Below are positions 1-36,595 of a DNA stretch of 36,595 bases, one piece after another; within the stretch, counting starts at the first letter, position 1; every line of letters begins with the position of its first letter. The notes under the pieces were generated by a model, which made no database searches, was not told the DNA's origin, and saw nothing but the letters and a program-made list of their open reading frames with translations. This stretch comes from a virus, in the IMG/VR virus record IMGVR_UViG_3300009519_000009, positions 1 to 36,595 of that record. The stretch is one strand, 5' to 3'. Both the position numbers and the translations under genes were made by a program.

Positions 1-1447
1 GTTCCGGCAACTGCGCGGATTGGATAGCGTTGGCCTTTGCCGCAATATCAGCCGTCGGCGCGACCATATCCTTGGGCAGCGCGTTATACAGCGCCGTCGT
101 CGCGTCTTGCGCCGAGACATTCGCGGCTTGCACCGGCGCCCGCAACGCCCCGCCGACCTGTTCTGGATTTTGCGCAATTGGCGCACTCATTGAACGGGCC
201 TGAGCCGCCGCGCCCTGCGCTGCATTGACGTTTTTCGCGCTTTCCTGCTCGACTGCATCCCGCATCGCGCGAAATTGCATCGCGGTTTCTAGAGGAGACG
301 CATCGGGTTTTAGCGCCTGGATATTAGCCAAAGCCGATTGCTGGGCTTGCTGAGCGCCTTCGACATGAGATTGTGTTACGTCGCCTACCAATTGCTCATT
401 TGCCGCCGCTTTTGCTTGAGCTGCGACAAGCGCTTGTTGCGTTGCGGTATCGACGGCCGCGGCATTGGCGCGAATCGCTACTGGCAACTCGCCGATATTG
501 CCTTGCGGCTGGACCGCTGCGATGGCGTTTTGTCGCGCTGCATTTTGCTGAGCGAGACGATCGGCATATGCAGCTTTGCCTTCGGGAGATTCCGCAACCG
601 CCTTCTCATAAGCGATTAAGCCGGTATCTCCCGCCATTGGGCCAAGAGTGCCTTGCGAACCGGGAATAATTTCACGTGGCGCGGTTTCCAGCGCGGCCAT
701 CGCTGCTGGCGCATTCGTTGCACTCGTTGTCAATTCCTGGCCTACTTGTCGTCGCGCGGCGGCAATCTGACCTGCTTCTGTGATCGCCGGCAATCCCGCC
801 GCTACAGCGCGAACGCCTTGTGCGGCCAGAAGAGGAGCGCCAAGCGCAACCGTGGGGGCCAATATTCCGCCGGCAACCCCGGCGAGTGGCTTGTACTTAT
901 CTGGGGCCACATCGGCGGCAAGCTGTCCGCCCGCGCCAGAAACTGCGCCAACGCCGGCATTCGTCGCCAATCCCGCACCTGTCGCCTCGCCGACGTATGG
1001 CGCGGCGGCGGCAAGCGCTCTTTCTCCTAGCGATGCAGCACCGCCAACTGGGATTATAGCGCTCGCGGCGCCCGCCCCGGCTCCCTGTAACGCGCTTTCT
1101 AATTCGTTATGGATCGGAAGCGGAGTAGGCAACGCATGTTTTTCAATCCATTCCGAACCGAGGAACGGCGCTGGAGCATTCTCACCGGACGGATAAATCC
1201 CGGCCTTTTTCATCGCCCATGTGGCAAGATCGACGGGCGCGCCAATAGTCTGCGCAACGCCACGATTGAACCCCGACGCCACGCTCGCAGCGCCATAAGG
1301 GATCGTCGTACCGCTCGGCGCATTGTCATTTGTCGCTACTTTGTCGAATTGATCGAAAGGATTTGCGGCAATGGCAGGCGCAGCGGTTGCCCCAGCCGAA
1401 GGGCCGCTATCGAATTGATCAAACGGATTTGCGGCTGCGTCGGCCAT
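1..1447 (-). CDS. Large Ala-rich internal virion / ejection-type protein (partial, C-terminus off window)
   Basis: An uninterrupted minus-strand frame begins at the ATG at 1447 and runs off the left edge (482 codons seen). The protein is very rich in Ala, Gly and Gln. The motif NPFDQFD occurs twice near the N-terminus (about residues 8-14 and 30-36). Residues ~130-220 are small and apolar (Gly/Ala-rich), and the later part looks helical with many Gln and Ala. The start overlaps the stop of the upstream transglycosylase gene (ATGA at 1447-1450 region), so translation is probably coupled. Position as the last of three large Ala/Gly-rich genes after the tail-hub genes matches the ejection-protein block of P22/T7-like phages, whose products are carried in the head and released into the cell envelope. 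That role is inferred from place and composition, not from a recognised domain. Confidence 0.75.
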   Translation of the reverse strand, partial: MADAAANPFDQFDSGPSAGATAAPAIAANPFDQFDKVATNDNAPSGTTIPYGAASVASGFNRGVAQTIGAPVDLATWAMKKAGIYPSGENAPAPFLGSEWIEKHALPTPLPIHNELESALQGAGAGAASAIIPVGGAASLGERALAAAAPYVGEATGAGLATNAGVGAVSGAGGQLAADVAPDKYKPLAGVAGGILAPTVALGAPLLAAQGVRAVAAGLPAITEAGQIAAARRQVGQELTTSATNAPAAMAALETAPREIIPGSQGTLGPMAGDTGLIAYEKAVAESPEGKAAYADRLAQQNAARQNAIAAVQPQGNIGELPVAIRANAAAVDTATQQALVAAQAKAAANEQLVGDVTQSHVEGAQQAQQSALANIQALKPDASPLETAMQFRAMRDAVEQESAKNVNAAQGAAAQARSMSAPIAQNPEQVGGALRAPVQAANVSAQDATTALYNALPKDMVAPTADIAAKANAIQSAQLPE

Positions 1448-4059
1448 CATTGACCCGTGTAATAGCGTGAGAGATCAGGACCATATTTGGCGTCGAACTG
1501 CGACGTGAGTTTGGGATTTTTCTGCAAGAATTCAATTGCGGCCTGCGGAATGGCCGCCAATGCACGGGCTTCCTGAACGTACTTCGATGGCGGATTTGCG
1601 CGATTGAACGCAAGATCGGCATCTGGCGCATTGCCATTGGCCGAAAGGAACGAATAGAAATCCTTCTGCCGTTGCAATCCCGCATTGATCGCCGCCGCGA
1701 CCGTTCGCGCGCCCTGCGGTGTGTTTTGAATGCCAGGATTGAGAGAAATAGCCTGTTGAACGATTTGCGCGGCCTCGCGAGCGCCAAGCGTCCGGCTCAT
1801 ATCGAAGCCGAGACCGCCGTTGATTTTCTGCGCATTCTCAGCGGCGGAGATTTGATTTGGATCAAATGCCGGCGATGCGCCGACACCGGTCAGAAGCGTA
1901 TTGACGTACTTGGCCAAACCGAGACGTTCCGTTGCACCGGAACCAGGTGTCAACAAGCTCGCCCCCGTTGGCAATTGATCAAGCGAATGTTGCAACTCGC
2001 CGAGTTTCATTTGAGCCGTCGATGCAGTTTGATATGCCTCTTTGGCCTCTCCGAATTGCTTCACTTGCGCTTCTGCGACGCCGCGCCCCGTCGCTTCCTG
2101 CGCGGCCTTTTGGGCCAAGGTCATGGCCGGTTGCATCGTTGACCAGCCTTGCGGCGCGGCTAATGGCGTCGTGCTGTCGGCGGCAAGCCCTGTAGGAGCG
2201 GCGGTAACGCCCGACGCAGCGGTTGCCGCTGTAGCCGCCGTGGGGATCACAGGCGGAGCGCCGGGAGGCGACGTTGGCGCTCCCGGTAACGGCGCGGGCG
2301 GCGACGGCACGATCGGAGCCACGCCGTTTTGTGCAGGAATTGGAGCGAGCGGATTATTTCCTTTGAGATTTGCAGGAAAAGAAAGCGCGGCCGCTTGCTC
2401 CAATGTGCCCGGCGCTCCTGGCTGGATAAAACCGCCTGGAACTGAACCGCCGGGTTGAGCCAAAGGCGCGCCCTGCGCCATAACTGCGCCTTCCGAGGGC
2501 GTCGCGCCATTGGCGGTTAGACCATTGCCGAAATTCCGCGTCATCACGGCGTAGACTTGGCTCAGCGTCCGCGGCTGAGACCCGGCATAAAAGATCGTCG
2601 GATTTTGCTTAGCCTCAGCGGGGAACAGCGCCGCAGCGTCAGCGTTTGGGTCTGCCGCTCCAGCCTGTATGAATTTCGCCGCACCGCCAGCGCCGAGAAA
2701 ATGCGCCATGAAGAGATTTTTGTCGTTGACGGCAACTCCCGAGCCGGCGAGCGCCTTGGCATTGTCAGCCGTGAATGCCTGCATGGCTTTTGCAGCTTGT
2801 GCGGGGTCCGTCGCGCCATTCGCGGTCAATCCGAGTTCCGGATGCTGTTGCATCAATGTGCGCCATGTTCCCGGCATGAACTGATAAAGTCCCGCCGCAC
2901 CACCATTCGGATTGACAATTCCAGGAACATTTCCACTTTCATGCGCCGAAACGACGCCATAATAATTTGGGCCGTTCGCGGCAGGCGCAGCGCTCAGCGC
3001 AGCCGTCGGCGCAAAACTATTTGCCGCGACGGGAGCTGCTAATGGCTGAACTGGACGCGCATTTGGGCCGCTAGATGGATTGACGATTGCCGCGGGAAGA
3101 GCGGGCATAGCCGTAGGCGCGCCACTTTGCGCCATGATCGGCAGTGCGTTTGGCCCTCCCGGCGCGGCAGGGGCGGCGCTCGATAACCCCGGCGCGGCGC
3201 CGAACGGCGCGGGCGCGCCGCCTGGACGTGCGATGTTCGCCAATCCGGGCGGAAGAAAGACGCCCTGTTGCGGTTCGGTTACGATCGGCTTGTAATTGGC
3301 CGTAGCCGCCGCCCCAGCTGCCGCCGCCCCCCCCGAGACTTCGGCGTAATCCTTCGACGCCATACCAGCCGCCTGCCAGGATTTGGCGATCGTGGCGAAC
3401 TGCCCATCGGACAGTTGGCTTTCCTGTTGCGCCTGTTGCGGCGTAATCAATCCCGCTTTGATGGCCTGTTGCAACGCATTCTGGCGAATCTCCGGAGGAA
3501 TGCTCCCATCCGCTCCTATCCCAGAGACAACGCCATTTCCGATCTGACCCATGATGGTGGCGCGTTGGATTGCCGTTTCACCCCCCGTCTTGATCGCATT
3601 CATTGCCGTGCTGTACCCCTCGGCGCCAGCTCCGCGTAATGCATTTGGATCGCCTGTGGCGGCGAATTGCTGATTGGCCTGCGTCGTCATGCCTTGCTGC
3701 ACAACTCCGGGCCCCATGATCGCGAGACTATTCGGATCGCCGCTGGTGGCATAGGCCGCACTCGCTTTCAATGCCCGTGCGGTCTGGATATTACCGAGGA
3801 TAGCGTTAGCGCCGGGCGCATCGGTCGCGGCGAGATTGCTGCTTTGCAGAGCATCGATTGGATCGGTTCCGGCCGCCACTGCCGAACCGTAATCACGAAG
3901 GGACTGCACCTTCTGGCCAAGAAACGCCGCATTGGCCTGCGCGACTCCAGTTTGGGCCGCGAGATATTGAAGCTGCGCAAGCGAGCTGATCTGCCCGATG
4001 ACATCAGGAGCCTTGGTGGGCTGAACTCCTAAAGCGATGGAATCGTTAATATCCGGCAT
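1447..4059 (-). CDS. Internal virion protein with lytic transglycosylase (SLT) domain
   Basis: 870 residues. Residues ~363-500 carry a lysozyme-like transglycosylase fold: SAHESGN with the likely catalytic Glu at 374, then GAAGLYQFMPGTW around 388-399, the typical ES...GLxQfmP.TW pattern. Long Ala/Pro/Gly linkers flank the domain (~270-360 and 540-640), and the C-terminal ~200 residues look helical. Such proteins are carried in podovirus heads and cut peptidoglycan locally while DNA enters the cell. The start ATG has AGGA eight bases upstream and follows the stop of the 282-residue gene by one base. The stop overlaps the start of the next large gene. The enzymatic domain is clear; virion location is inferred from neighbours and size. 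Confidence 0.85.
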   Translation of the reverse strand: MPDINDSIALGVQPTKAPDVIGQISSLAQLQYLAAQTGVAQANAAFLGQKVQSLRDYGSAVAAGTDPIDALQSSNLAATDAPGANAILGNIQTARALKASAAYATSGDPNSLAIMGPGVVQQGMTTQANQQFAATGDPNALRGAGAEGYSTAMNAIKTGGETAIQRATIMGQIGNGVVSGIGADGSIPPEIRQNALQQAIKAGLITPQQAQQESQLSDGQFATIAKSWQAAGMASKDYAEVSGGAAAAGAAATANYKPIVTEPQQGVFLPPGLANIARPGGAPAPFGAAPGLSSAAPAAPGGPNALPIMAQSGAPTAMPALPAAIVNPSSGPNARPVQPLAAPVAANSFAPTAALSAAPAANGPNYYGVVSAHESGNVPGIVNPNGGAAGLYQFMPGTWRTLMQQHPELGLTANGATDPAQAAKAMQAFTADNAKALAGSGVAVNDKNLFMAHFLGAGGAAKFIQAGAADPNADAAALFPAEAKQNPTIFYAGSQPRTLSQVYAVMTRNFGNGLTANGATPSEGAVMAQGAPLAQPGGSVPGGFIQPGAPGTLEQAAALSFPANLKGNNPLAPIPAQNGVAPIVPSPPAPLPGAPTSPPGAPPVIPTAATAATAASGVTAAPTGLAADSTTPLAAPQGWSTMQPAMTLAQKAAQEATGRGVAEAQVKQFGEAKEAYQTASTAQMKLGELQHSLDQLPTGASLLTPGSGATERLGLAKYVNTLLTGVGASPAFDPNQISAAENAQKINGGLGFDMSRTLGAREAAQIVQQAISLNPGIQNTPQGARTVAAAINAGLQRQKDFYSFLSANGNAPDADLAFNRANPPSKYVQEARALAAIPQAAIEFLQKNPKLTSQFDAKYGPDLSRYYTGQ

Positions 4060-4060
4060 T

Positions 4061-4909
4061 TTACGATCCTATCCCAAGGCTGGACAATAGGCCGCTCGTC
4101 TGATTTTCCGTCCCGAGATAATTGTTCACATTTGTGCTGTATGCGCTCATGAGATTGTTCGCGCCGCCGAGATTTCCGCTGAGCGCGCCAAGCAAGAGCG
4201 GCGTCGTCACGCTTCCCGCAGCACCCGTCAGCGCCGACGATAAGGCATTCGCCGACCCCACCGTGCCGGAAGCCTGAGCTTGTCCAATCGCCTGTTGCGA
4301 ATTGGCCTGCGAATTGCCAGCGTTAAGCGAATTGCTCGCCGTCCCCGCCGCCGCGCTCTGTCCGATCTGAGACAAGGAGAGCAGTCGGCTGAAATAATTT
4401 CCAAATTGCTGCGATGCGAGGCCTTGGCCATATTGCTGAGCGGCCTTGACCTGGCCGCCAGATTGTAGATTCCCTGAAGCAGCGGCCGACCGATCAAGCG
4501 CTTGCATTCCCTGCTGAAAAGCGAATTGATAATCTGGAGACTTAGTGAAATTTGTCATCGCCGCATTGATGGCGCTCTGGCCCCCGGCGCTCGAAACGGT
4601 CGCATTGACGTTTCCTGGGGTTACAACTCCAGTCGATGACGTAGTCGGGGCCGCGCTGCCCGTCGCGTTGTAGGCGATGCCGTAGAGATTGGCCAAGCTA
4701 TTGGTAGCGCCCGTCCCGACCTGATTGTAAGGAGCGAGGGCGGCGAGCGACGTGTTCTCCGCCGAGACTTGCGTGTTCAGCGCATTCTGCGCAGCCGTGG
4801 CTTGCTCGCCAGCGGCCTTCGACGCCGCGTTAGAGCCGATCAGACCAGAGGCGAGCGACGCCGCTCCACCAATCGCCGAAGCGCCGAGAATTGCCGCCCC
4901 AACGCCCAT
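4061..4909 (-). CDS. Ala/Gly/Ser-rich phage ejection-type structural protein
   Basis: 282 residues, extremely rich in Ala, Gly, Ser, Asn and Gln. The N-terminus (GVGAAILGASAIGGAASL) is a hydrophobic Gly/Ala segment of a kind common at the start of phage DNA-ejection and internal virion proteins, followed by a helical Ala/Gln region. There is no enzymatic motif. The start ATG sits directly after the upstream stop (TAAATG) with GGAGG five bases before it. It is the first of three consecutive large low-complexity genes, the second of which has a transglycosylase domain, so a P22 gp7-like role in DNA ejection is the likeliest reading. Function is inferred. Confidence 0.7.
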   Translation of the reverse strand: MGVGAAILGASAIGGAASLASGLIGSNAASKAAGEQATAAQNALNTQVSAENTSLAALAPYNQVGTGATNSLANLYGIAYNATGSAAPTTSSTGVVTPGNVNATVSSAGGQSAINAAMTNFTKSPDYQFAFQQGMQALDRSAAASGNLQSGGQVKAAQQYGQGLASQQFGNYFSRLLSLSQIGQSAAAGTASNSLNAGNSQANSQQAIGQAQASGTVGSANALSSALTGAAGSVTTPLLLGALSGNLGGANNLMSAYSTNVNNYLGTENQTSGLLSSLGIGS

Positions 4910-5986
4910 TTAGGCCTCCTCAAGGGAAAGACGATATATTTCACCATCATGCGCCGCTCCAAGGCGCTGGTAAAGAACGCCTGTTCGAGGCCCAGAACCT
5001 CGTGGACCAGCGCGAAAGAAAACCTCGCTTACGCCGCGTCGCCGCAACGGCGGCAGCGCAGCTCGTTGCAACTTCAAGCCGAGGCCAGGAAATTCCGACG
5101 AAGCAAAAAACGCCGTGTGAATTGCGGATCGGATCGTCGTCGATTCAAGCGACGGACAGAGGATCGTCATGAGATAACCGAACATTCGTCCATTGGATCG
5201 AGCCGTAACGATTTGCATGTCGTCACGTTGCTCGATTGCCCGCATGACTGGAATGTTCTTTTGCAGGAAAGAATCTGGAGATTCCCCGACGGCGCAGGAA
5301 TGCTCGGCGAAAAGTCGCGCGCCATCGCGAAGAAAGACATCGAATCGTTCTTCTGCGATCGTAACGCCATTCGGGACCACGACCGGATGTCCCGCCATAT
5401 CGGCGAGGATGACTTGCTTTGCTTGCGCCGCCAGTCTAGCCATTTGCGGCGCATAAGCACGGGCGTAGCGGACCATTGCCGGCATTGAGCACTGAATATT
5501 GATCGAAGCGAGAGAAGCCCACCATGCGCCATCGTAGGGCATTTGCAGGCAATGCTCGAAAAGACGAACGCAAGTTCTTTCGTCGGCCAATTCATCAAAT
5601 CGGATAGAAAGCGCATTCGTAACGCGACGTTCGATCTGATCAAGTTTCGCATCCAAGCGCATTATTTGCTCTGCCAACGCACGGCGATCGAACGAAAAGA
5701 CGCCCTGCATATCAAGCGCCATGACGCTATCGACAACTTCCGGAACAGGTCGCCGGACAACGGCGACGTGAAGATCGGAACGGTATTTCATCACCAAGCG
5801 CCACCATGGCGCAGCGTTTGTTTCGACGGTTCCTGTGTAATTTTGCGAAAACCATGCCTTTACATCGTCGAGCGAACGCATATGGCGCAGTTCATCATGG
5901 CCGCAATTCCATTCGCGATAACTTAGAAACCGTGACAGCCAAGCCGTCCGGCTTCTTGGTAGAGCGAACACGATGAATGGCCGCAC
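4910..5986 (-). CDS. Two-domain protein: sulfotransferase-like N-terminus and GNAT-like C-terminus
   Basis: 358 residues, GTG start with GGAG nine bases upstream. The N-terminus reads FIVFALPRSRTAWLSRFL (about 4-21), resembling the 5'-phosphosulfate-binding loop of sulfotransferases, followed by HVAVVRRPVPEVVDSVM near 93-109, similar to the 3'-phosphate-binding region. The C-terminal ~95 residues look like a GNAT acyltransferase: IRSAIHTAFFASSEFPGLGL then an amphipathic helix with LRRRGVSEVFFRA (about 315-326) and LYQRLGA near the end. GNAT-like genes often sit between tail-hub and ejection genes in podoviruses; the sulfotransferase-like part is unusual there. Substrates are unknown. The next gene to its right is a second GNAT-like protein. 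The two-domain reading is from motifs only; the N-terminal assignment is the weaker half. Confidence 0.55.
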   Translation of the reverse strand: MRPFIVFALPRSRTAWLSRFLSYREWNCGHDELRHMRSLDDVKAWFSQNYTGTVETNAAPWWRLVMKYRSDLHVAVVRRPVPEVVDSVMALDMQGVFSFDRRALAEQIMRLDAKLDQIERRVTNALSIRFDELADERTCVRLFEHCLQMPYDGAWWASLASINIQCSMPAMVRYARAYAPQMARLAAQAKQVILADMAGHPVVVPNGVTIAEERFDVFLRDGARLFAEHSCAVGESPDSFLQKNIPVMRAIEQRDDMQIVTARSNGRMFGYLMTILCPSLESTTIRSAIHTAFFASSEFPGLGLKLQRAALPPLRRRGVSEVFFRAGPRGSGPRTGVLYQRLGAAHDGEIYRLSLEEA

Positions 5987-5989
5987 TGC

Positions 5990-6763
5990 TTAATGCTCCG
6001 TTTTTGAAGCGAGCGAGAAAATAAAGAAATGACTGCCGTGCAATTCCAACACGCAATCGCCGATGTCGATCATCAATGGTTCTCGATTGACGATTGCAAT
6101 CGGGCTTCGGTTCGCCATTGCCGCCCACCGATTATAGAAAACCGCGCCCTTGTCGGGCTGTCCGCATCGGATCATCTCGACGGCGCAACCGACAAAACGG
6201 TCTCCGGCCTCGTCAACGTCGCGAACCGCGCGCGGCGCGCTGAGACGTTCATACTCCGCATCGATGCCGGTCCGATAGGACGCGCCGATCTCCGTCATTT
6301 CTCGTGCGGCGAGCATCCAATCCTGAATGACGAGCGAATAGATATCGGCGTAGATGATCTCGCCGTCCATAATCCAGCCGCGCTCGGCGCGAAATTGAAA
6401 CTTGGCTCCGATCGCTTCGACAAGCGCTTTGGCCGCGTCGAAACCTTTTGGCGCCCGAATGAGAATTTCGACGGCTTCGGTATGCGTAAAAGCCCATGCC
6501 AAGGCGGCACGAGCCATCTCTACGGTCCATGCTCCACGACCCCGCGGAAGCGCCTGGACATGAGCCTCGTAAATTCCCGGCTGCTGCTGATCGAGAATGA
6601 CCCCTCCCCATTGTCCAAGCAGCGCAACATTGCGATCATCGGCAAGAGGAAGCGTTAGATCAAGCGGCCCTTCGCTTTGACCATGCACGAATGGATAGAT
6701 CGACGGATCATTGATGATCTCGTTAATCCTGACCGCATCCGTCGCCCTGACGAGGCTGATCAT
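5990..6763 (-). CDS. GNAT-like acyltransferase, phage structural cluster
   Basis: 257 residues. Residues ~1-150 look like a GNAT fold: LVRATDAVRINEIINDPSIY at the start, then IYEAHVQALPRGRGAWTVEMARAAL (about 64-88), which matches the beta4/pyrophosphate-loop/helix pattern, then VEILIRAPKGFDAAKALVEAIGAKF. The C-terminal ~100 residues are unlike GNAT and are not recognised. Similar proteins are frequent near tail genes of short-tailed phages; their substrate is not known to me. The start ATG overlaps the stop of the preceding gene (ATGA at 6760-6763), indicating coupled translation with the 104-residue protein. Confidence 0.6.
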   Translation of the reverse strand: MISLVRATDAVRINEIINDPSIYPFVHGQSEGPLDLTLPLADDRNVALLGQWGGVILDQQQPGIYEAHVQALPRGRGAWTVEMARAALAWAFTHTEAVEILIRAPKGFDAAKALVEAIGAKFQFRAERGWIMDGEIIYADIYSLVIQDWMLAAREMTEIGASYRTGIDAEYERLSAPRAVRDVDEAGDRFVGCAVEMIRCGQPDKGAVFYNRWAAMANRSPIAIVNREPLMIDIGDCVLELHGSHFFIFSLASKTEH

Positions 6764-7074
6764 TTATTCCCCCATCCCACTTTAAGTCCGGAAGAAGATT
6801 CCTTAACCCAAAGCGTTTGTCCGGAACCGCCATTCGTATTCACATAGAGATCGCCGATGTTACCAGCAACACGGCCGTTTGGCGAGCCAGAACCGGCACT
6901 TATCGTCACGCCGTTTCCTAACACATTTTGCGATACTCCGCTCGCTGTCGTGCCGTTGATCGCCGCGCAGATGTTTGTCAGAAAGCGAAACGCCTGCGCG
7001 GTCAAGACGAGCGATTGCGCGGCGCCGGCTTGGACGAAAGCAATCGTGGCGTTCGGAGGAATGATCGCAGCCAT
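6760..7074 (-). CDS. Small tail-fibre-like structural protein
   Basis: 104 residues. The N-terminal half (PPNATIAFVQAGAAQSLVLT) is apolar. The C-terminal half has the pattern GSGSPNGRVAGNIGDLYVN then GQTLWVKESSSGLKVGW, which is the beta-rich 'G.p.G.lY.n...G...lwvk....tGW' signature seen at the ends of many phage tail fibres and head fibres. The start is at a TAATG overlap with the stop of the gp10-like gene and the stop overlaps the GNAT-like gene. It is probably a small virion tip or fibre module; exact role unknown. Confidence 0.65.
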   Translation of the reverse strand: MAAIIPPNATIAFVQAGAAQSLVLTAQAFRFLTNICAAINGTTASGVSQNVLGNGVTISAGSGSPNGRVAGNIGDLYVNTNGGSGQTLWVKESSSGLKVGWGNK

Positions 7075-9011
7075 TAAACCTCCTCCAAATCGGCCGTGAT
7101 GAATGTATCGATGAAATTTCTCGGGACGGGATCGGAAATCGTGACCCTAAACCGCCAATCCCGCGCCTTCCCCATTTTCTTCCAAATCAAGCGCGTCGCA
7201 TAAGCGCCGATCGCTCCCAAGCTTTGCCACATCTGGAAAAGTCCATAGGTGCGTCCTTGATCGCGCGAGACCTGCAGCATGACCTGTGGATTTGCTCCTT
7301 GTCCCGTTTGAAGCCCGACGCCAGTCTCCATGTTGATTTCCAACTTCGAAATGAACACCCGTTTTCGGTCCTTGTGAACCGGCGGCGAATCCATCAATCC
7401 GATCATCGGCGAGCCGAACTCGGTGTACGTCGTATCCGAGAGATAGCCGATCTGGCCGCTCATAGAATCTCCAATCAAGGTCTGTTCGTTGAATACGACC
7501 GAACAATTTCCTCGCCAGCGTCCAGAAAACGGCGTCGCGGCGACATAGGAAACACGCTCATGCCATAGATTTGACGCAATATCGAATATCCAAGTCGCAT
7601 TGGCGCTTGGGAAGGTAACGACAATGAATTTATGTCCACCAAATGTATATGAGAATACGTTAGCGTCTGAAATCAATAGATACGTCGCCCATGTCTTTTC
7701 TATTGCAAACGTGCTCATCCGCCTCAATAGCACTCCGTCCAAGCGATATAATATCAAATCGTTACCAAGAAAGAATACGGCATTGTCTTCCTTGACTATT
7801 GCCAATGACGCCGCGCATCCTCTCTCGATCGTCGCACCGTCATAACGTGAAAACGGATCGTTGTTCGCTCCGGTATCGTACCATGTTTCGATCGATCTCT
7901 GCTTAAATATCAACAAGTTTTCCTGTTGATTGACTGTAGCCAGCACATAACTGGAATCGACCTCGGCTGTGTTATAGTCCAAGGCGTTATATGTGGTTCC
8001 GTCAAGAATGGCGGAATAAAACCATTGATTTGTACCAGCCCAATCTAAGACGAAATATTCGTCATAGAACGTTACCGTATTGGCAGCGTTGAAATTTGCG
8101 TTCTCAGAGATGTTTGTAAACCCAAGAGGAGGACCACCCCACGTCATCGTAAATTCCGCGCCGTTTCCAACTCCCGTCGTCGAAATCTCATTTGCCGGAT
8201 TAGGAGGCGTCTCGCTATATTGTCCCGCCGTGCTGATATCCACGCTTTCAATCGCCCCATTGCCCACTGCCGTGACCTCGAGGACTAATTGCGTCGTCGA
8301 GGTTCCTCCAGCAATTGGGATGGTGTCGCCGACTTGATAGTTGGCCCCCCCGAAGACGAGCGCCGCTGTCGAGGCAACGTAGGGGCTTGTCGAACCCCAT
8401 GTAATATCAAAAATTGCTCCGCTGCCTTGCCCGGACGTGCTTGCTTGACTGACTGGATTAGAGGGGAGCACCGTATAAGAACCGGCGACATAAATTGCAA
8501 TTTCCGAAATGGGGGCAAGAACGCTATCGACTTGCAGGATCGCGGCGGTCGAGTAGATTCCCCCTCCGATCGTCACTTGATCGCCAACCGCAAAATCGCT
8601 TCCGCCATTTACTGGAACGGCGGCCGTTGCGTAAAATGTCGATTTCGGCGCATAAACCCATCCTCCGACGCCATTGACAATCTCGACCTGGAATCCATTA
8701 TTGGCCATCGACACGACGCCAAAGCCCTCTATGCCAGTACCCAGACGCGTGACGATGCCAGCGACGCTAACCGAATACAGTGCATTTCCCGAAACAACGT
8801 AAAGCACGTTGTTCATTACGTTGGCGCCGCGGATTGGACCGTTGCCGACGGTCACCCATGGTAGAATTCCAGGGCTGGCCAAAACCGAAATTGTGTCTTT
8901 GGCGTCCTGTGGTTCGCGCTCAGCATAATAATTGACGCATCGTTGCGATGAAACTGGGAGCGCATCGAGCTTATAGCTCTGCGTCGCCCAAGGAATGCGA
9001 ATCGGGTCCAT
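7074..9011 (-). CDS. P22 gp10-like tail hub / packaged-DNA stabilisation protein
   Basis: 645 residues. The N-terminus (RIPWATQSYKLDALPVSSQR then CVNYYAEREP) and the later IETWYDTGANNDPFSRYDGA and ERGCAASLAIVKEDNAVFFL are characteristic of the gp10 family, which forms the hexameric hub that closes the P22 tail tube and binds the tailspikes. Two related beta-rich segments (~131-206 and ~216-292, each with a VGDxxxIxGG start and a TxGxGxGAxFxxTWG end) sit as an insertion in the N-terminal part. The 3' end overlaps the 104-residue gene by one base. It lies directly downstream of the gp4-like adaptor gene, the expected order in P22-like phages. Confidence 0.8.
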   Translation of the reverse strand: MDPIRIPWATQSYKLDALPVSSQRCVNYYAEREPQDAKDTISVLASPGILPWVTVGNGPIRGANVMNNVLYVVSGNALYSVSVAGIVTRLGTGIEGFGVVSMANNGFQVEIVNGVGGWVYAPKSTFYATAAVPVNGGSDFAVGDQVTIGGGIYSTAAILQVDSVLAPISEIAIYVAGSYTVLPSNPVSQASTSGQGSGAIFDITWGSTSPYVASTAALVFGGANYQVGDTIPIAGGTSTTQLVLEVTAVGNGAIESVDISTAGQYSETPPNPANEISTTGVGNGAEFTMTWGGPPLGFTNISENANFNAANTVTFYDEYFVLDWAGTNQWFYSAILDGTTYNALDYNTAEVDSSYVLATVNQQENLLIFKQRSIETWYDTGANNDPFSRYDGATIERGCAASLAIVKEDNAVFFLGNDLILYRLDGVLLRRMSTFAIEKTWATYLLISDANVFSYTFGGHKFIVVTFPSANATWIFDIASNLWHERVSYVAATPFSGRWRGNCSVVFNEQTLIGDSMSGQIGYLSDTTYTEFGSPMIGLMDSPPVHKDRKRVFISKLEINMETGVGLQTGQGANPQVMLQVSRDQGRTYGLFQMWQSLGAIGAYATRLIWKKMGKARDWRFRVTISDPVPRNFIDTFITADLEEV

Positions 9012-9014
9012 GCC

Positions 9015-9977
9015 CTATCGCCCCGTCTGATCAAAATTGACGCCGAAATATACGCTCTCGGGCTCGCGGTCCCATCCCTGGACGATCTCCAACGATTTTG
9101 CCGCCTTTGCCGCAATGACGCCCATGCGCTGCTGGCCAACGCCATATTCTGGAGCAAGTTCCTCAGCCAGATTCCAAGCAAGCGCGTTAAGCCACTCCTG
9201 GGGAAAATCCGGCGTATCGCTCGCGTTGGCAAAATCGAGCAAAGCCGTTTGCGCCGTGAATTTCATTGCACTGAGAGAATCGGGCGGCGCTGGCCATAGC
9301 CAATTTTTGCCAATCGCCAATTGCGGGTCATAGAAATATTGCGTGATCGTTCCCGTCGAAAGCTTGTCAGGCAAGTCTCGATAATCGAGACGAGCCATGC
9401 GAATCAACGGCGTCTCGATCCCAGAGGAAAGATAAAATCGTCTCGCGTCCATAATGCGCAATGGGCGCGTGAATTTATAGGCTGGCGCGTAATCGACGAC
9501 GATCGAACCGACATTGACCGGAGAGGGCAATCCTGTCGCAATCGTGACCGCGCCTCCCGATGGGGGCGCCGTAACCGTCGTCCAAAACAGCGCGTTCGTG
9601 TACAGCAAAATCCCGATATTGTCGCCGCTGTTGATCCCGGCCGTAGAAGCGAGTGGGATCGAAGTTGCCGCGGCAAGCGCGTTGGCCGAAAGCGATGTCT
9701 GCACCCAATTCGCATCGGTGCAGCTAAAATCAGTGTTTGTCCCGCCAAGCGAATATGAAATTTGATTAGGCTGCGTGAACAGAACCCCCTCGGTTTCCGT
9801 CCAAAGATGCAACCCCGTCGCTTGCCATTCCGCCACCATAGCATTGAGCGCATCAAAGGCGTCGCTGTATTCCTGTGCGCCAGGCGTCTCGCCGGATTGG
9901 ATAGCAATGCATTGGCGCAACGCGCGCCGGATGATCGTATCGACCGTGGGAGAGTATGTGCTGGACGCGATGCTCAT
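9015..9977 (-). CDS. P22 gp4-like head-tail adaptor protein
   Basis: 320 residues. The N-terminal part (TIIRRALRQCIAIQSGETP, then DAFDALNAMVAEWQATGLHLW) matches the gp4-like tail-accessory family: helical start, LN.m...W...G..lW. The middle holds YAPAYKFTRPLRIMDARRFY and the C-terminus LDFANASDTPDFPQEWLNAL with NLAEELAPEYG, the usual end of this family. In P22 twelve copies bind under the portal and seal it before the gp10 hub joins. The start ATG overlaps the stop of the preceding gene (ATGA). Order adaptor then hub supports the call. Confidence 0.8.
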   Translation of the reverse strand: MSIASSTYSPTVDTIIRRALRQCIAIQSGETPGAQEYSDAFDALNAMVAEWQATGLHLWTETEGVLFTQPNQISYSLGGTNTDFSCTDANWVQTSLSANALAAATSIPLASTAGINSGDNIGILLYTNALFWTTVTAPPSGGAVTIATGLPSPVNVGSIVVDYAPAYKFTRPLRIMDARRFYLSSGIETPLIRMARLDYRDLPDKLSTGTITQYFYDPQLAIGKNWLWPAPPDSLSAMKFTAQTALLDFANASDTPDFPQEWLNALAWNLAEELAPEYGVGQQRMGVIAAKAAKSLEIVQGWDREPESVYFGVNFDQTGR

Positions 9978-10495
9978 GATACCCCGCCTCCAGGATAAGA
10001 CTGAGGTTGAACGCCAGCGTATGCGGTATTGGTCACAAGCGCTCCATTTGCTGCCGGCTGCGGCAATGGCTGGGCAATGCCCAAAGCGTCGACGAGGAGA
10101 AAATCTTGATTGAAATCGGGGCTGTAATCCCCTCCTACCGCGACAACTGCGACAAAGAAGTTTGATCCGTCTTCAAGAATGATGGTCAGAACATTTCCGA
10201 CCGCGACTGGAATCCAAGTCGCGGGATATATCGTTGTCGATTGAATAGGAGCCGACACGGCTAACGTCGTACTGTAGCCAAGAAATATGTTGGTCTGCCG
10301 AGGCCGCGGTTCCGGAACCGTCTGGTCATCACGACGACCACGCACGAAGTCTTGTGCATTTCGCGGTTCCCATGACTTCGTCCGAACGAAATATCCTTGC
10401 CACGTCTTTTTCGTCGCTTCGGCGCGTTCCGGAAAACCCGTCAAATCGTCTACACGATAGAACGATCCCGGCTTATAGCGTAGTTTCGTTCCCAT
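9974..10495 (-). CDS. Phage structural protein of unknown function (173 aa)
   Basis: 173 residues. The N-terminus is basic (GTKLRYKPGSFYRVDDLTGF) with a short charged segment, followed by a beta-rich domain from about residue 65 (TNIFLGYSTTLAVSAPIQST, VGNVLTIILEDGSNFFVAVV) that resembles small phage beta-barrel or fibre-attachment domains. No catalytic motif is seen. It lies directly upstream of the gp4-like adaptor and overlaps its start by four bases, so it is probably co-translated and virion-related. Not recognised as a named family. Confidence 0.65.
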   Translation of the reverse strand: MGTKLRYKPGSFYRVDDLTGFPERAEATKKTWQGYFVRTKSWEPRNAQDFVRGRRDDQTVPEPRPRQTNIFLGYSTTLAVSAPIQSTTIYPATWIPVAVGNVLTIILEDGSNFFVAVVAVGGDYSPDFNQDFLLVDALGIAQPLPQPAANGALVTNTAYAGVQPQSYPGGGVS

Positions 10496-10520
10496 GGCCC
10501 ACCTGAAATAAGCCCAATAA

Positions 10521-10913
10521 TTATTTGAACGAAACCGTCATGTCGCTGCCGTTTGCCGTTCCGGTGATGATCGTCAGTCCATTGACGAATCCAATATCGA
10601 AAATCTCGCATCCCGGCACGGCAATTCCTGTCGTCAGCGGCACGGCGATAACAGTTCCCGACCCCGTCGCGTTGTCGTAAACCGTCGTTACGTTCGACGC
10701 GGTCGATGGGCCATTATAGCATATCGAATGCAGCCAGCCGGCGCTCGCCTTGATCACAAACGTCGCCGCCGTTCCCGCCGCGATGTGGGAATAGGAGTAG
10801 CCCCCGCTCGCCGCCGCTTGCGGGGATACAGGATTGAGCGCCTGCGCAAAAGCCAGCGCTGGCGCGAGAACAAACGCCAGCGCCGAGACCGCGCGAAGAG
10901 CGAGCGATTTCAT
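10521..10913 (-). CDS. Small secreted-type phage protein with Sec signal peptide
   Basis: 130 residues. Residues 1-~24 form a textbook signal peptide: MKSLALR, a hydrophobic core AVSALAFVLAPALA, then an AXA-type end (AFA) followed by QALNPVSP. The mature part (~105 residues) is a compact beta-rich domain with two Cys (in HSICYNG and VPGCEIF), which could form a disulfide outside the cytoplasm. The start has GGGAG eight bases upstream, and the previous stop is four bases away. Similar small beta domains without a signal peptide occur as accessory phage virion proteins. A signal peptide in the middle of a structural operon is odd; the role is unknown. Confidence 0.75.
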   Translation of the reverse strand: MKSLALRAVSALAFVLAPALAFAQALNPVSPQAAASGGYSYSHIAAGTAATFVIKASAGWLHSICYNGPSTASNVTTVYDNATGSGTVIAVPLTTGIAVPGCEIFDIGFVNGLTIITGTANGSDMTVSFK

Positions 10914-10916
10914 TGA

Positions 10917-11303
10917 TCAAACTCCCTTGATCAAATCGAGCGTGATCGTGCATCCCGATCCGTTGACCTGACCGCTCGTGGTCATGGTGATATTGCCCGT
11001 CGGCGTCACCGCGTTGTTCGGAAAGCCGCCCGCATAATCGTCGGTAAAATCGAGAATATCCATGCCCTGCCCGATATAGGCGATATCGCCCGGCGTAGCG
11101 CCCGCCCATTGCAGACGCACATACATATTGAGGATCGAGTATTTGATCCTCCTGATTTTCATGTGGGCGCCCGGATTGGGCGTCAGAGCCGAAGCCGTCA
11201 AGATGACATAGGCCGACAGGCCGGTGCCGTCGGAAACGTCCACCACCTTCAATTGGCAATTGCGGGCGCCGTCGTAGAGCGAAATCGACACAGCGTCGGC
11301 CAT
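10917..11303 (-). CDS. Hypothetical phage structural protein (128 aa)
   Basis: 128 residues, start with AGGAGG five bases before the ATG. The sequence is a predicted beta sandwich: ARNCQLKVVDVSDGTGLSAY, MKIRRIKYSILNMYVRLQW, then GNITMTTSGQVNGSGCTIT. The middle contains GQGMDILDFTDDYAGG. This arrangement is typical of accessory head or tail proteins, but I do not recognise a named family. It lies in a run of beta-rich structural genes between the 469-residue protein and the gp4-like adaptor. Confidence 0.65.
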   Translation of the reverse strand: MADAVSISLYDGARNCQLKVVDVSDGTGLSAYVILTASALTPNPGAHMKIRRIKYSILNMYVRLQWAGATPGDIAYIGQGMDILDFTDDYAGGFPNNAVTPTGNITMTTSGQVNGSGCTITLDLIKGV

Positions 11304-11323
11304 AAGAGCCTCCTATCGAGAAC

Positions 11324-11347
11324 GGCGCGCCCTTTCCAGAGCGCGCC
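11324..11347. other. Stem-loop between two structural genes
   Basis: GGCGCGC and GCGCGCC (7 bp perfect) enclose a 10-base loop. It lies just after the stop of the 469-residue gene (leftward reading) and just before the SD of the 128-residue gene. There is no U tract, so it is more likely an RNA-processing or stability element than an intrinsic terminator. Confidence 0.4.
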
Positions 11348-11357
11348 AGAGAGGCCA

Positions 11358-12767
11358 TTACGAAACCGTGATGCCCGGCCCCATGGCGCGATATTTGATG
11401 TAATGGCTCCATGTTCCCGTAGTCGTCGGGCCCGAACCTACCGTGATCTTGATAGTGCCGGGGGGAATGATGACGGCTGATCCCGCTACCGTCGAGGCAA
11501 GCAACTGAGTGCCGCTGGCGCTGTAAACCGCCTGCGCCGCCGAACCGGTACCGGCATAGGTGACGGTGGCATTGACTGGTGCGCTAGCAACCGAAGCGGA
11601 CGCCGTCGAGATCGGGACCGCGGAAAGACCCGTCGGCGTCGTCGTATAAAGCAGCGTCGCCGCCGTAGCGTCACCGCCAGTCGTACACATCGAGCAGATA
11701 TAAAGCAGCTCGATCGGGCCACCCGCAATCGTAAAGATCGTGGTTCCCGTCGCAAGAACGCCTGTCACCGAGGAAATAGCGCATCGATCAGCGGTATCCA
11801 AGATACCCTTGACCATCGCCACAAGCGACGCCGTGCTGCTCGGCGTGAAGAGTTCGGTGTCGGTCTTATTGCCGATAACGTCGCGCTCGGTCGCGTTCGT
11901 CGTTGCATTTGCGGTCGGTACGTTCAATGCGGCCGGCAAGATCGCCGCCACAGCCGACCCGGAACCACCCGAGAAGGGATAACCGCCGACGCCATCGAAG
12001 CCATCGACAAACCACGTCGAGCCTGCGATCGTATCGACGACATCGTGTGACAGCGCTCCAGTGTAGTTGTAAAAATAGCCCTGGACCTGGATATTAACGC
12101 AAGCCGTCGTTGCAAAATCGACGACCGCCGTGGCCCACGCACCATAGGCATTCACGGTGATGTTGCCGTTGACAACACCCGTGAGGATGATCATCGACGT
12201 TCCAAGCACCGACGCGGTAAAGCCGACGTGGTCGATGTTGAGCGTCAGATTGGCCGCAGCCGAAGTCGCTACGACATCCGACAACAGCCCGACCGTCGCG
12301 GAAGTATCGTAAATCGTCACGTCGATCGAGACGTTTGCCGCCGTGACCGAGAAAAACGTGACCTGGCTCGCGATGTTGCAAATCGCATTGACGTTGCCGC
12401 CAATGACGGTATTTGCCGCCGAAATGAGGAAGGTCGCCGCAGTCGAGGTTGTCGAGGTGAACGTCGGCGCGGTCTTGCCTTCGCCAAGTCCCCAGAACGT
12501 CAACCCGTTATTGTTGACCGTAATGCTTCCGGCGGCCGTAATCTTTTCCGCGTGGCCGGCCATCCATACGATAACATCGCCAGCGGACGCCAAAACAATC
12601 GCTCGCGCCGTCGTCGCGAGCGGCTGGGCAAAGCTTCCCGCGTTTCCATCGAGGCCAGTGTTGGAGTTAACAAACCAGACCCTTCCGCTCGTCGGCGGAA
12701 TGCTCGCCATCCCCATCGTCGGGACACCAAAGCTCGTAATGCCGAATGGAAAATTGGTGAAACCCAT
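11358..12767 (-). CDS. Large beta-rich structural protein, probable head/tail fibre or beta-helix
   Basis: 469 residues, AGGAGAG seven bases before the ATG. The start VWFVNSNTGLDGNAGSFAQP LATTARAI resembles right-handed beta-helix proteins (the 'vdsn.G.dgn.Gt...P..Ti..A' opening of pectate-lyase-like repeats), followed by repeated short beta strands with N/V/T/A periodicity (about 60-230). The C-terminal ~150 residues are also beta-rich with TYAGTGSAAQAVYSASG and finish TWSHYIKYRAMGPG. It sits immediately downstream of the capsid gene region, so it may be a capsid-bound or tail fibre. The family is not firmly identified. Confidence 0.65.
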   Translation of the reverse strand: MGFTNFPFGITSFGVPTMGMASIPPTSGRVWFVNSNTGLDGNAGSFAQPLATTARAIVLASAGDVIVWMAGHAEKITAAGSITVNNNGLTFWGLGEGKTAPTFTSTTSTAATFLISAANTVIGGNVNAICNIASQVTFFSVTAANVSIDVTIYDTSATVGLLSDVVATSAAANLTLNIDHVGFTASVLGTSMIILTGVVNGNITVNAYGAWATAVVDFATTACVNIQVQGYFYNYTGALSHDVVDTIAGSTWFVDGFDGVGGYPFSGGSGSAVAAILPAALNVPTANATTNATERDVIGNKTDTELFTPSSTASLVAMVKGILDTADRCAISSVTGVLATGTTIFTIAGGPIELLYICSMCTTGGDATAATLLYTTTPTGLSAVPISTASASVASAPVNATVTYAGTGSAAQAVYSASGTQLLASTVAGSAVIIPPGTIKITVGSGPTTTGTWSHYIKYRAMGPGITVS

Positions 12768-12782
12768 TGCCGTCTCTCCTAT

Positions 12783-12829
12783 GAGTGCCCCGAGGACTCG
12801 AACCTCGGCTTACCCCGCCAGGGACACAA
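12783..12829 (-). other. tRNA-like T-arm element, possible tRNA relic
   Basis: On the minus strand the gap between capsid gene and the 469-residue gene holds CCGAGG-TTCGAGT-CCTCGG, a perfect stem with the TTCGAGT loop of a tRNA T-arm, followed by GGGCACTCA. Upstream, GTGTCCC could pair with GGGGCAC as an acceptor-like stem (one U-G). No normal anticodon or D arm could be fitted, and CCA is not encoded. It may be a decayed tRNA, a tRNA-like RNA, or a chance hairpin. Confidence 0.3.
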
Positions 12830-12897
12830 AATGCGCTTCACGGGCCGCTTGCGCTAGGATTTAAGCCTCCTAGAGGCCTATGCGTTCTTCGCGTCGG

Positions 12898-12926
12898 GCA
12901 GCGGGCATAATCGGTTCGCCCGCTGC
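12898..12926 (-). terminator. Hairpin after the capsid gene
   Basis: A 9-bp perfect inverted repeat (GCAGCGGGC / GCCCGCTGC, 11-base loop) begins about 19 bases past the major capsid stop. There is no long U run on the minus strand. It could be a partial terminator or an mRNA 3'-end stabiliser that keeps capsid mRNA in excess of downstream messages. Confidence 0.4.
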
Positions 12927-12944
12927 ATTGACTTGTCGGAACAC

Positions 12945-13853
12945 CTATACGCCAGGAGTCCCATATATACCGCGGAAGTCCGACCAGCCGCATGAGTATC
13001 TTTCGTAGCAAGCTGCTTTGGCGTTCTTTGTGTCAAAGTCATTATCTTGGTCGAAGCTTATCGCCTCGCGCTCGAACCACGTCATGCCACGCGGTACATT
13101 GGTTCGAATGAACCACGCCGTCGCCGAGGCGAAATAATGCGAGGCGAAGATGCCCTTCGGGAAGGCGCCCATGGCTCGCATGACGTTGATATTGTTGTTC
13201 GCCGTGTCGCTCTGGAGAACGGACTTGTAAATCCGGTTCGCTTCGAAGATGAGCTGGTACGGAATGTGCAAGCTCTGGGCGAGCGCCGAGATTTTCATCC
13301 CGCGTGAGTTGACGGTCAAACCAACCTGAATCAGCAAATCTTCAATCGCGGTTTCGGACAAGTCCGCCGCCGTGGTCAAGAGATTGGACTGATTGCCGGA
13401 AACCGTGGGATGCGCATTGTTGATCATGCACGTCCCGTCGCCGCCGGTGTAGGCCGCGGTGAACGCGCGGTTGTAGACATTCGCCGCGATGTTTTCTTTG
13501 GTCTGGCGCATCGAAAAGGCGAGTTGCTGAGCCCGGCGCTTCGACACGACTTCGTAGAGATCGTCCTTCAACTCTTCATAGGTAACGATATAGCCCAGAG
13601 CGTAAGCGACGTTCGTATACCGGGTGATAGAGCCCTGCGTTTCCGTGTCGTAAACGATGGCGGTGCCTTCGGGCTTGACCGGGGCGAGGCCAAAGCCGGT
13701 GATTTCGACCTCTTCCTCATACGCCTTGTCCGAAGTGTCCTGTTCGAACAAGTCGCTCCATTCCTGGATATGCTCGTCGTAGGAACGTCCCCACCAAGCC
13801 TTGATGCCGGGCCAGAGTGCTTTGGGATGGGTGCCAGTGGTGATTACGGCCAT
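12945..13853 (-). CDS. Major capsid protein
   Basis: 302 residues, GGGAGAAG four bases before the ATG. The protein begins MAVITTGTHPKALWPGIKAW and contains YDEHIQEWSDLFEQDTSDKA, QGSITRYTNVAYALGYIVTY, an alternating charged helix RAQQLAFSMRQTKENIAANV, and the C-terminal FDTKNAKAACYERYSCGWSD FRGIYG. This pattern (N-terminal capsid entry, long spine-like helix, late 'r....w.d.Rgi.g') is that of HK97-fold major head proteins of the Mu-T-like branch. Position downstream of portal, scaffold-like and head-accessory genes fits. Size is typical for this capsid family. Strong match by pattern and context, not by search. Confidence 0.8.
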   Translation of the reverse strand: MAVITTGTHPKALWPGIKAWWGRSYDEHIQEWSDLFEQDTSDKAYEEEVEITGFGLAPVKPEGTAIVYDTETQGSITRYTNVAYALGYIVTYEELKDDLYEVVSKRRAQQLAFSMRQTKENIAANVYNRAFTAAYTGGDGTCMINNAHPTVSGNQSNLLTTAADLSETAIEDLLIQVGLTVNSRGMKISALAQSLHIPYQLIFEANRIYKSVLQSDTANNNINVMRAMGAFPKGIFASHYFASATAWFIRTNVPRGMTWFEREAISFDQDNDFDTKNAKAACYERYSCGWSDFRGIYGTPGV

Positions 13854-13865
13854 GGAACTTCTCCC

Positions 13866-14492
13866 TTAGGTGCCGGTGGTGGAGGTGAGCTGGCTCAGGT
13901 TGATCTGGCAGAGCCACTTGGCATAGGAGCCGAGAGCGTTGTCAGCCTGTTCCAACATGCGGATAACGCGCATTTGCAGCGCGTTGGCGGAAAGAGAAGA
14001 CGAATTGAGCGTCCACCCGGAATATCCCGTCGTTGTCGAACCCGTGCCGGAGGCAAGGTCGACATTCTTGCCTGGCCCGAGATACGAGCCCGCAGGCCCG
14101 GTGCCGGCCATGTTGCCGTTTTCCTGCGCCCAAAACAGCAGCCCAGGGTCATCGGCGACGAGGATATAGCCCGCCGTGCTCGCCGGATGATAGACGGTAG
14201 AATTCTGCACAATGCCGATGATCGGCTCGCCGCCCGAGACGATGCCCACCATGGCGCCCATGACGCCGTAGGTCGCAATGCCCGTATCGGTCCCGTTGCC
14301 GGCCGCCGCGATCGTCACGCCGGGAATGCCGTTTCCGTCCGCCGTTCCCGCCACAAGCAGGATCGGGTCGCCGACGAACAGATTGACGGCCACATTCGCC
14401 GGAACATAGTAGATATTGGCGGCCCCATTGTACGGCTCGCCCGATGTGCGGCGATACGGAATGAGCCCGCGAGGTGCATTGGCGTTAGCCAT
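13866..14492 (-). CDS. Putative head decoration / stabilisation protein
   Basis: 208 residues from the ATG at 14492, chosen because AAGGAG lies seven bases upstream; a TTG six codons further up has no such site. The N-terminus MANANAPRGLIPYRRTSGEP YNGAANIYYVPA is typical of a phage family encoded next to capsid genes ('MANan.p.GL.PvR...G.pyngatn.yyip'). The rest is Gly/Ala/Thr-rich and beta-predicted, including VGDPILLVAG and a C-terminal helical stretch NALQMRVIRMLEQADNALG. It lies 12 bases upstream of the major capsid gene, which suggests a decoration or capsid-completion role; this is inferred. Confidence 0.65.
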   Translation of the reverse strand: MANANAPRGLIPYRRTSGEPYNGAANIYYVPANVAVNLFVGDPILLVAGTADGNGIPGVTIAAAGNGTDTGIATYGVMGAMVGIVSGGEPIIGIVQNSTVYHPASTAGYILVADDPGLLFWAQENGNMAGTGPAGSYLGPGKNVDLASGTGSTTTGYSGWTLNSSSLSANALQMRVIRMLEQADNALGSYAKWLCQINLSQLTSTTGT

Positions 14493-14630
14493 GGCACAGC
14501 TCCTTGCCAAACGAATTGCGTGAGCGTCAGGCCAAATGGTCTAACGCGCGAATCGTCCGACGGGCTTGGTATCGTCTTCGACGTTTATCGGTCCGAATAT
14601 CTGCGCCGATTGCAGAGCCGCGCTCAATGG

Positions 14631-15158
14631 CTAGCGGCGTGGCGTCCTGATCTGGATATTCCTGCCTTGGGCGCTAGGATAGAATTTGCTCTGATCCTCA
14701 GGTCGTTTTGCTATGACCTGGCCCCGACGAATGGCGTCATCGCGAGAAGCGGCTTCCTGCTCATACCTCGCCATGTCATCATTAAACCATTCTTCGGGAA
14801 TTTCAAGCAGAAAAGCAGTTATGGGCGCGCCGCCTTCGCGAGTGCCTACGACGCGGCAAACATTCTTGCCGGTCTTTGCATCGACGACATGCTTATATCC
14901 AGCCTCCTCCACGGCGAAGTCGATGCGCCCCGGATTGTCGTTGAACCAATGACGATGAAAGCCGGCGCGCGGAGGATAGGCCAGCTTCTGCGCCATGGCG
15001 CCGAACGGACGACGTGAAGACCGCGTTAACGGTTCGACATCAGACGATGTCGGGACAGCCGCGGTTGCTTGCGGTTCCGCTGGCGGCGCCGAGCTGGAAC
15101 GGATCGCGCGTGCCTCACGAGTACGCCCATCGATGCGGTTTTCTGTGTCATCGCTCAT
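14631..15158 (-). CDS. Head-region phage protein of unknown function (175 aa)
   Basis: Start taken at the ATG at 15158, which overlaps the stop of the scaffold-like gene (ATGA). Residues ~1-45 are polar and disordered-looking. From ~50 the sequence reads RPFGAMAQKLAYPPRAGFHR HWFNDNPGRID, a segment common in short phage proteins encoded beside capsid genes, followed by EEAGYKHVVDAKTGKNVCRV VG. Residues after 110 are helical and acidic, ending RNIQIRTPRR. No enzymatic motif is visible; it probably takes part in head assembly. A ~140-base stretch with no gene follows before the decoration-like gene. Confidence 0.7.
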   Translation of the reverse strand: MSDDTENRIDGRTREARAIRSSSAPPAEPQATAAVPTSSDVEPLTRSSRRPFGAMAQKLAYPPRAGFHRHWFNDNPGRIDFAVEEAGYKHVVDAKTGKNVCRVVGTREGGAPITAFLLEIPEEWFNDDMARYEQEAASRDDAIRRGQVIAKRPEDQSKFYPSAQGRNIQIRTPRR

Positions 15159-16015
15159 TGATCGCCCCAATCGTAATTCGCGACATATTCTTCGCGCGTG
15201 AACGGTTTCTTGTGACCTTTGAATTGCGCAACGATCTTATCGCACGCCTTCTTGGCCTCGGCCGGCAAATTTTCATAACTCTTGGCAGCAGGGCGTCTCG
15301 GCGTCACACCATTGGAACCCGATACCGCGCTCGCCGCCTCCCGTCTCGGATTGCCGAATTTTTCGGGGAATCGCCGCTGAACTTCCTCCTTGACCATGGC
15401 GAGGCGGTCGCGGATCGGCAGACCTGGCTTTTCTGTCTGAATAGCGACATCGATGCTTTGCGCCACGCCATGCAAAAGACTGTCAGAATTGAACCATGAA
15501 TTTTCCGCAACCCATTCCGTGATCGCCGGATCGGGCGCAACGGCGCGATCTGTCTCGGCTGCTGACCTTTTTTCAACCGGCGCCGATGGCTTCGCGGTCT
15601 TGTCAAGGTCGGCGATCTGCGTCTCGACAGAACGGACGGTTTCGATATCCGCATGCTGAATGGCCACGTCGCGTTGGGCCATTAATTCTTTTTTGGCCTT
15701 CTCATACGCCCGCATATCGGCTCGCGTCGCATATTCGCGGAAATCCACAAGGACTTGCTCGGTATCGGCGAGCTTACGCTCCAATCGTTCGCTACGCTCT
15801 TCCATGGTCTTGAGCGTGCGTTTGAGCACAGGAAGCGTTTCGGTCACGCGCTCGACAAATTGGTCGGCAGGAATCCAGTCTGCTTCCGGACCCTTGTATT
15901 GGTCCTTCGGGCGCCATCCCATTCGGAATGCGCGTGCTTCAATGTCAACCGGCTGCCCTGTCGGTTCAGCGACGGTTTCGGCCGCCGCTTGTTCGGCATC
16001 CGCCTTAACTGCCAT
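15155..16015 (-). CDS. Putative scaffolding protein (coiled-coil)
   Basis: 286 residues, mostly helical and highly charged. It starts with an acidic Ala/Glu stretch and the motif ARAFRMGWRPKDQYKG (about 27-42), often seen in podovirus head-assembly proteins, followed by a long coiled coil (about 50-145: ERVTETLPVLKRTLKTMEER SERLERK...). The C-terminus is basic (PAEAKKACDKIVAQFKGHKK) and could bind the capsid shell. The placement between portal and capsid fits a scaffold. The start has GGAGG seven bases before and overlaps the upstream stop (TAATG). Confidence 0.65.
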   Translation of the reverse strand: MAVKADAEQAAAETVAEPTGQPVDIEARAFRMGWRPKDQYKGPEADWIPADQFVERVTETLPVLKRTLKTMEERSERLERKLADTEQVLVDFREYATRADMRAYEKAKKELMAQRDVAIQHADIETVRSVETQIADLDKTAKPSAPVEKRSAAETDRAVAPDPAITEWVAENSWFNSDSLLHGVAQSIDVAIQTEKPGLPIRDRLAMVKEEVQRRFPEKFGNPRREAASAVSGSNGVTPRRPAAKSYENLPAEAKKACDKIVAQFKGHKKPFTREEYVANYDWGDQ

Positions 16016-16419
16016 TATTCAGCCTCCTTAAATGATCGGTCGTAATCCGTCGGAGTCGCCCAAATAACCGGCCTATCCGATACCAGAAGACGGGCATAAG
16101 CCGTCCAGCCAGATTTGGGTGTCTCTTGCTCGAACTCTGGCATGATACGCCAATAGAGTGCCCCGGTTTTCCCAGCACAATAATCGGCGATGTGCATCGT
16201 CAACGCGATTAACGCCTGTTCAGCCGACCAACGCGGGCTTTTTTCTCGCTGCGGTCCAAGAAATCCGCCATCGATAATTCCATCTTGGTCGAAGGCGATA
16301 TACGGCTCTCCGGTGTTAGAAAATGCCATCGGTAGCCCACGGACGATCATGAAACGACACGATAATTCCGTTTCTAGGGCCTTGACGATGGCGCTGGCGG
16401 CTGAGCCTTCCGCGCTCAT
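16015..16419 (-). CDS. Hypothetical phage protein (134 aa)
   Basis: Start placed at the ATG at 16419, which overlaps the stop of the GroES-like gene (ATGA); an alternative start 15 codons upstream would overlap that gene more. The protein begins MSAEGSAASAIVKALETELS and has a mixed alpha/beta core (CRFMIVRGLPMAFSNTGEPY IAFDQDG; ALIALTMHIADYCAGKTGAL YWR). It looks like a small globular head-assembly accessory protein. No recognised domain. Confidence 0.65.
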   Translation of the reverse strand: MSAEGSAASAIVKALETELSCRFMIVRGLPMAFSNTGEPYIAFDQDGIIDGGFLGPQREKSPRWSAEQALIALTMHIADYCAGKTGALYWRIMPEFEQETPKSGWTAYARLLVSDRPVIWATPTDYDRSFKEAE

Positions 16420-16814
16420 TTGGCCGTCTCCGCTCTCACGGCCCCGATGCACTTGTCCGAACACAGTCGATAAATCTTGCCGTCATCGCCATGCAAAAGT
16501 TGCCCGGAATATCGCTCCATGTACACCCGATCGCCGGGATGGGGCTTCGTCCCTTCCCATTTGCGCGTCCGATCGCCATTCCATAAAAACGCGTCTGAGC
16601 CAAGCGCCACGATAACGCCGGTCTCGGCGCTGAGTGTCATTTTTTCCGTCATGTCCTCCGGCAAGATAATTCCGCCGCTCGTCACATCGGACGCCACGTC
16701 GAAAGCGACAAGGACAGAATCTCCCAATGGCAGATAGCCAGACTCGTTCTTGCCGTTGTAATCCGCGAGAATGAATTCATTCCTGTTCGCGGCTTTGATC
16801 ATTTTCGGTTGCAT
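16416..16814 (-). CDS. GroES-like co-chaperonin (Cpn10 fold)
   Basis: 132 residues from the ATG at 16814, preceded by GGAG at six bases. Residues 27-130 follow the GroES pattern: YLPLGDSVLVAFD (first strand), SGGIILPED (46-54, the mobile-loop position), TGVIVALGSD (66-74), HPGDRVYMERYSGQL (92-106), then GKIYRLCSDKCIGAV. Host GroES is ~95 residues; this one carries an N-terminal extension of ~26 residues and a ~15-residue insertion near 75-90, so it is a divergent phage form, comparable in idea to T4 gp31. It sits between portal and scaffold genes, suggesting a role in capsid-protein folding with host GroEL. Start overlap with the upstream gene is 38 bases in another frame. Confidence 0.7.
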   Translation of the reverse strand: MQPKMIKAANRNEFILADYNGKNESGYLPLGDSVLVAFDVASDVTSGGIILPEDMTEKMTLSAETGVIVALGSDAFLWNGDRTRKWEGTKPHPGDRVYMERYSGQLLHGDDGKIYRLCSDKCIGAVRAETAK

Positions 16815-17154
16815 TGTATGCTCCAAAACCCACGTATTTAATGGACTGATCTCCGGATGTGTAAATCCAATCTCCGCTATTTTCTGAGAATGAAAATCGC
16901 GTATATCCATAGACAACCATTGCGCCCCGCTCAAAGTCCTTGAATGACTCAACCGTGGGTGGCTGTCTTATGTACGCAATCTTCCCATCCGCCAGTTTAT
17001 AGAGCAGTTTTGAACAGCGTTCTCCAACTTCATCTATCGGGCATTTGTCGCTGGCGTCGACGCGCGCCATCACATGAAACATGCCGCCGTAGCGCGAACA
17101 CATAACATCGACGCCAATGTCTTTAGCTATCGACTTCACTTCGTCAAGTGTCAT
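16777..17154 (-). CDS. Hypothetical phage protein (125 aa)
   Basis: Start taken at the ATG at 17154 (MTLDEVKSIAKDIGVD), which lies just inside the end of the preceding gene; a far-upstream ATG would overlap it completely. The protein has a small alpha/beta fold: helix, strand (VDVMCSRYGGMFHVMARVD), helix with CPIDEVGERCSKLLYKLAD, then a Tyr/Phe-rich C-terminus (FERGAMVVYGYTRFSFSENS). Not recognised. It overlaps the GroES-like gene by 38 bases in another frame. The base composition is slightly AT-richer than its neighbours. Confidence 0.6.
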   Translation of the reverse strand: MTLDEVKSIAKDIGVDVMCSRYGGMFHVMARVDASDKCPIDEVGERCSKLLYKLADGKIAYIRQPPTVESFKDFERGAMVVYGYTRFSFSENSGDWIYTSGDQSIKYVGFGAYNATENDQSREQE

Positions 17155-17416
17155 CTTCTTTTCCCTCTTGTTCGGGATAGAACTGCTCAATCGAGCTAAA
17201 CGACAGCTCCATGATGTCAGTGAGCTGCGCCACTCGACCTCTGATTTCAAGATCGCGAATTTGGTCTATCTTGCCTGTGTGCCAGTCGGATAGATGTTCT
17301 TTGATCAACTGCGCGCGGAAGTCCTCGGCGAAGCGGAGGAATAGCTCGCTGACCGGATGATGCTTCCAAAGCTGAAAATCCGTTTCGGTTATGTCTTTCG
17401 GCAATCCCGAGATCAT
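17144..17416 (-). CDS. Small phage protein downstream of portal (90 aa)
   Basis: 90 residues, acidic and helical, beginning MISGLPKDITETDFQLWKHH PVSELFLRF. The pattern 'W..hp....f.r...d...ql......g' is common in small proteins encoded beside portal genes of podoviruses. The start ATG overlaps the portal stop (ATGA at 17413-17416). No catalytic motif. Function unknown; likely a head-assembly accessory. Confidence 0.65.
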   Translation of the reverse strand: MISGLPKDITETDFQLWKHHPVSELFLRFAEDFRAQLIKEHLSDWHTGKIDQIRDLEIRGRVAQLTDIMELSFSSIEQFYPEQEGKEDDT

Positions 17417-19680
17417 TGTGACGGCCCTCCGGAAGACGCCGTTGGGGCGCCTTGCGCTGGCGCCGAAGCAATCCCGGCCGTCACGTTAGGCTGTGCATTC
17501 GGATCGATCGCCGCCGCCGTCGTGTCAATCCCCGCATTGGCCATCGCGTCCATTTGTGTCCGAATCACTTCGAGTTGATGCGCCGCCCAAGCCACGTCCG
17601 TCTGCCCGACCGCCTTGTCCGCACTCGCCAGCGCCAGAATCGCCTGCGCGCGGGCTAGAAGCGCTCTCGCCTGTTCACCCTCGATCAACGCCGCATCATG
17701 CCGAGCGCGAAGCTGCAATGATGCTTCCTTCTCGGCTTGTTTCATATCGACTTCCTGCTTCTTAAGCTGGATTTCTAGCATGGTCTTGACGATCGCCGGG
17801 TTCGGCGGCGGACTCGCAAGGAACAATTCCGCGACATGGTCGATGCTCGCGGCCTGTAGTAAGCGTCGCTTGATCTTCTGACCGTCCATCGTCGGGTCGG
17901 CCGCAAACTGCATTAAGAATTGCGCCCTAGCCAAACGCTGCATGTCCGTCACCATCGTCGGGTCGGACACAGGTTCAACGCCAGAGCCTTTCTCGTAATC
18001 AGCGCGCGTGATCTTTTTCCATTCCGATCCGACCTTGTAGCTCGTTTCCTCTTCGAGATAAAGGCGATTCAGGCGATAGAGCTTCGCCAATTCATCCTTG
18101 AGCGACCGATGAATGCGCTTATAGATTGCCGTGAACGTCTTAAGCCCTTGCTCGATCATGGCGAGCATCGTCGTCGCTGGCGTGTTTCCGGCTACCGTCT
18201 CCCCACTCAGAACATCTTTGACGCCAGCGACTTCCTTTGCCGCCTCGATTAACAGACCGAGAAGCTGAAACAGCACGGCATTCGGCCCTGGCGCCGGCAA
18301 CGGCGCGAATGCATCTCTCACTGCCTGCCCGCTTGCGTTAACCGGCTTCCATTCGCCAGGCAGAAAGCGGACCTGACCCGAATTCATCGATAGTCCTTTG
18401 CCAACGAACCCGCCACCGACAACTTGCAAATGACCTGCATCAAGCATCATATTTAGCGTCGTGTTGATGCTTTCATTCAATGATTTGAGCAATTGGCCAA
18501 AGCCAAGCCCATATATTCCGCCATCTGTATTAGGAAGGAAATTATATTGAGTATAATAATGTACCGGTTCAATCTTAATTATTTTACCTTTTGTAAAATT
18601 ATATTTTATCCCTTCCATTTCATAGCGCGCTACGATCCGTACAACCTTGGACGATTCCTTGTGAACCGTTACTATATACGGTTCTTCATACCCATCATCA
18701 TCTAAATCGCAACGACGATGCTGTTCCAGAAATTCTATCGGCGCGTCATAATCGCCGTCTTCCCCAGTCGATGGATATTCGATCTCTCGGAACGCTCCAG
18801 ATAATTCTTTTTCCTTGATCTCCCAAGGATATAGTCTGATGATTTCCGTCGCCCGCGGCGCAACTTTCAATTCGCGCGCTTTATAATTGATGACGAGGTC
18901 ACGCGCTTGCACGAGAAGCGACGAATTGCGGCCTTCTGTTGCGTCAAAAAATGTCTTGCGAAATGCGCAGCCGACAATCGGAAGTACATGCAACAGCGTG
19001 TCAGTTTCCGGCTCCCACTCCGGTTGCTCGTCAAGCAGCTGAAATGACATATGCTCGCCGATACGATCGGCTCTGGCCTGCTTATAGCCAGGAGTCTGAA
19101 GAACGCCGTCCCGACCAACAGCCCATTGCGAGGGATTGTTAGGATCAAGCGCCGGCGCCTGTCCTTGTCCTTGTCCTTGTTGCGCTTGCGCAGCGAGCGC
19201 CTGCAACGCCTGCGGATTCGGAACGCCGTCATCGGGGCCGATCACGACGCCCTTGACCACATCCTTGTTCATGATGATGGCAGGATACGCTCGCGCGGCA
19301 AATTGAATCGCCGCTGTCGTCATCACTGGAAAGATGACGTTCGCCGCCTTCGGCCACGGATATTGCTTTTGCTTGGCGACCTGCATGGCGAGGTCCATAG
19401 CCTCCTGCGAGCGCTCAAGCCATTCCGAGCGAGAATTTTCGTCAATCTCATATTCGCGGACGACCTTGACGCCAAGCGCGGTCAGCTCGTCGTCGCTGAG
19501 GTCCGGCTTGCCATCATTTTCCTCAACCGCGATGTTAGGCGAATCAATCCAGCGTTTGAGTTTGACGACGACCTCAGGGTCTGGCGGCTTCAGCGACGCC
19601 AACGTCGGCGATCCATCGGCCGCGATCGGATTTACCGGCACAGCGCCATCGATGTCATTGAGGCTCGTAAGAGCGTTCAT
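17413..19680 (-). CDS. Portal protein
   Basis: 755 residues. Landmarks: SRSEWLERSQEAMDLAMQVA, KQYPWPKAANVIFPVMTTAA, FRKTFFD, NFLPNTDGGIYGLGFGQLLK with SLNESINTTLNMMLDAGHL, and VAGVKDVLSGETVAGNTPAT T followed by QGLKTFTAIYKRIHRSLKDE. These match the portal family of short-tailed phages whose C-terminal third is a long helical barrel region (~600-720 here: KKQEVDMKQAEKEASLQLRA). The portal forms the dodecameric DNA channel at one capsid vertex. A short hexanucleotide tandem repeat near 19157 encodes a QGQGQG run. A stretch around 18520-18720 is clearly AT-richer than the rest of the gene. The start overlaps the upstream stop (ATGA). Confidence 0.88.
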   Translation of the reverse strand: MNALTSLNDIDGAVPVNPIAADGSPTLASLKPPDPEVVVKLKRWIDSPNIAVEENDGKPDLSDDELTALGVKVVREYEIDENSRSEWLERSQEAMDLAMQVAKQKQYPWPKAANVIFPVMTTAAIQFAARAYPAIIMNKDVVKGVVIGPDDGVPNPQALQALAAQAQQGQGQGQAPALDPNNPSQWAVGRDGVLQTPGYKQARADRIGEHMSFQLLDEQPEWEPETDTLLHVLPIVGCAFRKTFFDATEGRNSSLLVQARDLVINYKARELKVAPRATEIIRLYPWEIKEKELSGAFREIEYPSTGEDGDYDAPIEFLEQHRRCDLDDDGYEEPYIVTVHKESSKVVRIVARYEMEGIKYNFTKGKIIKIEPVHYYTQYNFLPNTDGGIYGLGFGQLLKSLNESINTTLNMMLDAGHLQVVGGGFVGKGLSMNSGQVRFLPGEWKPVNASGQAVRDAFAPLPAPGPNAVLFQLLGLLIEAAKEVAGVKDVLSGETVAGNTPATTMLAMIEQGLKTFTAIYKRIHRSLKDELAKLYRLNRLYLEEETSYKVGSEWKKITRADYEKGSGVEPVSDPTMVTDMQRLARAQFLMQFAADPTMDGQKIKRRLLQAASIDHVAELFLASPPPNPAIVKTMLEIQLKKQEVDMKQAEKEASLQLRARHDAALIEGEQARALLARAQAILALASADKAVGQTDVAWAAHQLEVIRTQMDAMANAGIDTTAAAIDPNAQPNVTAGIASAPAQGAPTASSGGPSQ

Positions 19681-19883
19681 TCGCTTCCGTCCAGCGGTAC
19701 GATTTTGAATCCTTCAACCCACAAAAATGCGAGAAGATTGTTGGCGGATGCCTCGAAGAAATAAGATTGTTCCGGATTCGCCACTGGCGCCCCTTGTAGC
19801 CACGCTAGAACCGCCTCGCGAGCGCCATTTCCGGGCCTCGATGTGGGAAGGCGATCAGCCAGGGGAATGATCTCTGCGGTCAT
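19677..19883 (-). CDS. Small acidic phage protein (68 aa)
   Basis: 68 residues (MTAEIIPLADRLPTSR ... NNLLAFLWVEGFKIVPLDGS). It is a short alpha/beta protein ending with a pattern 'a..LLA.LW.eGFkivPld', typical of small uncharacterised proteins before portal genes in Hyphomicrobiales phages. Start and stop both lie in ATGA overlaps (with the 28-codon ORF upstream and the portal downstream), which supports it being translated. Confidence 0.65.
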   Translation of the reverse strand: MTAEIIPLADRLPTSRPGNGAREAVLAWLQGAPVANPEQSYFFEASANNLLAFLWVEGFKIVPLDGSE

Positions 19884-19966
19884 CGTTTGGCTATCCTCGC
19901 CATTTTATTCGCTTGGTCAACCGTTCGAAATTGTGTCGGGACTCTCAAAAGCTGCGGTTCGCTCAC
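19880..19966 (-). CDS. Tiny coupled ORF (28 aa)
   Basis: GTG start at 19966, 28 codons, product starting VSEPQLLRVPTQFRTVDQAN, basic C-terminus. Its stop overlaps the ATG of the 68-residue gene (ATGA), as do its neighbours in this operon. Too short to identify; could be a translation-coupling leader. Confidence 0.4.
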   Translation of the reverse strand: MSEPQLLRVPTQFRTVDQANKMARIAKR

Positions 19967-19973
19967 GGCGGCC

Positions 19974-20106
19974 TCACTTGTCCATTGCAGATTCGAAGGT
20001 GCGCCGCATTCGGCCGATCGCCGCCTCAAGCGCCCACGACGTACCCGCACCTATCGCGAAGTCGCTGACAATCCGTTCGTCGGCTTCGCTTGCCTTTAGC
20101 CGGCAT
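19974..20106 (-). pseudogene. Possible frameshifted small gene between terminase and portal
   Basis: An ATG at 20106 starts MPAKGKRSRR..., a 26-codon frame ending at 20026. In the +1 frame from the same place an open stretch without a usable start continues to 19974 and reads naturally (KASEADERIVSDFAIGAG, then TSWALEAAIGRMRRTFESAM). Joining the two at GCT-AAA would give a ~43-residue protein starting MPAKASEADE. Either a +1 frameshift site, a sequencing error or a decayed gene. Confidence 0.3.
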
Positions 20107-20272
20107 GACGTCGTCCCCTCTTTGCCACGACCGCGTTCGCCGAGCGAACCGCGCGACCCTCATTCCCCGTGCGCTTCAAGACCGAATTGGCCACGTTGGC
20201 CCATTGCTTCTTGGCCTTCTTGTCCTTCGCTTTCTTTGTGTGTTTCGTCGCAGATGACGCGGTCCAAGGCAT
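20096..20272 (-). CDS. Conserved-type 58-residue basic phage protein
   Basis: 58 codons from the ATG at 20272, one base before the TerL stop, ending at 20096. The product begins MPWTASSATKHTKKAKDKKA and continues with QWANVANSVLKRTGNEGRAV RSANAVV. This 'W....a..htkka...k....WA.vAN..L...g.eg.AIR.ANA' layout is a widespread short phage/prophage protein encoded near head genes. Strongly basic N-terminus and a helical C-terminus. Function unknown to me. Confidence 0.7.
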   Translation of the reverse strand: MPWTASSATKHTKKAKDKKAKKQWANVANSVLKRTGNEGRAVRSANAVVAKRGRRHAG

Positions 20273-20273
20273 T

Positions 20274-21848
20274 TTAGTACCCCGTCACGATTGAACGGCT
20301 GGAGTCGTCGGCTTCCACCACATCATCTGGATAGAGCGCCTGATTGTCAATGACAGGCTCGGCAAAAGTCAAAACGACCGAATCCCATTCGTCAGGCGAT
20401 GAAACGCCGCGAGCGCGCATTTTCTCTTTCGATTCAATCAAAAGCCGCTGATTTATATCATAACTATAACCGGGCGCGCAAGCATCGGTCTGCAACGCGT
20501 CGCTGTCCGGCAGATCGGCTCCTCCTACATCGTCAAGCCAGTCGCGCGACCGCTTCCACATTTCCGCGCGCCGATTGCGTGGACCGGGACGCTTTGACCC
20601 GTCTTCGAGAATTTCAACAGGTTCTTGCGGCTCCGAAGCAAAATTGACCGCAACGCAAATCCGCGCGTAGGGGTTGCCCCACGACACCAGAATGTCGTAG
20701 ACGCCCGCCCCTAAGCCGCCAACGTCGACGAAGGCCCGATCCGGCCTTTCACGATCGATTTCGCTCTTTACCCAATTGGCCCCCGCGACGACATCGATCT
20801 TGCTCTTCGATTCTACCCGATGCACCTTTCGCCCCTGTCGATAAGCGATCGAGAACCGATCATCGCCGAAACGTGCGGGATCAACGCCCATAATCAGCGG
20901 CCCCCATGATTCTCGTTTGGCCTGGCGAGCTCGTAGTACCGCCTCCGGCTTGATATAGCTGTCGTGGCCGGTGGTCTGGAACGCCTCCTGAGCAGTTGCG
21001 GGATATTCCTGTTTAAAAAGCAACGGGTCTTTCAACTCGCCGATCTTATGGCGCCGCCAGACGATTTGCTCGAGGTCGGCTCCATGCAGCTCGGCGTACT
21101 CGACCTCTTCGTCTGTCGCGACGAAATCCGGCGGCACGGAGCGACGATATTCGTCCTGCCATAGCCAGGGGACGAAGACGCCGATGTAGTCGCCCTCTCC
21201 CTGTTCCGCGGCACGCCACCGCTGATGGAAGAAATTCCCCATCCCGTTCGCCGTGCTTTCGAGGATGATCTCCGTCCCATCCTCATCAGGCACAGTTTGG
21301 AGAATGCCAGCGGCGTGTGTCTCGGCGAATTTCCAGAATCCGACCTCACTGCCGTGTAGAAGTTGAATCGTAGCAGAACGTCCCGTCCCTTGAGTCCCCG
21401 CCGTCCCTACCTTGTACCCCGAATCGAGGCCGGGAAACATCAACTCCTTGGCGTTGGCCGCGCCGGTTTCCGGCCTCACCGCCTCCGGACAGTTATCATG
21501 GAACCGCGTCACCATGTCGAATAGATTTTGCGTCGCGGCGTCCTCGTGGGTCAAAATGAACACTCGCAACCCACGCGTATGCGTCGCCCGGTGATAATAG
21601 CGCCCCCCGACGTACGTTGAGCATCCTTGCTGACGCCCCTTCAGAATAAGCGCTCGCACGCGCCCGATCTGATGACGCTGCGCTTCTAGCCGTTCGTGAA
21701 TGTAGCTCTGCGCCCGATTGAACAGGAACGGCATCGTAGCGCCGCTCTTCGTGCGGATTTTCAAACAGCGCCGGGCGTAGTGCTCAAGATCGTCCTTGAG
21801 CCGCTGCCTAATAGCGACCTCCTCTTCACTTAAGCGCGGCGAGGGCAT
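20274..21848 (-). CDS. terL: Terminase large subunit (TerL)
   Basis: 524 residues. The ATPase half has a Walker A-like KGRQQGCST (70-78), a Walker B region LLHGSEVGFW with the acidic residue at 168, and coupling motif LESTANG (196-202). The nuclease half begins with IMGVDPARFGDDR (320-332, first metal-binding Asp at 324) and has a second acidic cluster FVDVGGLGAGVYD (375-386). The enzyme drives DNA through the portal using ATP and cuts concatemers. It starts 23 bases inside the TerS gene and is followed after one base by the 58-residue ORF. Length and motif order are normal for the family. Confidence 0.9.
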   Translation of the reverse strand: MPSPRLSEEEVAIRQRLKDDLEHYARRCLKIRTKSGATMPFLFNRAQSYIHERLEAQRHQIGRVRALILKGRQQGCSTYVGGRYYHRATHTRGLRVFILTHEDAATQNLFDMVTRFHDNCPEAVRPETGAANAKELMFPGLDSGYKVGTAGTQGTGRSATIQLLHGSEVGFWKFAETHAAGILQTVPDEDGTEIILESTANGMGNFFHQRWRAAEQGEGDYIGVFVPWLWQDEYRRSVPPDFVATDEEVEYAELHGADLEQIVWRRHKIGELKDPLLFKQEYPATAQEAFQTTGHDSYIKPEAVLRARQAKRESWGPLIMGVDPARFGDDRFSIAYRQGRKVHRVESKSKIDVVAGANWVKSEIDRERPDRAFVDVGGLGAGVYDILVSWGNPYARICVAVNFASEPQEPVEILEDGSKRPGPRNRRAEMWKRSRDWLDDVGGADLPDSDALQTDACAPGYSYDINQRLLIESKEKMRARGVSSPDEWDSVVLTFAEPVIDNQALYPDDVVEADDSSRSIVTGY

Positions 21849-22107
21849 CTTCGTGCTTCACGTTGAGACTGCCCGATACCGCAACAGAAGTCAGGCGAGG
21901 ATGGCAATACGGCGCAGCCCGATCGGCCGCCCACTTCCTTTCGTCCTCAGTCGCATCGGGCGAGCGCAACAGTGCCAGCATGTATTCGAGGGGCATAATG
22001 CCCGATGCCGCCAACTGCTTTTCGCGTTCGAGCGTCACTTTGTTGGGAACGCCTTTCGGACGCCCTGCTTTCGATCGCTTGGCTGGCGATGACTCACGCG
22101 CTGTCAT
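21826..22107 (-). CDS. Putative terminase small subunit (TerS-like)
   Basis: 93 residues from the ATG at 22107, chosen because AAGGA lies seven bases upstream; an in-frame ATG five codons earlier lacks a site. The N-terminus is basic with KAGRPKGVPNKVTLEREKQL, the 'GRPkGs.NK.t' opening common to small-terminase and related DNA-binding phage proteins. The C-terminal part has EDERKWAADRAAPYCHPRLT SVAV, typical of proteins encoded just before TerL in this phage type. It would recognise the packaging site and recruit TerL. Assignment rests on position plus pattern. Confidence 0.65.
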   Translation of the reverse strand: MTARESSPAKRSKAGRPKGVPNKVTLEREKQLAASGIMPLEYMLALLRSPDATEDERKWAADRAAPYCHPRLTSVAVSGSLNVKHEDALAALK

Positions 22108-22176
22108 TGACTTTTCCTTCATAGCCTGTTAGACTAACTCACCTACCATGTTAGACTAACAATCGATGCCGATCAA
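22107..22176. promoter_or_regulatory. Divergent promoter region with two 11-bp operator-like repeats
   Basis: GTTAGACTAAC (a near-perfect palindrome) occurs at 22128-22138 and again at 22150-22160, 22 bases centre to centre, two helical turns. A rightward promoter fits TTGACT (22107-22112), 17 bases, TAGACT (22130-22135). A leftward one fits TTGATC (22176-22171), 17 bases, TAACAT (22153-22148). Each repeat covers one -10 element, so a dimeric regulator could shut both. Confidence 0.5.
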
Positions 22177-22384
22177 GTTTGCCGACATTCAACCCCTTAA
22201 CTCGACGTTGCGGCCTGACCCGAGGGCGCCGCGCATCGCAAAGGAAAAACCGCCGACGGTAAGGCGTCGCGCTCCCAACGGAACATTCGACCGCACCACC
22301 TATCAGCGCGAATTGATGCGAAAACGCCGCGCAGCTGCAAAGGAAAAAAGCTCATGCTCGAAGCCATCGCCATCATCGTTGTAA
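22166..22384 (+). CDS. Small basic phage protein on the opposite strand (72 aa)
   Basis: 72 residues (MPIKFADIQPLNSTLRPD..., then TFDRTTYQRELMRKRRAAAK). The segment 'YQRelMRkRRAAaK' is a helical basic motif found in many short phage proteins of this host group. No good SD precedes the ATG, which lies only about six bases past the second operator-like repeat, so the message would be leaderless or very short-leadered. It is one of only three plus-strand genes in the window and probably belongs to a small independently regulated island. Confidence 0.5.
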   Translation: MPIKFADIQPLNSTLRPDPRAPRIAKEKPPTVRRRAPNGTFDRTTYQRELMRKRRAAAKEKSSCSKPSPSSL

Positions 22385-22431
22385 TCGATGTAATCCTCTA
22401 TCTCGCCACGGGATCGACGCGCCTTTTCTGA
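22354..22431 (+). CDS. 25-residue single-pass membrane peptide
   Basis: ATG at 22354 with AAGGA about ten bases upstream. Product: MLEAIAIIVVIDVILYL followed by ATGSTRLF, i.e. one hydrophobic membrane helix with a short polar end. It overlaps the end of the 72-residue gene in another frame and ends exactly where the convergent gene stops. Small membrane peptides of this sort occur in phages; role unknown. Confidence 0.45.
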   Translation: MLEAIAIIVVIDVILYLATGSTRLF

Positions 22432-22686
22432 CTAGCTAGCCCTCACACCATCTGTCTGCATATCCCCTAAAGCGATCTCGATCTTCGGCGTGTGCTGGCG
22501 ACAATGCCAGTCTGGCTTGACGATGGGAAACTCGGTCACTTTTCCGATGCTCCGAGGCCCTTGTGGAGTACTGATGATGATTGGGAAGACCGTGGGGGGA
22601 TTTAGGCGGCATTCAATGACATCGCCTTGACGAACGCCGGCACCGCAATTCGTGCATGTCTTCGCTCTGATGATTGCAACTGACAT
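22432..22686 (-). CDS. Small Cys-rich, probably zinc-binding phage protein (84 aa)
   Basis: 84 residues. Residues 10-13 form CTNC, followed by CRLNPPTVFPII and WHCRQH near 61-66, so three or four Cys plus His could hold a zinc ion. The rest is a beta-rich core (IECRLNPPTVFPIIIST, GKVTEFPIVKPDWHC). Not recognised. It is the last gene of a four-gene leftward cluster just upstream of terminase and abuts the convergent membrane-peptide gene without a gap. Confidence 0.65.
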   Translation of the reverse strand: MSVAIIRAKTCTNCGAGVRQGDVIECRLNPPTVFPIIISTPQGPRSIGKVTEFPIVKPDWHCRQHTPKIEIALGDMQTDGVRAS

Positions 22687-22689
22687 ATC

Positions 22690-22869
22690 TCAAAATCCAT
22701 GCGGGAATGCAGTTGCGCCGCGTTCGTGAAACGCAGTCCCGGCTTTCTTGAATTGTGAGTTTGGAAACGCGATCCGAGGCGCTGCCGGCGTGCGCTCGAT
22801 CAAAGGGCGCTTAGCAGGCGCGGCTGGCCGTGAGGCCGAGGCCGCGCCTCCTGGAAGAGCGAGGGGCAT
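22690..22869 (-). CDS. Small Ala/Pro-rich phage protein (59 aa)
   Basis: Start placed at the ATG at 22869 because GAGG lies about five bases before it; an ATG seven codons upstream overlaps the previous gene. The product is low-complexity (MPLALPGGAASASRPAAPAK R) and ends with RIAFPNSQFKKAGTAFHERG. No domain is seen. It lies between two better supported genes, with four bases to the next. Confidence 0.5.
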   Translation of the reverse strand: MPLALPGGAASASRPAAPAKRPLIERTPAAPRIAFPNSQFKKAGTAFHERGATAFPHGF

Positions 22870-22876
22870 GGAGCCC

Positions 22877-23134
22877 TCAACGATGGGCATGGGCGGTCTC
22901 TTCCGTCATCTCGCGGTGGGCGCTCTCGCCTACCTCGTGCGCAAGCTTGGCGTGCGCTTTCGCCCGAATGCGCGACGCTTTCGAACCGGACATGCGTCCC
23001 GCATTTACGGCCTGCGAAACACGAGCAAGCGCGTTGCGAGCATGGCTGGCGTCGGGAATCGGGAACGACCTATCCGGCCCCGCGAATGCGCCCGAGGGGA
23101 GCGCATTGCGTCTCGCCGCGTCGAGCTTGCTCAC
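22877..23134 (-). CDS. Conserved-type phage protein with 'LP.s.FA.P..r.fPi.DasHARNA' motif (85 aa)
   Basis: GTG start at 23134, overlapping the previous stop (GTGA) with GGGGAG five bases upstream. The product reads KLDAARRNALPSGAFAGPDR then SFPIPDASHARNALARVSQA and a basic helical C-terminus (SKASRIRAKAHAKLAHEVG). This layout is well known from short proteins encoded in phage and prophage head regions, whose function is unknown to me. Upstream extension to 23290 is another frame's shadow of the neighbouring gene and is not used. Confidence 0.7.
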   Translation of the reverse strand: MSKLDAARRNALPSGAFAGPDRSFPIPDASHARNALARVSQAVNAGRMSGSKASRIRAKAHAKLAHEVGESAHREMTEETAHAHR

Positions 23135-23388
23135 AGCCGCTCCCCGGATACCGGCGCCATGTGCGGCCCATGGTCGATCTGAGCCTGCGAAGGCATTTTG
23201 CCGGGAGTGTGCTTGACCGGCATGCCAGCGCCGCGCTCGCCGTCTTTGAGCATTTTCGGCGCCGGCGAACCCATACTGGAGCCCTTGCACGCATCCATAG
23301 GCTTGACGCCGAAATTGCCGCCTGCCAGATCGCCTCCTGTAGCGTCAGCATAATGCTGACGAAGGCCGTCGTTCGCGTTCTTGATCAT
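23131..23388 (-). CDS. Hypothetical phage protein (85 aa)
   Basis: 85 residues with AGGGA six bases before the ATG. The product is polar and Gly/Lys/Met-rich (MIKNANDGLRQHYADATGGD), with no hydrophobic core segment and no known motif. It is the first gene of the leftward late cluster, downstream of a plausible promoter, and overlaps the next start by GTGA. Confidence 0.55.
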   Translation of the reverse strand: MIKNANDGLRQHYADATGGDLAGGNFGVKPMDACKGSSMGSPAPKMLKDGERGAGMPVKHTPGKMPSQAQIDHGPHMAPVSGERL

Positions 23389-23429
23389 GGGGTGTCCCTT
23401 CGCATGAGATTCAACTGTGCGACGGACTG

Positions 23430-23458
23430 ACTTTATGCGAAAATACGAAGGCGCGCAA
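23430..23458 (-). promoter_or_regulatory. Candidate leftward promoter for the late operon
   Basis: On the minus strand TTGCGC (23458-23453), a 17-base spacer and TAAAGT (23435-23430) precede the first late gene at 23388 by about 40 bases. It lies just past the moron-like cassette terminator. Match is moderate. Confidence 0.3.
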
Positions 23459-23610
23459 GGCGGTCTCTACAATGAAAAATGCCCGTCGCTGTTCCCGGCG
23501 CCGGGCAGTCTTCGGGAGGAAACGCCGCGCTCGCAAGTTACGACGCGACGGGACAAAGCTACGCCGTATTTTTGTCCTGCGCAAGGGCGCGGCGCGCCTG
23601 GTGCCGTCCT

Positions 23611-23645
23611 AAAAAAGTTTAGGCCCCGCGCACCGGGGCCTAAAC
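23611..23645 (-). terminator. Strong leftward intrinsic terminator
   Basis: A perfect 12-bp stem (GTTTAGGCCCCG / CGGGGCCTAAAC, 5-base loop) at 23617-23645 is followed on the minus strand by six U (plus-strand AAAAAA at 23611-23616). It would end transcription coming from the DGQHR cassette before the late operon. Confidence 0.8.
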
Positions 23646-23648
23646 GGT

Positions 23649-23732
23649 GAGGGGTATCAGACCCCCTCGCTGAACGTGCCCCCTTCCATAAGGGGTAAAC
23701 GGGGCGGCGCGTCGGGGAAACCCGATGCGCCG
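23649..23732. other. Run of three further hairpins in a gene-free 410-bp stretch
   Basis: Next to the terminator lie GAGGGG/CCCCTC (23649-23668), CCCCTT/AAGGGG with loop CCAT (23680-23695), and a 12-bp stem with a GAAA tetraloop (23705-23732, one G-U pair when read as plus-strand RNA). The gap 23389-23798 holds no convincing gene; two open frames there run through all the hairpins and are not believed. Confidence 0.5.
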
Positions 23733-23798
23733 TCGACACATCTTCATTATAGGGACTCTATGCGAATCTGTCGAGTGTGCCGAAAATGAGGTAGTGTC

Positions 23799-24047
23799 CT
23801 AAGATGCCGCAGTCTGAAAGGCTGCGGCCGCAAATCGCGAACTCTCTGAAGCAATAGCGTCGAGAACTTGGCTTGATTCGCGAAAATCAGCACAGATGGC
23901 CTTTTCAAGATCGTCAAACTCCAAATCGAACCCGATCGTCCTTTGGCGGCCAATTAGATTCGGCAATGTGTTTCCTGACGGACGACCATTCAGTCTCGGC
24001 AGCCCGTTTAAAATAAACGGCTGCAATGCATCAGCCGCTAACGACAT
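23799..24047 (-). CDS. Partner of the DGQHR protein, unknown function (82 aa)
   Basis: 82 residues, start five bases after the DGQHR stop, so co-transcribed. The N-terminus reads MSLAADALQPFILNGLPRLN and the middle IGFDLEFDDLEKAICADFRE, suggesting a small alpha/beta protein; the C-terminus is Ala/Ser-rich. No known domain. It is the last gene before a strong terminator and shares the AT-richer look of the DGQHR gene. A nuclease, adaptor or immunity role cannot be told from the sequence. Confidence 0.65.
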   Translation of the reverse strand: MSLAADALQPFILNGLPRLNGRPSGNTLPNLIGRQRTIGFDLEFDDLEKAICADFRESSQVLDAIASESSRFAAAAFQTAAS

Positions 24048-24052
24048 GACAA

Positions 24053-25075
24053 TTATCCCGGTCGTCCAATTGTGAATCCTGAGCTTAGGGCGGCTCGCAA
24101 TTTCTCGTAAAGGTTCTTGTGACTTGCACCGGGCCGTTTCAAATCGCTCTTTTTCACTCGACGGAAAAAGTTCGCCAAAACATCTCCGAAATGTTCCGTT
24201 GAAAAATCACTCCCATGACGGTCCGCGACTCGCTCGGCAACATTCGGAAATAATAAGATTAGCGCCTTGAATAAGGTTGGGTTTGCTATACTTTCCTCCG
24301 CATTGTACGCGCGCAACCCAGCCATACATGCATGCAGATAAGCACTCAGAACACCGTAAACGTAAGCCGCGTCACTCTCTTCGAACGTCTCCAAGATAGC
24401 CTTTAATGCCGCATTGAAGGTTACACGTGATATCTTTCCTGCGCGCCGTTCCGATGGAGATAGCATACCGAACAATGGACTTCTTTCGTTCTTATCAAAT
24501 AAATCAAACACGTCACGAAGAAGCGCTTCGACGTCTGTTTCAGTTTCCGCCATCCTTTTTATATCAAGCAATAATTCCGGGGGAACCGGTCGTTGCTTTG
24601 TATTGATATCGATAAATAGCGTTGCTTCTTCCGCACGAGTTAGGTTGTTGTATATCACAACCGGAACTCTAAGTGTTGTTGTCGATAGATGAAAGCCGAA
24701 TACACGATGTTGGCCATCTATAATGAGAAACGCGCGCGGAATATTTCGAAATTTAATGGTGCGCGTCTTTCGTGTATATTCTAATTCCGCCTCGGGCTGT
24801 GCTGAAAGAATAATTGAGCTTGGAATTGTGCCAAAATCACTGTCGATATATTTTTTGATATCTTCGGCCCGTTTCCTGTCGAGCAGGCGCTGAAAACCGT
24901 CAATGGGATTCTCTTGTCGCCGATCAACGAATGTCGTACGCGCCAGCACCTCGCTAGGCATGGCAAGGGTGTAAAATCGATGTCTGCCCTGCGTAAGCAG
25001 GACCGCCGTGTAGCTAAGCCATTCGTCCTGGCCAGCGGATTGGATAGCCATTCTCCGAACTAATCCGCGCGCCAT
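24053..25075 (-). CDS. DGQHR-domain protein (DndB-like)
   Basis: 340 residues from the ATG at 25075 (GAGGA six bases upstream); an ATG 18 codons earlier lies in the operator-like repeats and is not preferred. The defining motif IIDGQHRVFGF is at ~118-128, followed by FIDINTKQRPVPPELL (154-169), both hallmarks of the DGQHR superfamily. Characterised members include DndB, which represses the dnd operon for DNA phosphorothioation, and related proteins of other DNA-modification islands. The C-terminal half is helical and ends with a basic stretch (FFRRVKKSDLKRPGASHK). No dnd modification genes are seen here. The gene is visibly AT-richer than its surroundings and has its own operator-like repeats and terminator, so it looks newly acquired. 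Could be an autorepressor, an anti-defence or a defence factor. Confidence 0.8.
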   Translation of the reverse strand: MARGLVRRMAIQSAGQDEWLSYTAVLLTQGRHRFYTLAMPSEVLARTTFVDRRQENPIDGFQRLLDRKRAEDIKKYIDSDFGTIPSSIILSAQPEAELEYTRKTRTIKFRNIPRAFLIIDGQHRVFGFHLSTTTLRVPVVIYNNLTRAEEATLFIDINTKQRPVPPELLLDIKRMAETETDVEALLRDVFDLFDKNERSPLFGMLSPSERRAGKISRVTFNAALKAILETFEESDAAYVYGVLSAYLHACMAGLRAYNAEESIANPTLFKALILLFPNVAERVADRHGSDFSTEHFGDVLANFFRRVKKSDLKRPGASHKNLYEKLRAALSSGFTIGRPG

Positions 25076-25096
25076 GATGGTCCTCAAAGAAGGTAT

Positions 25097-25127
25097 GCAA
25101 GTGCGGACGGCGCAAGTGCGGCCGCAC
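25097..25127. promoter_or_regulatory. Operator-like repeats upstream of the DGQHR gene
   Basis: GCAAGTGCGG occurs at 25097-25106 and 25112-25121 (15-base period), and the second copy runs into a perfect 12-bp palindrome GTGCGGCCGCAC (25116-25127). A weak leftward -10 (CATAAT, 25138-25133) lies just upstream. This 71-base gap is the only spacer before the cassette, so it is the likely control site. Confidence 0.45.
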
Positions 25128-25146
25128 AAAAAATTATGCTATGTTA

Positions 25147-25353
25147 TCAGCGAGTTGATGAAATTTGGCTCTCTCGCGAGAGGGCGCGGCGCGCCTCAAG
25201 GCCAACTTCTAGGAGAAAGCCGATCATGGCGTTTCGGCTCGGCATGGGCTTGATTGTCGCCCTCTCGGCCTCGATCGCTTTCACAAGCGATTCGGGAAGA
25301 GACACCGACAACATAATGCGCCGCTCTTTGGCGTAGGTCGCTGGGTTGCTCAT
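25147..25353 (-). CDS. Ribbon-helix-helix-like small DNA-binding protein
   Basis: 68 residues from the ATG at 25353, which overlaps the stop of the membrane-protein gene (ATGA). The sequence ERRIMLSVSLPESLVKAIEA followed by PSRNAMIGFLLEVGLEARRA has the strand-helix-helix pattern of RHH/CopG regulators ('i.vslpe.l...ie......srn..i..ll..gl'). It lies just upstream of the DGQHR operator-like repeats and might bind them; RHH proteins often bind short tandem sites. Function inferred. Confidence 0.6.
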   Translation of the reverse strand: MSNPATYAKERRIMLSVSLPESLVKAIEAERATIKPMPSRNAMIGFLLEVGLEARRALSRESQISSTR

Positions 25354-25541
25354 GATAAAAATGCCACCGCTAGCATGACCACGCCGGTGATGCCGACCAA
25401 AACGCATGCGACCTCGACAACGAGGATCGCCGTATCGAGCATGACCCGCCACATCGTCATGGCTTGATCCCAGAGAGGGCGGACGGGCGGCGTGCGATAG
25501 GGATCGTCGGGCTGGCGCGAAAGGCCAAAGTTTCTGGTCAT
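25350..25541 (-). CDS. Small single-pass membrane protein (63 aa)
   Basis: 63 residues, GGAG eight bases before the ATG. The N-terminal ~28 residues are polar and Pro/Arg-rich (MTRNFGLSRQPDDPYRTPPV); residues ~33-62 form a long hydrophobic segment (MLDTAILVVEVACVLVGI TGVV). No catalytic motif. Coupled to the next gene by ATGA. Role unknown; could be a superinfection-exclusion or early membrane protein. Confidence 0.6.
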   Translation of the reverse strand: MTRNFGLSRQPDDPYRTPPVRPLWDQAMTMWRVMLDTAILVVEVACVLVGITGVVMLAVAFLS

Positions 25542-25570
25542 GGCTCGTCTCCCTGTGAGAGGGTTTTCAT
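25538..25570 (-). CDS. Possible 10-codon leader peptide
   Basis: ATG at 25570 with AGGGAG six bases before, encoding MKTLSQGDEP. It overlaps the stop of the gene upstream and the start of the membrane-protein gene by ATGA at both ends. Likely only a coupling device, if translated at all. Confidence 0.25.
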   Translation of the reverse strand: MKTLSQGDEP

Positions 25571-25857
25571 CGTGGGCTCCCTACCGTCAGAGCGGCGTCG
25601 ACCAAATCGCGAAGGCGCTTATCCTCTTCGCAGGCGTGAGGATATGCGGCGCGCGAAACTGCGCGGGTATCGGCGAATTTTGCTAGATCGATGAGCGCAT
25701 TGAGATTGTCCTTTTTGACAAGCGTCCAACCCATGTCGTCAATTACGTTGGACATACCGATGCCAATCCGCGTTCTCGGATCGTTCCAATTCCAGCCCTT
25801 GATCCCGCGCACCCAAGGCGCATCAATCATTGCGCTTATGTCAATCCCCTTGGCCAT
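25567..25857 (-). CDS. Hypothetical early phage protein (96 aa)
   Basis: 96 residues, AGGAG ahead of the ATG (MAKGIDISAMIDAPWVRG). The sequence has Trp-rich segments (IKGWNWNDPRTRIGIGMS, DDMGWTLVKKDNLNALIDLA) and a helical C-terminus (EDKRLRDLVDAALTVG). Not recognised. A good leftward promoter lies about 40 bases upstream, so it likely heads the small-gene block that leads into the DGQHR cassette. Confidence 0.6.
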   Translation of the reverse strand: MAKGIDISAMIDAPWVRGIKGWNWNDPRTRIGIGMSNVIDDMGWTLVKKDNLNALIDLAKFADTRAVSRAAYPHACEEDKRLRDLVDAALTVGSPR

Positions 25858-25896
25858 CTTCGTCTCCTATTGCCGAGAACCAACTTCAACAAAATC

Positions 25897-25925
25897 ACCA
25901 TATGCGCGATAATTTCCAATTGCAA
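25897..25925 (-). promoter_or_regulatory. Candidate leftward sigma70-type promoter
   Basis: Minus strand: TTGCAA (25925-25920), exactly 17 bases, TATGGT (25902-25897). It sits in the 127-base AT-rich gap between the genes at 25857 and 25985 and would drive the block 25857-23799. Confidence 0.4.
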
Positions 25926-25984
25926 GCGATATTTTACGATGCCCAAACTGTCACTTTGAACAGGACCGATGCGCTTAAGGCGGT

Positions 25985-26599
25985 CTACAAACTTGCGGCT
26001 TTGGCTTCGGCGATCTCTTTCGCTCGCGCGGCATTCTGAGCGCGAAGGTGATCGGACACGGCGAGGGGCCCGGAAAACTCAGCGCGTCTTGCCTCAAGAT
26101 CGGCGAGAAGTTTCGCCTTTTCCGCATCCGAAAGGTTTCTTGGACCGATGCGCGCCTGCGAATGGCCGACGGCGTCGGGATAGCGCGCGCGCAATTCTTC
26201 AAACGTCGGGCGGCGCGATCGATCGTTCGGCGAAGGAAGCGCCTGCAATTTGGATCGGCTTTCCTCGCGGCGCATCTCAGCGTAAATCGGCGCCATTTCG
26301 ACTTCGCAGGCGTGTTTGACCTCGGCAACAGTAGGAAGCCATTGAACTTGGCCAGCGATCCCTATTCGCGGGTCCACGATACGACGGGCAACCGCATCAG
26401 GATAGCCGCTGAAGACCGCAGCAATCGCCCGGACATAAATCTCCGCATCCTCGGCCTCACCCTTCCGATAGCAGCCGAGGAGAATCCTCGCGCTTTCGCT
26501 CGCGATCTCTGGCGAACAAAGTTCCAACTGAGGGGGGGATTGGCCCAAAGGTGACGGCTCCCGTCGCAACATCGTCGCAAAGTTTTCGAGCGGCTGCAT
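25985..26599 (-). CDS. Hypothetical early protein, helical (204 aa)
   Basis: Start taken at the ATG at 26599 (GGAG about ten bases upstream); a later ATG at 26572 is possible. The protein is helical: SESARILLGCYRKGEAEDAE IYVRAIAAVFSGYP, then WLPTVAEVKHACEVEMAPIY, and a charged C-terminus with LSDAEKAKLLADLEARRAEF. The layout 'lP.PaEvk' after an N-terminal helical domain recalls loader or accessory proteins of phage replication, but no domain is certain. Its start overlaps the end of the upstream DUF1376 gene by 143 bases in another frame. Confidence 0.6.
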   Translation of the reverse strand: MQPLENFATMLRREPSPLGQSPPQLELCSPEIASESARILLGCYRKGEAEDAEIYVRAIAAVFSGYPDAVARRIVDPRIGIAGQVQWLPTVAEVKHACEVEMAPIYAEMRREESRSKLQALPSPNDRSRRPTFEELRARYPDAVGHSQARIGPRNLSDAEKAKLLADLEARRAEFSGPLAVSDHLRAQNAARAKEIAEAKAASL

Positions 26600-27350
26600 G
26601 GACACTTTTCTCCGGGTTTTGTTGGAATGGCCTTGGGCCGCCATGAGCGGCGATTGCGGCCGGCGCGTCTTCCCAGCGCCGCCCGTTCAAAAACGTCGCG
26701 GGGTTCATCCAAGATCGGTCGGGAGGCTTGTCTCGGATGTAGCGATCGACGCCGGCAACGATCGCTTCGATTTCCGCGGCGACCCGCGCAAACGCTTTGA
26801 GTGCCACGGGCTTGCCAACCTTGTGCGGCCAACGCGTCCAGAAGCGATCGAAGGCCGCGTTCAGGTCCGAGAGCAAACGAGCGCGCTCCGCGCGTTTCTT
26901 ATCTTCTCTTTCTTTCTTATCTGACTGTGGTTGTGGTTGTGGAACGCGCGCGCGCGTAGCATCGGTTCCGCATTGCTCTAGCACTGCATTCGCATCGCTC
27001 GATGTTTGATTTTGCTTGGATTTTTGCCATCGTGAGTGTGCTGAACTCGTCGCTGTGAGCTTACGATTTTCGCGTTCAGTGAGCTCGCTTTTTGCGCGCA
27101 AATTGAAGAGACACCCTTCCTCAAATATGATTTTTCCAGTCGCAATCAGTCCATCAAGAGCGCGCACAAACCCAGCTTTCGGAAGGCCGCATTGACGGGA
27201 CAGGCGCCCATCATCGCGCACCAGTGGACCGTTGCGGTCATACATGAGGGCGAGAAGCGACACATAAACGCCGCGTTCAGCAGCGGAAAGACCGGACACA
27301 CCGGACATCCAATCAGACGGGAAAAAGCGAAACCACGGGTCGCCGCTCAT
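26457..27350 (-). CDS. DUF1376-type phage replication-region protein
   Basis: 297 residues from the ATG at 27350, which overlaps the stop of the HNH-fusion gene (ATGA). Residues ~3-85 match the DUF1376 pattern: PWFRFFPSDWMSGVSGLSAA ERGVYVSLLALMYDRNGPL then LSRQCGLPKAGFVRALDGLI and FEEGCLFN. A low-complexity linker follows (TRARVPQPQPQSDKKEREDK). A second conserved segment around 165-225 reads FDRFWTRWPHKVGKPVALKAF and PPDRSWMNPATFLNGRRWED, the usual C-terminal half of such phage replication-initiation-like proteins. It likely helps start phage DNA replication as a lambda-O-like factor; family role is not experimentally settled. Confidence 0.75.
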   Translation of the reverse strand: MSGDPWFRFFPSDWMSGVSGLSAAERGVYVSLLALMYDRNGPLVRDDGRLSRQCGLPKAGFVRALDGLIATGKIIFEEGCLFNLRAKSELTERENRKLTATSSAHSRWQKSKQNQTSSDANAVLEQCGTDATRARVPQPQPQSDKKEREDKKRAERARLLSDLNAAFDRFWTRWPHKVGKPVALKAFARVAAEIEAIVAGVDRYIRDKPPDRSWMNPATFLNGRRWEDAPAAIAAHGGPRPFQQNPEKSVHAAARKLCDDVATGAVTFGPIPPSVGTLFARDRERKREDSPRLLSEG

Positions 27351-27832
27351 TGCAGCCACTCTTCTGGCAGGCGCGCGCCCTTCTCAAGATTACACGGGGC
27401 GCACGCAAGAACGAGATTTTCGACGGTGTGCCTGCCGCCGCGCGACCATGGTAAAACGTGATCAAAATGAAATGGTCCTCCTTTGGAGCCACAATAGACG
27501 CACATTGATCCGTCGCGGTCTAACACTGCGGACTTGACGTCTCCCGGGATGGCGGGACGCGACGTCGGCTCGTAGTATCCCAGAGAGCGCATTGCCGGTA
27601 TCTGGCCCCATCCGTTCTCCGTGAACATTTCCATGATCGTCGCCCGCGACCGCGCCCACTCCCTACCCGTCATTCGAGCAATGAGAGAGAGCTGTTTGTC
27701 GTTTGTGGGAAGGCTCCCCCTCGCCCAATAGAACATAACGATCCGGAAATATGCGCGCTCTTGGTGATCATCCAAATGCGCCGTATCGCGCATCCAGTCC
27801 CCATCATAGAAGGGCATAAAGGGGCGGCTCAT
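27347..27832 (-). CDS. DUF1376-like / HNH endonuclease fusion
   Basis: 161 residues from the ATG at 27832; a TTG one codon earlier is possible; no clear SD. The N-terminus (FMPFYDGDWMRDTAHLDDHQ ERAYFRIVMFYWARGSLP) is the DUF1376 pattern. The C-terminal ~75 residues are a classic HNH nuclease: KSAVLDRDGSMCVYCGSKGG PFHFDHVLPWSRGGRHTVEN LVLACAPCNLEKG, with CxxC, the DH pair, an N in 'veNL' and CxxC. The two parts are joined at TSRPAIPGD. The gene is coupled to a second DUF1376 protein. The HNH may nick DNA for replication or recombination, or may be a homing enzyme that got fused; unknown. Confidence 0.75.
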   Translation of the reverse strand: MSRPFMPFYDGDWMRDTAHLDDHQERAYFRIVMFYWARGSLPTNDKQLSLIARMTGREWARSRATIMEMFTENGWGQIPAMRSLGYYEPTSRPAIPGDVKSAVLDRDGSMCVYCGSKGGPFHFDHVLPWSRGGRHTVENLVLACAPCNLEKGARLPEEWLQ

Positions 27833-27978
27833 CAATTTTCAGCGCGCGGAAACCTACCCGTTTAGGCCGGGGAGGAAGCGCGTCCTCTGTTCGTGTTGCG
27901 TTCACGGCGATTTAGATGTAGAAATATCGAAGCCGCCGCCCCCGCCAAGGGACGGCGGCCTCTTGATCGAACCACCTC

Positions 27979-28206
27979 ATGGCTGGCAGATGCGAAATCG
28001 TTTCCGAACGCATGACTTCGCAGGTCTGCTCGGAATGCGGCTGCTTGCCGCTTTCGAGGCCGAGAGGTATCGCAGACTTGGATAAGCGGCATTGGGTATG
28101 CTCGGATTGTGGCGCTTCGCATGATCGCGATGTTAACGCAGCTCGAAATATCCTGTTTCGCGGTCGAGAACGTTCGACTCCCGTAGGGGAAATCCCCGTC
28201 CTTTAG
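27979..28206 (+). pseudogene. 5'-truncated tnpB relic (IS200/IS605 type)
   Basis: The 75-codon frame keeps only the C-terminal end of a TnpB: SERMTSQVCSECGC (CxxC), WVCSDCGASHDRDVNAARNI L (CxxC plus the third RuvC acidic motif DRDVNAA). The first two RuvC motifs and the N-terminal domain (about three quarters of the protein) are absent; an in-frame stop lies 12 bases before the ATG. The sequence differs from the full tnpB at 33924-34970, so this is a separate insertion. It stands alone on the plus strand between rusA and the DUF1376-HNH gene, in a 390-base gap, with a GC-rich hairpin at 27930-27960 upstream. Nuclease function is lost; a residual guide-RNA role cannot be excluded. Confidence 0.7.
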
Positions 28207-28213
28207 GGCGGGG
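28194..28213 (+). repeat. IS end hairpin of the tnpB relic
   Basis: CCCCGTCC-TTTA-GGGCGGGG, eight pairs with one U-G, directly overlapping the end of the relic and 6 bases before the rusA stop. The stem and TTYA loop match the hairpins near the intact tnpB at 34.99 and 33.89 kb. Most likely the right end of the decayed element. Confidence 0.6.
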
Positions 28214-28219
28214 AAGACG

Positions 28220-28624
28220 TTAACATACCCCAACTGCCAACTTTTCCACCGTCACGCTGACGAACGACGTCACGTCGTATTTTTTCACGACGTTGAGATG
28301 CGCGACCTGTGCGTCGTCGACGAAGACAATCGTGCTGATCGCGTCCTTGACGATCTTGGCGACGTTGTCCGCGTCCGGTTTGCTCGACTTCCAATAGGCG
28401 CTCGCCTTGCGCTTTTTCGACCACGATTCAGGCACGAGATAGGCCGCGTGGACGCGCATCGAAACCGGGCCTTCGAGCGGCGGCGCGCCCTTCATCGCCG
28501 CGGCGGCGATCGTGCGCACCGCAGTCATGAAATCGGCCTGTTTCTTCGGGGTGAAGCGGCGCTTTCCTTGCGCGCCGGCGCGCGCGAACGGCACCGGCTC
28601 GCCTGGGACGGTGAACGACACCAT
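28220..28624 (-). CDS. rusA: RusA-family Holliday junction resolvase
   Basis: 134 residues from the ATG at 28624 (TGATG overlap with the DnaA-like gene). The start reads MVSFTVPGEPVPFARAGAQG K and the key motif is SKPDADNVAKIVKDAI (81-96) with acidic residues D84 and D86, followed by VFVDDAQVAHL (100-110) with D103/D104. These are the metal-binding Asp positions of RusA, a dimeric enzyme that cuts four-way junctions during phage recombination and before packaging. Length is near the usual 120 residues. The 3' end touches the decayed IS, and the last codons may have been altered by it. Confidence 0.88.
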   Translation of the reverse strand: MVSFTVPGEPVPFARAGAQGKRRFTPKKQADFMTAVRTIAAAAMKGAPPLEGPVSMRVHAAYLVPESWSKKRKASAYWKSSKPDADNVAKIVKDAISTIVFVDDAQVAHLNVVKKYDVTSFVSVTVEKLAVGVC

Positions 28625-29202
28625 CAGCCGCGAGCCCCTATTCTCGATTTCAGGCATTCAATGCGCGCGAAAAATTCAGGATCGCACGACATCATGCGTT
28701 CGATCTTTCGTACCGCGTGGAGAATTGTTGTGTGATTGCGTCCGCCGAATGCGCGCCCGATCTTCGGATATGAATCCGGACGGAGCGCCTTCGCCAGATA
28801 CATCGCGATCATTCTCGGAAAAACGACCTCATTGGTTCTGCGCTCGCTTTCCATGTTGGATACGGGAATCTGGAAAGCCTCGGCCACGACGCATTTGATC
28901 AACCTGGTCGATGGCGCGGGGGCAAACTCAGACCGTCGAATCCAATCATCAATTATCCAATGAGCGACCAGATAGTCGTCGCAGGTGATCGGACCCAGCT
29001 CGATCGGGGCAACGTGGACCGACGCGATCCGATTGATTGGCGTGAGACGCGGGGCGGCAATTCGAAGCACGCGGCTAGGAATCATTCCCATGCGGGCGCG
29101 ACGGGCCTTAGCGGCCTCGTGCTGGCGAATGAGAGCGTCGCTGTAGCCACGGGCTTGATATGCCTTGGCGATGAAAGGTGGGGTGGATTCGACGTGACTC
29201 AT
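28624..29202 (-). CDS. DnaA domain IV-like DNA-binding protein
   Basis: 192 residues, GAGG before the ATG. Residues ~100-175 match the DNA-box-binding domain of DnaA: VVAEAFQIPVSNMESERRTN EVVFPRMIAMYLAKAL then SYPKIGRAFGGRNHTTILHA V, which is the DnaA signature helix region (GRDHTTVLHA in DnaA). The AAA+ ATPase is missing; residues 1-95 are a different, basic N-terminus. Such stand-alone domains are common in alphaproteobacterial phages and may bind host or phage DnaA boxes to redirect or block replication initiation. It sits with rusA and the methyltransferases in the early region. Confidence 0.85.
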   Translation of the reverse strand: MSHVESTPPFIAKAYQARGYSDALIRQHEAAKARRARMGMIPSRVLRIAAPRLTPINRIASVHVAPIELGPITCDDYLVAHWIIDDWIRRSEFAPAPSTRLIKCVVAEAFQIPVSNMESERRTNEVVFPRMIAMYLAKALRPDSYPKIGRAFGGRNHTTILHAVRKIERMMSCDPEFFARIECLKSRIGARG

Positions 29203-29214
29203 GACGCTACCTCT

Positions 29215-31356
29215 TTATTCCGATTGGTCCGATGGTGCGATTGGATCGAGGGCGACAAAGAACTTGCGTTTGCTTCGACCTCGCGCATATTTCTGTTGGC
29301 TGTTGGCTGTTGGCTCGGCGAACAGCGGCCCGTGATCTGCGGGCTTGTCGCCAAGTCTAGCCTTGATGCTTTCGCGGCGACGCTCGTCTGGCCCGGCGAG
29401 ACAAAGCGCCATCCGCCGCGCAATATCGGCTTGGTATTCAGCCTCGCGCTCGATCAGCACGGCGTTAAAGCCCTCGCGCCACGCCGCCTCGCCCGTCGTG
29501 CCGGTGCCACTAAACGGGTCCAAAACTACGGAGCGTTTAAGCTCTAAGATTGAGCCACAATGCGGACAGGTCGGCTCGTCACGATCAGCCCTTGGCAATG
29601 AGGACACGTCAGGGTGCTTTGACGAGGAAGGTTCAGTTTGTCGTGGTCGCCCTTCAGCATTAATTGAAGATTTTCTAGACGATTGTCCGTCTTGACATGA
29701 TTGATGTGATGGACGACTTCGTTGGTCGTCAGAAGGCGGCCAAAAGCCCTTTCCATCACCAGCCGATGTTCGAATAGGTAGCCTCCTTGCGGTTTCGATT
29801 GAGGGTGATCCGGCATATAGATCAGCTTGTATCCCCTCTTCGAGATTAGGAACGGCTTGCGGTTTTTCTTGTGCTTCGCCGTCCAGCGACAAGCACACAG
29901 CTTCCCGCAACATCGCTGCGCCGAACTCGTCGGCTGAAACCTCTTGCCGCAGGTCGCGCAGGTTTTCGGTTTCAGCATCATCGCCGCGCTCGCGCACGGC
30001 TTGCTGCAAAAGCGGCTCCGATGTTTGTTGTCGCGCGGCTTGAACATCTCGCCGCACTGTTCGCATGGGCGAATCGGAACCGATTGTTTTTGCGCTATTT
30101 TCATACGCCAGCTTAGCACATTGTGGACATACGAGTCTAGGAGGCGGCGTCACCAGCCGCACCAGCCATTGCATCAGATCGACCGGCTTGACAGTCGGAT
30201 GCTTGGAGCCAAGGCGATCGTCAGAATCCGCTTTCGCCGAATAAAAAAAGCGGGCGGCGGAGCCGGAATCGCCGCGTGGCTCAAACTGTTCGCGCGGCCC
30301 GTAATCGCCATAGGCATTGACGGATGATTTGGCCCCATTGCGTGGCCCCACCGCCGCCAATTGTCCATTGCTCTCGGGAAACGCCGCCAGCACTTCCTCC
30401 GAGCCGTCATGGACGATGTTTGCCGGCCAGCGGCCGGCCAGCGCGAACGGGTCATAAGTGTTCGTCCCGTCGCGGCTTTCCTTGCCGATCGAGTTGGATT
30501 GGCGCGCGCTGCCGCGCGCGCGGCTGGCGGCGAAGCCAGCGGCGGCGGCGGCGGCTGCATCTTCCGTGCCAGCAAAGCCGACCCGCGTCGCATCGACATT
30601 GATCGCGCCCGTTCCCCAGCGCAGCACGTTCGCCGCGACGGTTTTCTCGCTTAGCGGCTTGCGCGCCAGGCAGATCGGCTCCCAAGCCGGCTTCAGCGCC
30701 GTCCCCCAGCCCTGCCATGCCGCCGCCTCGGCGCAGGGCGCCTCATCCGACAGCGCCTCGTGAAAATCCTTCGCAATGGCCGCGACCCGCCACGGCCGAT
30801 CACCGTCGGAATCGACGCCGCCGACCAGGTTCGGCGGATTTTTCAGGCGCTCGGCCTCGATCCGAACCTTTGCGCGTTCGTGGCCGAGCGCCTTGTCGAT
30901 CCCCTTGCTGACGTCATGCGATTTCGGAAAGCCGCTGCCGTAGACCCAGGCGAGCTGATCGCGGATCTCGAAACCGGAATCCTCGATCGCGCAGGCCAGC
31001 CGATGATAGGAGCGCGTGCCGCCGAACGCGATCAAGTGGCCGCCCGGCTTCAGCACGCGGAACATTTCGCGCCAGAATTCGACCGCAAACGCGACGGCTC
31101 CATTGTCCCACTCTTTCCCCATGAACCCTTTGGCGAGCCGAGCATAGCCATCAGCGCCGCAGCGCGAGCGATCAGAGGTTAGCGTGTCGTCTGCCTGCGA
31201 CGTCTTGCCGAACCGCTTGACGATCGACACCAAGGCGTAGGGGGGATCGCAGACGCAGGAATCGATAGAGGCGTCCGGCAATGCCCTCACGATGGCGAGA
31301 CAATCGCCGCGATGCAGCGTCACGCGCCCATCGAGGAATGAGGCAGCCTCGCTCAT
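29215..31356 (-). CDS. DNA methyltransferase with a large HNH-bearing insertion
   Basis: 713 residues. N-terminus: TLHRGDCLAIVRALPDASID then CDPPYAL (36-42, catalytic motif IV) and the helix FREMFRVLKPGGHLIAFGG. C-terminus: SVVLDPFSGTGTTGEAAWRE (609-628, SAM-binding motif I), so the motif order is that of beta-class N6-adenine/N4-cytosine enzymes. Between the conserved HPTVKPVDLMQWLVRLVTPP (~385-404) and motif I, homologues have at most a short zinc-ribbon; here CPQC (~409) and CPHC (~597) are separated by ~185 residues of non-conserved sequence. That stretch coincides with an HNH gene in another frame (29544-30104). The frame stays open throughout. The start overlaps the HD-domain gene (ATGA). 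Activity is uncertain because of the insertion. Confidence 0.8.
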   Translation of the reverse strand: MSEAASFLDGRVTLHRGDCLAIVRALPDASIDSCVCDPPYALVSIVKRFGKTSQADDTLTSDRSRCGADGYARLAKGFMGKEWDNGAVAFAVEFWREMFRVLKPGGHLIAFGGTRSYHRLACAIEDSGFEIRDQLAWVYGSGFPKSHDVSKGIDKALGHERAKVRIEAERLKNPPNLVGGVDSDGDRPWRVAAIAKDFHEALSDEAPCAEAAAWQGWGTALKPAWEPICLARKPLSEKTVAANVLRWGTGAINVDATRVGFAGTEDAAAAAAAGFAASRARGSARQSNSIGKESRDGTNTYDPFALAGRWPANIVHDGSEEVLAAFPESNGQLAAVGPRNGAKSSVNAYGDYGPREQFEPRGDSGSAARFFYSAKADSDDRLGSKHPTVKPVDLMQWLVRLVTPPPRLVCPQCAKLAYENSAKTIGSDSPMRTVRRDVQAARQQTSEPLLQQAVRERGDDAETENLRDLRQEVSADEFGAAMLREAVCLSLDGEAQEKPQAVPNLEEGIQADLYAGSPSIETARRLPIRTSAGDGKGFWPPSDDQRSRPSHQSCQDGQSSRKSSINAEGRPRQTEPSSSKHPDVSSLPRADRDEPTCPHCGSILELKRSVVLDPFSGTGTTGEAAWREGFNAVLIEREAEYQADIARRMALCLAGPDERRRESIKARLGDKPADHGPLFAEPTANSQQKYARGRSKRKFFVALDPIAPSDQSE
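29544..30104 (-). CDS. HNH endonuclease nested out of frame in the methyltransferase gene
   Basis: 186 residues from the ATG at 30104. N-terminal part: two zinc-knuckle pairs (CEQCGEMFKPRDN, FCSKPC, CATCGKRFQP, CCGKLCACRW). Core: GGYLFEHRLVMERAFGRLLT TNEVVHHINHVKTDNRLENL QLM (108-149), the standard HNH motif of phage homing-type nucleases (His 113, HH 132-133, Asn 141/145). It finishes with a further CPHC (167-170). It lies wholly inside the 713-codon methyltransferase frame on the same strand. Both frames are open. A mobile nuclease gene inserted into a conserved enzyme gene is typical of homing, but normally an intron, intein or a clean intergenic site is used. Translation could start internally; no strong SD is seen. 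Confidence 0.75.
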   Translation of the reverse strand: MKIAQKQSVPIRPCEQCGEMFKPRDNKHRSRFCSKPCASAAMMLKPKTCATCGKRFQPTSSAQRCCGKLCACRWTAKHKKNRKPFLISKRGYKLIYMPDHPQSKPQGGYLFEHRLVMERAFGRLLTTNEVVHHINHVKTDNRLENLQLMLKGDHDKLNLPRQSTLTCPHCQGLIVTSRPVRIVAQS

Positions 31357-32126
31357 TCCCCGCTCTCCGCATTCTCGGGCTCGCGGGACTCCCCACGCGC
31401 AGAAAGAATGGTGAACTCTTCAAGAAATTCTTCTTCCGCTCGCGCAGGACTCCAATATCGAAGTGTCACGCCAAGCGGCGTCGTTTCTGTTGACCATGGC
31501 GCGGGAGCGGCGCTCATGTTCTGCCGCATTTCGTCGGTCAGAATAGCGCGATCGGCCGCATGGACGCTTGCTGGCATTTCCGCCGGAATGCCGAATCGTT
31601 CGCAGACCCGAAGCATCAGCGATGCTTCAAGTTCTCGATAGATGCCAAGCGCTGGCTTGATCGGGCGCGGGATATCCACGAGGTAAGCCTCGCTGGCGTC
31701 ATGCAAGAGCGCCCAAAGAGCGTCCCCCCGCGGGACATGGCGAGAAAGAAGCACGCAATGCTCGGCAACGCTGTAAAAGCGAAGACAGTGGCCTGAGAAC
31801 CGGCACTGCATCGAAAGTGCGTGGGCGATATCCTCGATTTGGATTTCGTCCGCGCGAGGATCAAGGGGCCAGAACTGAACGCCCGTATAGGTTTGAATCC
31901 AGTCTCCCTTGCGCATCATATCTCTTGCGCTCCCGCATTTGGGCCGGATGCGGGAGCGCAATCTATCCTGATGCGCGTAATAGAATTCGAGATCGTCAAT
32001 CCCAGCCTTCGCGCGGGAGATTATCAGTTCCAACTCGGCCGGACGCGGTTTTGGCGCCGCCCCTTGGGTCAGCGCGATCAGCGATTGAATCGCCGCGATG
32101 CGGGCGCATGAGATCGGTCGGGTCAT
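31353..32126 (-). CDS. HD-domain phosphohydrolase (YfbR-like)
   Basis: 257 residues from the ATG at 32126, which overlaps the GcrA-like stop (ATGA). From residue ~71 the sequence is a typical HD protein: GDWIQTYTGVQFWPLDPRAD, EDIAHALSMQCRFSGHC (His 102), YSVAEHCVLLSRHVP (His 123), ALLHDASEAYLVDIPRPIK (His 142, Asp 143) and HAADRAILTDEM (Asp 192). Members of this group hydrolyse deoxynucleoside monophosphates or related nucleotides. The first ~70 residues are an unrelated helical extension; an internal start at the MM pair (residue 70) is possible. In the operon with two DNA methyltransferases it could adjust nucleotide pools; the substrate is unknown. Confidence 0.75.
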   Translation of the reverse strand: MTRPISCARIAAIQSLIALTQGAAPKPRPAELELIISRAKAGIDDLEFYYAHQDRLRSRIRPKCGSARDMMRKGDWIQTYTGVQFWPLDPRADEIQIEDIAHALSMQCRFSGHCLRFYSVAEHCVLLSRHVPRGDALWALLHDASEAYLVDIPRPIKPALGIYRELEASLMLRVCERFGIPAEMPASVHAADRAILTDEMRQNMSAAPAPWSTETTPLGVTLRYWSPARAEEEFLEEFTILSARGESREPENAESGE

Positions 32127-32803
32127 AGTCCTGCGAACCTCGATGGCTTGGGATTGGCGCGATAGAAATCGGGCGCACGGATGACCTCGAATCGAACTAA
32201 ACTCATTGCGCGATGCGATCGGCAATACGGACCATCGGGCGATGCGCGATCGGAGCCACAATAGCGAAAGTCGTCGCTTCTCGGATCGCCAAAAGGCCAC
32301 CGGCAATGATGATCGGCAAGCTCGGCGAATGTCACAGCGCCATCGGGCGGGATTTCCGATTCGCATTTGAACCGCTCGCGCATTTTCGCGGCGGCTGCCC
32401 TGCGTTCGGCTCTCTCGCCTACCGATTGCGATTTGGATTTTTTGGGCGCAGGTTCAGGACGTTTCAATCCGATCCCGAGCGCCTGTCGTTTTGTCGAATC
32501 GTAGGAACGCCCGATTTCCGCCGCTATGATGCGATAAGGATGTCCTTCCGAAGCGAGTGCTTTGAGCATTTCGATTTCCTCATCGGTCCATGAGGGACGC
32601 GGGATGTGTGTGCTGGACACCACGCGATTGCGGCCGACAAGCCCGAGTCGCATCAGCTTTCCGCAAATGGCGTTGCGCGTGCAGCCATGTCCGAATTCCT
32701 TGGCGATGCGCGAGGCGGGAAATCCCTCGGCCCATAACGCCCGTAGCTTCGCGACTGCGGCGTCATCCCAGGATTGCTGCGAGAATGAAGGACGCATATT
32801 CAC
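32123..32803 (-). CDS. GcrA-family regulator with two HTH units
   Basis: 226 residues, GTG start with GGAGG seven bases upstream. N-terminal unit (11-56): WDDAAVAKLRALWAEGFPAS RIAKEFGHGCTRNAICGKLM, the GcrA DNA-binding helix set. A second similar unit at 71-115 (SWTDEEIEMLKALASEGHPY RIIAAEIGRSYDSTKRQALG). C-terminus: HHCRWPFGDPRSDDFRYCG (165-183) and GPYCRSHRAM, which is the GcrA C-terminal domain with Cys 167, 182, 194 and His 197. Host GcrA has one N-terminal HTH and binds sigma70 and methylated GANTC sites. The duplicated HTH is unusual. The neighbouring methyltransferase gene suggests an adenine-methylation-linked switch; inferred. Confidence 0.8.
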   Translation of the reverse strand: MNMRPSFSQQSWDDAAVAKLRALWAEGFPASRIAKEFGHGCTRNAICGKLMRLGLVGRNRVVSSTHIPRPSWTDEEIEMLKALASEGHPYRIIAAEIGRSYDSTKRQALGIGLKRPEPAPKKSKSQSVGERAERRAAAAKMRERFKCESEIPPDGAVTFAELADHHCRWPFGDPRSDDFRYCGSDRASPDGPYCRSHRAMSLVRFEVIRAPDFYRANPKPSRFAGL

Positions 32804-32910
32804 GATCGAGCCTCCGCGCGTATGATGTTGAGTTCGGTTCCAAATTCGGCGATTTTTCGCTCGATTTTTCTGACGAGAATCTCATTCATGCCTATCCGGT
32901 TTTCACCCAT
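32800..32910 (-). CDS. 36-residue coupled ORF
   Basis: ATG at 32910 inside the end of the methyltransferase gene, 36 codons, ending in a GTGA overlap with the GcrA-like start. Product: MGENRIGMNEILVRKIERKI A then EFGTELNIIRAEARS, a charged helix of coiled-coil type. Overlaps at both ends match the operon style, which supports it. A later ATG at 32889 is also possible. Confidence 0.45.
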   Translation of the reverse strand: MGENRIGMNEILVRKIERKIAEFGTELNIIRAEARS

Positions 32911-33931
32911 TGCCGCTATCCGTTGTGGTGTCCGAGAACAGCCCCGCGTCGCCCTCGATCCGGCGCTTCGTCATGTCGGCATATTTGGGATTGAGTTCGA
33001 TCAAGGTAGCGTTGCGGCCGAGGCGATCGGCGACGAGTCCCGTTGTCCCGGCCCCGGCGAATGGGTCGAGCACCGTGCCCCCCTTCGGGCATCCCGCCAA
33101 GATGCAGCGCTCGGCGAGCTTCGGCGGGAAGGTGGCGAAGTGCGCGCCCTTGAACGGCTGAGAGGCGATCGTCCAGACGTTACGGGCGTTCGCGCCCATG
33201 CCGCTGGAGCGGACAGCCTTCATCGGTCCATTGGTCTTGCCGCCGCCGTTGGCGCGCGACGAACCGGCCTGCGACTCGACGTCCTGGGCGAGCCGCGCAA
33301 TGCTCGACGGCGCGAGCGGCTCGCGGATCGCGTCGGCGTCGTAGAAATACCGCGCACTCTTGGTCAGCAGCCAAATCTTCTCATGCGCACATGTCGGCCG
33401 GTCCGTGACGCTTTCCGGCATGGGGTTCGGCTTGTTCCAGACGATTTCCGAGCGCACCCACCACCCGTCGTCTTGGAGAGCAATTGCCAAGCGGTTCGGA
33501 ATCATGCAGAGGTCTTTCCCCTTCAACCCGATTGGGATTCCCTGGTTCGCCGCGCGTCCACCACCACGCGTAATTATATAGTCCTGCTTGCCCGAGTCTC
33601 CTGGTTTGTGCTGCCCTTTTCCGGGATCGCGAGCGTAACTGTCCCCGACGTTGAGCCAGAATGTACCGCCAGGCTTGAGCACGCGCCTGATCTCGCGGCA
33701 GACCACGACCATCGTTTCGAGATAGGCCGTCATCGTCGGCTCTAAGCCAATCTGTCCGGCGACGCCGTAGTCGCGCAGGCCCCAGTAGGGAGGGCTAGTA
33801 ATCACGGCGTCAAAATGGTTTGCCGGAAGCGTCGGGAGGATGTCCCGGCAGTCGCCATGCAAAATAGTCGTGGTGACTGCTCCCCGGCCTGAAGGCCAGG
33901 GCTTCCCAGACGGGTTGCCGGTCTCAGACAT
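32903..33931 (-). CDS. DNA methyltransferase (beta class, SPPYW type) with an IS-derived N-terminus
   Basis: 342 residues from the ATG at 33931, AAGGAG six bases upstream. Motif IV is TSPPYWGLRDYG (45-56), commonly seen in N4-cytosine and some N6-adenine enzymes; the SAM-binding loop is GTVLDPFAGAGTTGLVADRL near 290-309. Conserved internal landmarks: LKPGGTFWLNVGDSYA, WVRSEIVWNKPNPMPESVTD RPT, HEKIWLLTKSARYFYDADAI RE. The conserved fold begins at about residue 21 (TTILHGDCRDILPTLP). Residues 1-20 (MSETGNPSGKPWPSGRGAVT) are encoded by the right end of the adjacent tnpB element, so the original start was probably replaced. It lies just upstream of the GcrA-like gene, so it may set methylation read by that regulator. 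Cognate sequence unknown. Confidence 0.85.
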   Translation of the reverse strand: MSETGNPSGKPWPSGRGAVTTTILHGDCRDILPTLPANHFDAVITSPPYWGLRDYGVAGQIGLEPTMTAYLETMVVVCREIRRVLKPGGTFWLNVGDSYARDPGKGQHKPGDSGKQDYIITRGGGRAANQGIPIGLKGKDLCMIPNRLAIALQDDGWWVRSEIVWNKPNPMPESVTDRPTCAHEKIWLLTKSARYFYDADAIREPLAPSSIARLAQDVESQAGSSRANGGGKTNGPMKAVRSSGMGANARNVWTIASQPFKGAHFATFPPKLAERCILAGCPKGGTVLDPFAGAGTTGLVADRLGRNATLIELNPKYADMTKRRIEGDAGLFSDTTTDSGNG

Positions 33932-34010
33932 TTGGGGCTCCTTCAACAAGGCTCGCCAGTCCGCGAGCGAGAATGTGCTTTGCGGAGTTCACGTCTCTGT
34001 CGTGGACAGA
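33873..34010 (-). ncRNA. Candidate omega-RNA scaffold at the tnpB 3' end
   Basis: In IS200/IS605 elements the reRNA/omega-RNA covers the tnpB 3' end and the right end, and its guide is the sequence just past the element. Here that would be the methyltransferase codons after 33873 (encoding TTILHGDC). Extent is approximate and inferred from family knowledge; the right-end hairpin at 33882-33901 is visible. Confidence 0.35.
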
Positions 34011-34970
34011 GCCGCAATCCTCGCAAACCCACTCTCTTATTCGCAAGCCCTTCAATCCCTTCGGACCGCCGATTGCACCGCAATCGGAACAGGCTTGGGT
34101 CGTTAGGCGCTCGGAAACTTCAAGAGCCCTGCCGCCATGCCTGATGGCCTTGTACGACAGGAAGCTCTTGAAGTCCGACCAGCCGGCATCGAGCGAACTC
34201 TTTGCCATGTGGGTCTGAGCGATCTTGGACGGGCTCACGTCGCCGATGGCGATGAACCCGAAGTCCTTGGCGATCTTCGCCGAAGCCTTGTGCAGGAAAT
34301 CTTTGCGGCGGTTTGCGATCTTGGCGTGGATGTTTCTGACGCGCTTTGGCGTCTTGCGTGCGCGCTGCGCCGTTGCGAGCTTGGCTTCGGAAGCGCGATA
34401 CAGGCGAGGAGCCTCAACCTTGTCGCCCGTCGAAAGCGTCGCAAGGTCTTTCAGGCCGAGATCGATCCCGACATAAGACAGCGGCGCGCTGGCGGCACAT
34501 TCGACTTCGACCGGAACATTCAGATACCAGTGCCCATTAGAGTCTTGGTTGAACGATCCCGCGCCGATCTTCGCTTCCGCCTTCAATGCCTCACGCTCGT
34601 GCATAGCGATATAGGCTATGCCGCGAAACGTGAATGCCACGCCGTCGAAGGAAACATGTCCGGTATTAAACGGAACCCATCCGAGCGACTTGCGTCCGCG
34701 CCACTTGAGCCAAGCTTTCTTGTGCGTTTTGCGGCTTTGGACGTAGAGCTTACAAACGCGCTGAATCGTATGCGAGTGGATATTCAGTTCCTTCGCCGCG
34801 CCGCTCGTCAGTGCGTGAAGATCAAAATACGAAAGCCACTTACGATGCGCGCGAGCGGCCTTCTGCTGCGTCTCATTGCAATAGTTCCAGACAAAATTGA
34901 CAGCCCGCGCTTGCCGGTTCAATTCGGCCGCGTGCTTGTCTTTCAGCCTGAATTTGTACGTGAGTTGCAT
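33924..34970 (-). CDS. tnpB: TnpB RNA-guided nuclease (IS200/IS605 OrfB)
   Basis: 348 residues. N-terminal RNA-binding region: MQLTYKFRLKDKHAAELNRQ and FVWNYCNETQQ. RuvC motif 1: YVGIDLGLKDLATLS (Asp 170). Motif 2 region: FIAIGDVSPSKIAQTHMAKS with Gly 243 where Glu is usual. Zinc finger: CSDCG (294-298) and CEDCG (316-320). Motif 3: VHDRDVNSAKHIL (Asp 324/326). In its family TnpB cuts DNA guided by an RNA made from its own right end, which keeps the element in place. The gene starts by TGATG overlap with the upstream gene and ends eight bases inside the methyltransferase start. All domains are present; the altered motif 2 leaves cleavage in doubt. Confidence 0.9.
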   Translation of the reverse strand: MQLTYKFRLKDKHAAELNRQARAVNFVWNYCNETQQKAARAHRKWLSYFDLHALTSGAAKELNIHSHTIQRVCKLYVQSRKTHKKAWLKWRGRKSLGWVPFNTGHVSFDGVAFTFRGIAYIAMHEREALKAEAKIGAGSFNQDSNGHWYLNVPVEVECAASAPLSYVGIDLGLKDLATLSTGDKVEAPRLYRASEAKLATAQRARKTPKRVRNIHAKIANRRKDFLHKASAKIAKDFGFIAIGDVSPSKIAQTHMAKSSLDAGWSDFKSFLSYKAIRHGGRALEVSERLTTQACSDCGAIGGPKGLKGLRIREWVCEDCGSVHDRDVNSAKHILARGLASLVEGAPNV

Positions 34971-35671
34971 CAGTTTCTTTCGAAGGGCTCGCTATCGCCG
35001 CCCTGAAGGACGGGGTCTGCGCTCGCTGTTGTCAAGATCAGCGCTAATTGCTTGGCGCTCCAGGCTCGGATGGAGGCGGAGATGGCAGCCAAAAGGGCTT
35101 GAAGGTTTGGCTTCAGATAGTCCTCAAAGTCGAACGCCGCCATCAAGTTGCCGAGATTATTACCGGCGGCACTTTCGACGAGAACTGCACATCCCTCGTT
35201 TTCCAAATCCCGCCCTTTCGCCACTGCCTCATCTATCAAGGCACGAATCTCGCTTGCCGCAGCGGCGTATTGGGACTTCGTCATCGCGCCCTGATGGCGT
35301 TCAAGCAGATCGTCGATCTTGTCGGCCAGCGCGTCAGAGAACGGGCGGCGCTCTTCACATTCGATCTCAGCCGTGAAAAGGCGCTCGACCTTGGCAGACA
35401 GGCGCCCAGCATCGCGGTTGTGAATTTCGTTGGGCTTTTTTACCTTCTCTGCCGCAACAACCGCGTCAACGCGGCTTTTAGGAAGCCACAACACAAGGCC
35501 CATGTTCTTTGGCTTGCCGCCATCCATCAGTTCCTCGGCTTGGATCGCGCCGGTGTAGAACGTGATCTTGGTGCCGTGCTTCGTCTTATAAATCGATTGC
35601 GTGTCGTTCAATAGATTCTGAAAGATGACATTTTCGTCGCCGACCGCCAAAATCAATTCGGACATCTTCAT
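34970..35671 (-). CDS. Early phage protein of unknown function (233 aa)
   Basis: Start placed at the ATG at 35671 (GGAG seven bases upstream); an ATG two codons later is possible and an upstream ATG lies in the repeat zone. The N-terminus is compact alpha/beta (MSELILAVGDENVIFQNLLN, HGTKITFYTGAIQAEELM, NMGLVLWLPKSRVDAVVA). The middle is charged and helical, and a C-terminal helical part has VESAAGNNLGNLMAAFDFED YL. The last ~18 residues (ASADPVLQGGDSEPFERN) are encoded by the left end of the tnpB element and replace the original C-terminus. No known domain recognised; it is the first gene after the HTH regulator, so probably an immediate early protein. Confidence 0.7.
   Translation of the reverse strand: MKMSELILAVGDENVIFQNLLNDTQSIYKTKHGTKITFYTGAIQAEELMDGGKPKNMGLVLWLPKSRVDAVVAAEKVKKPNEIHNRDAGRLSAKVERLFTAEIECEERRPFSDALADKIDDLLERHQGAMTKSQYAAAASEIRALIDEAVAKGRDLENEGCAVLVESAAGNNLGNLMAAFDFEDYLKPNLQALLAAISASIRAWSAKQLALILTTASADPVLQGGDSEPFERN
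34987..35026 (-). repeat. 40-bp IS-end repeat, copy A
   Basis: 40 bases that match copy B (35724-35763) at 36 positions. On the minus strand the core folds as CCGTCC-TTCA-GGGCGG with one U-G pair. It lies just upstream of tnpB and is the likely left end of the element. Confidence 0.75.
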
Positions 35672-35723
35672 GATCTCGCTCCATTGGGCGTTAACCGGAT
35701 AGACATCCCTCAAACATTGCAAT

Positions 35724-35763
35724 GCTCGCTATCGCCGCCGTGAACGACGGGGCTTGCGCTCGC
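35724..35763 (-). repeat. 40-bp IS-end repeat, copy B
   Basis: Same length and order as copy A with four substitutions, two of them compensatory: the loop-closing pair is C-G in A and G-C in B, so CCGTCG-TTCA-CGGCGG still folds. It lies between the HTH regulator gene and the 233-residue gene with no tnpB attached, so it is a solo end or the scar of another element. Confidence 0.75.
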
Positions 35764-35774
35764 GAGATGGTCGG

Positions 35775-36002
35775 TTATGCGGCGCTTTCTTTGCTCAGAT
35801 TCGCGCGCCCCAGCGTCTCCCACGACAGCCCAATCTCGCGTCCCTTTTCGCTCTCGATCAGCATGGGCCAATATCGAACCGGAATTGACGATCGACGCTT
35901 CATTTCCGAGGCTGTCGAAGTTCCACATTTCAAGATGCGCGCGACCTCGCTAGGGCCGCCGAGTCTGTCGAAAAGTTCGGGCACTTTCTCCATAGCCAAC
36001 AT
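35775..36002 (-). CDS. Small HTH regulator (Cro/CI-like)
   Basis: 75 residues from the ATG at 36002, or 72 from the ATG at 35993; the longer upstream frame runs through the operator and is not used. The core ELFDRLGGPSEVARILKCGT STASEMKRRSSIPVRYWPML IE has the helix-turn-helix pattern of small phage repressors ('lfd.lGG.s.vA..l......v..m.rr.siP..yw..l'). It faces the pentapeptide gene across a 270-base region holding two palindromes and two TTGACA boxes. It is likely an early switch regulator binding those palindromes. The -10 of its own promoter is poor, so a leaderless message is possible. Confidence 0.7.
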   Translation of the reverse strand: MLAMEKVPELFDRLGGPSEVARILKCGTSTASEMKRRSSIPVRYWPMLIESEKGREIGLSWETLGRANLSKESAA

Positions 36003-36028
36003 CCCTACACCATCCACATGACGGCTGT

Positions 36029-36045
36029 CAACATGATTTATGTTG
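36029..36045. promoter_or_regulatory. Operator O1, palindrome overlapping a leftward -35
   Basis: CAACATGATTTATGTTG: CAACAT and ATGTTG mirror each other around GATTT. On the minus strand it runs straight into TTGACA (36031-36026), the -35-like box for the HTH gene. Confidence 0.6.
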
Positions 36046-36198
36046 CGTCTGAGCAATGTCAAATCCTTTTCGCGCGGGTCAATGAGAAACGCGCGGCTAC
36101 GCCAGCGACGCGCGGAAGCCGCCGCGCGCGGCAAAATAGCGCTTTGGCCCCCTGACGGCACGACGCTTTGGCGCACCGTGAACTATTTTTTGCTTCTT

Positions 36199-36213
36199 AC
36201 ATGATTTATGTTG
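36199..36213. promoter_or_regulatory. Operator O2, palindrome overlapping a rightward -35
   Basis: ACATGATTTATGTTG, identical to the core of O1, 168-170 bases away. Its last three bases are the start of the TTGACA box of the rightward promoter, so a protein bound here would block RNA polymerase. Confidence 0.6.
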
Positions 36214-36239
36214 ACATCGGATATGTAGACGGCTAGATT
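36211..36239 (+). promoter_or_regulatory. Rightward sigma70 promoter
   Basis: TTGACA (36211-36216), exactly 17 bases, TAGATT (36234-36239), about 30 bases before the start codon of the pentapeptide gene. It is the best consensus promoter in the window. Confidence 0.65.
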
Positions 36240-36268
36240 GCCTCCATCGAAACCCGATGAGGCCGCCG

Positions 36269-36595
36269 ATGTCCGCCACGAAGCCGAAAGCCAAGACGAA
36301 GAAAGCTCCCGAGGCCGAAACGCCCCCCGTCACACCCGACAGCACGACGCCGAAACTCATCAAGGTCAACGTTCGCAAACGATTCTCTGACGCGATTCAG
36401 TTCACGGCTGAGATCGAATGTGCGGATGCGGTAAGCCCATCGATCAAACTCGGCCTCGCTGTCCGATGGGCGATGAAGAGCGGCGCGAACCTCCGCGGCG
36501 CGGACCTCCGCCGCGCGAACCTCCGCCGCGCGAACCTCGGCGGCGCGAACCTCGACGGCGCGGACCTCGGCGGCGCGGACCTCAGCGGCGCGAAC
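36269..36595 (+). CDS. Pentapeptide-repeat protein (partial, C-terminus off window)
   Basis: 109 codons seen from the ATG at 36269, GAGG about six bases upstream. Residues 1-~35 are Lys/Pro/Thr-rich and disordered. Residues ~34-68 form a conserved-looking lead-in (KLIKVNVRKRFSDAIQFTAE IECADAV then KLGLAVRWAMKSG). From ~70 on come A(N/D)LxG units, at least eight: ANLRG, ADLRR, ANLRR, ANLGG, ANLDG, ADLGG, ADLSG, in near-identical 15-base DNA repeats. Such proteins fold as a right-handed quadrilateral helix, and some mimic DNA to inhibit gyrase. Being first under a repressible rightward promoter, it is probably an early lytic or host-takeover protein. Confidence 0.75.
   Translation, partial: MSATKPKAKTKKAPEAETPPVTPDSTTPKLIKVNVRKRFSDAIQFTAEIECADAVSPSIKLGLAVRWAMKSGANLRGADLRRANLRRANLGGANLDGADLGGADLSGAN

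Follow-up and report, generated by a model that had tools for sequence, protein, structure and literature searches.

An HNH endonuclease gene nested out of frame within a viral DNA methyltransferase gene that stays open

Nested HNH genes and the locus studied here

Homing endonucleases are thought to require introns, inteins or intergenic sites so that the host gene survives, and HNH endonucleases are commonly carried by introns or inteins. An out-of-frame HNH in mycobacteriophage methylases, the ShiLan domain, was published in 2025 (PMC11855218), the ShiLan element having been described earlier by Gosselin et al. 2023 (PMC9957025). A target duplication at the 5′ end of the ShiLan insert is reported at the protein level, and no selection test on the host frame is given (PMC11855218). 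The same paper describes a hidden HNH insertion at another site, in Pacc40 gp60, and another case is mentioned in a 2025 genome announcement (PMC12613952). Our literature search for an out-of-frame HNH in a host gene returned nothing beyond these three papers.

We analysed a stretch of viral DNA of 36,595 nucleotides, an IMG/VR virus record (hereafter the window). The first-pass annotation had proposed that an HNH gene lies out of frame inside a methyltransferase gene that stays open, and this is confirmed by the two open reading frames and their matches to PF13392 and PF01555 (Table 1). The nested frame matches PF13392 (HNH_3) with an E value of 1.3e-10 and 41.2 bits, against a gathering cut-off of 24.8 in Pfam, and phrog_20891 with an E value of 4e-24. 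Its product has CxxC zinc-finger-like repeats at the N-terminus, followed by the HNH_3 domain and a CPHCQ tail at the C-terminus. The catalytic His/Asn columns of the HNH are invariant (alignment A7), whereas the number of N-terminal zinc-finger-like units varies among HNH copies, which amounts to whole-codon indels in the host frame. An AlphaFold model of the HNH, with nine locus homologues, has a mean pLDDT of 83; its top match in the PDB is the homing endonuclease I-HmuI (1u3e), with a Foldseek probability of 0.94 but a weak E value of 0.06. The methyltransferase retains both the DPPY and the FxGxG motifs.

Table 1. Positions of the nested gene, its host gene and their landmarks in the window
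Feature	Position	Strand	Basis or remark
N6/N4 DNA methyltransferase, 713 aa, insert-bearing host	29215..31356	-	PF01555 E 2.7e-21; phrog_67
DPPY catalytic motif, intact, methyltransferase aa 37-40	31237..31248	-	sequence
Insert in host frame, methyltransferase aa 405-610, 206 codons	29527..30144	-	4-residue joint in insert-free relatives; net +606 nt
First putative zinc-ribbon half CPQC, host frame, aa 410-413	30118..30129	-	just upstream of HNH start
TGCTAAGCT, TGnTAnnnT, extended -10-like	30110..30118	-	ends 5 nt ahead of HNH ATG
HNH endonuclease ORF, 186 aa + TAG, other frame than methyltransferase	29544..30104	-	ATG at 30104, TAG at 29544
HNH_3 core, HNH aa 113-151, EHRLVME...NEVVHHINH.KTDNR.ENL	29652..29768	-	Pfam; alignment
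CPHCQ, HNH frame, in conserved C-terminal tail	29592..29606	-	overlaps region of host-frame second ribbon half
Second putative zinc-ribbon half CPHCG, host frame, aa 597-601	29554..29568	-	overlaps HNH ORF end
SAM-binding motif I, VLDPFSGTGTTG	29491..29526	-	immediately 3′ of insertion point; sequence comparison

Several neighbouring genes can be described in passing. A second, smaller methyltransferase-like frame of 348 aa lies close upstream of the main one (window 32903-33949, minus strand), and the two have the motif I region in common (55% over aa 607-649). The gene adjoining the methyltransferase downstream (window 28624-29202, minus strand) encodes a DnaA C-terminal DNA-binding domain (PF08299, E 7e-25), and RusA (PF05866) comes next after it.

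The insert, its putative ribbon and its relatives

It is evident from comparison with relatives that the segment has been added to the methyltransferase. In the loci retrieved, all 61 insert-free relatives have exactly four residues, of PGGV type, separating the conserved VTP from VLDPF, and the window has 206 there; in the homologues without the insert the segment is thus absent rather than conserved, as the alignment suggested by the first-pass annotation was able to establish. At its two ends, the insert carries CxxC...CxxCG pairs in the host frame, which are missing from all 61 insert-free relatives. The first reading had described about 185 codons with no conserved residues between two zinc-knuckle-like pairs of the methyltransferase. 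The description fails at the ends of the segment, where the ribbon halves are conserved, and the pairs arrive with the insert instead of being original parts. The ribbon cysteines are kept in all six copies of the insert and in a scar-like relative (both described below). The insert-free L196, an empty relative of a second methyltransferase subfamily, likewise has no such ribbon, and therefore the ribbon halves move along with the insert. In an AlphaFold prediction of the insert-bearing methyltransferase, the core is well predicted, residues 490-591 have pLDDT below 50, and no clear zinc ribbon is visible. The cysteine pairs may bind zinc and so join the ends of the loop. A search for a DNA-level repeat of the target at the 5′ end of the insert found no more than chance would give (P > 0.2 for each of the six copies).

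The HNH could conceivably be borne by an intein or by a self-splicing intron of group I or II, so that the segment would be missing from the host product. Such elements are the usual vehicles of HNH nucleases, and the patchy distribution of the segment is as expected for them. However, an Rfam search matched no intron family, and a Pfam search of the host frame matched no intein or Hint domain, although the same kind of search does flag the intein of a terminase gene (L066, see below). The HNH frame also fills 561 of the 606 net nucleotides, leaving no space for a ribozyme. Moreover, an open host frame would be unnecessary for an intron and is strongly maintained here, and the ribbon cysteines are conserved in that frame. 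We therefore regard a splicing element as very improbable. The authors of PMC11855218 too decided against an intron or intein for ShiLan.

Protein searches and searches with DNA patterns (ribbon plus motif I; HNH tail plus ribbon) identified five more viral contigs that are arranged in this way (L084, L177, L181, L187 and L190). All six copies share the relative frame, the HNH_3 domain and the host-frame cysteine pairs flanking the HNH, and in all of them the insertion point, here called site A, is just ahead of VLD[PC]FxGxGT. The hosts are non-actinobacterial-looking phages of 38-69% GC, and their methyltransferases fall into two subfamilies. Although methyltransferases of the two subfamilies barely align, their HNHs share 41-46% identity, and therefore the module has moved. 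No close pairs are found among the six copies, which is consistent with homing or with an older transfer. A viral scan with query A1 returned nothing beyond L084, a scan of genome_contigs with query A2 gave no match, a scan of the same set with the ribbon pattern gave one match (L180, cyanobacterial and unrelated), and tblastn of the L177 linker against phages gave no match. Many methyltransferases with this linker may be present in bacterial databases, a point that is not used as evidence here.

One further relative, L179 (12214-13734, minus strand), has a methyltransferase with the ribbon and a short loop, and has no HNH domain. Its other frame encodes RKPITCPHCQGMIKVSGRVRTVEAL followed by a stop, which corresponds to the HNH tail. 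In the HNH frame, 20 of 25 residues of this tail are identical to L084 and 17 of 25 to L187; the figure for the host frame is 9 of 22. The simplest reading of these sequences is that L179 is probably the scar of an in-frame HNH deletion that left the ribbon behind. Alternatively, the order might be reversed, with an overprinted tail that predates the insertion. Another candidate scar, L057 (3100-3117, plus strand), in which the methyltransferase is broken at precisely site A, was rejected, the break being a frameshift in a G10 homopolymer. This run, in a contig of 31% GC, could be either a phase-variable tract or a sequencing error.

Two reading frames in one segment

Each host codon in the segment consists of the third base of HNH codon i and the first two bases of codon i+1, and the host frame is stop-free throughout. 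We estimated how often this would be so by holding the HNH protein fixed, drawing synonymous codons and computing the probability that the host frame has no stop, P(open). In the window, P(open) is 1.5e-6 with the codon usage of 12 other window genes, 2.8e-5 with that of the flanking methyltransferase and 1.4e-5 with that of the HNH itself. With their own usage, the other copies give 1.8e-3 (L084), 2.3e-3 (L177), 5.9e-3 (L187), 4.3e-4 (L181) and 4.8e-4 (L190), and the AT-rich L084 (38% GC) gives 9e-8 under the codon usage of its locus. All 54 free-standing HNH ORFs are closed by stops in both alternative frames. A host-frame stop can arise only where a T-ending HNH codon precedes AAx, AGx or GAx, and in the window HNH none of the 46 codons ahead of such triplets ends in T, compared with 33 of 139 at other places. 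These results show that the host frame is selectively maintained open and is not open by luck.

The first-pass annotation had also allowed for a very recent insertion that was in phase by luck, and long spurious ORFs do arise in high-GC DNA, so that the overlap might be fortuitous and the dual coding unselected. A few nested cases elsewhere are by themselves unremarkable, with P(open) of 0.56 in L160 and 0.35 in L159. For the window, however, a probability of about 1e-6 to 3e-5, the still lower value at 38% GC in L084, the closed frames of all 54 controls, the absence of T-ending codons at the sensitive positions and the fact that six homologues, although diverged, are without exception open and share one relative frame, make chance a highly unlikely explanation.

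Conservation is also clearly higher in the HNH frame than in the host frame. Identity in the HNH frame versus the host frame is 0.51 versus 0.28 between the window and L177, and 0.66 versus 0.49 between L181 and L190. Once the constraints of the HNH protein and of openness are allowed for, the surplus of similarity left in the host frame is concentrated in the tail, where the second ribbon half is encoded. Outside the tail, a test for selection on the linker sequence gave a host-frame identity above the null (z = 2.4) no larger than that of the unused third frame (2.7), and the hydropathy of the linker in the host frame does not depart from expectation given the HNH; therefore, only openness and the ribbon are supported as constraints. 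From these comparisons, the host-frame linker looks to be constrained to openness and the ribbon cysteines rather than to a particular sequence. Part of the surplus similarity could be residual ancestry, since the third frame has some surplus as well.

How the nested frame would be initiated bears on another alternative. No Shine-Dalgarno sequence is found ahead of any of the six site-A HNH starts, and a scan for the sigma-70 consensus found no promoter. In all six homologues a TGnTA motif is present, and in five of the six TGnTAnnn(T) ends 5-6 nucleotides ahead of the start. The distance from TGnTA to the HNH start is 14 or 15 nucleotides in five copies, while its register to the host frame varies. 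The motif could hypothetically represent a leaderless promoter layout. The missing Shine-Dalgarno sequences, and an overlap on the same strand that would permit it, speak for ribosomal frameshifting into a methyltransferase-HNH fusion, or for ribosomes bypassing the insert, in place of independent initiation. Against frameshifting, each of the six HNHs has an in-frame ATG or GTG ahead of its first zinc finger, the TGnTA spacing is held as the host register shifts, and SD-like motifs stand ahead of nested HNHs at other sites (ShiLan, L160, L056 and L078). Bypass would leave the open host frame superfluous. We consider these alternatives unlikely and favour an internal start. As to ShiLan itself, PMC11855218 reports no detectable ribosome-binding site for its HNH, whereas GGAGG lies four bases upstream of the GTG start of the HNH in L199 (Mycobacterium phage ShiLan), near locus 3045.

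The arrangement had been called rare, which has to be qualified in that it is not unique, having been published in 2025 (PMC11855218) and recurring in several viral contigs. Among 80 viral loci retrieved with the methyltransferase query, nested HNHs occur at other positions in L050, L051, L056 and L078, and L076 is a further case that is cut at its 5′ end. Across a wider set of loci, ten methyltransferase loci have an HNH inside and in none of them is the host frame broken, a count that is not unbiased because some loci were chosen for a methylase annotation spanning the HNH. L163, L164 and L159 are the ShiLan element, and the annotated phages Bipolar, Murica and Mantra bear the published ShiLan domain. 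In a 'DNA methylase' of Cylindrospermopsis phage Cr-LKS3 (L160:2375-4354, plus strand), outside the mycobacteriophages, an out-of-frame HNH lies near the ShiLan site, and its ATG has GGAGG seven bases ahead. A nested HNH is also found in a C5 methyltransferase (L017). The large terminase subunit of a phage contig of 33% GC (L066:2027-4288, minus strand) contains an intein (PF14890) with an out-of-frame HNH ORF inside it (P(open) 0.004).

In our sample, nested HNHs are found most often in methyltransferases, which might suggest a restriction-modification-like addiction unit, the methyltransferase protecting the sites cut by the nested HNH, and no homing. The sample itself was drawn by methyltransferase queries, however, and nested HNHs occur elsewhere too, in the terminase intein and the C5 methyltransferase. 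Furthermore, the HNH is missing in most relatives and PADLOC gave no match for the HNH frame. Such a unit has accordingly very little probability in our view.

A probable homing element without splicing and its comparison with known systems

The insert is probably a non-splicing homing element that is tolerated as a clipped loop in the methyltransferase. This reading is favoured because empty relatives exist, the openness is in excess, the HNH frame is conserved, the module occurs in two subfamilies, L179 resembles a scar, the HNH model matches I-HmuI, no intron or intein was found and ShiLan provides a precedent (PMC11855218). It agrees with the proposal, made in the first reading and supported here, that an HNH gene of homing type was inserted and is read in one frame, while translation of the methyltransferase continues across it in another and yields an inert loop beside a zinc ribbon.

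Under this model, the HNH gene and its short flanks, about 606 nucleotides, would insert ahead of the strongly conserved DNA of SAM motif I, which is presumed to be the homing-target region. The HNH protein would be translated in the second frame from an internal start of its own, possibly by leaderless initiation, and would cut insert-free methyltransferase alleles at motif I, whereupon recombination would copy the element in. The host would stay usable, the insert length being a multiple of three with no host-frame stop. Its translation product would include a linker of some 180 residues, hydrophilic and for the most part disordered, and the CxxC...CxxCG ribbon would clip the ends of this linker together. 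We infer from sequence that both products are translated, that the HNH cleaves and homes, that the ribbon binds zinc and that the methyltransferase is active. A broader claim is possible, although we would stop somewhat short of calling it probable: that such elements form a splice-free mobile class, in which one frame encodes a homing nuclease and the host frame a disordered loop together with a zinc-ribbon clip, the two frames acting as one selected dual-coding unit, mobile among unrelated methyltransferase genes and leaving the host enzyme working.

Besides introns, inteins and intergenic sites, the locus would then show another route, in which a nuclease gene is in phase with the host frame and tolerated as a clipped loop. 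The 2025 mycobacteriophage finding extends beyond actinophages. The openness calculation allows hidden nested nucleases to be tested for quantitatively. For annotated methyltransferases of phages and prophages that have a long linker devoid of features, such an insert is a ready explanation. The locus also offers a natural dual-coding system in which constraint is measurable for each frame.

Like ShiLan, the window has a zinc-finger HNH ORF on the same strand and out of frame in a phage DNA methylase whose frame is open; the distribution is patchy, there is no intron or intein signature, homing is proposed and the host-frame product is predicted to be a loop. Unlike ShiLan gp65, where the insertion is in the KPxxEP region, the window site is directly ahead of SAM motif I and the relative frame is another one. 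The kind found in the window further differs in having a putative host-frame zinc ribbon, two methyltransferase subfamilies and a probable deletion scar, in its non-actinobacterial-looking phages, and in a TGnTAnnnT motif in place of a Shine-Dalgarno sequence. Pacc40 gp60 similarly has an HNH-like ORF out of frame within an open methylase gene, but by its description the methylase family and the insertion site differ; for Pacc40, related free-standing HNHs lie upstream of related methylases. The HNH fold and DNA-binding layout are like those of I-HmuI and HNH_3-type homing endonucleases, although I-HmuI resides in a self-splicing group I intron and the window HNH is without a splicing element. 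Homing-endonuclease inteins are also inserted at conserved protein motifs, keep the host frame open and are patchily present, whereas the nuclease in the window is out of frame and the splicing domain is absent. The kind itself is thus known, and what is new here is the site, the putative host-frame ribbon, the relative frame, the phages, the two host subfamilies, the probable scar and the openness test.
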